Made by a program: the position numbers and the translations under genes
Shown here: piece by piece, positions 1 to 64,000 of the stretch
How the letters are laid out: every line of letters starts with the position of its first letter
How positions within the stretch are numbered: the stretch's first letter is position 1
Origin: Rhizobium phaseoli
Lineage (GTDB): Bacteria > Pseudomonadota > Alphaproteobacteria > Rhizobiales > Rhizobiaceae
Reading direction: 5' to 3'
NCBI RefSeq assembly: GCF_003985125.1
Contig: NZ_ML133565.1
Location: 434,001-498,000 of the forward strand
DNA length: 64,000 nt
Notes under the pieces: model-generated
Database searches by the model: none
The model's input: the letters and a program-made list of their open reading frames with translations, nothing else
Told to the model about the DNA's origin: nothing

Positions 1-3000
1 TGGCGCGAGGTTTTCGACCACGCGGCGGATACCGGCTTCGACCATGTGCTGACAGCGCCTCTGTTCGACCGGGGCGGGGAACGCAGCGTCTTCACCTCCC
101 AGGACGTCGACCGTCTCGATCCTCAACTGCAGCTCGGAAGCACGGTAGAGGATGGAGTGGCGCGTCTGGCGGAAGCCGCTGGCAAGAGCGGCGTCGGCTT
201 GATGATGGACCTGATGCTCGACGGAAAAAGGCAAGATCGGCAAGCGGGCTTTCGACCCGTCGATCCCCGGCGCTCGCCGCTCGACCCGGCGGAGCCGATG
301 AGCATGCTGGAAGCGGAGCGGCAATCGCAGCTCTCGGTAGAATGGGTCGAACGGCTGCAGCGGCTGTCCGATGCCGGCCTAGCCGGTTATCGGGTGCTCG
401 GGATTGATCGGGCAACACCGGCGCTTTTCAAAACGCTGATTGCCGGAGTGCGCGAGAAGGCTGAGGTGCAGTTCTTCGCCTGGACGCCCGGCACCGATTT
501 CGCGGTGAGAAGCGCCATCGCCGATGCGGGTTTCGCAGGCTGTTTTTCATCGATGGCCTGGTGGGATCTCGACGAGAGATGGTTCGTCGAGGAGCATCAT
601 ATCCAGGAGCCGTTCGGCTGGCAGATTGCCTTTCCCGAGCCGCCGTTTGCCAGGCGTATCGCGCATGGGACGGAGAGCCGTGAAATCCTCGAGCGGCGCG
701 CCGTCCGAGCGCTGCGCCTTGCCGCCTCGCTTGGCGGCGGCCTGATGGTTCCCATGGGCTTCGAATATGGTGCGGCGACACCGCTTGATCCAACGCATGG
801 CGACGGCTCGGGCTTGCGCAGGCTGCGCCATGATCTCGCCTTCGATATCTCATCCGAGATCAGGCTCGCCAACAGCGAAATCGGCAAGGCCGGCCAGATG
901 CGGGCTCCGTCGCTTCGCCTGATCCGCAATGCCAATGGGCCGGTTTCGGTCCTTGTTCAATCCGAGGCGGAGGATCTTCGCAGCGCGTCCGATGTGCGCT
1001 TCATCCTGCTCAACCGGGATCTCAGGCGAAGCGCGCCTGCGCCGGTGACAGCGCTTCGCGAGGCCGCCGCCGGCTTTCTTCCCGTCACCGCCGATGGCGC
1101 GGCCCTGCGTCTGCGGGCAGGGGAGATCCGGGTGATTGAAGGCCAGGTGCCGGAGCCGATCACCTCAAGACCCGCTCTTGACATTGAGCAGGCGACGGCA
1201 TCGGCGCGGCTTGCCATCGAAAACATCGTGCCGCGGGTTGATGACGGACGCTTTCCTGTCAAACGCGTGGTCGGCGAGACCGTCACCGTCGAGGCGGATA
1301 TATTCGCCGATGGTCACGACCCGCTCGCAGCCGCCCTGCTCTGGCGGCCGCATGACGCCATGGCGGAGTGGAACGAGACGCCGATGCAGCTGGTCGGAAA
1401 CGACCGCTGGCGGGCTGAATTCCTGCTTGAGCGCATTGGGCGCTACGAATTCGCGGTCGAGGCGTGGAAAAATCCGTTCGCGATCTTCCGCTACGAGCTG
1501 ACCAAGAAGAACGATGCGAGGCTCGACCTGAAGCTGGAGCTCCAGGAGGGGCTGAACCTCGTCCGCGCCGCGAAGGCCGAAGCGCCGGCAGCGCTCGGCG
1601 CCGGCTTGCAGGCTCTGATCGACAGTCTCGAAAAGGCTTCCGATCCCGAGCGCACGGCGATCTTGCTCGATCCCGAGACATCCGAACTGATGAACAAGGC
1701 CGACAGGCGGCCGTTCCGGCTTCGCTCAACGGCAAGCGCCGTCGATGCCGAACGCAAGGAAGCAGCCTTCGCCAGCTGGTACCAGATCTTTCCGCGTTCG
1801 CAGAGCGGCGATCCCAACCGGCACGGCACCTTCGACGACGTCATCCCGAGGCTGGCCGATATTCGCGGCATGGGCTTCGACGTGCTCTACTTCCCGCCCA
1901 TTCATCCGATCGGCTCGACCAACCGCAAGGGCCGCAACAACAGCCTTAAGGCTGCACCCGGCGATCCCGGAAGCCCCTATGCCATCGGCTCGGAAGATGG
2001 CGGACATGACGCCATCCATCCCGAGCTCGGCGATTTCGAGGATTTCGGCCGGCTGGTCGAGGAGGCGGGCCGGCATGGGCTGGAGATTGCGCTGGATCTC
2101 GCCATCCAAGCGTCGCCGGATCATCCCTGGCTCAGGGAGCATCCCGGCTGGTTCGACTGGCGTCCCGACGGCACGATCAAATATGCCGAGAATCCACCGA
2201 AGAAATACGAGGATATCGTCAATGTCGATTTCTACACGAAGGATGCCTTGCCTTCCCTATGGGTGGAGCTGAGGGACATCGTCCAGCTCTGGGTCGACCA
2301 GGGCGTCAAGCTGTTTCGCGTCGACAATCCGCACACCAAGCCCTTCCCCTTCTGGGAATGGCTGATCGGCGATATCAGGGCGCGCCATCCCGACGTCGTC
2401 TTTCTCTCGGAAGCCTTCACCAAGCCGAAGGTCATGTACCGGCTGGCGAAGATCGGCTTCTCCCAGTCCTATACCTATTTCACCTGGCGCAATGCCAAGT
2501 GGGAGCTCGAGGAATATATGCGGGAGCTCACCGAGACGGCGCCGAAGGAATTCTTCCGCCCGCATTTCTTCGTCAACACTCACGACATCAATCCGGATTT
2601 TCTGCAGAACGCGCCGCGCCCGGCATTTCTCATCCGCGCCGCACTTGCGGCCACCCTTTCAGGATTATGGGGTGTCTATAACGGTTTCGAACTTTGCGAG
2701 GGACGGCCCGACGCCAAGCGCAAGGAATATGCCGACAGCGAGAAATACGAGATTCGCGTCTGGGACTACGACCGGCCGGGCAACATCATTGCCGAAATCA
2801 GGATGCTCAACCGCATCCGGAACGAAAACATTGCGCTGCATTCGCATCTCGGGCTGACGCTGCTCCCCGCCTGGAATGACAACATCCTCTTCTTCGAGAA
2901 GGCGAGCAAAGCCCGCGACAACGTCCTGCTGATCGCGATCAGCCTCGACCCCCATAATTTTCAGCAGAGCGACGTCGAGCTGCCGCTCTGGAAGTGGTCG

Positions 3001-3141
3001 CTCGGGGATGGCGGCGCGCTCGACGCCGAGGATCTGGTTGGCGGGCATCGTTTCAAATGGACTGGCAAAAGGCAGACCGTCGCTCTCAATCCTCACATTC
3101 TGCCCTTTGCAATCTGGCGCGTTCGCGCCGCGGAGGCATGA
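1..3141 (+). CDS. glgE: Alpha-1,4-glucan:maltose-1-phosphate maltosyltransferase GlgE (5' truncated by window)
   Basis: GlgE adds maltosyl units from maltose-1-phosphate to alpha-1,4-glucan chains in the cytosol. The frame is open from base 1, so the true start lies upstream; the first in-window candidate is a GTG at 46, used for numbering here. The C-terminal GH13 barrel carries the family triad with GlgE spacing: nucleophile D760 in FRVDNPHTKP, acid/base E789 in FLSEAFTK, and D847 in THDIN. A DUF3416-like N domain (about 375-500) precedes the barrel. The first 370 residues resemble a further GH13 barrel without clear catalytic residues, followed by a beta domain, so the protein is much longer than the roughly 670-residue actinobacterial enzyme. 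The stop codon abuts the treS start, so translation is probably coupled. Function is secure; the role of the N-terminal extension is unknown. Confidence 0.93.
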   Translation, partial: WREVFDHAADTGFDHVLTAPLFDRGGERSVFTSQDVDRLDPQLQLGSTVEDGVARLAEAAGKSGVGLMMDLMLDGKRQDRQAGFRPVDPRRSPLDPAEPMSMLEAERQSQLSVEWVERLQRLSDAGLAGYRVLGIDRATPALFKTLIAGVREKAEVQFFAWTPGTDFAVRSAIADAGFAGCFSSMAWWDLDERWFVEEHHIQEPFGWQIAFPEPPFARRIAHGTESREILERRAVRALRLAASLGGGLMVPMGFEYGAATPLDPTHGDGSGLRRLRHDLAFDISSEIRLANSEIGKAGQMRAPSLRLIRNANGPVSVLVQSEAEDLRSASDVRFILLNRDLRRSAPAPVTALREAAAGFLPVTADGAALRLRAGEIRVIEGQVPEPITSRPALDIEQATASARLAIENIVPRVDDGRFPVKRVVGETVTVEADIFADGHDPLAAALLWRPHDAMAEWNETPMQLVGNDRWRAEFLLERIGRYEFAVEAWKNPFAIFRYELTKKNDARLDLKLELQEGLNLVRAAKAEAPAALGAGLQALIDSLEKASDPERTAILLDPETSELMNKADRRPFRLRSTASAVDAERKEAAFASWYQIFPRSQSGDPNRHGTFDDVIPRLADIRGMGFDVLYFPPIHPIGSTNRKGRNNSLKAAPGDPGSPYAIGSEDGGHDAIHPELGDFEDFGRLVEEAGRHGLEIALDLAIQASPDHPWLREHPGWFDWRPDGTIKYAENPPKKYEDIVNVDFYTKDALPSLWVELRDIVQLWVDQGVKLFRVDNPHTKPFPFWEWLIGDIRARHPDVVFLSEAFTKPKVMYRLAKIGFSQSYTYFTWRNAKWELEEYMRELTETAPKEFFRPHFFVNTHDINPDFLQNAPRPAFLIRAALAATLSGLWGVYNGFELCEGRPDAKRKEYADSEKYEIRVWDYDRPGNIIAEIRMLNRIRNENIALHSHLGLTLLPAWNDNILFFEKASKARDNVLLIAISLDPHNFQQSDVELPLWKWSLGDGGALDAEDLVGGHRFKWTGKRQTVALNPHILPFAIWRVRAAEA

Positions 3142-6100
3142 ATGGATACGATGAACCCCGGTAACGCCGAGCCACTGCTCTGGTACAAGGATGCGATCAT
3201 CTACCAGCTGCATATCAAGTCGTTCTACGACGCCAATGGCGACGGCGTCGGCGATTTCGCCGGCCTGCATGCCAAGCTCGATCATATCGCGGCCCTCGGC
3301 GTCAACGCCATCTGGCTGCTGCCATTCTTTCCCTCACCACGCCGCGACGACGGCTATGACATCGCCGACTACGGCAATGTCAGTCCGGATTACGGAACGA
3401 TGGAGGATTTCCGCGCCTTCGTCGATGCCGCCCACCAGCGCAATATCCGCGTAATCATCGAACTCGTCATCAACCACACTTCCGACCAGCATCCCTGGTT
3501 CCAGCGCGCCCGACAGGCGCCTCCGGGATCACCCGAGCGGGACTTCTATGTCTGGTCGGATACCGATCAGAAGTTCCCGGAAACGCGCATCATCTTCCTC
3601 GATACGGAAAAATCCAACTGGACATGGGACGCGGTGGCCGGCGCCTATTACTGGCACCGCTTCTATTCCCACCAGCCGGACCTGAATTTCGACAGCCCGC
3701 TCGTCATGGAGGAACTGCTGAAGGTGATGCGCTTCTGGCTGGAAACCGGCATCGACGGTTTCCGTCTCGACGCGATCCCCTATCTCGTCGAGCGCGAGGG
3801 GACGATCAACGAAAACCTGCCGGAAACCCATGGGATCCTCAAGCGCATCCGCGCCGCCCTCGACGCGACCCATCCCGGCGTGATGCTGCTCGCCGAGGCC
3901 AATCAGTGGCCGGAGGACACGCGCGAATATTTCGGCGACGGCGACGAATGCCACATGGCCTTCCACTTCCCGCTGATGCCGCGCATGTATATGGCGATCG
4001 CCAAGGAGGATCGGTTTCCGATCACCGATATTCTGCGCCAGACGCCCGAGATTCCGGAGAATTGCCAGTGGGCGATATTCCTTCGCAATCACGACGAGCT
4101 GACACTGGAAATGGTGACGGATGCGGAGCGCGACTATCTCTGGGAAACCTATGCGTCCGATAAGCGGGCTCGCATCAACCTCGGCATCAGGCGGCGCCTG
4201 GCGCCGCTGATGGAGCGCGATCGCCGCCGCATCGAGCTGATGAACGCGCTTCTTCTCTCCATGCCGGGAACGCCCGTCATCTATTATGGCGACGAGATCG
4301 GCATGGGCGACAATATCTATCTCGGCGACCGGGACGGGGTGCGCACACCGATGCAGTGGTCGCCGGACCGCAATGGTGGCTTCTCCCGCACCGACCCGGC
4401 CCGCCTCGTGCTGCCGCTGATTGCCGATCCGCTTTACGGCTTCGAGGCCGTCAACGTCGAAGCGCAGAGCACCGATGCGCATTCGCTGCTCAACTGGACG
4501 CGCAAGATGCTGGCGTTGCGTGGCCGCCACCCGGCTTTCGGACGCGGCTCGCTTCGATTTCTCTCGCCCGAAAACCGCAAGATCCTCGCTTATCTCCGGG
4601 AATATGAAGGCGAGACGCTGATGTGCGTCGCCAATCTCTCGCGCCTGCCCCAGGCGGTTGAGCTGGACCTGTCGGCCTTCGAGGGCCGCGTGCCGATAGA
4701 GCTGACCGGCATGTCGCCCTTTCCGCCGATCGGGCAGCTCACCTATCTCCTGACATTGCCGCCCTATGGTTTCTTCTGGTTCCAGCTGCAGGCCGATGCG
4801 GATCCGCCGGCATGGCGCACGGCGCCGCCCGAACAACTGCCCGACCTGGTGACGATGGTCATCCGCCGCGGCCTGCTCGATCTCGTCGACGAGCCCGCGC
4901 ATATGCGCGTCCTCAGTAACGAAATCCTGCCCGCCTATCTCTCCCGGCGGCGATGGTTCGGGGCGAAGGACCAGCCGCTGCAGGCGGCGAGGCTAATCTC
5001 GGCCACGCCGATCCCCTTTGTCGACGGTGTCGTTCTCGGCGAATTGGAGGTGGTGCTGCCTGACCATACCGAATCCTACCAGTTGCCGCTGACGGTCGCC
5101 TGGGACGATGCCCAGCCGTCGGCGCTAACCCAGCAGCTGGCGCTCGGGCGGGTTCGACAGGGCAGGCGGGTCGGTTTCCTGACGGATGGTTTCGCCGTCG
5201 AGCCGATGGCGCGCGGCATCCTGCGCGGGCTCGCCGACCGCTCGCGCATCACCGGGCGCACCGGCACGCTGGAATTTCTCGGCACCGAACGGCTCGACCG
5301 GCTACAGATCACCGACGACATGCCAGTCCACTGGCTGTCGGCCGAGCAATCCAACAGTTCGCTGATCGTCGGCGAGGTCGCCATGATCAAGCTGATCCGG
5401 CACATTTTCCCCGGCATCCACCCCGAGGTGGAGATGACGCGGTTTCTGACCCGGGCCGGCTACGACCACACGGCGCCGCTGCTCGGCGAAGTCGCGCACA
5501 CCGATTCCGGCGGGCGCCGCTCGACCTTGATCATCGTCCAGGGCGCGATCCGCAATCAGGGCGACGCCTGGAACTGGATGCTCAACAATCTGCGCCGCGC
5601 TGCCGACGAACTGGTGCTGGCCGATCCGGCGGTCGAACCTGGCGACGACGTCTTCCGGTCGCTGATCAGCTTCGTCGCGATGGTTGGCATGCGACTGGGC
5701 GAATTGCATGTCGTGCTCGCCGGGGAAACCGCGGATGCGGCCTTCAGCTCTGTCGTCGCCGGCGACGATGAGGTGGAGGCGATCAAGAGGGCCGTGGCGG
5801 GCGAGGTCGCCTTTGCCATGTCGAAGCTTGCCGAACGCGAGGAGGATGCCGATCCCGCGATCGATCTGCTCGCCGCTTCGCTTGTAGGGCGCCGTGCCGA
5901 ACTCGTCGAGCTGGCTGGGCGGCTGGCGGAAAGCGCCCGCGGCACGCTGATGACGCGCACGCATGGCGATTTCCATCTCGGCCAGATTCTGGTCAGCGAG
6001 GGCGATGCCGTCATCATCGACTTCGAAGGCGAGCCCGCGAAAAATCTCGCAGAGCGACGCGCCAAAACGGTTCCGCTGCGCGATGTCGCCGGGCTGCTGC

Positions 6101-6423
6101 GGTCTCTGAGCTATCTCGTCGCCACCGCCCAGCTCGAGAATGACGCGGTCACCGAACATGAGAACGAGGTACGCCGCGATGCTATCGCCCGGTTCGGGCG
6201 CAGTGCCGAGGCGGCCTTCCTCGATGCCTACTGGCAGGCAGTCTCCGCGTCGAAGCCGCTTGCCATGCCGGCGGAACAACGCAGGCGGGTTCTCGACGCC
6301 TTTCTTCTCGAAAAGGCCGCCTACGAAATCGCCTATGAAGCCCGCAACAGGCCGAAGTGGCTGCCGATCCCGCTCGCCGGCCTTACCGAAATCGTATCGC
6401 GCTTAGCGGGGGTCAATGCATGA
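3142..6423 (+). CDS. treS: Trehalose synthase (TreS) fused to maltokinase (Mak/Pep2)
   Basis: This 1,093-residue bifunctional protein should interconvert trehalose and maltose (TreS half) and phosphorylate maltose to maltose-1-phosphate (maltokinase half), feeding GlgE directly. Residues 1-550 are a GH13 TreS with nucleophile D210 (GFRLDAIP), acid/base E252 (LAEANQW) and D318 (RNHDEL). Residues from about 560 to the end match maltokinase, with kinase-like motifs HGDFHLGQ (D943) and IIDFEGEP (D960). The ATG starts on the base after the glgE stop, and the end overlaps glgB by ATGA, so all three are one translationally coupled operon. In mycobacteria TreS and Pep2 are separate proteins that form a complex; here they are one chain, a fusion known from other bacteria. 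Confidence 0.94.
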
Positions 6424-8630
6424 ATGTTGAACGCTCGGAACTTCTTTCAGGCATCGGACACGATGCGCTCTGGGCTCTGATCGAGGGACGCCATGGCGAT
6501 CCCTTCTCCATCCTTGGTCCGCACGAGGCCGGCGGCATGACGGTAGTGCGCGTCTACCTGCCGGGCGCCGACGCGGTCGATCTCATCGATGCGGACAGCG
6601 GCAGGGTGGTGACGCCTTTCAGCATCGCTCATCCTTCCGGCCTGTTTGCCGCCGCGACGGCTTCAAGAATGAGCTATAGGCTGAGGATCCAATGGCCCGA
6701 TGGCGAGCAGGTCACCGAGGATCCCTATAGCTTCGGTCTTCTGCTCGGAGAACTCGACCTCCACCTGATATCCGAAGGCACCCATTACAGCCTGAGCCGG
6801 ACGCTCGGCGCAGTGGCGATGTCGATCGACGGTATCGCAGGCGTTCGTTTCGCCGTCTGGGCGCCGAATGCCTGCCGCGTCTCGGTGGTCGGCGATTTCA
6901 ACGCCTGGGACGGGCGGCGCAATCCGATGCGGCTGAGGCAATCGGCGGGCGTCTGGGAGCTGTTCGTTCCCCGGTTGGCGCCAGGCGAACGATATAAATT
7001 CGAGATCGTCGACGCACATGGCAACTGCCTGCCGCAAAAGGCCGATCCAGTGGCGCGCGCCAGCGAAGCCGCCCCGTCCACCGCCTCGATCGTCGCCTCG
7101 TCGACGCCGTTTCGCTGGACCGATGACGGTTGGATGAAAGGCCGCGACCGGCAAGCGCGGCTCGACGGTGCGATCTCGGTCTACGAGGTGCACGCCGGCT
7201 CCTGGCTTCGCGACCGGCAGGACGGCAATAGCTATCTCGATTGGGCCGAACTCAGCCAGCGGCTGGTTCCCTATGTCCGGGACATGGGATTTACCCATAT
7301 CGAATTGCTGCCGATCATGGAGCATCCGTTCGGCGGCTCCTGGGGCTACCAGCCGCTCGGGATGTTTGCCCCGACAGGCCGATACGGAACGCCCGAGGAT
7401 TTCGCCTATTTCGTCGACCGGTGTCATGGCGCCGGCATAGGTGTCATCCTCGATTGGGTGCCGGCCCATTTTCCCACGGATGTCTGGGGTCTTGCCCGCT
7501 TCGACGGCAGCGCGCTCTACGAGCACGAGGATCCCCGGGAGGGTTTTCACCGTGACTGGAACACGCTGATCTACAATCTCGGCCGCAGCGAGGTGAAAGG
7601 TTTCCTGATCGCCAGCGCGCTCGAATGGCTCGAGCGCTACCATGTCGACGGCTTGCGCGTCGATGCCGTCGCCTCGATGCTCTATCGCGACTATAGCCGC
7701 AACGAGGGCGAATGGATCCCCAACCGGTATGGCGGGCGCGAGAATCTGGAGGCGGTGGAATTCTTCAAGCACCTCAACAGTATCGTTCACGAGCGTTGCC
7801 CGCATGCCATAACCATCGCCGAGGAATCGACGGCCTGGCCGGGTGTGACAAAGCCGCCGGAAGAGGGTGGGCTCGGCTTCGATATCAAATGGAACATGGG
7901 CTGGATGCACGACAGCCTGAGTTATATCGAGAAGGATCCCGTCTACCGGAGCTATCACCACGGCACGATGACCTTCGGCATGATCTATGCCTATTCCGAG
8001 CGTTTCATCCTGCCGATTTCCCATGACGAGGTGGTTTACGGAAAAGGCTCGCTGCTGGCGAAAATGCCGGGAGACGAATGGCAGAAATTCGCCAATCTGC
8101 GCAGCTATCTCGCCTTCATGTGGGGCCATCCCGGCAAGAAGCTGTTGTTCATGGGAAGCGAAGTCGCCCAGCCGGGCGAATGGAACCACGATGCATCGGT
8201 GAGCTGGGACGTACTGGACCGGCCTGCGCATGTCGGCATTCAGCGCCTGGTGAGGGATCTGAACGCGTTTTACGGCGACGAGCCGGCATTGCAGTTCGGC
8301 GATTTTCACCCCGAGGGCTTCGAATGGGCGACCGCCGATGACGCCGTCAATTCCGTTCTGGGCATGCTCCGTTTTGCCAGTGACCGCTCTTCATCCGTCC
8401 TTATCCTGTCGAATTTCACGCCGGTGCCGCGTTACGGCTACAGGATCGGTGTGCCGCAGGACGGCGTGTGGATCGAGCGGGTCACGACAGATGCGCGGGA
8501 ATATGGCGGCTCCGGCCTCGTCAACGGCGCGGTTTCGAGTGAATCCGTGCCGGCCCACGGCAGGCCGTTCTCCTTGTCGCTGACACTGCCGCCGCTGGCG
8601 ACGGTTTTTCTCAAGGGGCCGTCGCCGTGA
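6420..8630 (+). CDS. glgB: 1,4-alpha-glucan branching enzyme GlgB
   Basis: GlgB introduces alpha-1,6 branches into the linear glucan extended by GlgE or glycogen synthase. The ATG at 6420 overlaps the treS stop (ATGA); a longer upstream reading of this frame would run back inside treS and is rejected. The 736-residue product has the usual size and order: N1 domain, CBM48 (about 120-220, with RFAVWAPNA and [10 protein letters not shown]), then a GH13_9 barrel with nucleophile D415 ([10 protein letters not shown]), acid/base E468 (IAEESTAWP) and D536 ([13 protein letters not shown]), and a beta C-domain. It ends 7 bp from the convergent gene at 8638. No glgA, glgC, glgP or glgX is visible, although some may lie upstream. 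Confidence 0.96.
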
Positions 8631-8637
8631 TAGGGAT

Positions 8638-10266
8638 CTATTCGGCGTGCGGCGCCGGATGAATGAAGGGCCAAGGGCTTGCCTCGGATGCTTTTTCGAT
8701 CGGAACCTCGATGAGAACAGGTTGGTCGAGAGAAAGGGCTTCCTCGATCCTGTTTTTCAATTCTCCCGGACTCGTCACTCTGAACGACCGGATACCGAAG
8801 CTCTCCCCAAGGGCGACAAAATCCGGATTGGTGAGATCGGACCCGAGGTAGCGGCCGTTATAGGCCTGTTTCTGGTCGCGCAACACGTTGCCATAGGCCG
8901 AATTGTTGAAGACGACGGCGACGACGGCGATCTTGTGCTGGACGGCAGTGGCGAGTTCCTGAACGCCGAACATGAAACCGCCGTCGCCGGAAACCGAAAC
9001 CACGGCTTTATCGGGATTGGCGACCTTAACACCGAGGGCGGTGTTGAAACCAAAACCCAGATTGTCCTGATAGCCGCACGTCACATACTGACGCGGGCCG
9101 TAGACGGGGAAGGCAAAGCGGGCGGTAAAGCCCATCTGACTGACCTCCTCAACGAAGAAGCCATCTCTTGGAAGAGCCTGGCGAATGGCATCGAGATAGG
9201 CGAGCTGCGGCTGCACGCTTGAGAAGCGAGATATGGCCTCGCTGTTTAGTTCGGCGAACTCGCTGGTGCGATCCTCGCGGCGGGAACCTGCCAGCGCATC
9301 GATCAGCGCCTGCGTTCCGGCCTCGGCATCGGCGACGATGCCGACATCGGGCTTGAGACGAACCATTTCGGTCGGATCGATATCGATGCGGATGATCTTG
9401 AGGCCCTTGGGCAGCCACTTCCACCGCATGAACTGCAATTCGAGCCGGCTGCCGATGCCGATCAGGACGTCCACCTTCTTCCAATATTCATAAGCCGCGA
9501 CGAAATTCAGATAGTTCGGGTGATCGTCGGCGACGATGCCTTTGCCGGAGCGATGCGAGGTAACCGGCGCCTGCAGCAGTTCCGCAAGAGCAGCAATCTC
9601 GGGCCCGGCATCTGCCGCACCGCCGCCGACCATGATCATCGGGTTCCTGGCGCCTGATATCAGTGCCGTTGCGGCCGCGATCTGATCCGGGTTGACTGCC
9701 GGACGAGGTGCGCTTGCGCCCGTGGGAAGATCGACTTCCGGGCCGGATTGTCCAAACACATCCCAAGGCGCTTCGATCGCCCCCGGACCCTGCCGGCCGG
9801 AGAGCATCTTCCCGACGACCCCTGATAGGACAGGGCCGGCTTCGGACTGGTGATTGATGCGCTCCGCCACCTTGGTAATTCCGCGCATTGTCGAGAGCTG
9901 ATCCGGCAGCTCGTGCAACTGGCCTCTGCCTCGGCCGATCAGGTGCGACATGATGTTGCCGGTAATGCAAAGCACCGGCGCATTGGCGCCGTAAGCGGTG
10001 CAAAGTGCTGCGCCGGAATTCAGGACGCCTGGGCCGGGGACAACAGTATAGGCGCCAATCCGGCCGGTGGATTTGGCATAGCCGTAGGCCATGTAGCCGG
10101 CGCCCTGTTCATGCCGGGTATGGATGAAGCGAAGCTTGTCACCGGCGCCGTAAAGAGCATCGTTGAAGTCATACATGTGGGCGCCCGGAATGCCGAAGAC
10201 CGTGTCGATTCCATGGGCGACAAGCGATCGGGCGATCGCCTGGCCGGTCGTTTCTTTCCTGCTCAT
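8638..10266 (-). CDS. Thiamine-diphosphate-dependent enzyme of the acetolactate synthase/2-oxoacid decarboxylase family
   Basis: The protein has the three-domain layout of the ALS/pyruvate decarboxylase superfamily. The N-terminal PYR domain carries the cofactor-activating glutamate in RHEQGAGYMAYGYAK, and the C-terminal PP domain has a GDG...NN metal/ThDP motif (GDGGFMFG then VVFNNSAYGN). The ATG at 10266 is chosen (542 residues); a TTG four codons upstream is possible, and neither has a strong Shine-Dalgarno. It lies 34 bp downstream of the aminotransferase on the same strand, so it probably acts on the 2-oxo acid made by that enzyme, as a decarboxylase or carboligase. A true biosynthetic ALS is less likely, since no small regulatory subunit (ilvH) is adjacent. 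Substrate cannot be assigned from sequence. Confidence 0.85.
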   Translation of the reverse strand: MSRKETTGQAIARSLVAHGIDTVFGIPGAHMYDFNDALYGAGDKLRFIHTRHEQGAGYMAYGYAKSTGRIGAYTVVPGPGVLNSGAALCTAYGANAPVLCITGNIMSHLIGRGRGQLHELPDQLSTMRGITKVAERINHQSEAGPVLSGVVGKMLSGRQGPGAIEAPWDVFGQSGPEVDLPTGASAPRPAVNPDQIAAATALISGARNPMIMVGGGAADAGPEIAALAELLQAPVTSHRSGKGIVADDHPNYLNFVAAYEYWKKVDVLIGIGSRLELQFMRWKWLPKGLKIIRIDIDPTEMVRLKPDVGIVADAEAGTQALIDALAGSRREDRTSEFAELNSEAISRFSSVQPQLAYLDAIRQALPRDGFFVEEVSQMGFTARFAFPVYGPRQYVTCGYQDNLGFGFNTALGVKVANPDKAVVSVSGDGGFMFGVQELATAVQHKIAVVAVVFNNSAYGNVLRDQKQAYNGRYLGSDLTNPDFVALGESFGIRSFRVTSPGELKNRIEEALSLDQPVLIEVPIEKASEASPWPFIHPAPHAE

Positions 10267-10300
10267 TTGGAAATCCAATGACTTGAGTTCGGTTATGTCA

Positions 10301-11479
10301 CTATCGCTTCAAGCAACCTTCGGCTCGAAGTGCGGCAACGATGGCGCCGGCGTCGGCCGGCTGCATGCCCGCGAGATTCATCCGCCCGGAATCGGCCATG
10401 TAGATGCCATGCCTGGCTCGCAGCGCCACTGCGATATCTTTTGACATGGAGAGATTGGAGAACAGGCCGCGCTGCCGGCTGATGAAAGCGAGATCCGGCG
10501 CGGCGGCTGAGAGCGCCGCCCGATTGCCGTTGACGCGCTCGCACATTTCCGCGAGTTCGGCGCGCCATATTGCCGATAGCTCGGTGTTTTCCAGAACGGT
10601 CCTGACGACCGCCGCACCATGATCGGGCGGCATCGACCAGTTGACGCGGGCGAGGGCGGCCATGTTGCTTTCGGCCTTTCCAATTTCATCGCTGGTGCGG
10701 GTCATGACATAGAGCGCGCCGACGCGCTCGCGATAGAGACCGAAATTCTTGTCACAGGAATAGGCGATCAGTGCCTCGTCGACCGCTTCGAGGATCATGC
10801 GTGTCGGCGCGGCATCCTGTTCGAGGCCGTCGCCGAGCCCTTGATAGGCAAGATCGATGAACGGCACCAGCTTGTGCGCAACGACGAGCTTGGTGATCTC
10901 CAGCCACTGTTCCTCGGTGAAATCAATGCCGGTCGGGTTATGGCAGCAGCCGTGAAGGAGCACGACATCGCCTGCACTGGCCGCAGACAAGGCTTCGATG
11001 ACGCTGTCGAATTTCACCTGCTGCGACACCAGGTCGACGAAGGCATATTCCTTAACGGCCAAGCGCGCCGCACCGAAAATCGGCGCATGGTTCGGCCAGC
11101 TCGGTGTTCCCAGCAGGACCTTCGCGGATGGATTTGCCGCTTGAATGAGTTCGGCGCCAAGACGCAGTGCGCCGCTGCCGCCGGGGGTTTGAATGCCGAC
11201 GAGGCGTGGGGCGAACGACGGCGCCTTTCCGAAGATGATCGGCTGCAACAGGCGCACATATTGCAGATCGCCTTCCGGGCCGAGATATTTCTTGCTGTCC
11301 TGGGTCTCAAGGAGAAACTGCTCCGCTGCCTTTACGGCGCGCATGACCGGCGTGCGTCCCATGCCGTCGCGATAAACGCCAACCCCGAGGTCGATCTTCC
11401 CGCTGCGCTCGTCGGCCTGAAAGGCCTTGATGAGTGCAAGCAGGCTATCTGCCGGCCGGCTCTTCAGTTCTTCAAACAC
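10301..11479 (-). CDS. Aspartate/aromatic amino acid aminotransferase (class I, PLP-dependent)
   Basis: This 392-residue fold-type I aminotransferase resembles the AspC/TyrB family from its first residues (FEELKSRPADSLLALIKAF, then LGVGVYRD). The PLP Schiff-base lysine is K244 in SCDKNFGLYRERVG, D209 in FIDLAYQG should bind the pyridine nitrogen, and NPTG (181-184) and GGSGALR (100-106) are the expected motifs. The start is a GTG at 11479 preceded by GGAGGT with 6-bp spacing. The SxxK loop has Cys-Asp where AspC-like enzymes usually have Phe-Ser. It appears to head an operon with the ThDP enzyme and is divergent from an Lrp-family regulator, which suggests amino-acid-responsive control. Aromatic rather than strictly aspartate specificity is a guess. 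Confidence 0.9.
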   Translation of the reverse strand: MFEELKSRPADSLLALIKAFQADERSGKIDLGVGVYRDGMGRTPVMRAVKAAEQFLLETQDSKKYLGPEGDLQYVRLLQPIIFGKAPSFAPRLVGIQTPGGSGALRLGAELIQAANPSAKVLLGTPSWPNHAPIFGAARLAVKEYAFVDLVSQQVKFDSVIEALSAASAGDVVLLHGCCHNPTGIDFTEEQWLEITKLVVAHKLVPFIDLAYQGLGDGLEQDAAPTRMILEAVDEALIAYSCDKNFGLYRERVGALYVMTRTSDEIGKAESNMAALARVNWSMPPDHGAAVVRTVLENTELSAIWRAELAEMCERVNGNRAALSAAAPDLAFISRQRGLFSNLSMSKDIAVALRARHGIYMADSGRMNLAGMQPADAGAIVAALRAEGCLKR

Positions 11480-11530
11480 AGATCCACCTCCGTTTTTTCT
11501 CTCATCGGAGACTAGCGGAAGTCGGGTGGC

Positions 11531-11609
11531 GAATTTCTGCGATTATCCTCCTTCGTTAACCGAATTATGCAGAGAATCTGCGCGACATCGGTATGATGCG
11601 CAGAAATTC
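11531..11609. promoter_or_regulatory. Candidate Lrp/AsnC-type operator array in the divergent promoter
   Basis: The 152-bp space between the aminotransferase and the regulator contains an 11-bp perfect inverted repeat (GAATTTCTGCG at 11531-11541 and CGCAGAAATTC at 11599-11609). Between its arms lies a palindrome, GCAGA-GAA-TCTGC, at 11569-11581. All three elements share the GCAGA/TCTGC core, spaced roughly 31-33 bp apart, about three helical turns. Arrays like this are typical for Lrp-family octamers that wrap DNA. Assignment to the adjacent regulator is inferred from position. Confidence 0.55.
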
Positions 11610-11631
11610 ACCTTGAATGGGAGTGTTGGCT

Positions 11632-12099
11632 ATGCTTGACCAGTTCGACATCAAACTGCTTGCGGCTCTCCAGCAAAACAGCGAGACGACGCAGAGCGAG
11701 CTGTCTCAGAAGGTCAATCTGTCTGCGACCCAATGCGCACGCCGCCTCGAAAGGCTGCGCAACGAGCAATATATCCAGAGCGTCGTGGCTATTCTCAACC
11801 CGGCCAAGCTGGGCTTCAGCGTCGTCGCACATACCCTCGTCAGTCTCAGGGCGCATACGGAAGGTGGAAACGAACGGCTCCATCGCTTCATCGAGACCGC
11901 GCCGGAGATCCTGGAGTGCTATTCGCAGACAGGCGACGCTGATTTTCTGATGAAAGTCATGACGCGCGATCTCGACCATCTCAGCCAATTTCTCGAAAGA
12001 ATGATCCGGGTCACCGACAACCTGGCCTCAGTCAAGTCAAGCATCGTCCTGAAAACGATCAAGAAGACAACCGCTCTGCCGCTGCAAATCGTCACGTGA
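11632..12099 (+). CDS. Lrp/AsnC family transcriptional regulator
   Basis: This 155-residue protein has an N-terminal winged helix-turn-helix (LDQFDIKLLAALQQN, then TQSELSQKVNLSATQCARRLERL) and a C-terminal RAM/ligand-binding domain (about 65-150, with TGDADFLMKV). Start choice: the ATG at 11632 has GGGAG eight bases upstream, whereas the in-frame ATG at 11617 has no ribosome-binding site. It is transcribed away from the aminotransferase/ThDP-enzyme operon and probably controls it, and itself, through the dyads in the shared promoter region. The likely effector is an amino acid or 2-oxo acid. Confidence 0.92.
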   Translation: MLDQFDIKLLAALQQNSETTQSELSQKVNLSATQCARRLERLRNEQYIQSVVAILNPAKLGFSVVAHTLVSLRAHTEGGNERLHRFIETAPEILECYSQTGDADFLMKVMTRDLDHLSQFLERMIRVTDNLASVKSSIVLKTIKKTTALPLQIVT

Positions 12100-12123
12100 G
12101 TGCGTCGCGCGGCTGCCGCCGCC

Positions 12124-12885
12124 TTACCTGAGATAATGGATGTGCGGACGCGAATGATAGGGGGAGGACTCGACGCGGGCCTCGATCGAAAAGACGTCGC
12201 GCAACAGGCTTTCGCTCAGCACGTCCTGCGGCGCGCCGGAGGCGACGATCTTGCCCTGCTGCATGATGATCAGCGCATCGCAGAACATGGCGGCATGGTT
12301 GAGATCGTGCAACGCGACGATGCTGGTGATCGGCAGGTCGGAGACGAGCCGCATCAGGCCGATCTGGTGCTGGATATCGAGATGGTTTGTCGGTTCGTCG
12401 AGGATCAATTCCCTAGGCGACTGGGCAAGCGCCCTGGCGATATGGGTGCGTTGCTTTTCTCCACCCGACAGGTCCTGCCAGCGATGGTCACGCTTTTCCG
12501 CCATGCCGGCACGGGAGAGCGCCGCTTCGACCGCCTCTTCGTCGGCTCTCGTCCAGCCGGAGAACATCGACCGATGCGGGAAGCGGCCGAGCTTGACGAC
12601 GTCGACGACCTTCAGATTGGCATTGGTCGTGGCATGCTGCTCGACGAAGGCGATGCGCCGGGCGATCGAACGGCGGTCGATCTTTCCAATGTCGTACCGG
12701 TCGAGCGTGACGCTGCCGGAATGCGGGCGCTTGAGGCCGGCGAGAAGCCTGAGCAGCGAGGTCTTGCCGGAGCCGTTCGGCCCGAGCAGGCCGAGCATCC
12801 GGCCGGGCTGCGCCTCCATGGTAACGCCGTCGAGGATGGTCTTCCTGCCAATTTTCCAGGTGAGGTTGTCGGCCTTGATGCTCAT
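12124..12885 (-). CDS. Iron-siderophore/cobalamin-type ABC transporter, ATP-binding protein (FecE/BtuD-like)
   Basis: This 253-residue nucleotide-binding subunit has Walker A GPNGSGKTS (about 35-43), signature LSGGEKQR, Walker B LILDEPTNHLD and H-loop VALHDLNHA. The DEPTNHLD and HDLNHA wording is typical for the FecE/FhuC/BtuD group that energises import of siderophores, haem or vitamin B12. Its ATG overlaps the permease stop by ATGA. It is the last gene of a binding protein-permease-ATPase operon and converges on the Lrp gene with 24 bp between. The substrate is not deducible; no TonB-dependent receptor lies nearby. Confidence 0.9.
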   Translation of the reverse strand: MSIKADNLTWKIGRKTILDGVTMEAQPGRMLGLLGPNGSGKTSLLRLLAGLKRPHSGSVTLDRYDIGKIDRRSIARRIAFVEQHATTNANLKVVDVVKLGRFPHRSMFSGWTRADEEAVEAALSRAGMAEKRDHRWQDLSGGEKQRTHIARALAQSPRELILDEPTNHLDIQHQIGLMRLVSDLPITSIVALHDLNHAAMFCDALIIMQQGKIVASGAPQDVLSESLLRDVFSIEARVESSPYHSRPHIHYLR

Positions 12886-13922
12886 GACGCGCGCTGGAAC
12901 CGGTAGAGGATGATCGCGAAGAAGGGAACGCCGACCAGCGCCGTGACGACGCCGATCGGCAGGATCTGGCCGGGAATGAGGGCGCGCGCGGCGATGTCGG
13001 CGAGCACCATGAAAATCGCCCCTGCGATGGCGCAGGCCGGCAGCAGGCGGATATGGAGCGGCCCGACGACGAAGCGCGCGACATGCGGCACGACGAGGCC
13101 GACAAAGCCGATCGAACCGACCATGCTGACGATCGTCGCCGTCATCATCGCGGTGAGCGCGAAGAGCGCCATGCGGGCGCGGCCGACATTGACGCCGAGC
13201 GAGGAGGCGGCTTCGTCGCCGAAAGCGAAGGCGTCGAGCACGCGGGCATAGAACAGACAGGCGACGAGGCCGAGGCCAACGACGACCGAGACCAGCGCGA
13301 ATTCCGGCCAGCGCACGCCGCCGAAACTGCCGAGCAGCCAGAACATGACGTCGCGGGCCTGCTGCGCATTGGCCGAGGTGGTGACGATATAGGAGGTCGA
13401 GGCGTTGAAGAGCTGCGATGCGGCGACACCGGCAAGGATGGTGCGGTCCGCGCCGCCGCGCGTGCCGTTCGACAGCAGCGCCACGAAGAAGAAGGCCGCG
13501 AAGGCGCCGGCAAAGGCGCCTGCCGACAGCGATACCGCGCCGGCGCCGAGGCCCAGGATGACGATCGCGACGGCGCCGGTGGAGGCGCCGGCGGAGATGC
13601 CGAGCACATAGGGTTCGGCAAGCGGGTTGCGCAGCAGCGACTGCATGACGGCGCCCGACAGCGCCAGCCCGGCGCCGCAGAAGGCGGCGACGAGCGCCCG
13701 GCTCAGGCGATAATCCCAGATGACCGTCTCGTGGATGCGGTTGAGCTCGATCGCGGTCCAGCCCAGCCGATTGGTGACGGCCGAAAACGTCGTTGCGAGC
13801 GGAATCGGCAGGTCGCCGATCCCGACGCTGACGCCGATGGCGACAGCGATAAGGCAGAGGGAAGCCAGAAGCAGTGCGGTGAGTGTTCCCAGCTGCCGGA
13901 AGAGACGGCCCGCCTCGGTCAC
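12882..13922 (-). CDS. FecCD-family ABC transporter permease
   Basis: This 346-residue integral membrane permease of the FecCD/BtuC family has about nine to ten hydrophobic segments. Characteristic stretches are RLSRALVAAFCGAGLALSG, LAEPYVLGISAG and GSIGFVGLVVPHVAR. The start is a GTG at 13922 that overlaps the binding-protein stop as GTGA; longer readings run into that gene. One polypeptide presumably homodimerises to form the channel. It sits between its binding protein and its ATPase with 4-base overlaps on both sides, indicating translational coupling. Confidence 0.92.
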   Translation of the reverse strand: MTEAGRLFRQLGTLTALLLASLCLIAVAIGVSVGIGDLPIPLATTFSAVTNRLGWTAIELNRIHETVIWDYRLSRALVAAFCGAGLALSGAVMQSLLRNPLAEPYVLGISAGASTGAVAIVILGLGAGAVSLSAGAFAGAFAAFFFVALLSNGTRGGADRTILAGVAASQLFNASTSYIVTTSANAQQARDVMFWLLGSFGGVRWPEFALVSVVVGLGLVACLFYARVLDAFAFGDEAASSLGVNVGRARMALFALTAMMTATIVSMVGSIGFVGLVVPHVARFVVGPLHIRLLPACAIAGAIFMVLADIAARALIPGQILPIGVVTALVGVPFFAIILYRFQRAS

Positions 13923-14944
13923 TTCAGCAGACCGAGGGCCTTCAGCTGCTCGGCCACCTGTTCGGCGCCGTAGATCGTGCGGATGGTCGGGTTCATCGCC
14001 TGACCGTCCATGACGACGAGCGCCTTGTTCTTGACCGCCGGGATCTGGCTGACGGCAGGATCGGTGTTCAGGAACTTGATCTTGGCTTCGGGCTTGTCGA
14101 GCTCCCAGCGGTTGCGGTCGAGGCTGGCGACAACGATCACGTCGGGGTTGGCGGCGATGATGCCTTCCCAGCCGATGGTCGGCCATTCCGCAGCCGCGTC
14201 GATTGCATTGCGTCCACCGAGCAGGTCGGCGATGAAGCCGGAGGCGCTGTTCTTGCCGCCGACATAGGCATCGGCCGACGGGCTGGGGCTGGAAAACCAG
14301 AAGACGTAGGACAGTTTCTGGCCATCCTTGGCAACGCTTCCGCGCAGCTTGGCTTCACGCGCCTTGACATCGGCGATCAGCGCCTGGCCGCGGTCGGTGA
14401 CGTCGAAGATCTGGGAGAGTTCGTCGATCTCCTTGTAGAGAAGATCCATATTCCACAGCTCGCCGCGGCTGCCGTACTGGTCCTTGACGTCCTTGGTGCT
14501 GAGGCAGGTGCTGGGCGAGAGATAGGTGGCGACGCCGACCTTGTCGAAATCCTCGCGCTTGGCGACCTTGCTGTTTGGTCCGACCAGGCTCGGCAGAGCG
14601 GCGGCGACGAAGTCTGGATTTTCGGCGAGCATCGATTCGAAAGTGGGCATTTCGACAGTCAGAAGCTTGACCTTGGCATTGGCCTCAGTGAGCTGCGGCA
14701 GCACCTTGCTCGGCCAGAAAGCGGTGCCGACCATCTTGTCCTGGAGGCCGAGCAGCAGCAGGATTTCCGCGCTGTTCTGGCCAAGCCCGATTGCCCGCTC
14801 AGGCGCCTTCTTGAAGGTGACCTCGGCGCCGCAGTTTTCGAGCGTCAGGGGATAGGTGGTCGAACCCGCCAACGACGGCGTTGCGGCAAGGCCGATCACA
14901 GTGAAGAGGCCGCAAGCGGCGGCGATTGATTTGAGGCTGGTCAC
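13919..14944 (-). CDS. Periplasmic iron-siderophore/cobalamin-type substrate-binding protein
   Basis: This 341-residue class III (BtuF/FecB-like) binding protein has a Sec signal peptide (about residues 1-27, LFTVIGLAATPSLAG) and two lobes. Recognisable segments are APERAIGLGQNSAEILLLLG and NPDVIVVAS. The cysteine pair near C38 and C147 could form a disulfide. It is the first gene of the operon, behind a plausible sigma-70 promoter at 14978-15006. It may bind a ferric siderophore, haem or cobalamin; sequence alone does not decide. Confidence 0.88.
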   Translation of the reverse strand: MTSLKSIAAACGLFTVIGLAATPSLAGSTTYPLTLENCGAEVTFKKAPERAIGLGQNSAEILLLLGLQDKMVGTAFWPSKVLPQLTEANAKVKLLTVEMPTFESMLAENPDFVAAALPSLVGPNSKVAKREDFDKVGVATYLSPSTCLSTKDVKDQYGSRGELWNMDLLYKEIDELSQIFDVTDRGQALIADVKAREAKLRGSVAKDGQKLSYVFWFSSPSPSADAYVGGKNSASGFIADLLGGRNAIDAAAEWPTIGWEGIIAANPDVIVVASLDRNRWELDKPEAKIKFLNTDPAVSQIPAVKNKALVVMDGQAMNPTIRTIYGAEQVAEQLKALGLLK

Positions 14945-14977
14945 TTAGAAATCCCGGTGCGCAAGTGTCTGGCCGCC

Positions 14978-15006
14978 CTATAGCCCCAGGATGGGCCCTG
15001 AAACAA
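14978..15006 (-). promoter_or_regulatory. Putative sigma-70 promoter of the FecBCDE-type operon
   Basis: On the minus strand TTGTTT (15006-15001) and CTATAG (14983-14978) are separated by 17 bp. This resembles the rhizobial housekeeping consensus (CTTGAC, 17 bp, CTATAT) and lies 34 bp upstream of the binding-protein start. No convincing RirA/Fur box was recognised. Confidence 0.45.
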
Positions 15007-15089
15007 GACTTAAAAGATCAACTTATCGAAAAAATCGACCGCCATTCGACATTGCTGCCGGACGCCTGCTACGGAAACGCGTCTCAAGC

Positions 15090-15959
15090 CTAGGCACCAT
15101 CCGCTTCGAGAAACTCCCGGATCGCCGCAGACAAGGCTTCCGGATTCTCCTCGGCAACATGGTGGCCACTGTCTATGCCGAAGCCGCGTACATCATCCGC
15201 CCAGTTCCGCCAGATGGCGACGGGATCGCCATAGATCTGCTCCATGTCGTCGCGGAGCGACCAGAGGCAGAGCATGGGGCAGGTGACTTTCCGGCCAGCG
15301 TCGCGATCCGCGCGGTCATGGAGATGATCGACGCTGAGGCCGGCGCGATAATCCTCGATCATTCCGTGGATGACGTGAGGATCATGGATGACCTCGATGA
15401 GGTCGTCGTAAGCCAGCCTGCCCATCAGCGCCGGCGAGAGTTTGTCATACCACGCCAGGGGATCGGCCAAAATCGCCCGCTCCGGCTTTGCCGGCTGGGC
15501 GAAGAAGAACCAGTGATACCAGTCTCTCGCAAATTGCCAATCGGCGCGTTCGAGATGCTCGATAACAGGGATGCCGTCGGCGATGACGAGTTTCCGAACG
15601 CGGTCAGGGTGGTCCATTGCCATGCGAAAGGCGGTCAGGCTTCCGCGGTCGTGGCCGACGACCACGAAGTTCTCGTGCTCCAGTCGTCGCATCAGTTCGA
15701 CGAGGGCTTCTGCCTTGGCTCGCTTGGAGGAATTCTTGCTTTCGGCAGCGTCGACAGGCTGATAGGAGCGGCCGAAGCCGGGCAGGTCGGGACAAACGAC
15801 CGTGTAATCGGGCGAAAGCAGATCCGCCACCTTGCTCCAGGTCAGATGTGTCCTGGGATGGCCGTGGAGAAGCAGAACGGCGGGTACCTCGCCGCCGATG
15901 CGGACGCGAAGTGAACCCAGCCCTACATCGACTGTCTCAAGAGAAAAGCCTTCGAACAC
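15090..15959 (-). CDS. Alpha/beta hydrolase, fluoroacetate-dehalogenase-like
   Basis: This 289-residue alpha/beta hydrolase resembles haloacetate dehalogenases and epoxide hydrolases. HGHPRTHLTW (32-41) forms the oxyanion region. Nucleophile D104 lies in GHDRG, and the cap holds YHW (H149, W150), which aligns with the halide-binding His-Trp of fluoroacetate dehalogenases. The catalytic histidine is in DSGHHVAEENPE. Against my recollection of the R. palustris enzyme (D110, R111, R114, H155, W156), the first carboxylate-binding arginine is kept (R105) but the second is L108. A different substrate is therefore likely. It is the last gene of a three-gene operon, 2 bp after the 93-residue protein. 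Confidence 0.85.
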   Translation of the reverse strand: MFEGFSLETVDVGLGSLRVRIGGEVPAVLLLHGHPRTHLTWSKVADLLSPDYTVVCPDLPGFGRSYQPVDAAESKNSSKRAKAEALVELMRRLEHENFVVVGHDRGSLTAFRMAMDHPDRVRKLVIADGIPVIEHLERADWQFARDWYHWFFFAQPAKPERAILADPLAWYDKLSPALMGRLAYDDLIEVIHDPHVIHGMIEDYRAGLSVDHLHDRADRDAGRKVTCPMLCLWSLRDDMEQIYGDPVAIWRNWADDVRGFGIDSGHHVAEENPEALSAAIREFLEADGA

Positions 15960-15961
15960 GC

Positions 15962-16243
15962 TCAGCCGAGCTTTCCGACGAGCTTGGCATAGTCCGAAAA
16001 CGTTGCGCCTTCGCCCTTCCGGCCCGCCTCGCCCGCCAGCTTCAGCACGCGGATCGGAAACAGGATCGCCGCGAGGTTGGCGCCGGACAGCTCGTGGTCG
16101 TCATCCTCCTCGATCGCCTTTTGAGCATTGGACAGCGCGGCATCGATTTCCGCGCGGGTGAGCAATTCCTTTTCGACGATCGCGTCGCAAATCGAGGCCA
16201 TCGCCATGATCAGGCCCTTGAGCTGCAGATTGGCAGTATTCAT
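15962..16243 (-). CDS. Small conserved hypothetical protein (93 aa)
   Basis: I do not recognise this family. The product is acidic and predicted mostly helical: helix 7-25 (LQLKGLIMAMASICDAIVEK), helix 28-46 with an EEDDDHE patch, and helix 52-75 (SGANLAAILFPIRVLKLAGE). There is no signal peptide or transmembrane segment, although 7-20 is fairly hydrophobic. It sits 2 bp before the hydrolase gene and 27 bp after the 150-residue gene, so it belongs to the operon driven by the EcfG-type promoter at 16748-16773. Coding reality is supported by operon spacing and G/C-biased third positions. Confidence 0.72.
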   Translation of the reverse strand: MNTANLQLKGLIMAMASICDAIVEKELLTRAEIDAALSNAQKAIEEDDDHELSGANLAAILFPIRVLKLAGEAGRKGEGATFSDYAKLVGKLG

Positions 16244-16270
16244 GAGAACCCCCAGGGTAGGATAGGATGC

Positions 16271-16723
16271 CTAGTCCGGCTCGACAGGCCGGATCGTTTC
16301 GATTGATACAGTCCCGTCAAGAATGCCGCGCCTGAGATCGCGCCTGTTCCGATCGATCTCGATCACAGTATAAAGCTTGTCATCGCGGAAGGCACTGGCA
16401 TTGGCGGTCGTCACGTCCTCGGCGGGTGCCGCATCCACTTCCATGAAATCGAGCTCGCGGGCCGCGGCGACGATCCTGGCGTCGCCGGGCGTCCTGGCGG
16501 CGACGACAACGATGCCGTGTCCCGGCGCGTTTGCCCATCTCGGATCGTCCGGCTTGGCGATCGGTTCCAGCCGATAGACGTTGAGTAGCTCTTGGCCGGC
16601 ATCGGGCGAGGCTTCCGCCGCCGCATCCTGCATCTGCGCCTGACTTTCGACCGATTTTCCAAAGGTGGTCGGGCTCGTCGCGTTGTTGATCTCTTCCTTG
16701 CCAGTCCTCGAGACGTTCGACAT
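16271..16723 (-). CDS. Hypothetical protein (150 aa), first gene of a stress-type operon
   Basis: No family recognised. The first 45 residues are polar and probably disordered (NNATSPTTFGKSVESQAQMQ). The rest looks like a compact alpha/beta domain (LLNVYRLEPIAKPDDPRW, GIVVVAARTPGDARIVAARE, LYTVIEIDRNRRDLRRGILD). Start choice: the ATG at 16723 has GGAG six bases upstream, better than an in-frame ATG four codons earlier. The promoter 25 bp upstream matches the general-stress sigma factor consensus, so induction by stress or stationary phase is likely. Confidence 0.75.
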   Translation of the reverse strand: MSNVSRTGKEEINNATSPTTFGKSVESQAQMQDAAAEASPDAGQELLNVYRLEPIAKPDDPRWANAPGHGIVVVAARTPGDARIVAAARELDFMEVDAAPAEDVTTANASAFRDDKLYTVIEIDRNRRDLRRGILDGTVSIETIRPVEPD

Positions 16724-16747
16724 GTCGCTCTCCATTGTCAGGACGGA

Positions 16748-16773
16748 AACGACGGCCGGCGGGGAACGGTTCC
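16748..16773 (-). promoter_or_regulatory. Sigma-EcfG-type general stress promoter (GGAAC-N17-CGTT)
   Basis: Read on the minus strand, GGAAC (16773-16769) and CGTT (16751-16748) are exactly 17 bp apart, a full match to the alphaproteobacterial EcfG consensus. It lies 25 bp upstream of the ATG at 16723 and should drive the operon 16723-15090. Confidence 0.75.
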
Positions 16774-16936
16774 AGCCTGCGCGAAAAACGGCAAAGCCGG
16801 CTTCGTACGCGGCTTCGGATTTGTGCAGCTATTAAGTTCATTTTGAATGATAAATCGTGATAAACTCTACCGGGGATGGCCCATACCATTTTCCAAGTTG
16901 AGCACTAAATACCAGTCGTCGAAGAGGGGGATTTTC

Positions 16937-19900
16937 GTGAGCAACCAAACCAGCGAATTCGCGCGCGACAATGGCGCGGCAGACAGCCTCATTGGGCGCG
17001 ACCACAAAACGATGGCGTTCGATGACGCCAGTGCTCTCCTGGAGGTCCTGGTCGCGGTCAGGCGCGGCGATTTCTCCGTGCGAATGCGCTCCGATCTCAC
17101 CGGCGTCACCGGCAAGATCGCCGACGCCCTCAATGACATCATTGCCGCCAATCAGCGCATGGCCCAGCAACTCGAACATGTCGGCCAGGTCGTCGGCCGC
17201 GACGGGCGAACGAGCACGCGGGTGCGCTTCGGCCTTTCCGACGGGTCCTGGTCCGAGATGGAGGGGTCGATCAACGGTCTGATCGACGATCTGCTGTGGC
17301 CGACGACGGCGGTGACGCGCACGATCACGGCGGTCGCCAAGGGTGACCTGCTGCAGACCGTTCCGCTCGACGTCGACGGCCGGCCGCTCAAAGGGGAGTT
17401 TTTGCGCTCGGCTGATATCGTCAACACGATGATCAAGCAGCTGAGCGTTTTCACCTCGGAAGTGACGCGCGTCGCTCGCGAGGTCGGCACGGACGGCAAG
17501 CTCGGCGGCCAGGCGCAGGTGTCTGAGGTGACCGGCGTCTGGAAGGACCTGACCGAAAGCGTCAATTCAATGGCGTCGAACCTGACGGCGCAGGTGCGCA
17601 ACATCGCCGAAGTGACGATCGCCGTTGCCAATGGCGACCTGTCCAAGAAGATCACCGTCGACGTGCGTGGCGAAATCCTGCAGCTGAAGGAAGCGATCAA
17701 CACCATGGTCGACCAGCTGCGCTCCTTCGCTTCGGAAGTGACGCGTGTGGCCCGCGAGGTCGGCACCGAAGGCAAGCTCGGCGGCCAGGCGCTGGTGCCG
17801 GGTGTCGCCGGCACCTGGAAGGATCTGACCGACAGCGTCAACGCCATGTGCGGCAATCTGACGGCGCAGGTGCGCAACATCGCCCAGGTGACGACGGCCG
17901 TGGCGCGCGGCGACCTGTCGCGCAAGATCACTGTCGACGTCTCGGGCGAAATCCTGGAGCTGAAGGAAACCATCAACACCATGGTCGACCAGCTCAACGG
18001 CTTTGCCGGCGAGGTGACGCGCGTGGCGCGTGAGGTCGGCACCGAGGGCCGGCTGGGCGGTCAGGCGCAGGTGCCGGGTGTCGCCGGCACCTGGAAGGAT
18101 CTGACCGACAACGTCAATTCCATGGCCTCGAACCTGACGGCACAGGTGCGCAACATTGCCGAAGTCTCGACCGCGATCGCCAATGGCGACCTGTCGAAGA
18201 AGATCACCGTGTCGGTGTCGGGCGAAATCCTCGAGCTGAAGGAAACCATCAACACGATGGTCGACCAGCTGAACGCCTTTGCCTCGGAAGTAACGCGCGT
18301 CGCCCGCGAAGTCGGCACGGAAGGCCGGCTCGGCGGCCAGGCCAATGTGCGCGGTGTCGCCGGCACCTGGAAGGACCTGACCGAAAACGTCAACTCGATG
18401 GCCGGCAACCTGACGGCGCAGGTGCGCAATATCGCCGAGGTTTCGACCGCGATCGCCAATGGCGACCTGTCGAAGAAGATCACCGTCCCGGTTTCGGGCG
18501 AAATCCTCGAGCTCAAGGAAACCATCAACACGATGGTCGACCAGTTGAACGGTTTTGCCGGCGAAGTGACGCGCGTGGCGCGCGAGGTCGGCACGGAAGG
18601 CAGGCTCGGCGGCCAGGCAAACGTGCGCGGTGTGGCCGGCACCTGGAAGGATCTGACCGACAGCGTCAACTCCATGGCCTCCAACCTCACCGGCCAGGTG
18701 CGAAACATTGCCGAGGTTGCGACCGCCGTCGCCCAGGGAGACCTGTCGAAGAAGATCACCGTTCCGGTTTCGGGCGAAATCCTGGAGCTGAAGGAAACCA
18801 TCAACACGATGGTCGATCAGCTGAATGGCTTTGCCGGCGAGGTGACGCGCGTGGCGCGCGAAGTCGGCACGGAAGGGCGTCTCGGCGGCCAGGCGAACGT
18901 GCTCGGCGTCGCCGGCACCTGGAAGGACTTGACCGACAGCGTCAATTCGATGGCCGGCAATCTGACGGCGCAGGTGCGCAACATCGCGGAAGTCTCCACG
19001 GCCATCGCCAATGGCGACCTGTCGAAGAAGATCACGGTGTCGGTTTCGGGCGAAATCCTCGAGCTCAAGGAAACGCTGAACACCATGGTGGATCAGCTGA
19101 ACCGCTTCGCCTCGGAGGTCACGCGCGTCGCCCGCGAAGTCGGCACCGAAGGTAAGCTCGGCGGCCAGGCGCAGGTGCCGGGTGTTGCCGGCACCTGGAA
19201 GGATCTGACCGAAAACGTCAATTCCATGGCCTCCAACCTCACCGGCCAGGTTCGCAACATTGCCGAAGTGACGACCGCCGTGGCGCGCGGCGACCTGTCG
19301 CGCAAGATCACCGTCGACGTGAAGGGGGAAATCCTGGAACTGAAGAACACCATCAACACCATGGTGGACCAGCTCAACGCCTTCGCCGGCGAAGTGACGC
19401 GTGTGGCGCGCGAAGTCGGCACCGAAGGCAAGCTTGGCGGTCAGGCGCAGGTCTCCGGTGTGGCCGGCACCTGGAAGGATTTGACCGACAGCGTCAACTC
19501 GATGGCCGGCAACCTGACGGCGCAGGTGCGCAACATCGCCGAGGTGGCGACCGCGATCGCCAATGGCGACTTGTCGCGCAAGATCACCGTCGATGTCCGC
19601 GGCGAAATCCTGCTGTTGAAGGACACGCTGAATACCATGGTCGATCAGCTTCGCTCCTTTGCCGGCGAGGTGACGCGTGTGGCCCGCGAAGTCGGCACCG
19701 ATGGCCGCCTCGGCGGCCAGGCCGTCGTTCCCGGCGTTGCCGGCACCTGGAAGGACCTGACCGACAACGTTAACCTGCTCGCCGCCAATCTGACGACCCA
19801 GGTGCGCAACATCGCCGAAGTGACGACCGCCGTGGCGCGCGGCGACCTGTCGCGCAAGATCACCGTCGACGTGAAGGGCGAAATCCTCGAACTGAAAAAT

Positions 19901-22900
19901 ACCATCAACACCATGGTGGACCAGCTCAACGCTTTCGCCGGCGAAGTGACGCGTGTGGCTCGCGAAGTGGGCACCGAAGGTAAGCTCGGCGGCCAGGCGC
20001 AGGTGCCGGGAGTCGCCGGCACCTGGAAGGACCTGACGGACACGGTCAACGTCATGGCCGCCAACCTGACCGAGCAGGTGCGCGGCATCGTCAAGGTGGT
20101 GACGGCGGTGGCAAACGGCGACCTCAAGCAGAACCTCACCGTCGCCTCCAAGGGGGAGGTGGCAGCCCTTGCCGAAACCATCAACAACATGACCAATACG
20201 CTCGCCACCTTCGCCGATCAGGTGACGACGGTGGCGCGCGAAGTGGGCGTCGAAGGCCGCCTCGGCGGCCAGGCGAATGTGCCGGGCACAGCCGGCACCT
20301 GGAAGGATCTGACCGGCAACGTCAACCTGCTCGCCGCCAACCTGACGACGCAGGTGCGCGCCATCGCCGAAGTGGCGACCGCCGTCACCAAGGGCGACCT
20401 GACGCGCTCGATCAAGGTCGATGCGCGCGGCGAAGTGGCCGAGCTCAAGGACAACATCAACACGATGATCGACAACCTGCGGCTCACCACCGAGCGCAAC
20501 ACCGAGCAGGACTGGCTGAAGACCAATCTTGCGCGCTTTACCAACATGCTGCAGGGCCAGCGCGACCTGACGCTGGTCGGCAAGATGCTGCTGTCGGAGC
20601 TGGCGCCGCTGGTCGGCGCCCATCAGGGCGTCATCTACCAGGTGGATGCCGACGAGAGCCAACCGTTCCTGTCGCTGCTGTCGGTCTATGCGCAAGGGGG
20701 CGAGGCAGCGCATCCGCCGCGGCTCGACTTCGGCCAGGGTCTCGTCGGACAGTGCGCCAGCGATGCCCGCCGCATCCTCGTCACCGATCTGCCCGAGAAT
20801 GTCGTACCGATCAGCTCCGGCGTGTTCACCACCCTGCCGAGAAGCGCGATCGTGCTGCCGGTGCATTTCGAGGGCCAGGTGAAGGCGGTGATCGAGCTTG
20901 CTTCGGCCGGCGAATTCACCGAGCTGCAGCTCTCCTTCCTCGATCAACTGACGACATCGATCGGCATCGTTCTCAACTCGATCGAAGCGACGATGCAGAC
21001 AGAAGGCCTGCTCAAGCAATCGCAGCAGCTCGCCGCCGAGCTGCAGACACAGCAGCGCGAACTGCAGCAGACCAACGAACAGCTCGGACAGAAGGCGCAG
21101 CAGCTCGAGGAACGCAACGTCGAAGTCGAGGCGAAGAACCAGGAGATCGAGCAGGCGCGGCGCGCGCTGGAAGAAAAGGCGGCCGAGCTGGCTCTGACCT
21201 CGAAATACAAATCCGAATTCCTCGCCAACATGTCGCACGAACTGCGCACGCCGTTGAATTCGATCCTCATCCTCGGTCAGCAGCTCGGAGAAAACCCCGA
21301 CGGCAATCTGTCGGGCAAGCAGGTCGAATTCGCCAAGACAATCCATGGCGCCGGCACCGATCTGCTGAACCTCATCAGCGATATTCTCGATCTCTCCAAG
21401 ATCGAATCCGGAACGGTCTCCGTCGATGCCGAGGAGATCTTCGTCAACAACCTGCTCGAGGTGATGGCGCGACCGTTCCGGCACGAAGCGGAAACGCGCA
21501 ACCTGTCCTTCGCGGTCGAGGTCGGCGCCGATGTTACGAAGAGCATCATTACCGACTCCAAGCGGCTCCAACAGATCCTCAAGAACCTGTTGTCGAACGC
21601 CTTCAAGTTTACCGCGCAGGGCGGCGTGACACTGCGCGTCGCATCGGCGACGAGCGGCTGGTCGTCGGATCACCCCTCGCTCCGGCACGCGCCGTCGGTG
21701 ATCGCCTTTGAAGTCGTCGATACCGGCATCGGTATTCCGCCGGAAAAGCAGCGCATCATCTTCGAGGCGTTCCAGCAGGCGGATGCCTCGACGAGCCGCA
21801 AATATGGCGGCACCGGCCTCGGATTGGCGATCAGTCGTGAACTGGCAAACCTGCTCGGTGGCGAGATCCAGCTGCGCAGCACGCCCGGCGTCGGCAGCAC
21901 CTTCGTTCTTTACCTGCCGCTGACCTATGTCGGCGCCGGTGCCGTTCCACCAAGGCCGCTTCCACCGCCGGCGAATGTCGTAGAATTTGCCGAGGCCGCG
22001 GCAAGCCGCCGCGCCGAGAAGCCTACCGAACATGTCACCGACGACCGTCACCGGATCGAGGTCGGCGACTCGGTGCTGCTCGTCGTCGAGGACGATGCGC
22101 ATTACGCCCGCGTTCTCGTCGATCTCGCCCGCGACAACGGCTTCAAGGTGCTGGTGGCGATGCGCGGCAGCGATGCGCTGACGCTCGCGCAGGAATACAA
22201 GCCGTCGGCGATCTCGCTCGATATCTTCCTGCCCGATATGCTCGGCTGGACGGTGCTGAGCCAGCTCAAGCAGAACCCGCAGACCCGGCATATTCCGGTG
22301 CAGATCATCAGTCTCGACGAGGATCGGCAGCATGGGCTTACACGCGGCGCTTTCGCCTTCATGAGCAAACCGACGACGCCGGAAGGGCTAGGCAAGGCGC
22401 TGTCGCGCCTGAAGGCCTATGCCGAGCCGCGCCGCAAGCAGTTGCTGCTCGTGGAGGACGACGAGGCGGAGCGCTTGAGCGTCACTGCGCTTCTCGGACA
22501 TGACGACATAGACATCACCAGCGTCGGCTCCGGATCCGAGGCGCTTGCCGCCTTGCGGCGCAATTCCGCCGACTGCGTGGTGCTCGATCTCTCTCTTCCC
22601 GATATGTCGGGCTTCGAAGTGCTGGAGCAGATACGCGACGATGTCGAGATTGGCGAGGTGCCGGTGGTCGTCTTCACCGGCCGGGAGCTCTCGGCGGAGG
22701 AGGACGCGACGCTCCACAGCATGGCCCGCAGCGTAGTCGTCAAAGGTGTGGAGTCCCCCGAGCGGCTTCTCGACGAGACGGCATTGTTCCTGCACCGGGT
22801 CGTCGCCGATCTGCCGGCGGCCAAACAGGCGACGTTGCAGGAGTTGCACAGTTCGGACGAGGATCTCGTCGGCGAGACCGTGTTGCTCGTCGACGACGAC

Positions 22901-23239
22901 GCTCGCAACATCTTCGCACTCAGCAGCGTGCTGGAGCGCCGCGGCATGCGGGTTCTGACCGCGACGACCGGCAGCGAAGCCATCGACGTCATCAACACCG
23001 AGCCCTCGGTTGCGATCGTGCTGATGGACATCATGATGCCCGGGATGGACGGCTACGAGACGATGCAGGTCATTCGCTCGGAACCCCGCTTCCGACGGTT
23101 GCCGATCCTGGCGCTGACGGCCAAAGCGATGAAGGGCGACAGGGAGAAATGCCTGGAGGCGGGCGCGTCGGATTACCTGGCGAAGCCCGTCAACACCGAG
23201 CAGCTGCTGTCGGCGCTGCGCATGTGGCTGCACCGTTGA
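16937..23239 (+). CDS. Giant soluble poly-HAMP hybrid histidine kinase (Nik1-like) with three receivers
   Basis: This 2,100-residue sensor kinase has no signal peptide or membrane segment and should be cytosolic. Order: divergent HAMP-like segments (30-175); eleven 92-residue HAMP repeats (176-1187); GAF domain (about 1210-1350); coiled coil (1355-1420); HisKA with H1434 in [12 protein letters not shown]; HATPase (about 1530-1660, DTGIGIP and [10 protein letters not shown]); then three receivers with phospho-acceptors D1762, D1884 and D2031. The repeat array recalls fungal group III (Nik1/Os-1) kinases, whose poly-HAMP region senses osmotic stress. The start is the GTG at 16937 behind GAGGGGG with 6-bp spacing, rather than an ATG 90 bp upstream with no ribosome site. 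A second hybrid kinase follows 10 bp later. Its position between trehalose/glucan operons suggests osmotic or desiccation signalling (inference). Confidence 0.93.
17462..20497 (+). repeat. Eleven tandem 276-bp repeats (92-aa HAMP units) inside the kinase gene
   Basis: Eleven head-to-tail units of exactly 276 bp begin at 17462 and every 276 bp thereafter (17738, 18014 and so on to 20222). Each encodes [39 protein letters not shown](K/R)KITV, GEILELK and NTMVDQL in order. Units 2-9 are nearly identical in protein; units 1, 10 and 11 diverge most. Such an array can change copy number by recombination. Confidence 0.97.
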
Positions 23240-23249
23240 GGATCCGGCC

Positions 23250-24923
23250 ATGAACCCCGTCAACATCCTCCTCGTCGACGACCAGCCCGCCAAACTCCTG
23301 AGCTACGAGGTCATTCTCGAGGAGCTCGAGGAGAACCTCATCAAGGCGCAGTCGGCCCGCGAAGCCTTCGAGCACCTGCTGCGCACTGAAATCGCCGTCA
23401 TCCTGGTAGATGTCTGCATGCCGGAACAGGATGGTTTCGAGCTCGTCAGCATGATCCGGCAACACCCGCGCTATCAGAACACGCCGATCATCTTCGTCTC
23501 GGCCGTCATGCTGGCCGAACCGGACCGGCTGCGCGGCTATGCGGTCGGTGCCGTCGACTACGTCTCCGTCCCGATCGTGCCCGAGGTGCTGAGGGCCAAG
23601 GTCCGGGTCTTTGCCGATCTCTACAGAAAGACGCGGGAGCTCGAGCGGCTGAACGCCGATCTGGAAGCCAGGGTGCACCAGCGCACCGCCGAGCTCGAGG
23701 CTTCTGCCATCCAGTTGCGTCAACTGAACGAGGAGCTCGAGCAGCGGATCGACCAGCGGACGCGCGAGCGTGAGGAGGCGCTGGCGCAGCTTTTCGAAGC
23801 GCAGAAGCTCGACACGATCGGTCACCTCACCGGCGGCGTGGCGCACGATTTCAACAATCTTCTCATGGCAGTGCTCGGCAGCCTCAGCCTGCTGAAGAAG
23901 CGGCTGCCGGCGGACGAGCGCAGCGAACGCCTGGTGACGAATGCCATCCAGGCGGCCGAGCGCGGCACGGCGCTCACCCAGCGCCTGCTCGCCTTCGCGC
24001 GGCGCCAGGAACTGAAGCCGCAGGCAGTCGACTTCCTCAGGCTGTTTGAAAATATCGAGGATCTGCTCGCCAAGGCGGTGGGACCGCGCGTCGAGATCCG
24101 AAAGTGCATCCCGGCGGATCTGCCGCCGCTCTTGGTCGACAGCAATCAGCTGGAGCTGGCGCTGCTCAACCTCTTCGTCAATGCACGCGATGCGCTCGAA
24201 AGCGGCGGTGCGGTGACGGTCGCGGCGGCTGCGGAGGAGGCACGGCCGACCGGCCTTGCGGGCGGAAATTACATCAAGATATCGGTCTCGGACGATGGCG
24301 AAGGGATGGACGAGGCGACGGTCCTGCGTGCCGCCGAGCCATTTTTCACCACCAAGGGGATCGGCAAGGGCACCGGCCTCGGCCTGTCGATGGTGCACGG
24401 CCTGGCAGCGCAATCGGGCGGCTCGATCCAGATTTCGAGCACGAGAGGCAAGGGCACCACCGTCTCACTCTGGCTGCCCGTCGCCGAGAGCTTCACCAGG
24501 GCGCAGGCGGCGGACGTGCCGACAGCGGCGGAACCGGTGAAGCCGGTGTCGCGATCGCTCGCCATTCTTGTCGTCGACGACGATGCGCTCGTCAGGACTG
24601 GAACTGTGGCGATGCTGGAGGATCTCGGACATTTGCCGCGGGAGGCGTCTTCCGCCTCCCAGGCTCTGGAATTCTTCGCCGGCGGGCAGGAGTGCGATCT
24701 GGTTATCACCGATCACGCCATGCCGGGCATGACCGGCGCCGAGCTTGCGCGCCACCTTCGTGCAGCCTTTCCCAACCTGCCCGTGATCCTCGCTTCCGGC
24801 TATGTCGAGCTTGCCGAGGACCAGGGGCTCGGCCGGATGCTCAGGATGACGAAGCCGTTCACCCAAGAGCAGCTTCAGGCGGCCATGGACGAAGCGCTCC
24901 GGGACAAGGTCGCTGCGGCGTGA
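23250..24923 (+). CDS. Hybrid histidine kinase with N- and C-terminal receivers
   Basis: This 557-residue soluble protein has, in order, a receiver (1-120, D54 in ILVDVCMPEQDG), a long coiled coil (about 128-185), HisKA with H199 in GGVAHDFNNLL, HATPase (about 290-415, GLGLSMVHGL) and a second receiver (about 430-550, D488 in ITDHAMPGMTG). The ATG is preceded by GAGGA at 7 bp, and it lies 10 bp after the giant kinase gene, so the two are co-transcribed. The receiver at the N-terminus suggests it takes phosphate or an allosteric signal from the giant kinase, making a two-kinase relay. No DNA-binding output domain is encoded nearby. Confidence 0.9.
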   Translation: MNPVNILLVDDQPAKLLSYEVILEELEENLIKAQSAREAFEHLLRTEIAVILVDVCMPEQDGFELVSMIRQHPRYQNTPIIFVSAVMLAEPDRLRGYAVGAVDYVSVPIVPEVLRAKVRVFADLYRKTRELERLNADLEARVHQRTAELEASAIQLRQLNEELEQRIDQRTREREEALAQLFEAQKLDTIGHLTGGVAHDFNNLLMAVLGSLSLLKKRLPADERSERLVTNAIQAAERGTALTQRLLAFARRQELKPQAVDFLRLFENIEDLLAKAVGPRVEIRKCIPADLPPLLVDSNQLELALLNLFVNARDALESGGAVTVAAAAEEARPTGLAGGNYIKISVSDDGEGMDEATVLRAAEPFFTTKGIGKGTGLGLSMVHGLAAQSGGSIQISSTRGKGTTVSLWLPVAESFTRAQAADVPTAAEPVKPVSRSLAILVVDDDALVRTGTVAMLEDLGHLPREASSASQALEFFAGGQECDLVITDHAMPGMTGAELARHLRAAFPNLPVILASGYVELAEDQGLGRMLRMTKPFTQEQLQAAMDEALRDKVAAA

Positions 24924-25106
24924 TCGACGAAGCGAGCGGCTGGCCCTTCACTTTGATAGGCAGGCAGCGTGCGATTGTGATGAGCTTAGGAAATCCCACT
25001 CCCTCTCGGCCGGCACGCTGCTGACACCACAGCTCACACGTCCGCTTGCAGACGAAACTTTTTGCTCCTGCAAAAGTTACCCAGGTTCCGTCCATTCATC
25101 AAAGGC
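24924..25106. other. Kinase-treZ intergenic region with inverted repeats
   Basis: This 183-bp gap holds a 9-bp inverted repeat (GCAGCGTGC at 24964-24972 and GCACGCTGC at 25013-25021). Just ahead of treZ is an imperfect dyad (AACTTTT...AAAAGTT, about 25056-25078). Either could be a terminator for the kinase operon or a control site for treZ. No EcfG consensus was found here. Confidence 0.3.
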
Positions 25107-26879
25107 ATGCCCTTGACCAACATGACGTTCGGCCCCGCCTTCAGCGAAGACGGCATTCTGTTCCGCCTCTGGGCTCCTCTGCATGAAAGCGTGTCATTGA
25201 GGATCGAAGGCGCGGACCCTCGTCCGATGCAGGCGGGCGAAGATGGCTGGCATCGCTGCCTGGTCGCGGATGCCGGAGCCGGCATGCGCTACCGTTTCGT
25301 GCTGCCCGACGGCCTCGAGGTTCCCGATCCGGCCTCGCGCTTCCAGCCGCAGGATGTGCATGGCCCGAGCGAAGTGGTCGACCTTTCTTCCTATCGCTGG
25401 AACACCAGCGAATGGACCGGCCGGCCTTGGGAAGAAATGATCATCTACGAACTGCATATCGGCTGCTTCACGCCAGAGGGTACTTTCAAGGCTGCGATCG
25501 AGCGGCTCGACCATCTGCAGGCATTGGGCGTGACGGCGCTGCAGATCATGCCGCTCGCTGAATTCCCTGGCCGCTACAGCTGGGGCTATGACGGCGTGCT
25601 TCCCTATGCTCCTGACAGCAGCTACGGCCGGCCGGAAGATCTCATGGCGCTGGTGGACGCTGCACATGAGCGCGGCATCTCGGTCTTCCTCGACGCCGTC
25701 TATAATCACTTCGGCCCGGACGGGAACTATATCCCATCCTACGCGCCGCTTTTTACCGATCATCACAAGACCCCCTGGGGCCACGGCGTCAATTACGACG
25801 GCGACGGCTCCGGGATGATCCGCGAATTCATCATCGAGAACGCCATCTACTGGATTACCGCGTTCCGGCTCGACGGTTTTCGCTTCGATGCCGTCCATGC
25901 CATCAAGGACGACAGCAAGGAACATCTTCTGCATGCGCTCGCCCGCCGTGTTCGGGCAGCCGCCGGCGACAGGCACGTCCATCTGATCGTCGAGAACGAG
26001 GAGAACGACAGCGAGCTGCTGCAGCGCGATGAAAGCGGCGAGCCGAGCCTGTTCACGGCCCAGTGGAACGACGACTTGCACCATGTGCTGCATATCGCTG
26101 CGACCGGCGAGACCTTCGGCTATTATGCCGACTACGCCGGTGATGCCGACAAGCTTGGCCGCGCGCTGGCGGAAGGCTTCGTGTTTCAGGGCGAGCATAT
26201 GCCCTATCGCGGCGGGAGCCGGGGCAGGCCGAGCGGCCACCTGCCGCCGACTGCCTTCGTGTCCTTCATCCAGAACCACGACCAAATCGGCAACCGGGCG
26301 CTCGGCGACCGCATCATGGCCGTAAGCCCGGCCGATGCCGTCAAGGCAGTCACATCAATCTACCTGCTGGCGCCCGAGGTTCCGATGCTGTTCATGGGCG
26401 AGGAATGGGGCGCCGACGAGCCTTTTCCGTTTTTTTGCGATTTCGACGAGGATCTGAACGACAAAGTCCGGAAAGGCCGGCGCGAGGAGCTGTCGCGCCT
26501 GCCGGGCTTCGATGCCGGCGAGCTTCTCGACCCGACGGCGCCGTCGACCTTCGCTGCTGCAAAGCTCGACTGGGAGAAACTCGCCTCCTCGGAGACCCTC
26601 GACTTCTACAGGATGCTTCTCGGCCTACGACGTCAACGAATTATTCCCTTGCTGAAAGGAGCCGCCGGACATGCGACTTTCCAGTCGGCTGGAGCAGCGG
26701 TTGCGGTGGCTTGGACGCTTGCCGGCAACCGGCGCCTTCATCTCGCCGCCAATCTCAGTGACGAGGCCGCGAGGCTTGGCCATCGGCATGAGGACGGCGA
26801 AACGATCTTCCGTCTCGGTCGCAATGACGATGGAGATCTTGCCCCATGGACGGTGATCTGGAGCATCGGCGAAGCGTAA
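25107..26879 (+). CDS. treZ: Malto-oligosyltrehalose trehalohydrolase TreZ
   Basis: TreZ hydrolyses maltooligosyl-trehalose to release trehalose in the TreY-TreZ pathway. The product (590 residues from the ATG at 25107) has a CBM48-like N domain (FGPAFSEDGILFRLWAP) and a GH13_10 barrel with nucleophile D261 (GFRFDAVHAI), acid/base E296 (LIVENEEND) and D392 (QNHDQIGNRALGDR). The spacing matches characterised TreZ enzymes. Start is uncertain: ATGs at 25107 and 25122 both have poor ribosome sites, and a TTG at 25062 extends the frame. malQ follows after 27 bp. The partner treY is not in the window. Confidence 0.93.
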   Translation: MPLTNMTFGPAFSEDGILFRLWAPLHESVSLRIEGADPRPMQAGEDGWHRCLVADAGAGMRYRFVLPDGLEVPDPASRFQPQDVHGPSEVVDLSSYRWNTSEWTGRPWEEMIIYELHIGCFTPEGTFKAAIERLDHLQALGVTALQIMPLAEFPGRYSWGYDGVLPYAPDSSYGRPEDLMALVDAAHERGISVFLDAVYNHFGPDGNYIPSYAPLFTDHHKTPWGHGVNYDGDGSGMIREFIIENAIYWITAFRLDGFRFDAVHAIKDDSKEHLLHALARRVRAAAGDRHVHLIVENEENDSELLQRDESGEPSLFTAQWNDDLHHVLHIAATGETFGYYADYAGDADKLGRALAEGFVFQGEHMPYRGGSRGRPSGHLPPTAFVSFIQNHDQIGNRALGDRIMAVSPADAVKAVTSIYLLAPEVPMLFMGEEWGADEPFPFFCDFDEDLNDKVRKGRREELSRLPGFDAGELLDPTAPSTFAAAKLDWEKLASSETLDFYRMLLGLRRQRIIPLLKGAAGHATFQSAGAAVAVAWTLAGNRRLHLAANLSDEAARLGHRHEDGETIFRLGRNDDGDLAPWTVIWSIGEA

Positions 26880-26906
26880 GGGGGCCGAAATGAAGGCGAT
26901 CGAATT

Positions 26907-28814
26907 ATGAGGTCCTGGGAGCTCGAAAGTCTCGCCCGCCGGCACGGCATCATCCCGACAAGGCCCAGTCCCGACAATCGGGAAGTGGCGATCTCCGGCC
27001 GGACCAAGCGCAAGCTACTTTCGGCACTGAAGGTTGACTTGTCGGCTGCGGTTGATCGCGAGACGGCCGGGACGCGGCAGGAGCCGAAGCAGACGCTCAA
27101 GGAGATCCCGAGGTCATACCTGCCGGAGTTTCTTTCCTGCACGCGGATCTGGGGCATCAGCCTGCAGCTCTACGAGCTTCGTTCGGCGCGCAACTGGGGC
27201 ATAGGAGACTTCGAGGATCTTGTCGTCATGACGGATCTGGCAGGATCGCTCGGCGCCGATTTCATCGGACTCAATCCGCTTCATGCGCCGTTTCTTGCCG
27301 ATCCCGACCGCTGCAGTCCTTATGAACCATCCAGCCGCCAGCATCTCAACCCGCTCTATATCGCCGTCGACTGCGTCCCCGGGTTTGTCTTGAGTCGAGC
27401 ACTCGACCGAAAGTTGGAGAGGCTTCGCCGGACCGATCTCGTCGATTATGCTGAGGTGGCTGCGGTCAAGCTTCAGGCGCTGCGCGATCTCTGGCCGGGG
27501 TGGCGGGGGCGGAGCCCAGTCGACAAGGCTTATGCTCCGGCCGATTTCGACCTCTTCGTGGCGCAAGGCGGCGAGGACCTGCGGCGGCACGCTCTGTTCG
27601 AATGCCTGTCGCTGTCCATGGCCGGGCGCGGCGCCGGCGCCGGCTGGCAGACATGGCCCGCAGATTTTCAGCGCGCCGACAGCGCAGCCGTCGCAGAATT
27701 CGAGCGCGATCATCAAGACGATGTGCGGTTCCATATGTGGCTGCAGTGGCTCGCCCACCGGCAGATGATGCAGGCGGCGGAGCGGGCACTGAAGGCCGGT
27801 ATGCGGATCGGGCTCTATCTCGATCTTGCGGTGGGCGAGGCAGTCGACGGCTCGGCGACATGGAGCCAGCCAGAGGTCTATATTTCCAAGGCCACCATCG
27901 GCAGTCCACCCGATCCCTTCGCGGTTGACGGGCAGGACTGGCATCTTGCCGGCTATCTGCCGTCCAGGATCGCATCGGGAGAAACTTCTCCCTTCCGTCG
28001 GATGGTGACGGCTGGGATGCGCTATGCGGGCGCGATCCGCATCGACCATGCCCCGGCGCTCCGGCGGCTCTTTCTGGTGCCGCTCGGCAGCAGCCCGGAG
28101 GGCGGCGGCTATGTGCGCTATCCCCAGGAAAGGCTCCTGCAGATCCTGGCCGAAACGTCGGCCGAGCATCGATGCCTTGTCATCGGCGAAGCCTTGGGAA
28201 TGATCCCCGAAGACCTACCCGACGATCTGGTGTCGGCCCGCATTCTCTCTTATCGGATCCTGTCCTATGAACAGGACGAAGACGGCTTCAAATCGCCGGA
28301 TACCTACCCCGTTCTTGCCTTGGCCTGCATTTCGACGCACGATCACCAGACCCTGGCCGGCTGGTGGCGCGGCGCCGACATTCAGGACCGGCGCGAGCAC
28401 GGCATCGTCCCGCCGGATCTCACTGAAAAACATCTCGAACAACGCAAGCGCGAGCGGAAAAGCCTGAAGGCGGCACTCAGGGCAGCCGGTCTCGGCCTGC
28501 CCCAACGTCTTGACGCAACGGCAAGTCGGGAAGCGCTGAGGGAATTGACCGTCAGCGCCTATCGCTACATCGCCAGAACCCCGTCACTTCTCGTCGCGGT
28601 GCGCCTCGCCGATCTCACCGACGAGAAAAACCCGACCAATATTCCAGGCACCAGCGACAGCTATCCGAATTGGAAGCCGAAGTTGTCGGTTTTGCTCGAG
28701 GACATGATGTCGAGCCCGCTCGTCAAGCGCGTAACGGAGGCGATGCGCGAGGAAAGGCCGCAAAATCGTAGGGCAAGGGAACGAATGGGAAGCCGGCGGA
28801 TTCTGAATAGATAG
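26907..28814 (+). CDS. malQ: 4-alpha-glucanotransferase (amylomaltase) MalQ
   Basis: This GH77 enzyme disproportionates malto-oligosaccharides and should recycle the short glucans left by TreZ/TreY action. The 635-residue protein has an N-terminal extension of about 75 residues, then the barrel beginning RIWGISLQLYELRSARNWGIGDF. The nucleophile is the Asp of AIRIDHAPALRR, the acid/base the Glu of VIGEALGMIPEDL, and the third carboxylate the Asp of STHDHQTLAGWW. It starts with ATG at 26907 and forms an operon with treZ. Some wording differs from the E. coli consensus (GEALG rather than AEDLG) but the catalytic carboxylates are kept. Confidence 0.92.
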   Translation: MRSWELESLARRHGIIPTRPSPDNREVAISGRTKRKLLSALKVDLSAAVDRETAGTRQEPKQTLKEIPRSYLPEFLSCTRIWGISLQLYELRSARNWGIGDFEDLVVMTDLAGSLGADFIGLNPLHAPFLADPDRCSPYEPSSRQHLNPLYIAVDCVPGFVLSRALDRKLERLRRTDLVDYAEVAAVKLQALRDLWPGWRGRSPVDKAYAPADFDLFVAQGGEDLRRHALFECLSLSMAGRGAGAGWQTWPADFQRADSAAVAEFERDHQDDVRFHMWLQWLAHRQMMQAAERALKAGMRIGLYLDLAVGEAVDGSATWSQPEVYISKATIGSPPDPFAVDGQDWHLAGYLPSRIASGETSPFRRMVTAGMRYAGAIRIDHAPALRRLFLVPLGSSPEGGGYVRYPQERLLQILAETSAEHRCLVIGEALGMIPEDLPDDLVSARILSYRILSYEQDEDGFKSPDTYPVLALACISTHDHQTLAGWWRGADIQDRREHGIVPPDLTEKHLEQRKRERKSLKAALRAAGLGLPQRLDATASREALRELTVSAYRYIARTPSLLVAVRLADLTDEKNPTNIPGTSDSYPNWKPKLSVLLEDMMSSPLVKRVTEAMREERPQNRRARERMGSRRILNR

Positions 28815-28831
28815 GAAAAAGGATTGCCGAG

Positions 28832-29032
28832 ATGATTTCCAAGAAACAGCTGGTCGAAGTCGCGGTGGATACCGAAGAAGGGCGTGTCCCGCTCGGCATC
28901 ATGAATGCCGGGCAGGCGCTCGCGCTTTCCGATGATCTCGATGTCGAAGTATCGCATCCCGATCACGAGCCCGGCAAAACCGACCTTTTCATCCGGAAGG
29001 ACGAGTTGCGACGGCATCTCTGCAATCGCTAG
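28832..29032 (+). CDS. Small hypothetical protein (66 aa)
   Basis: No family recognised. An AAGGA ribosome site lies about 8 bp before the ATG, and the gene begins 17 bp after malQ, so it probably belongs to the treZ-malQ transcript. The protein is acidic in the middle and basic at the end (FIRKDELRRHL), with no membrane segment. A compact beta-rich fold is plausible (LVEVAVDTEEGRVPLGIMN). Confidence 0.65.
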   Translation: MISKKQLVEVAVDTEEGRVPLGIMNAGQALALSDDLDVEVSHPDHEPGKTDLFIRKDELRRHLCNR

Positions 29033-29075
29033 GACCGACCTGGCGTGTTCCTCCGGCCGATTTGCCGTCGATCCC

Positions 29076-29100
29076 GGAACCTCGGCGGATCTGGATTGTT
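29076..29100 (+). promoter_or_regulatory. EcfG-like promoter (GGAAC-N16-TGTT)
   Basis: GGAAC at 29076-29080 and TGTT at 29097-29100 are 16 bp apart, one base off the CGTT -10 consensus. It ends 25 bp before the ATG at 29126. The same GGAAC-N16-TGTT form recurs at 30128 and, on the minus strand, at 41396, which supports it as a genuine variant. Confidence 0.55.
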
Positions 29101-29125
29101 TGACATGATCATCAAGGAGAAAACC

Positions 29126-29341
29126 ATGGCACATGCCGACCGGAAACATATCGGCGCTGGCGCGAAGGGTAAGGGGGATGGCAGCGGCGCCATGACCGAC
29201 CTCAAAGAGGCACAGCTTCCCGAAAACGCGGTCCTTTCGAACCGCGACAAGGCACAACACTCCAAGGAGCGCGGCCTGGACGGCAAGACGGTTCAGACCG
29301 AGCAATATTCCGATCACAGCTCCAATCGAGACCCTGACTGA
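29126..29341 (+). CDS. Small glycine-rich hydrophilic protein 1 (71 aa, hydrophilin-like)
   Basis: The protein is strongly hydrophilic and probably disordered. It has eight glycines (11%), many Lys/Asp/Glu/Ser, and no Cys or Trp; the N-terminal part reads HIGAGAKGKGDGSGAM. Start choice: AAGGAG six bases before the ATG at 29126 is ideal, and readings from further upstream are not supported. It is the first of three adjacent genes of the same character behind an EcfG-like promoter. Composition meets the usual hydrophilin idea (more than 6% Gly, high hydrophilicity), proteins linked to desiccation and osmotic tolerance. Function is inferred from composition only. Confidence 0.72.
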   Translation: MAHADRKHIGAGAKGKGDGSGAMTDLKEAQLPENAVLSNRDKAQHSKERGLDGKTVQTEQYSDHSSNRDPD

Positions 29342-29352
29342 GGAGAGGCGCG

Positions 29353-29535
29353 ATGAGCAGTAAGCTACCACCAATTCCAGCAGGCAACGTCAGCAGCAAG
29401 GGCGCAGGTAAGTCGGTGAAGACCAAGGCAGAGGACACTGCGATGGCAAGCGGCGGCGAAGACCCCGACAAGAAGGGTCAGCAAGGCAACACCAAGGTCA
29501 ACACGACCCATCAGGGTTACCAGCAGGATCGCTAG
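29353..29535 (+). CDS. Small glycine-rich hydrophilic protein 2 (60 aa, hydrophilin-like)
   Basis: A GGAGAGG ribosome site precedes the ATG, 11 bp after gene 1. Eight of 60 residues are glycine, and the protein is rich in Lys, Gln, Asn and Ser with hardly any hydrophobic residues (SSKGAGKSVKTKAED, GGEDPDKKGQQGN). No Cys, Trp or Phe. Predicted disordered, cytosolic. Probably co-transcribed with its two neighbours. The family is not recognised. Confidence 0.7.
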   Translation: MSSKLPPIPAGNVSSKGAGKSVKTKAEDTAMASGGEDPDKKGQQGNTKVNTTHQGYQQDR

Positions 29536-29544
29536 GAGGCATCG

Positions 29545-29733
29545 ATGTCCACGTCCAAAAAGAGCGCCGCGACCATCCGCCAGGGTGGTCCCGGCGCTTC
29601 CCATGAAAATGCCAAGGCTCCGCTCGACATTCCGAAGCCGGCAGCGGAGCCCGACAAGCGCACGCAAAGCAAGGTCTCGGGCGGAGGGGGCGAGCATGAT
29701 CGCCACCATAGCCATGACCCGCAACGGAAGTGA
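29545..29733 (+). CDS. Small glycine-rich hydrophilic protein 3 (62 aa, hydrophilin-like)
   Basis: TAGGAGG precedes the ATG, 9 bp after gene 2. Seven of 62 residues are glycine, including a GGGG run, and the C-terminus is His/Asp-rich (GEHDRHHSHDPQRK), which could bind metal. No Cys, Trp or Phe. It shares the low-complexity, disordered character of genes 1 and 2 but no obvious alignable sequence, so the three may be related by composition rather than descent. Confidence 0.68.
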   Translation: MSTSKKSAATIRQGGPGASHENAKAPLDIPKPAAEPDKRTQSKVSGGGGEHDRHHSHDPQRK

Positions 29734-29817
29734 GGGACAGACCAGCGGCGAAACCTGACCAGCCGAAAGAATGGGGCCGCCGCTTTATGGGATCAACATG
29801 ATGGAAGAAGACAGACC

Positions 29818-29979
29818 ATGACGACCGCATTCATCCTTGTTGCATTGGCTCTCATCGGCATCTACGCCGGCCCGACATTGCTGTTTATCTGCGTTGGTTA
29901 TGCCGACTATATGCTGGAGCGACGCAGACACTTGCTGGCTTTGAAACACGTGGTAAGGCGTCGCAGCGATAAGCTTTAG
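29818..29979 (+). CDS. Single-pass small membrane protein (53 aa)
   Basis: The ATG at 29818 opens a 53-codon frame ending TAG at 29977-29979, with GGAAGA about 10 bp upstream. Residues 4-27 form one hydrophobic helix (FILVALALIGIYAGPTLLF), followed by an Arg-rich tail (LERRRHLL, VVRRRSDKL), so the C-terminus should stay in the cytosol. Size and layout are like many stress-induced small membrane proteins. No family recognised. Confidence 0.55.
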   Translation: MTTAFILVALALIGIYAGPTLLFICVGYADYMLERRRHLLALKHVVRRRSDKL

Positions 29980-30102
29980 GCGTCCCGGCAGCACCATTGC
30001 CGACGCGAGCACAAGACCGGTTGCGCGCGGCCGGGATTATCCCAATCCATGTTTCATAAACATCCGCCACGACAGACAGCCGCCTAGGCCGGGGCGCGAC
30101 GC

Positions 30103-30120
30103 GCCGTCCTGGCGGACGGC
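30103..30120 (+). terminator. GC-rich hairpin without a clear T-tract
   Basis: GCCGTCC and GGACGGC pair perfectly across a TGGC loop. The tail (CGCTTCTGG) has only weak T content, so it is at best a weak terminator for the small-gene run upstream; it lies just ahead of the EcfG-like promoter at 30128. Confidence 0.3.
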
Positions 30121-30127
30121 CGCTTCT

Positions 30128-30152
30128 GGAACAATGCCCATTGATGCTTGTT
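30128..30152 (+). promoter_or_regulatory. EcfG-like promoter (GGAAC-N16-TGTT)
   Basis: GGAAC at 30128-30132 and TGTT at 30149-30152 are 16 bp apart, in a stretch with no gene, 43 bp upstream of the lipoprotein ATG. One base differs from the CGTT consensus. Confidence 0.55.
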
Positions 30153-30195
30153 ACTATGGCGGAGCGTTCGACGCCGAAGCGGCAGGAGGAGTTCG

Positions 30196-30486
30196 ATGAA
30201 GCGGAGAGTGGCATTGCCGTTGCTTTGTGCCGTCGCCCTGGCTGCTTGCACGACCAGCGTGGGCAGCTACTCTTCGGCCGGCCTCACGCCCATTCCGGGT
30301 AGTATTACCTATGGCGGCCAGCCTCGCACGAAGCTCACCAAGTCGCCGATCGGGTCTTCCTTCCCGCACAGCTTCACGGATCAATGGGGACGAGAGGTTG
30401 AGGAAATATACATCATCCGGCCTGACCGAAGCCTGCTGATCGCCGAGCGCCATTATCGGCCGGTCTTTTCACTTGACGATGACTAG
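30196..30486 (+). CDS. Small predicted lipoprotein (96 aa)
   Basis: The N-terminus MKRRVALPLLCAVALAAC is a type II signal peptide with lipobox LAAC, the cysteine at residue 18 being the lipidation site. The mature part is small, with a Ser/Thr/Gly-rich linker (TTSVGSYSSAGLTPIPGS) and a segment resembling small beta domains (IYIIRPDRSLLIAERHYRPVF). AGGAGGAG precedes the ATG at 4 bp. Residue after Cys is Thr, so outer-membrane sorting is plausible. Probably EcfG-regulated and co-transcribed with the next gene, 13 bp away. Confidence 0.78.
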   Translation: MKRRVALPLLCAVALAACTTSVGSYSSAGLTPIPGSITYGGQPRTKLTKSPIGSSFPHSFTDQWGREVEEIYIIRPDRSLLIAERHYRPVFSLDDD

Positions 30487-30499
30487 GAGGAGATGTGAC

Positions 30500-30907
30500 A
30501 TGCCGCGCCGCAAGACCAATGAGATGCCGACGCTTGACACCACCGGAGCAAAGATCGGTGAGCCGGTGCCGAAAGCCATCATCGATGTCAACACCGCATC
30601 CGTCGGGGTCCCCCGCCAGCCTGAAGAAGACCTGCGCGCAGAGTTGAGCGCCTTGCGCAGACAACTGGAGACGCTCCAGCAGCAGATCCTCGATGCAGGC
30701 CAATTGGCCAAGGACAGCGCCAGTCAGGCGATCCGTCAGACCGAGACAGTTGTGAAACAATATCCGCTCTCGACAGTGGCGCTCATGGTTGCTGTCGTGG
30801 GTCTGCTTGCCCTTGCTTCACGCCAGGTTCTGGCGCCGCGCCATCGCGAACCATCCGTCCTGCACGACCTCAGGGACTATATTGACCGGGCCCGCGGATG
30901 GATCTGA
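30500..30907 (+). CDS. ElaB/YqjD/DUF883-like membrane-anchored protein (135 aa)
   Basis: The layout is an N-terminal polar region, a coiled coil (about 45-85, EEDLRAELSALRRQLETLQQ, then ASQAIRQTETVVKQYP), one membrane helix (about 91-109, STVALMVAVVGLLALASR) and a short cytosolic tail. This is the arrangement of the ElaB/YqjD family, inner-membrane proteins that bind ribosomes in stationary phase in E. coli. The usual C-terminal GxxxG-like helix is present but family membership is by layout, not alignment. ATG at 30500 is chosen for its AGGAGGAG at 7 bp. Confidence 0.62.
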   Translation: MPRRKTNEMPTLDTTGAKIGEPVPKAIIDVNTASVGVPRQPEEDLRAELSALRRQLETLQQQILDAGQLAKDSASQAIRQTETVVKQYPLSTVALMVAVVGLLALASRQVLAPRHREPSVLHDLRDYIDRARGWI

Positions 30908-30973
30908 CAAGATTTCGGGATTGCCAGCATCCTGATTCTGCAAGACGCTTTGTCAAGCAGCGGGAGAAACGGG

Positions 30974-31222
30974 ATGCTCGACCTCATTATACGAAGCGCT
31001 TTCAATATCGTCGGACGCGCGGAGCGCCTGATCGAAGCGGCGAGGCGGCTGCTTGACGGAGATGATCGTGACGAGTTGGAGGTGTATGAGCTCGATTGTG
31101 AGATCGAGCGGTTGAGGGATGTGGTTTTCGGGATGGACGAGGCGGTCCGGTCGTTGGCGCTCACCGTCGAATACTGGCCGCGGGCCGTTCACGCCCATGC
31201 ATTGCCGAAGACGTTGCACTGA
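30974..31222 (+). CDS. Small hypothetical protein (82 aa), amphipathic/coiled coil
   Basis: ATG at 30974 with GGGAG seven bases upstream. The first 27 residues look like a long amphipathic helix (LIIRSAFNIVGRAERLIEAA), followed by an acidic DGDDRDELEVYELDCEIERL segment that should be coiled coil. No family recognised. The helix could lie on a membrane surface. Confidence 0.6.
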   Translation: MLDLIIRSAFNIVGRAERLIEAARRLLDGDDRDELEVYELDCEIERLRDVVFGMDEAVRSLALTVEYWPRAVHAHALPKTLH

Positions 31223-31237
31223 TTGCGTGACATTCGA

Positions 31238-31255
31238 AGCGCCGCGCTGTTTTTC
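31238..31255 (+). terminator. Weak hairpin plus T-run
   Basis: AGCG-CCG-CGCT followed by GTTTTTC, 15 bp after the stop of the 82-residue gene. The stem is only 4 bp, so efficiency is doubtful, but the T5 run is rare in this GC-rich DNA. Confidence 0.35.
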
Positions 31256-31270
31256 TAACACGGATCGGCA

Positions 31271-31289
31271 TGTCACGCCGATGTCACGC
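31271..31289 (+). repeat. Tandem TGTCACGC direct repeat, 11-bp period
   Basis: TGTCACGC occurs at 31271-31278 and 31282-31289, one helical turn apart, 18 bp before the GTG of the next gene. This is the size and placement of an activator or repressor site, but no regulator is known for it. Confidence 0.35.
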
Positions 31290-31306
31290 GACGGTTAAGG
31301 CAATAT

Positions 31307-31636
31307 GTGCATAATTGGGACATTCGGCGCTTCCGATTTCCGGGCTGGGTGCGCTGGAACGGCGAAAATGAGGGGCAGAGGCGCTATTATCGTTGGGGCA
31401 TGGCGATGACTTTGGAGACCTCCGGGCAAATATCAGAGCCCGACGAATTCGTATTTCCGGTTCACACCCGGACGATCGCGCAGATCCGCTATGACATTCT
31501 TGGCCAGGTCATGACGGTCATCTATCATGATGGCCGCTCGCGCACCACGACCGGCATACAGGGCTCGGCGATGCTGAGAATCCTCGCCCAGCGTCCGCTG
31601 GAGCGTTCCCCGTTTCTGCTGCGCACGGTCATCTGA
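31307..31636 (+). CDS. Hypothetical protein (109 aa)
   Basis: The GTG at 31307 is chosen because AAGG lies 6 bp upstream; ATGs at 31400/31406 are alternatives and would remove an Arg/Trp-rich N-terminus (HNWDIRRFRFPGWVRW). The core (QIRYDILGQVMTVIYHDGRS, then TTTGIQGSAMLRILA) looks beta-rich and faintly resembles the KTSC domain, though the diagnostic lysine-threonine motif is absent. No confident assignment. Confidence 0.55.
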   Translation: MHNWDIRRFRFPGWVRWNGENEGQRRYYRWGMAMTLETSGQISEPDEFVFPVHTRTIAQIRYDILGQVMTVIYHDGRSRTTTGIQGSAMLRILAQRPLERSPFLLRTVI

Positions 31637-31737
31637 TAGAGAAAATCAGCGCGTCCGCAGCTAAATCGTCCTCATCGTGCATCCATTTCCCGGGAACTGC
31701 GTTCATCCTCGATTAGCCAGTCTATGGAGGGAAGACG

Positions 31738-32001
31738 ATGACCTTTCCACGGCCGAAAGCCGAAGCTCCCGCGCAGCGCTTCGAAGAAGCTAGCGCCGCT
31801 GCACGCGACGCATTGGAAAAAATGATCGCAGCCGCCAATGAAGCCGGATGGGGCACCGAGGAAATATCGGTCGCATTCCTTCAGGCCGCGCGGTTTTTGA
31901 ACGAAGCCAACAGAAAAGATCCCGATCCTGCCGACGATCCCGTCATCAGCGAGGTGCCGGGCAAGCGGGAGCAGATCGGACATGGCGAGCTTTTTGATTA
32001 G
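31738..32001 (+). CDS. Small helical hypothetical protein (87 aa)
   Basis: A GGAGGGA ribosome site lies 6 bp before the ATG. The product is alanine-rich and acidic, with two clear amphipathic helices (FEEASAAARDALEKMIAAAN and EEISVAFLQAARFLNEANRK). No membrane segment. No family recognised. It closes the run of small genes and faces the convergent LacI-type gene across 87 bp. Confidence 0.65.
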   Translation: MTFPRPKAEAPAQRFEEASAAARDALEKMIAAANEAGWGTEEISVAFLQAARFLNEANRKDPDPADDPVISEVPGKREQIGHGELFD

Positions 32002-32088
32002 AGCAAATCCCGTGTGAAGCGCTTGTGCGTCCGAACTTGCGACGTCCCCCGCGTTCAACGTCTATACGGGGTTCCCTGACGGGAAAAC

Positions 32089-33159
32089 TCACGGGCCAAC
32101 CCTGGCGACCGAGCCGCGCATCACGAGGGTCGTATTGATCTGCAGCCGTTCGACGGTAAGAGGGATTTGTTCGATACGGGCAATCAGCCGTTCCCCCGCG
32201 AGTTTGCCCATCTCGTAAACGCGTTGGTCGACGATGGTGATCGGCGGAACGGTCACGCTGGTCCAATCGGCGTCCAGGAAAGAAATCATCGAGATATCCT
32301 TCGGAATTGAGAGGCCGAGCGACTGCAGCGACTTGAATACGCGCAGTCCAACGAGGCTGTCCGATGCCAGGAGCGCGGTTGGAGGCGCTGAATCCGAGAG
32401 CAGGCGTTTGACGACGTCGTCCGTTTGCGGCTGATCCGTGGCGCCGAGCCGAACATAGTGAACGGGATTTGGCAAACCTGCCTCCGTCAGGACCTGCACG
32501 AAGCCTTCCACGCGTTCGCGCACGGCAGAATTCGATATGCGACCGATATCGGCGAGCTTTCCGCCCTCGGCTTCCATAGCGGACACGTATGCTAGCCGGC
32601 GATGTCCTTGCTCGACCATACAGCGGGTCGCGGCGATTGCCGCCTCTCGATCGTCGCCAGTCACGGCATCGACTTCGAGCTCTGGGATGTTCCGGTCGAA
32701 TAAAACGAGCGGTACGCCGGCGCGGCGGACTTGCCGGAGATGATCGATTCTGTCGCAGCGGGCCGGGGTCACGATCAAGCCATCGACGCGCTTGCCGATC
32801 AGTAGGTCGACGGCCGATATTTCGGCGTCGAGCTGTTCGCCCGAATTGGCGATGATGACGGTGAAGCCTGCCAGGCGGGCCATATCGCTGATGCCGCGCA
32901 CTGCCAGGCTGAAGAACGCGTTTTCGATATCGCCGACCACGACGCCGATAATCCCTGATCTCCCGGTACTCATGCTGCGCGCGAGCTCGTTCGGTCGGTA
33001 TTCCAGCGTTGCGGCGGCCGCAACGACCTGGTCCCTGATCTTGTCGCTGACGACGCCATAGCCGCCCAATACGCGGGCAGCGGTCGCCTTCGAGACCTTC
33101 GCCGCCTTCGCGACGTCGGCAACCGTGACGGAACGTTTCGGAGCAGCGGAATCTTCCAT
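32089..33159 (-). CDS. LacI/GalR family transcriptional regulator
   Basis: This 356-residue protein has a LacI HTH (VTVADVAKAAKVSKATAARVLGG style, residues 11-33) and hinge (YRPNELARSMSTGRSGIIGVVVG), followed by a periplasmic-binding-protein-like effector domain (about 68-345). The ATG at 33159 faces the amino-acid transporter operon. Two CCGG-centred palindromes and a GTCAATTGAC palindrome in the shared 180-bp region fit LacI-type operators with a central CG or AT. It probably represses the transporter/oxidase operon and senses its substrate. Confidence 0.92.
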   Translation of the reverse strand: MEDSAAPKRSVTVADVAKAAKVSKATAARVLGGYGVVSDKIRDQVVAAAATLEYRPNELARSMSTGRSGIIGVVVGDIENAFFSLAVRGISDMARLAGFTVIIANSGEQLDAEISAVDLLIGKRVDGLIVTPARCDRIDHLRQVRRAGVPLVLFDRNIPELEVDAVTGDDREAAIAATRCMVEQGHRRLAYVSAMEAEGGKLADIGRISNSAVRERVEGFVQVLTEAGLPNPVHYVRLGATDQPQTDDVVKRLLSDSAPPTALLASDSLVGLRVFKSLQSLGLSIPKDISMISFLDADWTSVTVPPITIVDQRVYEMGKLAGERLIARIEQIPLTVERLQINTTLVMRGSVARVGP

Positions 33160-33180
33160 GGGGCAGCACTACAAGAGTTG

Positions 33181-33200
33181 TTGACGGGCGGTCAATTGAC
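33181..33200. promoter_or_regulatory. TTGAC dyad and GTCAATTGAC palindrome
   Basis: TTGAC-GGGCG-GTCAA (33181-33195) overlaps the perfect 10-bp palindrome GTCAATTGAC (33191-33200). Both TTGAC strings could also be -35 elements. Position between divergent genes suggests a regulator or promoter site. Confidence 0.4.
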
Positions 33201-33218
33201 GGATATCAAATATTACGT

Positions 33219-33252
33219 GAGACCGGTCTCTTTTTGTAAGAGACCGGTATCT
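33219..33252. promoter_or_regulatory. Paired CCGG-centred operators, 21 bp apart
   Basis: A perfect 12-bp palindrome GAGACCGGTCTC (33219-33230) is followed by a near-perfect 14-bp one, AGAGACCGGTATCT (33239-33252, one mismatch). The centres are 21 bp apart, two helical turns on the same face, so two dimers could bind cooperatively. ACCGGT with a central CG is typical of LacI-family operators, and the LacI gene is adjacent. Confidence 0.65.
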
Positions 33253-33339
33253 TTACCGGCTTCGACTTGCCGCAAGTGCGGCGGCGAGGTGTGAATCCTA
33301 ATGCCGACAAGAGCATTCCTTTCAGAGTGGAGAACGAAG

Positions 33340-34167
33340 ATGAGGTTTCTTGAATCATTTCCGGCTGTCGTCACGCCGTTGCGTGCTGGCCTCATGGCAT
33401 GCCTTCTGGCCGCAGGAATGGGGTCCGCGGCAGCCGCCGACAATCCCTACAAACTCATCGAGCCTGGTGTCATCAGCGTCGGAACGATGGGTGATGCCAA
33501 GCCCTACACGTTTGCAACGGCAGACGGGCAGTTCACCGGCTTCGATATCGAGCTGTTTCTCAACGTCGTATCCCGCCTTGGTTTTTCCAAGGACAAGGTG
33601 ACCTTCACCGGCCAGGAATTTTCCGCACTTCTGCCGTCGGTCGCGAATGAGCGCTTCGACGTTGCCGTTGCGGCGATCGGAACCACCGAAGCCCGCAAGA
33701 AGACAGTCGATTTTTCCGATGGCTATCTCGCCGGCTATCTTTCTGTGTTGACGCCGGACGCCGGCATCAAGGATGCCGCCGGACTCAAGGGCAAACGCCT
33801 CGGCGTCGTGCAGGGAACCCTTCAGGAAATCTACGCCGCCAAGAATTTCGGCGGCACCGATCTCGTTAAATTTCCCGACAACAATTCCGCGGTTGCAGCA
33901 CTCAACAACGGCACGATCGATGCCCATTTTCTCGATTACGAGGCAGCTAAACAATATGGTGGCCGCTTTCCGGCGCTGAAGATCGCCGTCAACATTCCGT
34001 CCTTCGATGCGCCGGCCGGCTTCGTGATCCGGAAGGGGAACGACGCCTTCCGCACGGCGCTGAACGGCGCTCTTCACGACGCTATGCAGGACGGCACCTG
34101 GAAGACACTCTACGAGAAGTGGTTTCCCGGCTCGCCGATGCCGGATCAATATCTTCCCAAGAAGTGA
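33340..34167 (+). CDS. Amino-acid-type ABC transporter, periplasmic binding protein (family 3)
   Basis: This 275-residue binding protein has a Sec signal (about 1-33, ending GMGSAAAAD). The mature domain has the family 3 order [55 protein letters not shown] and [12 protein letters not shown]. The aspartate of GFDIE normally contacts the ligand alpha-amino group, and the arginine of TTEARKK its carboxylate. Start at 33340 has GGAG at 7 bp. A stable hairpin follows the stop codon. Ligand unknown; the downstream DAO-family oxidase suggests an amino acid or an opine-like secondary amine. Confidence 0.9.
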
Positions 34168-34173
34168 GGCGCG

Positions 34174-34196
34174 ACCGTCCGCCGACGGCGGACGGT
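34174..34196 (+). terminator. Intercistronic hairpin after the binding-protein gene (10-bp stem, GAC loop)
   Basis: ACCGTCCGCC pairs perfectly with GGCGGACGGT across a 3-base GAC loop, starting 6 bp after the stop. The tail TGATCTTT has no T-run, so it probably acts as an mRNA 3'-end stabiliser or partial attenuator that keeps binding-protein message above permease message. Confidence 0.7.
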
Positions 34197-34232
34197 TGAT
34201 CTTTGCCGGCCGCCTGCTCGGCAGGGGCTTCA

Positions 34233-35762
34233 ATGGGGATGACGATGAACTGGATTGACAATCTGCGCCGCAGCTTCCTCGACTGGGATGCGATGGTGGA
34301 CGTGCTGCCGAGCATGATCAGCGTCGGCCTGAAGAATACGCTTATTCTCGCCGCTGCCTCGACGGTGCTCGGCGTCGTGATCGGCATGGTGCTTGCCGTC
34401 ATGGGTATCTCGCAGTCTCGCTGGCTGCGGCTGCCGGCGCGTGTCTATACCGACATCTTTCGCGGGCTGCCGGCGATCGTCACGATCCTGATCATCGGCC
34501 AGGGTTTTGCCCGGATCGGGCGCGAAATGTTCGGCCCGTCGCCATTCCCGCTCGGCATATTGGCGCTCAGTCTGATCGCTGGCGCCTATATCGGCGAAAT
34601 CTTCCGCTCGGGTATTCAGAGCGTCGAGCGCGGTCAGATGGAGGCCTGCCGGGCGCTCAGCATGAGCTATGGTCAAGGCATGCGGCTGATCGTTATCCCG
34701 CAGGGCATCAGACGCGTGCTGCCGGCGCTGGTCAACCAGTTCATCGGCAATGTCAAGGATTCGAGCCTGGTCTATTTCCTCGGATTGCTCGCCTCCGAGC
34801 GGGAGATTTTCCGCGTCGGCCAGGATCAGGCGGTTGTGACCGGCAATCTGTCGCCGCTGCTGTTGGCGGGTGTCTTCTATCTCGTGATCACCGTGCCGCT
34901 GACGCACTTCGTCAATTATATCGACGCAAGGCTGCGGCTGGGAAAACAGGGGCGGGGTTCGGGTGCGGCGAGCGGATTGGTCGAGGTCAGCGAGCTGCAG
35001 GCCGCCGCCGGGCCAGTTGCCGACGCGCCGCGGTTCAAGGGCGGCGCGCTCAATATACGGGGATTGAGCATGGCTTATGGCGAGCTCGAGGTCCTGAAGG
35101 GCATCGATCTCGACATCGCTCCCGGCAGTGTTACCTGCGTCATCGGCCCTTCGGGCTCGGGCAAATCGACATTGCTGCGCTGCCTGAACAGGCTGGTCGA
35201 ACCGAAAGGCGGCGACATCCTGCTCGATGGCGACAGCATTCTCGCCATGAGGCCTGAGAGGCTGAGACGCCGCGTCGGCATGGTATTTCAGCACTTCAAC
35301 CTGTTTCCCGATCACACTGCGCTTGAAAACGTCATGCTGTCGCTGACGAGGATCAAGAAAATGCCGAAACGGCAGGCGCGGCGCATCGCCGAGGCGCGCC
35401 TGGCCGAAGTCGGACTTGCTGCGCGCAGCGATCATCGGCCGGCAGGCCTATCCGGCGGGCAGCAGCAGCGCGTTGCCATCGCGCGGGCTCTCGCCATGGA
35501 TCCCGAGGTCATCCTGTTCGACGAGGTGACGAGCGCACTTGACCCCGAACTTGTGAAGGGTGTGCTCGACCTGATGGCGACCCTCGGCCGCCAGGGCATG
35601 ACGATGGTTGTAGTGACGCATGAAATGGGATTTGCCCGCCGGGTGGCCGACCAGGTCGTTTTCATGGACGAGGGCCGCATCGTCGAGGCTGGATGCCCCG
35701 AACAGATCTTCGACAATCCCAGAAGCGAGCGGCTGCAACGCTTCCTCGCGGAAGTCCTCTGA
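34233..35762 (+). CDS. Amino-acid-type ABC transporter permease-ATPase fusion
   Basis: One 509-residue chain joins a HisM/GlnP-type permease (about 15-230, with the EAA-like loop [21 protein letters not shown]) to a GlnQ-type ATPase (about 270-509). The ATPase has Walker [10 protein letters not shown], signature LSGGQQQR, Walker [15 protein letters not shown] and H-loop [10 protein letters not shown]. The linker (about 230-265) is Ala/Gly-rich. Two copies should form the complete importer. Start: the ATG at 34233 has AGGGG at 5 bp; ATGs 6 and 12 bases later are possible. Such fusions are known in a minority of polar amino acid systems. It lies 66 bp after the binding-protein gene. Confidence 0.9.
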
Positions 35763-35815
35763 CGCGCCCGCGTGAATGCGTTCGAATGACAGAAGAGCAA
35801 GATAAGGTTATCGAC

Positions 35816-36952
35816 ATGAATGCTTCCCCCAAACCTTCGAAGGTCGTCGTCATCGGCGGCGGCATATTCGGGGTCTCGACATCGGTTCACCTCGCTCGGC
35901 TCGGGATCGCCACCGTTCTCGTCAATGACGGTCCGCTTGCCAATGGCGCTTCCGGCCGATCGCTCGCCTGGCTGAACTCTGCGCGGAAACGTTCCGCCGC
36001 CTATCACCGGCTGCGTCTCGCCGGCATTGACCGCTACCGCACACTGGCTGCCCGCTATCCGGATGCGCCGTGGCTGCGCTTCGACGGCGGCCTGACCTGG
36101 GATGCTGACGATGACGGCAACGAGATTTCCGAAATCTACGATTATGAGCGTGATCTCGGCTATCACGCGCAATGGGTTGTGCCGGAGGAGATTGCCGGGG
36201 CGACGCCAGGCGTCGATGCGCGCGCCGTCACGCCGCAGGGCGCGATCTTCAATCCCGGGGAAGGCTGGGTCGATCTTCCCGCTTTGATCGACACGCTCGC
36301 GCAGGAATTCCGCTCGCTCGGCGGCGAGATCGTCACTGATGCCGGACGGGCGATGGTCGATATCGAAGGGGCGCGCGTGCGCGGGGTGACGGCAGCGAAC
36401 GGCAGGCATTGGGTCGCCGAGTCCGTGCTTCTTGCTGCCGGCGCCGCCGTTCCTGCAATCGTGGCCGACGCCGGCCAGCAGATCGAGGATGCGACCCCTG
36501 TCGCCCTTCTCGTCAGAACCAAGCCGATCCGCCATCCGCTGAAGGCCGTGCTCAACACCCCGCGGGTCGCCATCCGGCCGACGCCCAATGGCGGCTTTGC
36601 GCTCGATTCCGCCTGGTCGGAGGAAGAGGTGAGGGTCAACCCGGACGGCAGCTATGATGTCAGGCAATCGACGCTGGACGGTTTGCTGCACGAAGCTTCC
36701 ATGGTTCTCGAAGGCAATCCGGCGCTTGAGATCGAGGATTACGGCGTCGGTCCAAAGCCGATCCCGGGCGATGGCGAGCCGGTCTTTGGCGAATTGCCGT
36801 CGATCTGGGGTTATTTCGTCGCCTTCAGCCATAGCGGCGCGACCCTCGGCCTGATTGCCGGTGAATTGCTCGCCCACGAGATTGCTACCGGATGCCGCCA
36901 TCCGCTGCTGGCGGATTTTCGGCCCGAACGTTTCACCCCGCCGGGACGATGA
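35816..36952 (+). CDS. FAD-dependent amino acid oxidase/dehydrogenase (DAO family)
   Basis: This 378-residue flavoprotein has an N-terminal Rossmann FAD motif (VVVIGGGIFGVSTSVHLARLG, about residues 9-29) and a DAO-fold body. C-terminal flavin contacts appear in FAFSHSGATLGLIAGELLA. It lacks a membrane anchor. Family members oxidise glycine, D-amino acids, sarcosine or opine-type secondary amines. ATG at 35816 has AAGG at 8 bp; an ATG ten codons upstream has no ribosome site. It follows the transporter fusion by 53 bp, so the imported substrate is probably its substrate. Confidence 0.87.
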   Translation: MNASPKPSKVVVIGGGIFGVSTSVHLARLGIATVLVNDGPLANGASGRSLAWLNSARKRSAAYHRLRLAGIDRYRTLAARYPDAPWLRFDGGLTWDADDDGNEISEIYDYERDLGYHAQWVVPEEIAGATPGVDARAVTPQGAIFNPGEGWVDLPALIDTLAQEFRSLGGEIVTDAGRAMVDIEGARVRGVTAANGRHWVAESVLLAAGAAVPAIVADAGQQIEDATPVALLVRTKPIRHPLKAVLNTPRVAIRPTPNGGFALDSAWSEEEVRVNPDGSYDVRQSTLDGLLHEASMVLEGNPALEIEDYGVGPKPIPGDGEPVFGELPSIWGYFVAFSHSGATLGLIAGELLAHEIATGCRHPLLADFRPERFTPPGR

Positions 36953-37023
36953 AAACCTGGCAGGAGCGCGGCGGCAAGATCGGCGGGTGGGATCAATTTG
37001 CGCCATCGGGCGTTCTGCCGTGA
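36949..37023 (+). CDS. Possible 24-codon micro-ORF overlapping the oxidase stop (ATGA)
   Basis: An ATG at 36949 overlaps the oxidase stop codon and opens a 24-codon frame (MKTWQERGGKIGGWDQFAPS and four more residues) ending TGA at 37021. Only the coupling geometry supports it. It could be translated by re-initiation, or be chance. Confidence 0.22.
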   Translation: MKTWQERGGKIGGWDQFAPSGVLP

Positions 37024-37043
37024 GGAAACACGGGAGACGCATC

Positions 37044-37547
37044 ATGTTCAAGAACGAATCCGGCACTGGCGTGGACGACAGACTCGACGACGCCGGCATC
37101 CCGCTGGCAAATAGAGACGAGGCCGACATCAATCCCGACCTCATCAGGCGCGAGGGCTTCGCGAGCGAGGCTGAATACCGCGCCTATCTCGCCACACTTG
37201 GCCGCGAGATTCCGTTCGACGCCTATGTGGGAGAAACCGTCGAGAGCTCCGAGGGGCATGCTCTGGACGGCCGCCTACGGGAGTTGCGGGAGGAGCTCGA
37301 AAACCTCCAGGCGCGTCTGCACGTGATCAGGCGGCAGGCCGCAACCGTCTTGACAGAAAATGCCCGCTGGGCCGATGCCAGCGCCCATGCCCAACTCGGC
37401 GACCGGCCATGGCTTAAGCTGGCGGGGGCAATGGCGGCAACCTTTGTCGTCACCAGGGGTGTCCGGCGATTGCCACTCGGGACCGTTGTGACCACGGCGC
37501 TGCCCCTGGCTGCCGCCGCGCTCAACCGGAAGCTTGCCAGAGATTGA
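37044..37547 (+). CDS. Hypothetical protein (167 aa) with coiled coil and C-terminal membrane helices
   Basis: GGGAG lies 7 bp before the ATG at 37044. The first 60 residues are polar; residues 72-100 are a coiled coil (LDGRLRELREELENLQARL). Two hydrophobic stretches follow (about 126-138, LKLAGAMAATFVV, and 146-162, GTVVTTALPLAAAALN). The design recalls the ElaB-like protein at 30500. No family recognised. Confidence 0.65.
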   Translation: MFKNESGTGVDDRLDDAGIPLANRDEADINPDLIRREGFASEAEYRAYLATLGREIPFDAYVGETVESSEGHALDGRLRELREELENLQARLHVIRRQAATVLTENARWADASAHAQLGDRPWLKLAGAMAATFVVTRGVRRLPLGTVVTTALPLAAAALNRKLARD

Positions 37548-37627
37548 TTTCCGAAAAGGGGCTGAAGCGAGTGCCATCTTCTCGCCGAAGTGTTCGTGCC
37601 ATCTTACGGTCTGGAAGGGAGATGAAC

Positions 37628-37879
37628 ATGGCTGGACATGACGACCGCTATGTCGAGATCACGACGCGTCTTCGCTCGATGCGGTCGTTCTGCGACTTCC
37701 TCTCGCAGGGCGGAACCGTCCGCGTCGCCTTGTCGGACGGCGAGCCTTACAAGGACGTCACTGCTGTTCTGCTCGAACGGAATCGCCGGGAGGCGGAAGC
37801 GCTCGCCCGCACCCGCAGGCAGCTTTATCCGGATCTCGCAGACGAAGATGTGACGCCGCCGCTCTATAGCCGTCACTGA
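37628..37879 (+). CDS. Small hypothetical protein (83 aa)
   Basis: A GGAAGGGAG ribosome site is 6 bp before the ATG at 37628; an ATG two codons earlier would have 0-1 bp spacing. The sequence looks like a small alpha/beta domain (RLRSMRSFCDFLSQGGTVRV, then DVTAVLLERNRREAEALART) with a proline-rich C-terminus. No signal or membrane segment. The gene ends 5 bp from the convergent chemoreceptor. Confidence 0.65.
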   Translation: MAGHDDRYVEITTRLRSMRSFCDFLSQGGTVRVALSDGEPYKDVTAVLLERNRREAEALARTRRQLYPDLADEDVTPPLYSRH

Positions 37880-37884
37880 CCGCA

Positions 37885-40389
37885 TCAAGCAGCGGCCACG
37901 CCACGCGTGTCCGTTTCTTCCAGCTGGAACTGGTCGATCAGCTGCAGAAGCGTCCTCGTCTCGTCGGCCAGTTCCTTCGTCGCCGCGCTCGTTTCCTCGA
38001 CCATGGCGGCGTTCTGTTGCGTCATCTGGTCCATTCGGTTGACGGAGGAATTCACCTCGTGCAGCGCATTGTACTGCTCTCTGCTCGAGCGGGCGATGAC
38101 ATCCATCTGCTCGGATGCAGTCACCACTTTTGCGGAAATGCTTTCGAGGACTTCGCTGGTTTGGCGCACGACCCGCGCGCCGTTGGTAATCTCCGCACGC
38201 GAGCGTCCGATGAGCTGCTTGATCCGCTGACCGGCCTCGGCGGAGCGCTGGGCGAGATCGCGAACTTCCTGGGCGACGACCGCAAAGCCTTTGCCGGCTT
38301 CACCGGCGCGGGCTGCTTCGATGCCGGCGTTGAGCGCGAGCAGGTTCGTTTGAAAGGCGATGTCGTCGATGACGCCGATGATCTGCACGATCTCGTCCGA
38401 AGCGGCTTCGATCTTGCCCATCGCGTCGATGGCGCTGGCGACCACCTCGGATGAGGAATCGGCCGTCTTCTTAGTGTCGGTGATGATCTCGCGGGCATCG
38501 TCGGCGCAGGCCGCCGACGAGCGAACGGTGGTGGTAATCTCTTCGATGGCTGCGGCGATTTCCTCGAGCGCCACGGCCTGCTGCTCGGTGCGCTTGGCGA
38601 GGTTGCCTGCCGCCAGATCCATCTGGCCGGCATTGCCTTCGATCATCCGGGTGTTGGTGCGGATCTGGTCGATCGTTTCCTGCAGGCGCAGCAGCGACGC
38701 ATTGAAATCGTTGCGCAGCTGCTCCAGCCGGCCGAAGAACGGCGTTGCGATCGTCTGCGAGATATCGCCGCGCGCCAGGCGTCCGATACCCGCAGCCAGG
38801 GCCGTCACGGCGAAATCGATCTGCTGTTCGACCGAGCGCTTTTCCTCGTCGTTGCGGCGCCGTTCCTCCTCGGCTCTCGTCCGTTCGATCTCGCTGCGCT
38901 CCTCGATTTCGACCTTGGCGATGGCGTTGTTCTTGAAGACGCCGAGCGCGCGGGCCATGTCGCCGATTTCATCGGCCCGGCTTTCGCCGACGATCGCCGT
39001 TTCGAGCTTGCCGTCGGCGAGCCGCCGCATGGCCGAGGTGATCTGGGTGATCGGACCTTTGAGCGTGACAGTCAGCCCGATGCCGGCGAGGATAGCGATC
39101 ACCACGCCGAGGATCGTCGTTCCGAGAGACATGGAATTGGCGTCGGAGCGTTCCGCGGCGGCGTTCTGCCGCTGCATTTCGGCGAAAGCCGTCAGCTGCG
39201 ACCACATCCCGTCCACGTCGGCGGCGGCGGCGCGGAATTCGTCCTGGCGCTGCCCGCTGATGCGGACGAGATCGGTGGCGGCCTTCTGCATCTTGTCCAG
39301 CGCCGGCAGCAGCTTCGGTTTGAGTTTATCGAACTGCGCAAAGCCGCCGACATTGGAAATCAGCATGTCCAAGCCTTTTCTGACGGCAGTGATCTCCTGC
39401 GAAAGCCGCTGGAGATTGGCGTCCGTCGGGGCGAGCGTCAACTTCGCCAGGACGATCTGAATCACATAGGCCGAGGTCGTCAGTTTCTGGCCGTCTCTCT
39501 GGCTGGCCTTGGCGCGCTCGACTGTTTTCGCCGTCTCGGCTGCCTTGTCGGTCACGGCTTTCACCCGCCGTGCGGCGACCGCCTGGAAGTCGGGCAGTCT
39601 GGCGATGATCCGGCTCGTGACGTCCTTGAGGCCGGCGGCACTCTCCGCGGTCTGGCCCGCCGTTTCGACAAGCGGTTTCAGAGCAGCAATGGCGTCGTCG
39701 ACGACCTTTTTGGCCTCGGGCGCCTCGCCGCCAAGCGCCATTCCTACGATGCGCTGCTGCCGGGCGAGTTCCTCCAGTTCCGGGCCGGTGATCGGGCCGG
39801 CCGCCTGGGCCCTGTCGTTCAGTGCTAGGACGAAGGAGGTGAAGTCCGAAATGCGCTGCGCGTCAGCGAGCGTGTTGCGTGATTCATCTTCCTGCAGGTC
39901 GGCAGCACGTTGGAGCGCCTTGGCCCCTTCGACAAGATCCGTCTGGGACGATACGACGACGCTCTGCGCCTTCTGGAGATCGGTGAGCAAGGCTGCGCGG
40001 CTCTCCTGCAGCTGCCAGAGCAAATCCATGCGCGTCGAAATTCCGTCGATGGAAGCGAGTGCCTGCTCCAGTTCCTGCTGGCCGCTGTGATCTGCGGCGA
40101 GCCTGTCGAGGCCGGCGTTCAGAAGGCCGCGTTGATCGGCAAGCCTGGCGGCGACGGCATCCCGGTTATCCTCAGTGGCGTCGGCAAGGAACTCGGCCAT
40201 CGCCGCCGACAGGTTGCGAAAGCCGCTCAATGACTGCAGGACGGAGTTGGAAATATCCATCCGCCCCTGAAGCAGGCTCGATGCATAAAGGCCCATGGCG
40301 CCAACCGCCATGATGCTCAAGACGAATGGAACGATGAATACCATCACCTGCGTCTGAATGCGCACACGTGACAACAGCCTTCCCAACAT
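37885..40389 (-). CDS. Methyl-accepting chemotaxis protein with large helical sensor domain
   Basis: This 834-residue receptor has TM1 (15-36) and a periplasmic domain of about 390 residues that looks all-helical. TM2 lies near 425-447 (TTILGVVIAILAGIGL), followed by HAMP (about 450-500), a linker with a second HAMP-like segment, and a signalling domain with the hairpin tip DDIAFQTNLLALNAGIEAAR near residue 700. The periplasmic region is more than twice the usual 150-residue four-helix bundle. No CheB/CheR-tethering pentapeptide is evident at the C-terminus (DTRGVAAA). Start at 40389 (AAGGAG at 5 bp) is preferred over one eight codons upstream. It is a lone receptor with no che or flagellar genes nearby. 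Confidence 0.93.
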   Translation of the reverse strand: MLGRLLSRVRIQTQVMVFIVPFVLSIMAVGAMGLYASSLLQGRMDISNSVLQSLSGFRNLSAAMAEFLADATEDNRDAVAARLADQRGLLNAGLDRLAADHSGQQELEQALASIDGISTRMDLLWQLQESRAALLTDLQKAQSVVVSSQTDLVEGAKALQRAADLQEDESRNTLADAQRISDFTSFVLALNDRAQAAGPITGPELEELARQQRIVGMALGGEAPEAKKVVDDAIAALKPLVETAGQTAESAAGLKDVTSRIIARLPDFQAVAARRVKAVTDKAAETAKTVERAKASQRDGQKLTTSAYVIQIVLAKLTLAPTDANLQRLSQEITAVRKGLDMLISNVGGFAQFDKLKPKLLPALDKMQKAATDLVRISGQRQDEFRAAAADVDGMWSQLTAFAEMQRQNAAAERSDANSMSLGTTILGVVIAILAGIGLTVTLKGPITQITSAMRRLADGKLETAIVGESRADEIGDMARALGVFKNNAIAKVEIEERSEIERTRAEEERRRNDEEKRSVEQQIDFAVTALAAGIGRLARGDISQTIATPFFGRLEQLRNDFNASLLRLQETIDQIRTNTRMIEGNAGQMDLAAGNLAKRTEQQAVALEEIAAAIEEITTTVRSSAACADDAREIITDTKKTADSSSEVVASAIDAMGKIEAASDEIVQIIGVIDDIAFQTNLLALNAGIEAARAGEAGKGFAVVAQEVRDLAQRSAEAGQRIKQLIGRSRAEITNGARVVRQTSEVLESISAKVVTASEQMDVIARSSREQYNALHEVNSSVNRMDQMTQQNAAMVEETSAATKELADETRTLLQLIDQFQLEETDTRGVAAA

Positions 40390-40588
40390 CACCCCTCCTT
40401 CCCAAGAGAACAATCGGCTTCGCGAAGGTCTCCTCGTCCGCTCGAGTCGATTGCATATCTTTCCCGCCCTGACACATGACGGAATGAATATTCCATATCA
40501 TATTAATCGTGAAATATTCGTTTCAAAGTCGTTGAGAGTAGGGTTGGATGTCGCTTTTCCACCGATATCGGGGCGCAAGCCGTGTGGA

Positions 40589-41317
40589 TCAGGCGAAACT
40601 GATTTCGGCAAAGAGCGGAAGATGGTCCGAGGCGACCTTCGTCAGGCGATTTTGCAGGACAGCGGCTCTTTTGACGACGAGGTCGTCGGTGATGAAGATG
40701 TGGTCGAGGCGCATCAGCGGGTAGCGGGAGGGAAAGGTCGCTCTTGGCGCAGCCTTGCCTCCAAGCTGGGCGTCCTTCAACGACCGTGCGACAAGGCGGT
40801 ACGTCGCCGATGACGGAATGGCATTGAAATCGCCGCAGAGAACGCAGGGAAGAGGTTCCTCCATTGCGCCGCGCAGCCAGCCCGAATTCAAAAGCGTCGT
40901 CATCTGCCGGATGCGCTCGCGCCCGCGCAGGCCGAGATGAGTGTTGACGACCAGCAGCTTCCTATCGCCGACCAGGACTTCGACCGACAGCGCGCCGCGC
41001 CGTTCGCCGACAGAGGGCAGCGGACCGGCCTTGACCGCAGACGTCGGCAGCGCCGTGATGATCGCATCGCCATATTGCTCTTCGGCAATCGATAGCGCCG
41101 GATGAAAATGAGCCTGCATTTTCAGCAGCGAGGCGATCAGATGAGCCTGATCGATGCCGCCGGTTCTCCGTCTCAGAACATCGACCTCCTGCAGAGCGAC
41201 GATATCGGCCCCCGCCTCGGCGATAACCGACGCGATGCGGCCGGGGTCGAGCTTCCGGTCGTTGCCGATGCAGCTATGCACGTTATAGGTCAGAAGTTTG
41301 ATCGATTTATCCGGCAT
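40589..41317 (-). CDS. Endonuclease/exonuclease/phosphatase family protein (YbhP-like)
   Basis: This 242-residue EEP-fold protein has the family metal/catalytic motifs: LTYNVHSCIG (N near residue 9), ALQEVDVL (Glu), VVNTHLGLRGRERIRQ, LCGDFNAI (Asp, Asn) and VASDHLPLFAEI (Asp-His). No signal peptide is seen in the chosen reading. In E. coli the homologue YbhP is encoded with clsB and ybhN; here the ybhN-like gene is divergent 123 bp away and a phospholipase D gene lies beyond it, so a role in envelope lipid turnover is likely. Start at 41317 is the best ATG but its ribosome site is weak. It has its own EcfG-type promoter. Confidence 0.85.
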   Translation of the reverse strand: MPDKSIKLLTYNVHSCIGNDRKLDPGRIASVIAEAGADIVALQEVDVLRRRTGGIDQAHLIASLLKMQAHFHPALSIAEEQYGDAIITALPTSAVKAGPLPSVGERRGALSVEVLVGDRKLLVVNTHLGLRGRERIRQMTTLLNSGWLRGAMEEPLPCVLCGDFNAIPSSATYRLVARSLKDAQLGGKAAPRATFPSRYPLMRLDHIFITDDLVVKRAAVLQNRLTKVASDHLPLFAEISFA

Positions 41318-41369
41318 CGGCCCGCTAAAGCTGGTCTCCCCGCGAGAGACAGGACTCGTTCTCCGGTGG

Positions 41370-41394
41370 GGAACACAAAACTCTTTTGATCGTT
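41370..41394 (+). promoter_or_regulatory. EcfG promoter, rightward (GGAAC-N16-CGTT)
   Basis: GGAAC at 41370-41374 and CGTT at 41391-41394 are 16 bp apart, a full consensus match. It points at the YbhN-like gene (ATG 41441) and overlaps the leftward promoter almost completely. Confidence 0.75.
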
Positions 41395-41396
41395 CC
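41372..41396 (-). promoter_or_regulatory. EcfG-like promoter, leftward (GGAAC-N16-TGTT)
   Basis: On the minus strand GGAAC (41396-41392) and TGTT (41375-41372) are 16 bp apart. The -35 of each promoter overlaps the -10 of the other, so the same 27 bp can be read in both directions by the same sigma factor. It drives the YbhP-like gene. Confidence 0.6.
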
Positions 41397-41440
41397 AGAT
41401 GATCGAACCATGGCGCTCGCACTTAAAAAACGGACAATCG

Positions 41441-42403
41441 ATGAGTCTGAAAAACGCAATCTGGAATGGACTGCTCGTTGCCGCCCTTTGTATCGCGGGC
41501 TTTCTTCTCTATCGGATCTTCCGCCAGTACAGCCTGGAACAGATCGTTCAATCGGTCCGCAGCATACCCTTTCCGACCTTCTGCACAGCACTTCTGTTTG
41601 CGGCGGCATCCTATCTGTGCCTCAGCTGTTTCGACTATCTGGCGATCCGCTCGCTCGGCAAATCCCTGCCTTACCGGAAAATCGCGCTCGCCTCCTTCAT
41701 CAGCCTTTCGCTCGGCCACAATATCGGATTTGCGGGGCTGAGCAGCGGCGCCTTTCGCTATCGTTACTATTCCCGCTGGGGCCTGACGGCCGAGGACGTG
41801 GCGAAGATCATCCTGTTCTGCGGCGTCACCGTCGGCATCGGCTTGATCACGCTCGGCGGCCTTGCCCTGATCGTCAATCCCGGTGATGCCGCGCGTCTGC
41901 TGCGAATCGATCCGGCGAGCACCTGGCTTTTCGGTCTGCTGGCGCTCGCCGTGCCGGTCATCTATGCCGGGCTGGCGTTTTTCATCCGCGGCAGCCTGCG
42001 GCTCTGGCGCTGGTCGCTTCAGCTGCCGCGACTTTCGATCGCGGTCGCCCAGGTCGGGGTCGGGACGATCAATTTCATGCTGGTATCCGCCTGCCTGCAC
42101 CAGATGCTCTCGGTCTTCGGCGACGTTGCCTTCTTCAGGTCGGTGACGGCTTACGTGCTGGCCAATTCCGCGATCCTCGCGACACATGTCCCCGGCGGTC
42201 TCGGCGTACTCGAGGCGACGGTCTCCTATGCCGTGCCGCAGGAGGCGTCGATCGGTGCGCTGATTGCATTCCGCTGCGCCTATTTCTTCCTACCGCTGGC
42301 GCTCGGCGCCGCGCTTTTCATCGCCAGCGAAGTAATCTTCCGCCGCCAGTCACGCGGGGCGGACGAGGAGGCGGAAGAGCGCGCCGAGGCCCAGTCGGTT
42401 TAG
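41441..42403 (+). CDS. YbhN-like (UPF0104/LPG synthase TM-type) integral membrane protein
   Basis: This 320-residue protein has about eight membrane helices and matches the UPF0104/lysylphosphatidylglycerol-synthetase-TM family. Characteristic parts are SLGHNIGFAGLSSGAFRYRY, THVPGGLGVLEATVSYAVP and a helix ending FRCAYFFLPLALG. It has only the membrane (flippase-like) part and no C-terminal aminoacyl-transferase domain. Start at 41441 lacks a strong ribosome site; an ATG at 41399 sits too close to the predicted transcription start. Its last 54 bp overlap the convergent phospholipase D gene. Probably involved in phospholipid handling with its neighbours. Confidence 0.85.
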   Translation: MSLKNAIWNGLLVAALCIAGFLLYRIFRQYSLEQIVQSVRSIPFPTFCTALLFAAASYLCLSCFDYLAIRSLGKSLPYRKIALASFISLSLGHNIGFAGLSSGAFRYRYYSRWGLTAEDVAKIILFCGVTVGIGLITLGGLALIVNPGDAARLLRIDPASTWLFGLLALAVPVIYAGLAFFIRGSLRLWRWSLQLPRLSIAVAQVGVGTINFMLVSACLHQMLSVFGDVAFFRSVTAYVLANSAILATHVPGGLGVLEATVSYAVPQEASIGALIAFRCAYFFLPLALGAALFIASEVIFRRQSRGADEEAEERAEAQSV

Positions 42404-43846
42404 CAGCTTGACGGGCCGCGCCGGGTCGAAGAACGCGGTGCCGCTTATCGGCGAAATACTGCCCGACAAATCAACGACAAATTCCCGCAAGCCTCGAGGG
42501 CCATCATTGAGCGCGTCGATTGCCTGGATGATCGAGCCGCTCTGCGCAAAGGCTGCGGCAAAGGTCTCGGTGGTCGTTCCAAGATATTCGGCCAGCAGGT
42601 GATGGCGCAAATCCGCGATTCCGCCGCGATGCTCGTCGTTGGCGGCCTCGAGAAGCATGTCGCACTCCGAATCCAATCCCTCCGAACGGTTGTTGAGATT
42701 GGAGGAGCCGATGCGGATCAGTTCGTCATCGGCAATGATCAGTTTGGAATGGATGAGCACCTCCACCCCGTCGTCATTTTCGGGCACTGACGGCCCGGGC
42801 ACGACGGGATAATAGACCCTGAATCGGTCGGCACGATCGGCACGCTTGAGGCGGCGGATGACGCGGTCGCGATTGCCGCCCATGAAGAGCTTTTCGATCA
42901 AGCCATGAGATCGACGCGTGCAGATGACGACGATTTCGGGGCCATCTTCCTCCTGCAGCCGCGCGGCGAGGGCGTCAGCGACACGAAAGGAGGCAAGATA
43001 TTGCGCTTCGATGTAAAGCTGCCGCCGTGCCATGGCGATGATATCGAGTGTCGAGGCGATGCCATCGCTGATGCCGGCGCGCAACGTGGTCGCCGGCTCC
43101 GTCAGCACGAAGCTCGCGGGGATCTGCTTCAGCGAAACGGCAAGATCACTCGGCCATGTGAAAGGGTAGCTCTCGGCAAGCGGTCCGTGGCTTTCGCCGG
43201 TAGCGCTTTCCCAGCGTCGCCGTGCGATATCGCCGATCAGTCTTGCCGCGTCGCCGGTGACCATTGCCTGAACGTCATGCAGCGGATCGTAGGACACGCC
43301 TTCGGGGTCGCGTCGCAATGCCTCCCTGGCGCGATGTCGTCTCGTATCCCATCGCCGCGATGTCAGGTCCATGCCGCCGATGAAGGCGACGGCGTCGTCT
43401 ATGCAAACGAGTTTCTCATGGTGGCAGCCGCGCACCGTGCTTTGAAGATCGAAGCGCAGATCGATCCTGGCATTCCTAGGGAAGTTTTTCTTGCGGAGCA
43501 CCTGCAGGGATTTATCCGAATAGATCGGCCCGAGCGCCCAGATGAGGATGCGTATTTCAAGTGCTGGATTTGCCGCGGCCAGCGCATGCAGCAGATCTGC
43601 CAGTGTTTCGTCGGATTTTTCCGGCTCCATGCGGATGTCTGGATTGAAATCCCACCCGACGATCCAGACACTGCGCCGTGCCTGCCGCAGCGTGCGCGCC
43701 AGCTCGGCGAAATACTGGTTGCCATTGATCAGGAAGGCCACCTTTTCGGCGCAGCCTTCCAGTTCCTGTTTTTCACCGCCGCTTGGCTGTTGCGCTTTTG
43801 TTCTAAGCAGGTAGGGTTGATTGAGCATGGTTTCTAACGCGGTCAT
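42350..43846 (-). CDS. Phospholipase D-family protein, cardiolipin synthase B-like
   Basis: This 498-residue protein has two HKD motifs: H143-x-K145-x4-D150 (CHHEKLVCIDD) and IHSKLIIADDELIRIGSSN near residue 365. Each HKD is followed by a conserved GG or GS...N (AFIGGMD, IGSSNLNNRSEG). There is no N-terminal membrane anchor, as in ClsB rather than ClsA. It could synthesise cardiolipin or phosphatidylglycerol by phosphatidyl transfer, or be a phospholipase; neighbours related to YbhP and YbhN favour a ClsB-like role. The ATG has GAGG at 5 bp and an EcfG promoter 28 bp upstream. Confidence 0.87.
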   Translation of the reverse strand: MTALETMLNQPYLLRTKAQQPSGGEKQELEGCAEKVAFLINGNQYFAELARTLRQARRSVWIVGWDFNPDIRMEPEKSDETLADLLHALAAANPALEIRILIWALGPIYSDKSLQVLRKKNFPRNARIDLRFDLQSTVRGCHHEKLVCIDDAVAFIGGMDLTSRRWDTRRHRAREALRRDPEGVSYDPLHDVQAMVTGDAARLIGDIARRRWESATGESHGPLAESYPFTWPSDLAVSLKQIPASFVLTEPATTLRAGISDGIASTLDIIAMARRQLYIEAQYLASFRVADALAARLQEEDGPEIVVICTRRSHGLIEKLFMGGNRDRVIRRLKRADRADRFRVYYPVVPGPSVPENDDGVEVLIHSKLIIADDELIRIGSSNLNNRSEGLDSECDMLLEAANDEHRGGIADLRHHLLAEYLGTTTETFAAAFAQSGSIIQAIDALNDGPRGLREFVVDLSGSISPISGTAFFDPARPVKLLNRLGLGALFRLLVRPA

Positions 43847-43874
43847 GGTTGCCTCGGCCTTTTGACTGAAAGCA

Positions 43875-43899
43875 AACGCCCGGGACTTTCCCGAGTTCC
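43875..43899 (-). promoter_or_regulatory. EcfG promoter of the phospholipase D gene (GGAAC-N16-CGTT)
   Basis: On the minus strand GGAAC (43899-43895) and CGTT (43878-43875) are 16 bp apart, a full consensus match, 28 bp before the ATG at 43846. Confidence 0.72.
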
Positions 43900-43936
43900 C
43901 GATCGCCGCCGGCGATGGAAAATGTAAGGAAAATAA

Positions 43937-45187
43937 ATGTCACAGCGAGCAGGCAGCGCGGATCTTCCCCTCCACGGGGGACGGGTGCCGCATTGGCTCG
44001 GCGAGCGGATGACGCGGCTTGGCACGCTGATCACCGAGGCGATCGTTCATCATTACGGCCGCGATGAGTTTCTGCGCCGGCTCGCCCACCCCTTCTGGTT
44101 CCAGTCCTTCGGCGCCGTCATGGGCATGGACTGGCATTCCTCCGGTATCACCACAAGCGTTCTCGGAGCCTTGAAGCGCGGGCTGAAACCGCGCGCTGGC
44201 GAACTCGGCCTGCATGTCTGCGGCGGACGCGGCCAGCACTCGCGCAAGACGCCGCAGGAGCTCGTCTCGATCGGCGAGCGCGTCGGCCTCGACGGGGAGG
44301 GGCTGGCGACGACCAGCCGTCTGATCGCCAAGGTCGACAGTGCCGCCCTTCAGGACGGGTTCGACCTGTATCTCCACGGCTTTATCGTTGCCGACGATGG
44401 TCATTGGGTGGTCGTACAGCAGGGCATGAATGGCGACCGCCGGCAGGCTCGCCGCTATCATTGGCTATCCGAAGGGCTGGAGAGTTTCGTCGATTCACCA
44501 CATGCGGCGATCGAGGGACGGAACCAGGGCGATATCGTCAATCTCGCCGACCGGCGCGCCGAGCGCTCACGGCGAGGGCAGCTCGATCTGCTGGCCACCC
44601 TCGGTCCCGACAGGATCGTCCGTGAGGCAGCCGCGCTGCAACGTGCCGAGCAACCGGAGCCCGAGCCCGCCGACCAGCCGATGCTGCCGCATCTGATCAT
44701 GCCCGCTCATCACGATGTCCGCGAGAGCGATGTCAATATGCGCCGCCTGCACGGAAATCTCGCCGCGGCGGCCGATCGCGGACCAGCTGATTTTCAGGAA
44801 CTGCTGCTCGTTCCCGGTGTCGGCGCTCGCACAGTGAAGGCGCTGGCAATGGTGGCGGAAGTCGTCCACGGTGCGCCCTGTCGCTTCTCCGACCCGGCGC
44901 GCTTCTCGATCGCCCACGGCGGCAAGGACCGCCACCCGTTTCCTGTCCCGCTCAAGGTTTATGACGAGACGATCGGCGTAATGAAATCGGCGGTGCTGAA
45001 GGGCAAACTCGGAAGGGAGGAGGAGTTGCAGGCGCTTAAGCGCCTCGACGAACAATCCCGGCAGATGGAACGCTACGTGACCGGCCCAGACCTCAAGGAG
45101 ATCATCGCCGGCGAGTTCCGTCAATCCGCCGATTTCGGCGGCCGCAGCGTCTTCGGCTGGGAGCTGCCGCCGGTCGCTGACGATTAA
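43937..45187 (+). CDS. DUF763 domain protein with helix-hairpin-helix motif
   Basis: The 416-residue product matches DUF763, a family shared by archaea and scattered bacteria with no assigned function. N-terminal hallmarks are DLPLHGGRVPHWLGERM, PFWFQSFGAVMGMDWHSSG, ALKRGLKPRAGELGLHVCGG and SRKTPQEL. Residues about 285-305 (FQELLLVPGVGARTVKALAM) form a helix-hairpin-helix, the non-specific DNA-binding motif of many repair proteins. Conserved Asp-Trp-His and Gly-rich loops suggest an enzyme active site. AAGGAA lies about 5 bp before the ATG. It is a stand-alone gene, divergent from the phospholipase D gene and converging with a DMT exporter at 2 bp. Confidence 0.87.
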   Translation: MSQRAGSADLPLHGGRVPHWLGERMTRLGTLITEAIVHHYGRDEFLRRLAHPFWFQSFGAVMGMDWHSSGITTSVLGALKRGLKPRAGELGLHVCGGRGQHSRKTPQELVSIGERVGLDGEGLATTSRLIAKVDSAALQDGFDLYLHGFIVADDGHWVVVQQGMNGDRRQARRYHWLSEGLESFVDSPHAAIEGRNQGDIVNLADRRAERSRRGQLDLLATLGPDRIVREAAALQRAEQPEPEPADQPMLPHLIMPAHHDVRESDVNMRRLHGNLAAAADRGPADFQELLLVPGVGARTVKALAMVAEVVHGAPCRFSDPARFSIAHGGKDRHPFPVPLKVYDETIGVMKSAVLKGKLGREEELQALKRLDEQSRQMERYVTGPDLKEIIAGEFRQSADFGGRSVFGWELPPVADD

Positions 45188-45189
45188 TC

Positions 45190-46107
45190 TCAGTGACCGT
45201 CGGGCGGGACGGCTTCGGCCGGCACCGTCTCCTTCAGGTTCTTCCGGTGGAAGATGAAGAGACCGGCAAAGACGATGATGGCGGCGCCGATGACGATCTG
45301 CATGTCGGGAATATCGTTGAAGAAGATGTAACCGAGCACGATCGCCCAGAGCAGCAGCGTATATTGCAGCGGCGCCAGCAGCGATGCCGGTGCGAGCTTC
45401 AGCGAGCGGGTGATGAGCAGGTGCGCGCAGGTGGCGACGACACCCAGCAGCAGCATGCCGGACCAATCGATCGGTGTAGCCGGCTGCCAGTGACCGATGC
45501 TTAAGCCGATACCGGTGGCAAGGGCTGCGACCGTCTGCCATGTGACCAGCGTCGTGTCGCTGGTGGAGCGCAGATAGCGGCTCATGACCAGCGAGAGCGC
45601 GAAGGAAAAGCTGCCTGCAAGGCCGAAGAGCGAGGGAAGCGACAGCATCGCCGTCGAGGGGCGCAGCGCAATGACGACGCCCGCGAAGCCGACCAGAACG
45701 GCCAGCCATCGGCGCCAGCCGATCTTTTCCCCGAGAAAGAAATGCGAGAGTGCCGCAATATAGATCGGCCCTGCCATATAGAAGGTCATGACATCGGCGA
45801 GCGGCAGATAGGCGACGGCGGCATAAAACAGAGCGACATCGCCGGTCGCCATGGCCACCCGCATGAACTGGAGGCCTTTCTGCTCGACACGGAACAAGGC
45901 CATCGGCCCTTGTCGTGCGATCATCGGCCCGAGCAAGATGAAAGCGCCGAGCGAGCGGATCACCAGCACCTGGCCGACGGCAAAGCTGGTCATCAACCAC
46001 TTGCCCATTGCATCGTTCAGCGCAAACAGCAGATCGCCGAGCAGCATCAGCACGACGCCCGTCATGATCAGGTTGCCTGTAGTGGCGACGGCCGTCTTGG
46101 TCTTCAT
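45190..46107 (-). CDS. DMT superfamily (EamA) transporter
   Basis: This 305-residue protein has ten predicted helices in two EamA repeats (first about 15-145, second about 155-290). The EamA sequence flavour is clear in YLPLADVMTFYMAGPIYIAA and FFLGEKIGWRRW. The family exports amino acids, nucleosides or other metabolites and the substrate cannot be read. Start at 46107 is chosen; an upstream reading adds an Arg-rich decapeptide. It converges with the DUF763 gene and has its own 160-bp upstream region. Confidence 0.88.
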   Translation of the reverse strand: MKTKTAVATTGNLIMTGVVLMLLGDLLFALNDAMGKWLMTSFAVGQVLVIRSLGAFILLGPMIARQGPMALFRVEQKGLQFMRVAMATGDVALFYAAVAYLPLADVMTFYMAGPIYIAALSHFFLGEKIGWRRWLAVLVGFAGVVIALRPSTAMLSLPSLFGLAGSFSFALSLVMSRYLRSTSDTTLVTWQTVAALATGIGLSIGHWQPATPIDWSGMLLLGVVATCAHLLITRSLKLAPASLLAPLQYTLLLWAIVLGYIFFNDIPDMQIVIGAAIIVFAGLFIFHRKNLKETVPAEAVPPDGH

Positions 46108-46267
46108 TCTCCGAATCCTCGCAAAACGGCCGCGCATGCGCGGCCGAATGCGGCTTCGACCTTAACAAGGCCGATGTCAAGTGTTCACTTGTGTACAGAC
46201 GGCGGGCGGCGGCCGTGGCAGATCAGCCCGTCAGAGCTACCGCCGCGGGAGATTCGCTGAAGAGCCT

Positions 46268-47362
46268 TCAGTATTTCCAGCTCGTAAAGTCGTCTGCAAC
46301 GCACCCGAAAGGCGCACGATCCTGGCCGAACCGCATGCGCAATTGAATGCATCCCCATTTGTTCAATGGCGCCGGCATAAGATTGTTGATGTCCATCCCC
46401 GGCGACTGAAACGGCGTGCTGGCACTGGTCACATACCACAGCCAGAAACCGACCAAACCGCCGAATATCAAGAGCAGGGTTCCGAAAAACAGCCGTAACC
46501 GCCCTCCGATCGACATCGTTTTCCTGGGCTGCCCGATCAACACCGGCGCGGCCTGGTCGGCGTCGGATCGTGCGAAGGGGGCAAGCGCGAGATTTCGTTC
46601 GGCCTCCGTCAGCGCGAGACGCTGCAGCCGATCATCCAGAAGGACCGGCAGGGCCGTCTTGCCATGCCGGACGGCCAGCGCAACGGCTTTGCCATTTGCG
46701 TCGCCGACTATCAAAGGCTCTTCGCCCTTTTTCATGCGTGTGTAAGCTGATCGACCGGTCCTATCGTTGGCGATCTTGTCGTTATAGGTAACGGAAAGAA
46801 TGTTGCGCTTGCGATCGAAGGCTGTGATTTCGACCGGTATGGCGTTCAACAAGGCCGGCTGGCGCAGATGCCGTTTGACACCCCATATCCGCACAGCGTG
46901 GAACAGTGGTCCAAGGCTCATGCAGCCAAGCAACAGGACAAATGTGCCGAGGGTGATGATCCGGTTCCAGATTTTGTCCAGACCGAGGCTGATCGTTGCC
47001 AATTCCGGATTGTCGGCCGAGATCACGACACCGGTTTCATAATCGCCGGTATGAAAATCGACAAACATCACCGCGACTTCCGTGTCGTAGTTCCGTCCGT
47101 CGTAACTGTAGACGAGGCGCGCGCTACAGTCGGCAAAGAAGAGCTTGCGTGTCGTGCATCGTCCATTTTGGACATCACCGTCCTCGAGTGCCAGAGGATT
47201 TTGGCTGATTTGAAAATCCCTGATGACGCCCGGCCCTTCCCAGATGAGCATCAACACCGTCAGTGCCAACATGAATGGCGCCGCCCAAAAATAAGCTCGC
47301 GGTGTGGAAATCACATCGGGTGCAAGCGATAACGGACGGCTTGGAAGAACGAGAGCGGGCAC
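46268..47362 (-). CDS. Hypothetical three-helix membrane protein (364 aa)
   Basis: Membrane segments are near 24-42 (YFWAAPFMLALTVLMLIW), 131-155 (ITLGTFVLLLGCMSLGPLF) and 290-312 (FFGTLLLIFGGLVGFWLWYV). Between the first two lies an extracytoplasmic loop of about 85 residues with two cysteines (GRCTTRKLFFADCSARLVYSY) and VVISADNPE, reminiscent of DUF3592 proteins. The stretch 170-285 is cytosolic. A second cysteine pair is near the C-terminus (WGCIQL, FGCVADD). A perfect dyad lies 76 bp upstream of the start. Function unknown. Confidence 0.75.
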   Translation of the reverse strand: MPALVLPSRPLSLAPDVISTPRAYFWAAPFMLALTVLMLIWEGPGVIRDFQISQNPLALEDGDVQNGRCTTRKLFFADCSARLVYSYDGRNYDTEVAVMFVDFHTGDYETGVVISADNPELATISLGLDKIWNRIITLGTFVLLLGCMSLGPLFHAVRIWGVKRHLRQPALLNAIPVEITAFDRKRNILSVTYNDKIANDRTGRSAYTRMKKGEEPLIVGDANGKAVALAVRHGKTALPVLLDDRLQRLALTEAERNLALAPFARSDADQAAPVLIGQPRKTMSIGGRLRLFFGTLLLIFGGLVGFWLWYVTSASTPFQSPGMDINNLMPAPLNKWGCIQLRMRFGQDRAPFGCVADDFTSWKY

Positions 47363-47437
47363 GAGGATGCTGCCTTTCGAAATACGGCTGAGAATGGGTC
47401 GGGTAAAATGCTTGATCGAATCGGACTAATGGCTTCA

Positions 47438-47465
47438 GGACAATGATCGTATTGATACATTGTCC
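47438..47465. promoter_or_regulatory. Perfect 8-bp dyad upstream of the membrane-protein gene
   Basis: GGACAATG (47438-47445) and CATTGTCC (47458-47465) are a perfect inverted repeat with a 12-bp AT-rich spacer. Arm centres are 20 bp apart, about two helical turns, fitting a dimeric regulator. Lack of a T-run argues against a terminator. The rest of the 243-bp gap shows nothing clear. Confidence 0.45.
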
Positions 47466-47605
47466 GTCAGCCAAATGTCACTCTGGTTGTCTCGCGAGGG
47501 TGGCACATACTCACAGAAAGAGCGTGCTAAGGCTGAACCGCTGGCTGTCATCATCGTGCGAGGCGGTCGTTGCCGGGGCTGTCGGCCGTGTTGGACCGAG
47601 GGGAG

Positions 47606-48349
47606 CTAACCCTTGCCGTACATCCTGCTCGCGCGCAGCAGGCGTTGCGAATAGGGATGTTCGACCGCGCCTCTTCTCAGGGTCTCGATATCGACCTCTT
47701 CGACGATCTCACCCGCTTCCATGATGGCGACGCGGCTGCACATATGGGAAACGACGGCGAGATCGTGGCTGACGAGGAGGTAGGTCAGGCCGCGCTCCTT
47801 GCGCAAGTCCTGCAGCAGATTGAGGATCTCGGCCTGGACCGACACATCGAGCGCCGAGGTCGGCTCGTCGAGAAGCAGGACGTCGGGGTTCAGCATCAGG
47901 GCGCGGGCGATCGCGACACGCTGCCGCTGCCCGCCGGAGAGCTGATGCGGAAAGCGGTAGCTCAACGCCGGATCGAGGCCGACCGAGCGCAGCACGGCGT
48001 TCACGTCGACGCTATTCCTGTCCAGCCCCTGGTTGCGCAGCGGTTCCTGCAGTTGCGAGCGGATGGTCTTGCGCGGATGAAGCGAACCGTAAGGGTCCTG
48101 AAACACCATCTGCACCCGCCGATAGAACGGCCGGCTGCGCTGCCGCTCCAGCGCCTCGTAGTTGAGAGCGATCCGGCCGTCATAGTTGGCGTTGAGGCCG
48201 GAAAGCGCCCGGAGAACGGTAGACTTCCCACAGCCGGATTCGCCGACCAGACCGAAGGCCGTGCCGCTCTCGATGGCGAGGTTCACGTCTTTGACGACAG
48301 GCCGCTGACCGTGTCCGAAGCGGATGGTGAGATTGTCGATCCGGATCAT
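47606..48349 (-). CDS. Opp/Dpp-type ABC transporter ATP-binding protein (DppF-like), system A
   Basis: 247 residues with Walker A GESGCGKST, Q-loop MVFQDPYGSLHPRKT, signature LSGGQRQR, Walker B LLLDEPTSALDVSVQ and H-loop LVSHDLAVV. The C-terminal extension (VEHPYSQRLLRAS) is typical of peptide/nickel-type ATPases, though the Cys/zinc-like tail of DppF is lacking. Its ATG overlaps the DppD-like stop by ATGA. It is the last gene of the long leftward sugar-acid operon. Confidence 0.92.
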   Translation of the reverse strand: MIRIDNLTIRFGHGQRPVVKDVNLAIESGTAFGLVGESGCGKSTVLRALSGLNANYDGRIALNYEALERQRSRPFYRRVQMVFQDPYGSLHPRKTIRSQLQEPLRNQGLDRNSVDVNAVLRSVGLDPALSYRFPHQLSGGQRQRVAIARALMLNPDVLLLDEPTSALDVSVQAEILNLLQDLRKERGLTYLLVSHDLAVVSHMCSRVAIMEAGEIVEEVDIETLRRGAVEHPYSQRLLRASRMYGKG

Positions 48350-49203
48350 CGCGGCGTCTCCGCTGTCAGGTCATTCAGCCAGGCCGGATCGCGCTTCAGG
48401 ATCGGCAGCCGGGCGGGCGGGTCCTCGATCGTCGGCAGCGAGGCCAGCAGCCCTTGCGTATAGGGGTGTTTGGCCTTGTCGAGATCGCGCGCCTCCAGCA
48501 CTTCCACGACGCGGCCGGCATACATGATGAGGACGCGGTCGCAGAAATTGCGGATGAGGTTGAGATCGTGGCTGATGAAGATCAGGCCGAGATTGCGGCG
48601 GGAAACGAGTTCGTCGAGCAGCGCCAGGATCTCGAGCCTGACCGTCACATCGAGCGCGGAGGTCGGCTCGTCGGCGATCAAAACCTCGGGTTCGGCGATC
48701 AGCATCATGGCGATCATCACGCGCTGGCCCATCCCGCCGGATATTTCATGCGGATAGAGGCGGGCAACGCGCTCGGGATCGCGGATCTGGACGGCTTCGA
48801 GCATGTCGAGCGCCTGGGCGTAGGTCTTTTTCGCGCTCACCTTGGGATGATGGAAGCGGTAGGTCTCGGCGATCTGTTCGCCGATCCGCATGACAGGATT
48901 GAGCGAATATTTCGGGTCCTGCAGGATGAGGCCGATCCGCCGCCCGCGGATCGTCATCATCGTCCGCTCATTCGCTTTGATAAGGTCGATGTCGCGGAAG
49001 GCCATGCGCTCGGCGCTGACCTGTGCTGTCGGCGGCAGCAGTTTCATGATTGCCCGGCCGACGGTGGATTTGCCCGATCCGGATTCGCCGACGATGCCGA
49101 GTTTTTCCTGGCCGAGCGTAAAGCTCACGCCGCGCACTGCCCGCATGTGGCCGCCGCCATAGGCGATTTCGAGGTTGCGGATATCGATCAGGGGCTCTGT
49201 CAT
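48346..49203 (-). CDS. Opp/Dpp-type ABC transporter ATP-binding protein (DppD-like), system A
   Basis: 285 residues with Walker A GESGSGKST, Q-loop LILQDPKYSLNPVMRIG, signature ISGGMGQR (variant of LSGGQxQR), Walker B VLIADEPTSALDVTV and H-loop FISHDLNLI. The C-terminal oligopeptide-type segment AKHPYTQGLLASLP is present. It pairs with the DppF-like subunit, and overlaps both neighbours by 4 bp. Confidence 0.92.
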   Translation of the reverse strand: MTEPLIDIRNLEIAYGGGHMRAVRGVSFTLGQEKLGIVGESGSGKSTVGRAIMKLLPPTAQVSAERMAFRDIDLIKANERTMMTIRGRRIGLILQDPKYSLNPVMRIGEQIAETYRFHHPKVSAKKTYAQALDMLEAVQIRDPERVARLYPHEISGGMGQRVMIAMMLIAEPEVLIADEPTSALDVTVRLEILALLDELVSRRNLGLIFISHDLNLIRNFCDRVLIMYAGRVVEVLEARDLDKAKHPYTQGLLASLPTIEDPPARLPILKRDPAWLNDLTAETPR

Positions 49204-50135
49204 TCCGAACCTCTCGGGTCAAGCACGTCGCGCAGCGCATCGCCGACGAGATTGAAGGCGAGGCTGACCAGCGCGATGGCGATGCCGGGCGCGGCGATCA
49301 CCCAGGGGCTGTCGAGCATGAATTCGCGGCCGCTGGCGGCCATCGAACCCCATTCCGGCCATGGCGGCTGCGCGCCGAGGCCTAGAAAGCCGAGACCGGC
49401 AGCAGTGATGATGATGCCGGCCATGTTGAGCGTCACGCGCACGATCACCGAGGGAATGCACATGGGCAGGATGTGGCGGGTGATGATCGCGATCGATGTC
49501 GCGCCCTGCAGGCGCACGGCGGCGATATAATCCGCCTTGCGAAGGCTGAGCGTTTCGGCGCGCGCCAGCCGGGCAATCGGCGGCCAGGCCGTCAGCGAAA
49601 TGGCGATGATCGCATTGGTGATGCCGGGACCGAGAGCGGCGGCAAAACCGAGCGCCAGTACCAGCCCGGGGAAGGAGAGGAAGATATCGGTGATGCGCAT
49701 CAGGATCTCGTCGACGATGCCGCCGAAATAGCCGGAGAAGGTGCCGATCAGCAGGCCGAGCGGCGCGACGATGATCGTCACCAGCATGATGATGTAGAGC
49801 GTCGTGCGGGCGCCGTAGATCACCCTCGAAAAGACGTCACGGCCGAAATTGTCGGTGCCGAGCCAATGTTCCGCCGAAGGCGGCGCAAGCCGTCCTGCCA
49901 TATCCTGAACGATCGGATCGTAACTCGTGAGCAGGGGAGCGGCGGTTGCTACGACGATCAGCAGCACGATGATGACGAGGCCGGCGAGGCCGAGCGGATG
50001 CAGGCTGAACTTCAGCCAGCCCTGGTGGATCTGCTGCGCCGACGACTGGAACCAGCCCTGAGGCTCGGGCGCGTGCAGCCAATTGCGAAAGCCGCCGGCA
50101 CGGGTGCTGTCTGCGTCTTCGGTGGAGATCGTCAT
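49200..50135 (-). CDS. Opp/Dpp-type ABC permease (DppC-like), system A
   Basis: This 311-residue permease has an N-terminal cytosolic segment, TM1 (about 48-70, LGLAGLVIIVLLIVVATAA), the DppC-type motif HWLGTDNFGRDVFSRVIYGAR and an EAA loop near YIAAVRLQGATSIAIITRHI. The end GDALRDVLDPRGSE is typical. Start at 50135 is chosen, since a TTG at 50159 would overlap the previous gene. It follows the DppB-like gene by 4 bp. Confidence 0.9.
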   Translation of the reverse strand: MTISTEDADSTRAGGFRNWLHAPEPQGWFQSSAQQIHQGWLKFSLHPLGLAGLVIIVLLIVVATAAPLLTSYDPIVQDMAGRLAPPSAEHWLGTDNFGRDVFSRVIYGARTTLYIIMLVTIIVAPLGLLIGTFSGYFGGIVDEILMRITDIFLSFPGLVLALGFAAALGPGITNAIIAISLTAWPPIARLARAETLSLRKADYIAAVRLQGATSIAIITRHILPMCIPSVIVRVTLNMAGIIITAAGLGFLGLGAQPPWPEWGSMAASGREFMLDSPWVIAAPGIAIALVSLAFNLVGDALRDVLDPRGSE

Positions 50136-50139
50136 GGCG

Positions 50140-51234
50140 TCACCGTGTTCTCGGATCAAGGATGCGATAGAGGACGTCGGACAGGATATTGATCGTCAGG
50201 AAGACGGCGCCGATCGTCAGCACCGAGCCCATCACGACGTTCATGTCGTTCATCTGCAGCCCGCGGGTGAGATATTGGCCGAGCCCCGGCCAGCCGAAAA
50301 CCGTCTCGATCAGCACCGCCCCTTCGAGCAGCCCGCCGAAAGTCAGCGCCAGGATCGTCAGCAGCTGCACGCGGATATTGCGGAAGGCATGGCGCCAGAC
50401 GACCTTGCGGGTGCCGAGCCCCTTTGCCCGGGCGGTGATGATATATTCCTGGCTCAGCTGCTCCAGCATGAAGCTTCGCGACATGCGGCTGATATAGGCG
50501 ACCGAGTAATAGCCGAGGATTGCCGCCGGCAGGATGATGTGGCCGAGCGCATTGTGGAACACGTCCCACTGGGCCTCGATCGCCGCATCGATCAAGAGAA
50601 AACCGGTCATGGGCGTGACGAGGCCTTCATAGAAGACGTCGACCCGGCCCGACGCGCCGACGAGCTTCAGCTTGGCGTAGAAGATGAAAAGCGCCATCAG
50701 GCCGGTCCAGAAGATCGGGATGGAATGGCCGGCAAGGGCAACGATGCGAGCGATATGGTCGATGATCGTCCCGCGCCGGACCGCAGCGGTGATGCCCAAG
50801 GGAATGCCGACGATCGCTCCGATGATCATGGCGATGATGGCAAGCTCGATCGTCGCAGGAAAGATCGTCATCAGATCGGTCAGGATCGGCTGGCCTGTCG
50901 TCGCCGACATGCCGAGATCGCCGGTGGCGATCTTGCCGACATAGGAGAGGAACTGCATCCAGATCGGCTGCCCGAGGCCGAGCTCGTTATAGACGCGGTC
51001 GTAAACCTCCTTGCTGACCTCCGCCCCGGTGATCGCGAGCACCGGGTCGGCAGGCAGCAGGCGGCCCATCGAGAAGGTCAGGAAGAGCAGGCCGAGCAGC
51101 GTCGTCACGACGGCCAGCACGCGTCCCGCCAGCCGCCGCAGCAGGCTCAGCAGAGGGTGCGGGGCCGCTTCGGCGAACCCGCCCCCCGCCGGCTGGCGGC
51201 CTTCCCGCTTCGATGTCAGATCGGCATTCGCCAC
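50140..51234 (-). CDS. Opp/Dpp-type ABC permease (DppB-like), system A
   Basis: 364 residues with about six membrane helices, TM1 near 40-60 (VLAVVTTLLGLLFLTFSMG). The DppB hallmarks are GDLGMSATTGQPI, SIPIFWTGL and the EAA loop EYIITARAKGLGTRKVVWRH, followed by VLIETVFGWPGLGQYL. The N-terminus has about 30 extra polar residues. It starts 5 bp after the binding-protein gene. Confidence 0.92.
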   Translation of the reverse strand: MANADLTSKREGRQPAGGGFAEAAPHPLLSLLRRLAGRVLAVVTTLLGLLFLTFSMGRLLPADPVLAITGAEVSKEVYDRVYNELGLGQPIWMQFLSYVGKIATGDLGMSATTGQPILTDLMTIFPATIELAIIAMIIGAIVGIPLGITAAVRRGTIIDHIARIVALAGHSIPIFWTGLMALFIFYAKLKLVGASGRVDVFYEGLVTPMTGFLLIDAAIEAQWDVFHNALGHIILPAAILGYYSVAYISRMSRSFMLEQLSQEYIITARAKGLGTRKVVWRHAFRNIRVQLLTILALTFGGLLEGAVLIETVFGWPGLGQYLTRGLQMNDMNVVMGSVLTIGAVFLTINILSDVLYRILDPRTR

Positions 51235-51239
51235 GCGCT

Positions 51240-52826
51240 CTACTCCTTGGTCACGTCATGCCAGCGCGTCGACCATGTCGTGTGCCCGTGATAATTCTTG
51301 ACATTGGCGCGCATGACATAGGGGTCGGTTCGCTGGAAGAAGATGACGAGCGGCGAAGCCATGCCGGTATAGATGCCGTCCATCTTCTTGAAGATGTCGG
51401 TGCGCTTTTCCGTGTCGCGCTCGCGCATCGACTGGTCGATGAGCGTGTTGAGTTCGTCCACCTTCATGCCCGTGCGCCAGAGATAATAGCTGCCGAGGCG
51501 TGCCTCGTCGCTATTGTCGGGGTTGAAGGCATATTGCGTGGCGACAGCAAAGGGATCGGGCAGGCGGGCACCGGAATTGCCGAGCAGCACTTCGAATTTG
51601 CGCTCGCGGAAGGCGGGCGTGAACTCGCCGGGCACGAGATCGAGATCGAAGCCGGCGGCGCGCGCACTCGCCTGCAGCGCTTCCGCGAAGGGCAGGGTCG
51701 GGGCTCCCGAGGGGTTGAGCACCTTCTTCAGGCCGTTGGGATAACCCGCCTCCGCCAGCAGCTGCTTGGCCTTGGCGGGGTCGTAATCATAGCGAACGGC
51801 TGCCTCCTCGGGCGCGCCGATCATGCCGCGCGGGATCATCGACTGCCAGGGAAAGCCGGTGTAGCGCATGATATTGCCGGAGATCGCCTTCCAGTCGAAA
51901 GCATGCTGGAAGGCCTCGCGAACCTTCGGCTTCTGCAGATCGGGGTCTTTCTGGTTGAGGGCGATATAGTAGAAGCCGAGACCCGGAACATTGTCGATCA
52001 CCATGTCCTTGTTGCTGGCGAGCGCATCGAGATCGCCGCTCGCGACATACTGGCCGACATCGACATCGCCGGCTTCGAGCTGAAGCCTCAGATTGCCCGA
52101 TTCCGGAATGTGGCGGGCGACGACGCGGGCCATGGCCGGCTTGCCGCCCCAGTATTTCGGCTGTGCATTGAAGATCGCCACGTCGTTCGGCCGCCACTGC
52201 GCCAGGCTGAACGGACCGCTGCCGGCGGAATTGGCCGAGAGCCACGCGCCGCCGAAGTCGCCGTTCGCCTCATGCGACAGCACCATCTTCTTGTCGACGA
52301 TGCCGATCGATGAGCCGGCCAGCGAATAGAGCACGAGATCCGTATTCACGGCCTGCGGCAGCTCGATCTCCAGCGTATGCTCGTCCTTGGCGCGAACGAG
52401 CTTCTCGACATTATCGGCCTTGAACCCCCAAAGCGCCACATCGGTCGAGCCGACCTGACCCATCTTGATAACGCGCTGGATCGACCAGGCCGCATCCTCG
52501 GCTGTCACTTTGTTGCCGCTCTGAAAGACCGCATCGTCGCGCAGGGTTAGCGTGATCACCTTGCCGTCAGGTGAGACGCTCCATTGCGTCGCCAGCATCG
52601 GCTTCAGCGTCTTCAGATCGTCCGGCGACAGCTGCACGAGGTTGTCATAGAGGTTGGAGATCAACTCGGACACCGTGCGGGCATTGTTCTGGGCCGGATC
52701 GAGCGTCCGGATACCGGTCAGATTCGTCCCGATCACCAGCATGTTGGGCGGCGATGCCGCCAGGCTCGGCTGAGCCGCCGCCAGGGCGCCGGTAATCGCG
52801 ATCGTCGTCAGTAGCTGTTTCAGCAT
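51240..52826 (-). CDS. Opp/Dpp-type periplasmic substrate-binding protein (family 5), system A
   Basis: This 528-residue SBP_bac_5 protein has a Sec signal (about 1-24, ALAAAQPSLAAS). The mature part begins LVIGTNLTGIRTLDPAQNN, with the family segments LATQWSVSPDGKVITLTLRD and VTAEDAAWSIQRV. Start at 52826 has GGGAGGT at 7 bp. In this context (uronate dehydrogenase, lactonase, aldolase upstream on the same strand) the ligand is more likely a sugar-acid or oligosaccharide than a peptide. Confidence 0.9.
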   Translation of the reverse strand: MLKQLLTTIAITGALAAAQPSLAASPPNMLVIGTNLTGIRTLDPAQNNARTVSELISNLYDNLVQLSPDDLKTLKPMLATQWSVSPDGKVITLTLRDDAVFQSGNKVTAEDAAWSIQRVIKMGQVGSTDVALWGFKADNVEKLVRAKDEHTLEIELPQAVNTDLVLYSLAGSSIGIVDKKMVLSHEANGDFGGAWLSANSAGSGPFSLAQWRPNDVAIFNAQPKYWGGKPAMARVVARHIPESGNLRLQLEAGDVDVGQYVASGDLDALASNKDMVIDNVPGLGFYYIALNQKDPDLQKPKVREAFQHAFDWKAISGNIMRYTGFPWQSMIPRGMIGAPEEAAVRYDYDPAKAKQLLAEAGYPNGLKKVLNPSGAPTLPFAEALQASARAAGFDLDLVPGEFTPAFRERKFEVLLGNSGARLPDPFAVATQYAFNPDNSDEARLGSYYLWRTGMKVDELNTLIDQSMRERDTEKRTDIFKKMDGIYTGMASPLVIFFQRTDPYVMRANVKNYHGHTTWSTRWHDVTKE

Positions 52827-52890
52827 CTCAAGACCTCCCAATCTCATGGCGCCATCCCGCGCCTGTTGCATGCAGAAGAACGTTTCGAAC

Positions 52891-53841
52891 TCAGCCGGCA
52901 GCCTTCACCGCCTGCCGGTCCGGTTGTGTTTGAATGTCGCCCTCGGCCTCCCATCCTCGAAGCAGGCGATGCAACTCCTCGCGGTCCTGCTGATCGAGCT
53001 GCGGCAGTCCCGGCGCGCGGACCGCCCCGACATCGAGGCCGGAATAGGTGACGGCTTCTTTCACGACCGTCACGTTCGCGCCGTTGCGGAATTTGGTCCG
53101 CATCCGCTCGAAGGGTTCGAGCTTGCCGACGATTGCTCTCGCCGCGGCGAAATCGCCCTTTTCAAGCGCGTCGTGGACGGCGAGCGAAAGCTTCGGCGCG
53201 ACGTTGACGAGGCCTGACGTGAAGCCGCGCGCGCCGGCCGCGGTGAAGGTCGGTGCCCAGCTTTCCGCCAGGCCGCAGACGAAGAGCGCGCCATTGGGAT
53301 CGGCGGCGGGGATCGCGCGCGACAGCAGCATCAGATCGGTCGTCGCGAATTTGATGCCGGCAATATTGCCGTGATTGGCGAGGCGGACGATCTCGGCGAC
53401 GCTGAAACCCTCGGCCCTGACATAGGCGACGAGCGGCAGGGCGGACGCATCGGCGAGGGTGCAGAAATAATCGATCTGCGCCGAAGGGGCCGCGAAAGGA
53501 TCGACGGGCTGGTGCGACATGACGGCCGATGCGCCCATCGCCGCCGCATCCCTGGCCATGCCGATCGCCTCGCGCAGCGACCGCCCGACCGCCGCCGTCA
53601 CCGGCGCTTGCCCGTCGACGCCTGCGACCGCCGCTTCGTGGACGATCCGGATCTCCTGCGGCGTCAGCGCGTAGAATTCCCCGGTATTGCCGGCTGCGAC
53701 GATGTTGTGAATGCCCGCCGCAGCCACCCGCGCATAAACTTTCGCGGTAATCCGGGGTTCGACTTCGCCCCCGCCGTCATAAGCCGTGACAGGCACCCCC
53801 GACACGCCTGTAAGCGCCTTGCGCATGCTCGCGATGCTCAT
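52891..53841 (-). CDS. DapA/KDG-dehydratase family aldolase
   Basis: This 316-residue TIM-barrel lyase of the DHDPS/N-acetylneuraminate-lyase family has the Schiff-base lysine K164 (GIKFATTD), the tyrosine Y140 (LVAYVRAEG) and the GNTGEFYAL loop (51-59). Given the uronate dehydrogenase and lactonase upstream, the best guess is 5-dehydro-4-deoxyglucarate dehydratase (KdgD) or a 2-keto-3-deoxy sugar-acid aldolase, not lysine biosynthesis. Start ATG at 53841; any longer reading runs through the SMP-30 gene. It is 23 bp downstream of that gene. Confidence 0.87.
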   Translation of the reverse strand: MSIASMRKALTGVSGVPVTAYDGGGEVEPRITAKVYARVAAAGIHNIVAAGNTGEFYALTPQEIRIVHEAAVAGVDGQAPVTAAVGRSLREAIGMARDAAAMGASAVMSHQPVDPFAAPSAQIDYFCTLADASALPLVAYVRAEGFSVAEIVRLANHGNIAGIKFATTDLMLLSRAIPAADPNGALFVCGLAESWAPTFTAAGARGFTSGLVNVAPKLSLAVHDALEKGDFAAARAIVGKLEPFERMRTKFRNGANVTVVKEAVTYSGLDVGAVRAPGLPQLDQQDREELHRLLRGWEAEGDIQTQPDRQAVKAAG

Positions 53842-53864
53842 TGTTCTACCCCGCTCGCTTTCCA

Positions 53865-54752
53865 TCAAGATGACTGTTTGCCAAAGCGGAAGGGCGGCAG
53901 CCCCTCCGCATCCACGTCGAAGGCGATGACTGTGCCAGCCTCGAAACGTCCGGTCCGGTCGGTCGACAGACTGGTGACGAAGAGCGTCCTGAAATCGGGC
54001 CCTCCGAAACATGGCATGGTCGGTGCCGCTACCGGCAGATGATAGATTTCGACGATTTCGCCTTCGCTCGACATTCGGTTGAGACGGCCGGCAGAGACGC
54101 CGGCGCTCCAGTAAAACCCGTCGCGATCGGTGGTCGCCCCGTCCGGCCGCCCCTCTTCCTCGGTGAAGCTGCGGAGACGGCGTCCTTCGCCGAGCTCGCC
54201 AGTCCTCGAATCGAAGTCGAAGGACTGCAGAAAACATTGACGGCTGTCGGAGTGGTACATCCGCCGGCCGTCAGGCGACCAGGCGAGGCCGTTGGAACTC
54301 GTCAGACCAGTGGCGACGGCGCGTGCGCTGCCGTCGGCTCCCACGCGAAAAAGTGCGGCGTCATTCACCTGCGGCTTGGCTTCGCTGATCGAGCCGACCC
54401 AGAAGTGTCCGTCCGGGCCGACCTTGCCGTCGTTGAGGCGGCCGTTGACGTGGCGCCCGACCGGGTCGCAAAGAAACTCGATATCGCCCGAGACGGGATC
54501 GAAGAGATGGACGCCCGTTTGAAGACCGACGACGATCCTGTTGTCAGGGCAGAGCCCGAGGCAGCCGACCGCAGCCGGCATTGCAAAACGGTCGACCGTG
54601 CCTCCCGGGGAAAGCCGCAGCACGGCGGGCGCCAGGATGTCGACAAGCCAGAGAGCGCCGGTCTCTTCGTCCCATACGGGCGATTCACCCACCGTCAGCG
54701 GCTGTTGCAGCACCGAACGGACCTTCGGTTCAATGATGCGCGGCGCCGTCAC
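53865..54752 (-). CDS. SMP-30/gluconolactonase family lactonase
   Basis: This 295-residue six-bladed beta-propeller belongs to the SMP-30/LRE family. Metal ligands are visible: E23 in VGESPVWDEE, Asn in GRLNDGKVGPDG, Asn in SSNGLAWSPDG, and Asp in GRPDGATTDRDG. It should open an aldono- or aldaro-lactone, the product of the uronate dehydrogenase encoded next to it. The GTG start overlaps the dehydrogenase stop as GTGA, so the two are coupled. Confidence 0.88.
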   Translation of the reverse strand: MTAPRIIEPKVRSVLQQPLTVGESPVWDEETGALWLVDILAPAVLRLSPGGTVDRFAMPAAVGCLGLCPDNRIVVGLQTGVHLFDPVSGDIEFLCDPVGRHVNGRLNDGKVGPDGHFWVGSISEAKPQVNDAALFRVGADGSARAVATGLTSSNGLAWSPDGRRMYHSDSRQCFLQSFDFDSRTGELGEGRRLRSFTEEEGRPDGATTDRDGFYWSAGVSAGRLNRMSSEGEIVEIYHLPVAAPTMPCFGGPDFRTLFVTSLSTDRTGRFEAGTVIAFDVDAEGLPPFRFGKQSS

Positions 54753-55579
54753 GAGACCGTCTCCGGGTTTTTGGCGAGACCCTCGCCATCGCGCATGCGA
54801 ATGGTGCCGTCGTGATTGAATTCGCAGAAACCGCCGCCCTGGAATGCGCGGGCGACCGCGCTCTCCGCGCCATCCTCGATGTGGGCGTGATCACGTGGCC
54901 GGTCCTGCGGCTGGTAGCCGAGCCGTGCCGCCAGATCGTTGTCCCACCATTTTTCGTCCGTATCGGAGACGCCGTAGACGACCGTTGCGCCAATCGAAGG
55001 ATGGGTGAGCCCGATCCGCACGAGTTGCGCCAGATCCCGCGCGCTGATCCAGATCGCGATCGACCGCTCGCTGTTCGGATAGGTGCCGGCATTGCCGATG
55101 CGGATGGAAAGAGACCGGATGCCCGAAGTGTCGTAATAGAGCCCCGCCACCAACTCGCCCCAGCATTTGGAAAGCCCGTAAGGGCTGTCCGGTCGCATGG
55201 GATCGAGCGGAGAGATGATCTGGCCGCGCGGATAAAAGCCGGTCGCGTGATTGCTGGAGGCGTAGACCACCCGCGCGACCCTGTTGATCCGCGCAGCCTC
55301 GTAAAGATTGTAGGTACCGAGGACATTCGCCTGCAAGATCGCGTTCATGTCGACGCCGCCGGCAAGGCCGGCGAGATGAACGACGCCGTCGATGCCGGCC
55401 AGAGCCGTCGTCGCCTCGTCGAGCTTTGACAGATCGGCGACGATAAAGCTTTCGTTCTCGGCCAGATCCGCAGGTTCATGAACGTCGATCAAGCTGAGAT
55501 GCTCGACATGCTGCCGAAGAAACGGGCGCAGCAGCGTTCCGACCCGTCCCGCGGCGCCTGTCATGGCGATCCGTCTCAT
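54749..55579 (-). CDS. udh: Uronate dehydrogenase-like NAD-dependent SDR
   Basis: This 276-residue extended SDR has NAD motif TGAAGRVG (7-14), the active-site ASSN loop (about 107-110), and Y134-x3-K138 (DSPYGLSKCWGE). Overall wording (NLYEAAR, VYASSNHATGFYP, VRIGNAGTYPNSER, WWDN) closely recalls A. tumefaciens uronate dehydrogenase, which oxidises galacturonate or glucuronate to the aldarolactone. Start: ATGs at 55582 and 55579 are adjacent, and the second has GGAGG at the ideal 6 bp. It follows the GntR gene by 20 bp. Confidence 0.85.
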   Translation of the reverse strand: MRRIAMTGAAGRVGTLLRPFLRQHVEHLSLIDVHEPADLAENESFIVADLSKLDEATTALAGIDGVVHLAGLAGGVDMNAILQANVLGTYNLYEAARINRVARVVYASSNHATGFYPRGQIISPLDPMRPDSPYGLSKCWGELVAGLYYDTSGIRSLSIRIGNAGTYPNSERSIAIWISARDLAQLVRIGLTHPSIGATVVYGVSDTDEKWWDNDLAARLGYQPQDRPRDHAHIEDGAESAVARAFQGGGFCEFNHDGTIRMRDGEGLAKNPETVS

Positions 55580-55599
55580 CATCTTCCTCCCATCGTCGC

Positions 55600-56313
55600 T
55601 CAAACCCCCTGAAACATCCGGGCGCGCGCATTCAGTATGTGTTTCTTCATCGCGTCATGCGCTTCGGTCTCCCGTCGCGCGAAGATCGCCTCCACGATCA
55701 CCGCATGCTCGTCCTGGACGCTGCGGATCTGCTCCGGCGTGCGTTTCAGGCTCAGGCTTCGCGTCACGGAATGGCCTATGGCGAAATGTGGCTTGAACCA
55801 TTCGCGGACGGTGATGTGAAACTGATTGCCTGTCGCTGCTGCGATCGCGTCATGGAGGGCCTGGTCCTCCTCGGCGCCAAGTTCGCCGTTGCGCAGACAT
55901 TGCTCGAGCGAAAGAAGGGCGGCCGTTATCCGTTCCTTGTCGGCCGGCTGCCAGTTGCGTGCTGCCAGCTCGGCTGCCTCGGCCTCCAGACCGGCGCGGA
56001 ACTCGAAGAACCGCTGGACATCGGCGAGCGAGCCGACCGGAACCATTGTCAGCATCGATGAATCCGGGCGCTGCCGGACGTAAGATCCCGAACCCTTGCG
56101 CGAGACGACGAGACCGTCGGTTCTGAGCCGCTCCAGCGCCTCGCGCACGACCGGTCGCGATGCTCCGAAATCGCCAGCGAGCCTCGTCTCCGAAGGCAGC
56201 CGCTCATTGACGGGAAACGTGCCGTCCGCGATCATCCCCACGATCTTCTCGTAGATGATGTCGCTGAAGCGCGTTGCGCCTCTGTTGGAAACGGCATCGA
56301 CAGCGACTGTCAT
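55600..56313 (-). CDS. GntR family regulator, FCD (FadR-type) subfamily
   Basis: The 237-residue protein has a winged helix (about 15-80, NERLPSETRLAGDFGASRPV, then REALERLRTDGLV) and an all-helical FCD effector domain (about 95-230) whose Asp/His residues (ALHDAI, FAIGHSV, EHAVIVEAI) should hold a metal and a carboxylate ligand. FCD regulators commonly sense sugar acids and hexuronates. It heads the leftward operon and faces the second importer, so it probably represses both and is induced by a uronate or aldarate intermediate. Confidence 0.92.
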   Translation of the reverse strand: MTVAVDAVSNRGATRFSDIIYEKIVGMIADGTFPVNERLPSETRLAGDFGASRPVVREALERLRTDGLVVSRKGSGSYVRQRPDSSMLTMVPVGSLADVQRFFEFRAGLEAEAAELAARNWQPADKERITAALLSLEQCLRNGELGAEEDQALHDAIAAATGNQFHITVREWFKPHFAIGHSVTRSLSLKRTPEQIRSVQDEHAVIVEAIFARRETEAHDAMKKHILNARARMFQGV

Positions 56314-56426
56314 TATCGTTCTTTTCTCCCCATTGCGCAGGCCGGCCGGCCGGCGCCGGGATATATCTGTGGCCCATACACCGAAATCCTGCCATGCTGT
56401 CGCGACCGTGAGGTGACGGTGACAAC

Positions 56427-56437
56427 ATCTGACAGAT
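56427..56437. promoter_or_regulatory. ATCTG-A-CAGAT palindrome, candidate GntR operator
   Basis: This is a perfect 11-bp palindrome 114 bp upstream of the GntR start. Its ATCTG arm recurs in the direct repeats at 56513-56545, as expected for sites of one regulator. Confidence 0.45.
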
Positions 56438-56512
56438 TTTCGGTCTTCTCATCCCATATCTGCCCTCGGCAAGGACCTTGGCAGGGCATGTGATGCTGAA
56501 TCGCTATCGAAT

Positions 56513-56545
56513 TTGTAATTATCTGTCAACTCTTGTAATCATCTG
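56513..56545 (+). promoter_or_regulatory. Direct repeat TTGTAATTATCTG / TTGTAATCATCTG, 20-bp period
   Basis: Two 13-bp copies (56513-56525 and 56533-56545) match at 12 positions and start exactly 20 bp apart, about two helical turns. They lie 115 bp before the importer B start. They may be tandem binding sites for the GntR regulator or an activator. Confidence 0.5.
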
Positions 56546-56659
56546 GGAACGTGGTTATGGTTTCGTCCGCAGCGCCGAGGAGGGCGCGAAACGGCAGGTT
56601 GGGAGCCCGCCGCACCAGCCGGTACAAGAGTTGCGCCGGCCCAAACAGGGAGGAACTCG

Positions 56660-58600
56660 ATGCCCAATGAAATTCTGTCGCGCGGTGTCAGCCGCCGCGC
56701 CGTGCTTGGCGGTATGGCCGGCGTTGCGGCGCTGTCCGTCGCCGGTCGCGCTTTCGCTGCTCCGGGAGGCGAGGCGCCGGCGTTAGCGCAACTCGTCAAG
56801 GACGGAAAACTGCCGCCGCTCGCCGAGCGCCTGCCGAAAAAGCCGATGGTGGTGACGCCGTTCGAAAAGGTCGGCACCTACGGCGGTACGCTGCGGCGCG
56901 GCCTGCGCGGTTCATCGGATCACAACGGCATTCTGCGCATGGTCGGCAACCAGAGCCTCGTGCGCTGGAACCTGGAATTCACCGCCGTGCAGCCGAACCT
57001 TGCCGAAAGCTGGGAGGTCAGTGACGACGCGACGCAATTCACCTTCCATCTGATCGAAGGTGTACGCTGGTCCGACGGTCACCCCTTCACCGCCGATGAC
57101 ATCGTTTTTGCGATCGAAGACTGCGTCAAGAACACCGAGCTCTACAGTTCGACGCCGGCGCAGCTTGCCGTCGCCGGCAAGCCCGTCACCGTCGAGAAGA
57201 TCGACGATCGTACGGTGAAATTCACCTTCGCGGCGCCGAACGCGCTCTATCTGGAAAATCTCGCCACGCCGCTCGGCCAGCACCCGACGCTGTTTCCCAA
57301 GCACTACTGCAGCCAGTTCCTGCCAAAGTACAACCCCAATATCGAGGCCGATGCGAAGAAGGCGGGTGTGACCAGCTGGACGGAGCTCTTCCGCAGCCGC
57401 TGCGGCGATATCGAAATCCCGACGCGTTGGGGCAATGTCGATAAGCCGACGCTCGATCCCTGGGTCGTCAAGGAACCCTATGTCGGCGGCGCGACCCGCG
57501 TCGTCATGGCCCGCAATCCCTATTTCTGGCAGGTGGATACATCGGGCAACCAGCTTCCCTATATCGACGAGATCAACTTCGGCATTTCGCAGGATGTGGA
57601 ATCGCTGATGCTGAACGTCATCTCCGGAAAGATCGACATTCAGGAGCGCCACATCAGCGTGCTCGCCAACAAGCCGACGCTGTCCCAGAACATGCAGAAG
57701 GGCGACTACCGCCTGCTGACGCTCGTGCCTTCCGCCTCGCAGCAGTGCCAGATCTACTTCAACATCACCCACAAAGACCCTGCCATGCGCAAGATGTTTG
57801 CCGATAAATCGTTCCGGCAGGCGCTTTCGATCGGCATCAATCGCCAGGAACTCATCGACATCGTCTATTTCGGGCAGAGCGAGCCTTATCAGGCCGGACC
57901 GCGCCCCACCCACCCCTGGTATCACGAAAAATATGCGCGCCAGTTCACCGAATACGATCCTGACAAGGCAGGCGCCATGCTGGACCAGGCCGGCTACAAG
58001 AAAGGTGGCGATGGCATGCGCGTTCGGCCGGACGGGCAGAAGGTGTTCTTCTCGATCGACGTCATTCCAACGCTCTATCCCGATCTCGTCGATGCGCTCG
58101 AGCTGGTGAAAACACATTGGGCCCAGATCGGCGTCGACATGAAGGTCAACACGATCGAGCGGGCGCTCTATTATACCCGCGGCGACGACAACGCCCACGA
58201 CGCGGCGGTGTGGCCGGGGCCAGGCGGCCTCGATCCGATGCTCGATCCGCGCGATTTCTTCGCCTTCCATCCGCAGGGCTCGCGCTACGCCATTCCGTGG
58301 ACGCTCTGGTACACCTCCAACGGTGCGCGTGGTGAGGAGCCGCCGGAAAGCCAGAAGAAGCGCATGAAGCTCTTCGACGAGGCGCGTTCGACCGCCGATC
58401 TCGACAAGCGCGGCGCGATCATGAAGCAGATCTTCGATATCGCGGCGGAAGAATTCGAGACGGTCGGGCTTTGCCTTGCCGTGGGTGGCTTCGGCATCAT
58501 CCGCAACAATCTGCGCAATGTTCCCGAGAAGCAGCCGGACAGCTGGTCCTGGCCCAATCCGGGGCCTGCGATGCCGCAGCAGTTCACCTTTACGAGCTGA
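56660..58600 (+). CDS. Opp/Dpp-type periplasmic substrate-binding protein (family 5), system B, Tat-type signal
   Basis: This 646-residue SBP_bac_5 protein has the N-terminus SRRAVLGGMAGVAALSVAG, a twin-arginine-like signal (SRRAVLG) with cleavage near AFAAPGG. It is about 110 residues longer than system A's protein. Core segments are LAESWEVSDDATQFTFHLIE and FTADDIVFAIEDCVKN, with insertions near 220-260, as in the larger group that binds oligosaccharides or plant-derived compounds. AGGGAGGA precedes the ATG. A strong hairpin follows the stop. Confidence 0.9.
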   Translation: MPNEILSRGVSRRAVLGGMAGVAALSVAGRAFAAPGGEAPALAQLVKDGKLPPLAERLPKKPMVVTPFEKVGTYGGTLRRGLRGSSDHNGILRMVGNQSLVRWNLEFTAVQPNLAESWEVSDDATQFTFHLIEGVRWSDGHPFTADDIVFAIEDCVKNTELYSSTPAQLAVAGKPVTVEKIDDRTVKFTFAAPNALYLENLATPLGQHPTLFPKHYCSQFLPKYNPNIEADAKKAGVTSWTELFRSRCGDIEIPTRWGNVDKPTLDPWVVKEPYVGGATRVVMARNPYFWQVDTSGNQLPYIDEINFGISQDVESLMLNVISGKIDIQERHISVLANKPTLSQNMQKGDYRLLTLVPSASQQCQIYFNITHKDPAMRKMFADKSFRQALSIGINRQELIDIVYFGQSEPYQAGPRPTHPWYHEKYARQFTEYDPDKAGAMLDQAGYKKGGDGMRVRPDGQKVFFSIDVIPTLYPDLVDALELVKTHWAQIGVDMKVNTIERALYYTRGDDNAHDAAVWPGPGGLDPMLDPRDFFAFHPQGSRYAIPWTLWYTSNGARGEEPPESQKKRMKLFDEARSTADLDKRGAIMKQIFDIAAEEFETVGLCLAVGGFGIIRNNLRNVPEKQPDSWSWPNPGPAMPQQFTFTS

Positions 58601-58610
58601 TTTTGATCGA

Positions 58611-58633
58611 GCGCCGTACCGACGGTACGGCGC
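58611..58633 (+). terminator. Intercistronic hairpin after the binding-protein gene (10-bp stem, GAC loop)
   Basis: GCGCCGTACC pairs perfectly with GGTACGGCGC across a GAC loop, then TTTCTT. It starts 10 bp after the stop codon and 86 bp before the permease gene. It may act as a partial terminator or an mRNA stabiliser. The geometry is identical to the hairpin at 34174. Confidence 0.75.
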
Positions 58634-58718
58634 TTTCTTCGGTTCGCCTTCAAAGATGCCTTGCCGGCGCTGATCGCCGACAGGGCCGGAGGGCGGCGTT
58701 CAATGCAAGAGGCGCCTC

Positions 58719-59705
58719 ATGCTGGTCTTTATCGCCAAACGCTTGCTATGGATGATTCCATCGCTTTTTGCCGTCAGTTTTCTCGCTTTCGTGCTGATCC
58801 AGCTGCCGCCGGGCGACTATGTCACCACCTACATCGCGACGCTGGCAGCCTCCAACGAGATCGTCGACCAGAACACGGCGGCGCAACTGCGCGAGCGCTT
58901 CGGCCTCGACGATCCGATGCTCATCCAATATTTCAAGTGGATCTGGGGCATCCTCTCGCGCGGCGATTTCGGTATTTCCTTCGAATGGCAGCAGCCGGTC
59001 TCCGACCTGATCTGGGAGCGCATGGCGCTGACCCTCGTCCTGGCTCTCTCGACATTGATCGCCACCTGGGCAATCGCGCTGCCGATCGGCGTCTTTTCCG
59101 CCGTGCGCAAATACTCGATCGGCGACTATTTCTTCACCGCCTTCACCTTTTTCGGTCTGGCCGTTCCGTCCTTCCTGCTGGCGCTGGTGCTGATGTATAT
59201 CGCGGCGGTCGAATTCGGCCAGGATGTCGGCGGGCTGTTTTCGCCGCAATACGAGAATGCGCCGTGGAGCTTCGCCAAGATGGTCGATCTCTTTTCGCAT
59301 CTTTGGCTTCCCGTCATCATTCTTGCCGTCTCCTCGACGGCAAGCCTCATCCGCGTCATGCGCGCCAACATGCTCGACGAACTGCCTAAGCCTTACGTGA
59401 CGACGGCGAGGGCAAAAGGGCTCTCGGAGTTCCGGCTGCTGATGAAATATCCTCTGATGATCGCGCTCAATCCGTTCATCTCGACGATTGCCTGGCTGCT
59501 GCCCAATCTCATCTCCGGCTCGGTGGTGGTCGCCATCGTCCTCAATCTGCCGACGGCAGCACCCTTGCTGCTGCAGGCGCTGATGGCCCAGGACATGTAT
59601 CTGGCGGGCGCTTTCGTTTTGCTGATCTGCGCCCTGACGCTGATAGGCTCCCTGATCAGCGACATCCTGCTTGCGCTGGTCGATCCCCGCATCCGGTTGG
59701 AATAG
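58719..59705 (+). CDS. Opp/Dpp-type ABC permease (DppB-like), system B
   Basis: 328 residues; TM1 at 10-30 (LLWMIPSLFAVSFLAFVLIQ), followed by a periplasmic segment with EIVDQNTAAQLRERFGLDD and GDFGISFEWQQPVSDL. The EAA loop is YVTTARAKGLSEFRLLMKYP and the end DILLALVDPRIRLE. GAGG lies about 8 bp before the ATG. It pairs with the next gene. Confidence 0.9.
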   Translation: MLVFIAKRLLWMIPSLFAVSFLAFVLIQLPPGDYVTTYIATLAASNEIVDQNTAAQLRERFGLDDPMLIQYFKWIWGILSRGDFGISFEWQQPVSDLIWERMALTLVLALSTLIATWAIALPIGVFSAVRKYSIGDYFFTAFTFFGLAVPSFLLALVLMYIAAVEFGQDVGGLFSPQYENAPWSFAKMVDLFSHLWLPVIILAVSSTASLIRVMRANMLDELPKPYVTTARAKGLSEFRLLMKYPLMIALNPFISTIAWLLPNLISGSVVVAIVLNLPTAAPLLLQALMAQDMYLAGAFVLLICALTLIGSLISDILLALVDPRIRLE

Positions 59706-59714
59706 GAGCCTGAT

Positions 59715-60836
59715 ATGGCCGACATCACCGTTACAAATCTGCAGCCGGACCGCGCCGCCGTTGCATCGCAGTGGCAGCTGATCTGGTGGGCTTTCCGCCG
59801 GCATCGGTTGGCCATGGTGGCGCTCGTCGTTACCGTGCTGATGTATATCGTTGCCCTGGTTCCCGGCTTCTTCGCCATTAACGATCCGAACCTCCAAAAT
59901 GCGCGGGCGACCTTTCATCCGCCGCAGAAATTGCATTTGATCGATACCGAGAACGGGTTTTCCTTCGGCCCGCATTATTATCCGATGAAGCTGACCCGCG
60001 ATCCGGAAACCCTGGCCGCCATCTTCAAGGAAGACACGACAAAACGTGTCGACGTGCAGTTCTTCGGGCGCGGCTACGAATATTCGGTATTTGGCCTGTT
60101 CAATACCAACATCCATCTGATCGCCTCGCCCGACAAGACCACGCCGCTGCTTCTCTTCGGCGCCGACCGGCTCGGGCGAGATGTCTTCAGCCGGACGGTG
60201 CAGGGTTCGCAGGTTTCGCTGTCGATCGGCCTTGTCGGCGTCTTCCTGTCGTTGATGCTCGGCATCGTGATCGGCGGAATCTCCGGATATTATGGCGGCC
60301 GCATCGATTTCTTCATGCAGCGCGTGATCGATTTCGTGCTGTCTCTGCCGACGATCCCGATCTGGCTCGCCATGGCCGCGGCCCTGCCGCAGGATTGGCC
60401 GGCAACGCTGCAATATATGATGATCACGATCATCCTGTCGCTGACCGGCTGGGCGCAACTCGCCCGCGTCGTCCGCGGCCGCTTCCTGTCGCTGCGCACC
60501 GAGGAATTCGTCGCCGCGGCGAGACTCGACGGCGTGCGCGAAAGGCGCATCATCTTTCGTCACATGCTGCCGAGCTTTGCCAGCCACATCATCGCATCGA
60601 TCACGCTTGCCGTGCCGGCGATGATCCTCGCCGAAACCTCTCTCTCGTTCCTGGGACTCGGTCTGCAGCCGCCCACCATCTCCTGGGGCGTGCTTCTGCG
60701 CGAAGCCCAGAACATTCGCTCGATCGCCACCGCACCCTGGCTCTTCATGCCGGGCTGTGCCGTCGTGGTCGCCGTGATGGCGCTCAACCTTCTCGGCGAC
60801 GGCCTGCGCGATGCGGCCGATCCCTACAACAAATGA
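59715..60836 (+). CDS. Opp/Dpp-type ABC permease (DppC-like), system B
   Basis: 373 residues, longer than system A's 311 because the first periplasmic loop (about 55-150) is expanded. The DppC motif appears as LLLFGADRLGRDVFSRTVQG, the EAA loop as EEFVAAARLDGVRERRIIFR, and the end is LGDGLRDAADPYNK. GGAG lies 7 bp before the ATG. Expanded loops of this kind occur in the group with large binding proteins. Confidence 0.9.
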   Translation: MADITVTNLQPDRAAVASQWQLIWWAFRRHRLAMVALVVTVLMYIVALVPGFFAINDPNLQNARATFHPPQKLHLIDTENGFSFGPHYYPMKLTRDPETLAAIFKEDTTKRVDVQFFGRGYEYSVFGLFNTNIHLIASPDKTTPLLLFGADRLGRDVFSRTVQGSQVSLSIGLVGVFLSLMLGIVIGGISGYYGGRIDFFMQRVIDFVLSLPTIPIWLAMAAALPQDWPATLQYMMITIILSLTGWAQLARVVRGRFLSLRTEEFVAAARLDGVRERRIIFRHMLPSFASHIIASITLAVPAMILAETSLSFLGLGLQPPTISWGVLLREAQNIRSIATAPWLFMPGCAVVVAVMALNLLGDGLRDAADPYNK

Positions 60837-60843
60837 GGCCGGC

Positions 60844-62565
60844 ATGACCGATATCGTTTCTATTGCCGGCAAGCCGCTGCTTCAGGTGAAAAACCTGACC
60901 GTCGAATTCCCGTTGCGCACCGGTGTTTTTCGCGCCGTCAACGATCTGTGTTTCTCGATCGAACCGGGCAAGACGCTCTGTGTCGTCGGCGAGAGCGGAT
61001 CCGGCAAGTCGGTGACTGCCCGTTCGATCCTGCAGATCGTCGATGCGCCCGGCCGCATTGCGGCAGGATCAATCGTCTTGAACGATCAGAACGGCGGCTC
61101 GACCGATCTGACCAGCCTCAATCCACGCGGACGCCAGATCCGGGCGATCCGCGGCCGCGACATCGCCATGATCTTCCAGGAGCCGATGTCGTCATTGTCG
61201 CCGATCCATACGGTCGGCAACCAGATCGTCGAGGCGCTTCGGCTGCACACAAGGATGAGCAAGGCGGAGGCGCGGGCCGAGGCGATATCGCTGCTGAAGC
61301 AGGTCGAGATCCCCTTTCCGGAGAAAGCGCTGGACCGCTATGCGTTCCAATATTCCGGCGGCATGCGTCAGCGTGCGATGATTGCCATGGCGCTTGCCTG
61401 CAAGCCGCAGCTTCTGATCGCCGACGAGCCGACCACGGCCCTCGACGTGACGACCCAGGCCGAAATCCTCGACCTGATCGCCCGCCTGCAGAAGGCGAAC
61501 GGCATGGCCGTTCTCTTCATCACCCATGATATGGGCGTCGTTGCACAGATCGCCGACGACGTGCTCGTCATGCACAACGGTGTGGCGAAGGAATATGGGC
61601 CGGTCGAGCAGATCTTTCATGCGCCGAAAGACGACTATACCCGCATGCTGATCGGCTCGGTGCTGAAGCTGGAGCAGAAGGCCGAAATCCGCTTGGCGCG
61701 CGCGCCGCTCGACAGGACGGCGGCGCCGATCCTCGAACTGCGCAATCTGTCGATGAATTTCGGCGACGTGAAAGCGCTGGACGATGTCTCCATTTCGCTG
61801 CTGCCGGGCGAGACGCTCGGCATTGTCGGCGAAAGCGGATCCGGCAAGACGACGATGGGCCGTTCGATCATGCGGCTGCTCGATCCGACCGCCGGCGAAA
61901 TCCTCTACCGCCGCGCCGGCGGCGACGTCATCGATCTGGCAACAGCCAAGGGTCAGACGCTTGCCGCTGCGCGGCGGGAATTGCGCATGGTGTTCCAGGA
62001 TCCGTTCGGCTCCCTCAATCCGCGCATGACCGTTTCCCAGATTATCGGCGAGCCGTTGCTCGTCAATGGCATCGCAAAGGGACGGGCGCTGGACGAGCGC
62101 GTCTGCCAACTCATGGAGCAGGTCGGCCTCGATCCGCGGGCGCGCGAACGCTACCCGCACGCTTTCTCCGGCGGCCAACGTCAGCGCATCGGCATTGCCC
62201 GCGCCATCACGCTCAATCCGCGTGTCATCGTTGCCGATGAGGCGACCTCGGCGCTCGACGTCTCCGTGCGCTCGCAGGTTCTCGATCTGCTGATGCGCCT
62301 GCAGGATGAACTCGGACTCGCCTACATCTTCATCAGCCATGATATCGGCGTCATCCGCTACATGTGCGACCGCGTCGGCGTCATGTACAAAGGCCAGCTC
62401 GTCGAAATCGGCGATGCGGAGAAGGTCTGCAATACGCCCGAGCACGCCTATACCCAGGCGCTGATCTCGGCGATCCCGCGCCCCGATCCGCGGGACCGCG
62501 ATCATTCCAGGCGCTTCCGTTACGTCGCGCCCGACAGTCTGAAGAATGGAAGTTCTCAGAGATGA
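60844..62565 (+). CDS. Opp/Dpp-type ABC ATPase, DppD-DppF fusion, system B
   Basis: One 573-residue chain carries two complete ATPase domains. NBD1 (about 12-275) has GESGSGKSV, MIFQEPMSSLSP, YSGGMRQR, LLIADEPTTALDVT and FITHDMGVV. NBD2 (about 300-560) has GESGSGKTT, MVFQDPFGSLNPR, FSGGQRQR, VIVADEATSALDVS and FISHDIGVI. NBD1's signature is SGGMRQ and NBD2's Walker B ends DEATSALD, so both sites look competent. System A keeps these as two genes. Start at 60844, with GAGG at about 5 bp. The stop overlaps the enolase gene by ATGA. Confidence 0.92.
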   Translation: MTDIVSIAGKPLLQVKNLTVEFPLRTGVFRAVNDLCFSIEPGKTLCVVGESGSGKSVTARSILQIVDAPGRIAAGSIVLNDQNGGSTDLTSLNPRGRQIRAIRGRDIAMIFQEPMSSLSPIHTVGNQIVEALRLHTRMSKAEARAEAISLLKQVEIPFPEKALDRYAFQYSGGMRQRAMIAMALACKPQLLIADEPTTALDVTTQAEILDLIARLQKANGMAVLFITHDMGVVAQIADDVLVMHNGVAKEYGPVEQIFHAPKDDYTRMLIGSVLKLEQKAEIRLARAPLDRTAAPILELRNLSMNFGDVKALDDVSISLLPGETLGIVGESGSGKTTMGRSIMRLLDPTAGEILYRRAGGDVIDLATAKGQTLAAARRELRMVFQDPFGSLNPRMTVSQIIGEPLLVNGIAKGRALDERVCQLMEQVGLDPRARERYPHAFSGGQRQRIGIARAITLNPRVIVADEATSALDVSVRSQVLDLLMRLQDELGLAYIFISHDIGVIRYMCDRVGVMYKGQLVEIGDAEKVCNTPEHAYTQALISAIPRPDPRDRDHSRRFRYVAPDSLKNGSSQR

Positions 62566-63773
62566 AAATCACCGGAATCCGCACGTTTCTCATGCATGTC
62601 GGCCAGCCCGACCCCTCCAATTGGGCTGCCGACCAGCGGTCTGGCGATCGCACTTCCAAGCAGTTCGGCGGCACCCGAAACTGGCTCTTTCTGAAGATCG
62701 ATACCGACGAAGGCATCACTGGCATCGGCGAGTGCTCAGGCTGGCCGCGCGTTGTCGAAACGGCGATCCACGACCTTGCGCCGCTGCTCATTGGCGAGGA
62801 TCCGGCACATATCGAGCGCCTGTGGCAGAAGATGCATATCGCGATGATGGGGCACGGCATGCTCGGAACCGTCGGAGGCGGGGCTATGACCGGCATCGAC
62901 ATGGCCCTCTGGGACATCAAGGGCAAGGCGCTCGGCGTGCCTGTCTGGATGCTGCTCGGCGGCAAGGTGCGGGACCGGATCCCGATCTATTCGCATGCCA
63001 ATACGCCCGAGCGGGCGCTTGCGCTCAAGGAGCGTGGCATCAGGGCGATCAAGTGCGGTGGCGTCGCCGATCCCGTTCGCAAGGTTGCAGCGCTGCGCGA
63101 TGCCGTCGGCGACGACATGGATATTGCCATCGACCTGCATGGACCGCCATGGCTGACGCCAGCGGATGCCTGCCGGCTGGTGCGCGCGCTCGAACCCTAC
63201 GAGCTGATGTGGGTTGAAGACCCGATCGCCCCCGAGAATATCGAAGGCTACCGGCGCATCCGCGACGCCGCCCATGTGCCGCTTGCGGCGGGCGAGCGTT
63301 CGGCAACCATTTTCGGCGAACGCGAGCTGATCGAGAGGGAACTGGTCGACGTGATTCAGCCCGATACGGGCCGGGCCGGCGGCATTACCCAGATGAAGAA
63401 GATCGCGGCCATGGCCGAAGCCCATCACATCCAGATGGCGCCGCATTCCGGCTCGCTCGGGCCGGTGGCGGAATATGCGGCCCTGCATCTGCTGGCCGCC
63501 ATCCCGAACGCTCTAATCCTCGAGCGCCTCGACGATGACTGGGGCGGCCGGCGCCAAACGATCGTGCCGCACCCTGAACAGGTCGACGGCTTGATTGCCG
63601 TTCCCGATGGTCCGGGGCTGGGCTGCGATATCGACGAGGACTTCGTCGCGCGCTTCCCCAGCGCCGGCAATGTTTCGGTGCCGCAAGCCGCCGGCGCCTA
63701 CAATCCCGGAACCGACAACGAGCATGTCTACGTGCAGACGCGCGTGGCACGCCGCAGCTATTTCAATCGCTAG
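62562..63773 (+). CDS. Enolase-superfamily sugar-acid dehydratase (galactonate-dehydratase-like)
   Basis: 403 residues of the mandelate racemase subgroup. Visible residues D191-x-H193 (IDLHGPPW), E219 (VEDP), E245 (AGE) and H295 (APHSGS) follow the D-galactonate dehydratase spacing (D183, H185, E209, E235, H285 in E. coli DgoD, from memory). The N-terminal capping domain (1-120) has an insertion QPDPSNWAADQRSGDRTSKQ. It should remove water from an aldonate or aldarate to give a 2-keto-3-deoxy acid, which would feed the DapA-family enzyme of the divergent operon. The ATG overlaps the transporter stop. Confidence 0.87.
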   Translation: MKITGIRTFLMHVGQPDPSNWAADQRSGDRTSKQFGGTRNWLFLKIDTDEGITGIGECSGWPRVVETAIHDLAPLLIGEDPAHIERLWQKMHIAMMGHGMLGTVGGGAMTGIDMALWDIKGKALGVPVWMLLGGKVRDRIPIYSHANTPERALALKERGIRAIKCGGVADPVRKVAALRDAVGDDMDIAIDLHGPPWLTPADACRLVRALEPYELMWVEDPIAPENIEGYRRIRDAAHVPLAAGERSATIFGERELIERELVDVIQPDTGRAGGITQMKKIAAMAEAHHIQMAPHSGSLGPVAEYAALHLLAAIPNALILERLDDDWGGRRQTIVPHPEQVDGLIAVPDGPGLGCDIDEDFVARFPSAGNVSVPQAAGAYNPGTDNEHVYVQTRVARRSYFNR

Positions 63774-63785
63774 AAGGACAGACTG

Positions 63786-64000
63786 ATGAAGATCGACCGC
63801 ATGCGGGTTTTCATGACCCGCGACAAGGACCGTCCGCGCGTAATCGTCGCGCTCGATACCGATGATGGGCTCACCGGCTGGGGCGAGTGCTACAATCATG
63901 GCCCCGACAAGGCGCTGCCGCCGCTGCTCGATTACCTCTATGGATTCATCTCAGGGCAGGATCCGACGCGCGTCGAATATCTGGTCAACCTGCTGATCCA
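63786..64000 (+). CDS. Second enolase-superfamily protein, N-terminal capping domain only (3' truncated by window)
   Basis: The ATG at 63786 has AAGGA about 6 bp upstream and is 12 bp after the previous stop. The 71 visible residues (start MKIDRMRVFMTRDKDRPRVI) match an enolase-superfamily capping domain, with DDGLTGWGECYNHGPDKA as the G-x-G-E hallmark. The active-site barrel lies beyond the window, so dehydratase, racemase or cycloisomerase activity cannot be decided. In Agrobacterium a galactarolactone cycloisomerase of this superfamily accompanies uronate dehydrogenase. Confidence 0.8.
   Translation, partial: MKIDRMRVFMTRDKDRPRVIVALDTDDGLTGWGECYNHGPDKALPPLLDYLYGFISGQDPTRVEYLVNLLI

Follow-up and report, generated by a model that had tools for sequence, protein, structure and literature searches.

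Within the window, the whole 64-kb stretch of DNA that was analysed, two genes diverge from a common intergenic region. The leftward gene (ybhP-like; minus strand, 40589–41317, 242 aa) encodes a protein of the endonuclease/exonuclease/phosphatase family (PF03372, 2.7e-22), and the rightward gene (ybhN-like; plus strand, 41441–42403, 320 aa) encodes an LPG-synthase-TM/MprF-flippase-like membrane protein (PF03706, 5.9e-12) that matches MprF chain 6lvf (2e-28), with similarity to the flippase part of that protein. The names YbhP and YbhN come from a first-pass annotation of this DNA; Pfam backs the families only, and at that level the annotation was right in kind about both flanking genes. The third cluster member is a clsB-like gene of the phospholipase D family (minus strand, 42350–43846, 498 aa; ClsB model 1e-8, below the cut-off). 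A one-way EcfG-type site lies 28 nt before it on the same strand (43875–43899), with GGAAC-N16-CGTT followed by TG and not by CC. The same three protein kinds are adjacent in the Escherichia coli set whose order we take to be ybhP-ybhO(clsB)-ybhN; unlike in that set, ybhP and ybhN diverge here and the clsB-like gene, which has a site of its own, lies on the strand opposite to ybhN. The closest plasmid records belong to Rhizobium phaseoli (98.7% identity over 3.5 kb). In R. etli CFN42, the locus sits on p42f, where the ybhP counterpart is annotated as endonuclease/exonuclease/phosphatase family. Positions 38000–46500 of the window have no Rfam match.

Between the two diverging genes, positions 41370–41396 read GGAACACAAAACTCTTTTGATCGTTCC, a near-palindrome of the form GGAAC-N17-GTTCC in which both putative promoters occupy 27 bp. 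The first-pass annotation had seen a rightward GGAAC-N16-CGTT and a leftward GGAAC-N16-TGTT in these same 27 bp, with each −35 overlapping the opposing −10, and both observations hold. On the plus strand, the −35 GGAAC (41370–41374) is followed after N16 by the −10 CGTT (41391–41394). On the minus strand, the −35 GGAAC (41392–41396, GTTCC on the plus strand) is followed, also after N16, by the −10 TGTT (41372–41375). Three bases (AAC/GTT) are common to each −35 and the opposing −10, so that the AAC of the rightward −35 doubles as the GTT of the leftward −10. Usual promoter spacing would place the transcription starts at about 41401–41403 rightward and about 41363–41365 leftward. Boxes and spacing are those of EcfG/RpoE2 (ECF15) general-stress promoters, GGAAC-N16/17-CGTT, as given for R. 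etli, where the promoters read GGAAC-N16-CGTT (PMC3892343), and for Sphingopyxis (PMC7083833). Unlike the usual promoters of this class, two of them share 27 or 28 bp here, each −35 being fused to the −10 that faces it. An EcfG-like ECF sigma factor is encoded in the genome together with NepR and PhyR domains (L249), which counts for an EcfG reading of the element.

A motif match within a single genome is weak evidence and could be due to chance, because genome-wide counts barely exceed those of controls or trail them. GGAAC-N16/17-CGTT has 109 matches in the whole genome versus 100 for a reversed-pattern control, and the two-way pattern GGAACR-N15/16-CGTTCC, sought across 60 genomes, has 3 versus 12 in this one. 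The two-way form was rejected as a common device of this genome on the latter count. In the 64-kb window, GGAAC-N16/17-CGTT occurs three times versus 0.75 expected and GGAAC-N15..18-NGTT seven times versus 4.2 expected. The case for a two-way promoter is therefore made from conservation and not from the match in one genome.

Relatives were sampled through every listed ybhN match with E ≤1e-40 among 120 genomes of the genus, 199 of the family and 249 of the order, together with 41 named loci. This gave 171 loci, or 141 after dropping those identical over 260 nt. ybhP is divergent from ybhN in 105 of these, co-directional and upstream in 17, missing from the fetched stretch in 18 and reduced to a fragment in one. 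The palindrome was sought in the intergenic region and its edges, or in the roughly 300 bp that precede ybhN. All of the 105 non-redundant divergent loci except L155, 104 in total, retain GGAAC-N17/18-GTTCC. Over the same search region, it occurs in none of the 17 co-directional loci, in one of the 18 without ybhP (L106, where no ybhP is detectable) and not in the ybhP-fragment locus (L117), where the rightward −35 reads TGAAC. At the 1e-40 threshold, 168 of the 199 family genomes have no ybhN match. Among the 20 genus labels of the family set that do have one, 11 carry the divergent pair with the palindrome (g1, g4, g10, g45, g47, g75, g84, g90, g94, g106 and g107), a single one (g101, represented by L155) has the divergent pair without it, six have the co-directional pair (g23, g31, g32, g52, g102 and g105), and no adjacent ybhP was found in g22 and g41. 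All seven plasmid loci have the form (R. etli CFN42, S. meliloti 1021, S. medicae, S. fredii, S. mexicanum and two Shinella); in S. meliloti 1021 the element lies on pSymB, around 100523–100550. The first-pass annotation had pointed to other Rhizobiaceae as the place to look for conservation of the near-palindrome, which these counts bear out, and to loss of one half where both genes remain as contrary evidence, which is confined to L155 among the 105 divergent loci.

Rates of change were compared on a tree of the 104 palindrome-bearing loci that was built from the two flanking proteins, with changes counted by Fitch parsimony. Every end column, five in GGAAC and six in CGTTCC, has 0 changes, the leftward −35 included. 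Columns of the left flank (25 columns) have 9–39 changes, those of the right flank 13–35 and those of the spacer 2–22, and 62 distinct spacers occur among the 104 loci. The 104 rows were chosen by the palindrome, so the zero changes in GG and CC are partly by construction; this selection dropped only 1 of 105 loci and made no use of the C of CGTT. The element is far more strongly conserved than the DNA on either side. The earlier view of a two-way EcfG-type element that joins both genes is supported by this conservation, which indicates strong selection; its use in both directions we infer.

The distance between GGAAC and GTTCC is N17 in 73 loci and N18 in 31, and the tree shows 8 switches between the two. 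Either length gives both promoters the same spacing, N16 or N17. This is the N16/17 tolerance of EcfG applied to both directions together and counts for a two-way EcfG promoter. Two inverted half-sites with invariant ends and a variable middle could also be the operator of a dimeric transcription factor, with an incidental likeness to EcfG boxes. We regard this as very improbable. A half-site spacing that shifts by 1 bp in eight switches is unusual for a dimer site and normal for EcfG promoters, the ends are EcfG boxes at EcfG spacing, and five ybhN copies without ybhP keep GGAAC-N-CGTT and not the inverted half. The site is also asymmetric, as the mirror partner of the invariant C is A in 70 loci, C in 28 and T in 6. 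A dimeric operator was rejected on this asymmetry and on the absence of a fixed spacing.

The asymmetry also distinguishes the two putative promoters from each other. Toward ybhN, GGAAC and CGTT at 16–17 bp are present in 104 of 104 loci. Toward ybhP, the −35 and the spacing are those of EcfG and the −10 is TGTT in 70 loci, GGTT in 28, AGTT in 6 and CGTT in none, and its first base has undergone 6 changes on the tree. In Sphingopyxis, TGTT occurs naturally as a weaker −10: replacing CGTT by CATT or TGTT cut output in vitro, and output rose when native CATT or TGTT boxes were converted to CGTT (PMC7083833). For Sphingomonas, the motif is given as GGAAC-N17-20-GTT, with GGTT examples in the accompanying table (PMC6599016). 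By analogy, output in Rhizobium is predicted to be unequal, with a stronger ybhN direction and a weaker ybhP direction, because CGTT always faces ybhN and the weaker NGTT faces ybhP. A leftward −10 that is never the optimal CGTT and that changes in its first base counts against the two-way reading. No second EcfG-like site lies between ybhP and ybhN in any of the 104 loci; ybhP therefore has no other such promoter there.

Only the leftward −35 needs CC after CGTT; the rightward promoter can do without it. The dinucleotide bears on whether only a single direction works, most likely the rightward one, with CC as a preferred addition to the −10 and the opposite promoter as a by-product of sequence. 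The ReC64-like site next to phyR has CC after CGTT in 19 of 28 loci, as do 5 of 19 CsbD sites, which favours such a reading and means that CC can occur without a recognised divergent gene. The always non-consensus leftward −10 fits it as well, as does the retention of both halves in four of five ybhP loci that lack an intact ybhN. Control sites speak against it. An EcfG-type CGTT site precedes the clsB-like gene in 40 of the 41 named loci, and CC follows in 0 of 40 (the clsB locus L101 holds, besides its CGTT site, a second match that ends in TGTTCC). CC is likewise found at 0 of 30 phyR/nepR sites (three of the 30 in L243) and at 0 of the five ybhN copies without adjacent ybhP that keep GGAAC-N-CGTT (L145, L151, L156, L159 and L183). 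The counts for ReC64-like, CsbD and phyR/nepR sites cover those inside the chosen distance windows; a site in L230 and others in L251 and L279 that bear CC fall outside. The clsB, phyR/nepR and ybhN-only controls led us to reject a general EcfG preference for CC as the only cause. EcfG control of the clsB-like gene itself is not general across relatives: none of six Sinorhizobium/Shinella loci has an EcfG-type site within 200 nt of the aligned start.

Gene starts bear on the same question. In 41 of the 104 loci (e.g., L128, L132 and L171), ybhP has an in-frame ATG 8–10 nt beyond the final T of the leftward −10, about where the transcript would be expected to begin, which is a sign of leftward use. 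The ybhP mRNA of these 41 loci is predicted to be leaderless; S. meliloti has 171 leaderless transcripts that begin with AUG (PMC3616915). In the window's own locus, the ybhP ATG is 55 nt past the leftward −10 and ybhP would have a leader. On the other side, 26–152 nt separate the rightward −10 from the downstream position that aligns with residue 1 of the window's YbhN. With these starts, the CC controls and the lack of another EcfG-like intergenic site in all 104 loci against it, promotion in one direction only is improbable in our judgement.

Several loci in which the pair is incomplete or rearranged weigh on the other side. Of the five ybhP loci without an intact adjacent ybhN (L213–L217), only L214 has lost the palindrome. 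L213 and L217 keep it along with ybhN fragments, and all five have a clsB-like gene upstream in the same orientation, as expected if ybhN had been deleted from between. Some of these losses look recent. L215 and L216 also keep the palindrome and count against a strict need for ybhN. In genome G059 (L214 and L218), the pair is broken up: ybhP lies elsewhere, behind a clsB-like gene and without the element, and a 34-residue ybhP remnant remains beside ybhN, where the rightward −35 is altered. When 16 co-directional loci were followed into more upstream DNA, four had an EcfG-like site ≤150 nt before ybhP (L321, L322, L332 and L333). The site in L321 (2489–2515) is a two-way palindrome whose rightward and leftward −10 are both CGTT; the ybhP-ybhN pair that follows it is co-directional. 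L329, also co-directional, has a palindrome about 355 nt before ybhP. CC at ReC64-like and CsbD sites, the palindromes of ybhP loci without ybhN and of L106, those of L321 and L329, and the TGTTCC match in L101 all count against a two-way promoter dedicated to the divergent pair.

On balance, we consider it likely that this element forms a single bidirectional promoter within the general stress response (EcfG) of Alphaproteobacteria, with ybhN output predicted to be favoured. The −35 (GGAAC) and −10 (CGTT) of EcfG are near reverse complements, such that CC after the −10 would create a second −35 facing back, and the promoter's own −35 would double as the second −10. EcfG-RNA polymerase could then dock in either orientation, one at a time, and would transcribe ybhN rightward or ybhP leftward, with unequal output expected from a canonical CGTT toward ybhN and a weaker NGTT toward ybhP. 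A single 27-bp stretch cannot hold two polymerases, and this geometry suggests that the two directions exclude each other. The first-pass annotation had further proposed that the element holds its divergent partners at a fixed stoichiometry; this would be an additional hypothesis, and the conserved difference between the two −10s points to unequal output. Use of both directions by EcfG, their mutual exclusion and the bias in output are what we infer from the sequence and its conservation.

Both promoters could also be real and share bases without any regulatory coupling, the sharing being an economy and the outputs being independent at physiological occupancy. This is a serious possibility, to which we give somewhat less than even weight; it is compatible with the bidirectional promoter favoured here, so that confidence in the one need not be taken from the other. 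Polymerases may occupy the site too rarely to compete, and the co-directional arrangement of ybhP and ybhN in 17 loci means that the divergent form need not serve a ratio. On the other hand, separate promoters would be easy to evolve, yet the overlap is kept in 104 of 105 divergent loci and across 11 genus labels, and the leftward −10 is CGTT in 0 of 104. A more tentative proposal, which we think rather doubtful at present, is that EcfG promoters have a self-complementary grammar, in which CC after CGTT makes a site two-way, and that it is used here as a ratio device with the strong −10 toward ybhN and the weak one toward ybhP. If so, a site for one polymerase would fix the proportions of two envelope proteins at any level of stress. 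Such a grammar, if true, also predicts EcfG-driven antisense or divergent RNAs at the ReC64-like and CsbD promoters that have CC.

EcfG promoters and bidirectional promoters are each known. Conserved elements lie on both strands of one stretch here, as in a bidirectional promoter. Bidirectional promoters based on DNA-sequence symmetry are attributed to Warman et al. 2021 (cited in PMC12340889), in which a symmetric −10 box lies between two flanking −35 boxes, as cited in PMC11661796. Those promoters and this element are alike in having one symmetric stretch and divergent starts, which are predicted in our case. They differ in that no symmetric −10 is shared here, each −10 overlapping the opposing −35 instead, and, from what the citing text says of them, in the ECF-type sigma factor and in the joining of two conserved genes. 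Near nepR in L243, two divergent EcfG-type sites lie in one region (1257 minus, 1267 plus); unlike the fused boxes of 41370–41396, they stand back to back and have no bases in common. The first-pass annotation knew of no described example in this family, and we likewise found none of face-to-face fused EcfG promoters, box on box, in the open-licence literature. In the main text of PMC3892343, none of the terms sought for genes of the ybhP/ybhN locus occurs. In S. meliloti, SMb20091 is RpoE2-activated and without a motif (PMC6180224), and a start upstream of SMb20094 is reported on overexpression of E. coli ECF02 (PMC10880074). Both were set aside as expression evidence, being near the locus by tag number only.

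If both directions fire, the element would be a compact natural two-way ECF-sigma promoter that is conserved across much of the family, and a point mutation in one −10 would be expected to redistribute output between the two genes. It makes testable whether a promoter-sized stretch with room for one polymerase sets a ratio. The ybhP/ybhN pair, and in Rhizobium also the clsB-like gene, would come under likely general-stress control. In maps of EcfG start sites, a partner start on the opposite strand should be sought wherever CC follows CGTT.

The genome of the window has one other two-way palindrome among the sites examined. It lies before a CsbD gene (C7:272421–272447; L212 3022–3048), no divergent or rightward gene was recognised at this site, and it is a candidate source of an unannotated divergent RNA. 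ReC64-like EcfG sites lie beside phyR at 2749 (+) in L249 and as the distal sites of other nepR loci; the reverse direction of those with CGTTCC would run antisense into phyR. In S. meliloti ml21 pSymB (L316, 3437–3487), the annotated ybhN and ybhP starts are 10 bp apart and the element (3460–3487) falls inside annotated ybhP, whose start is probably annotated too far upstream.
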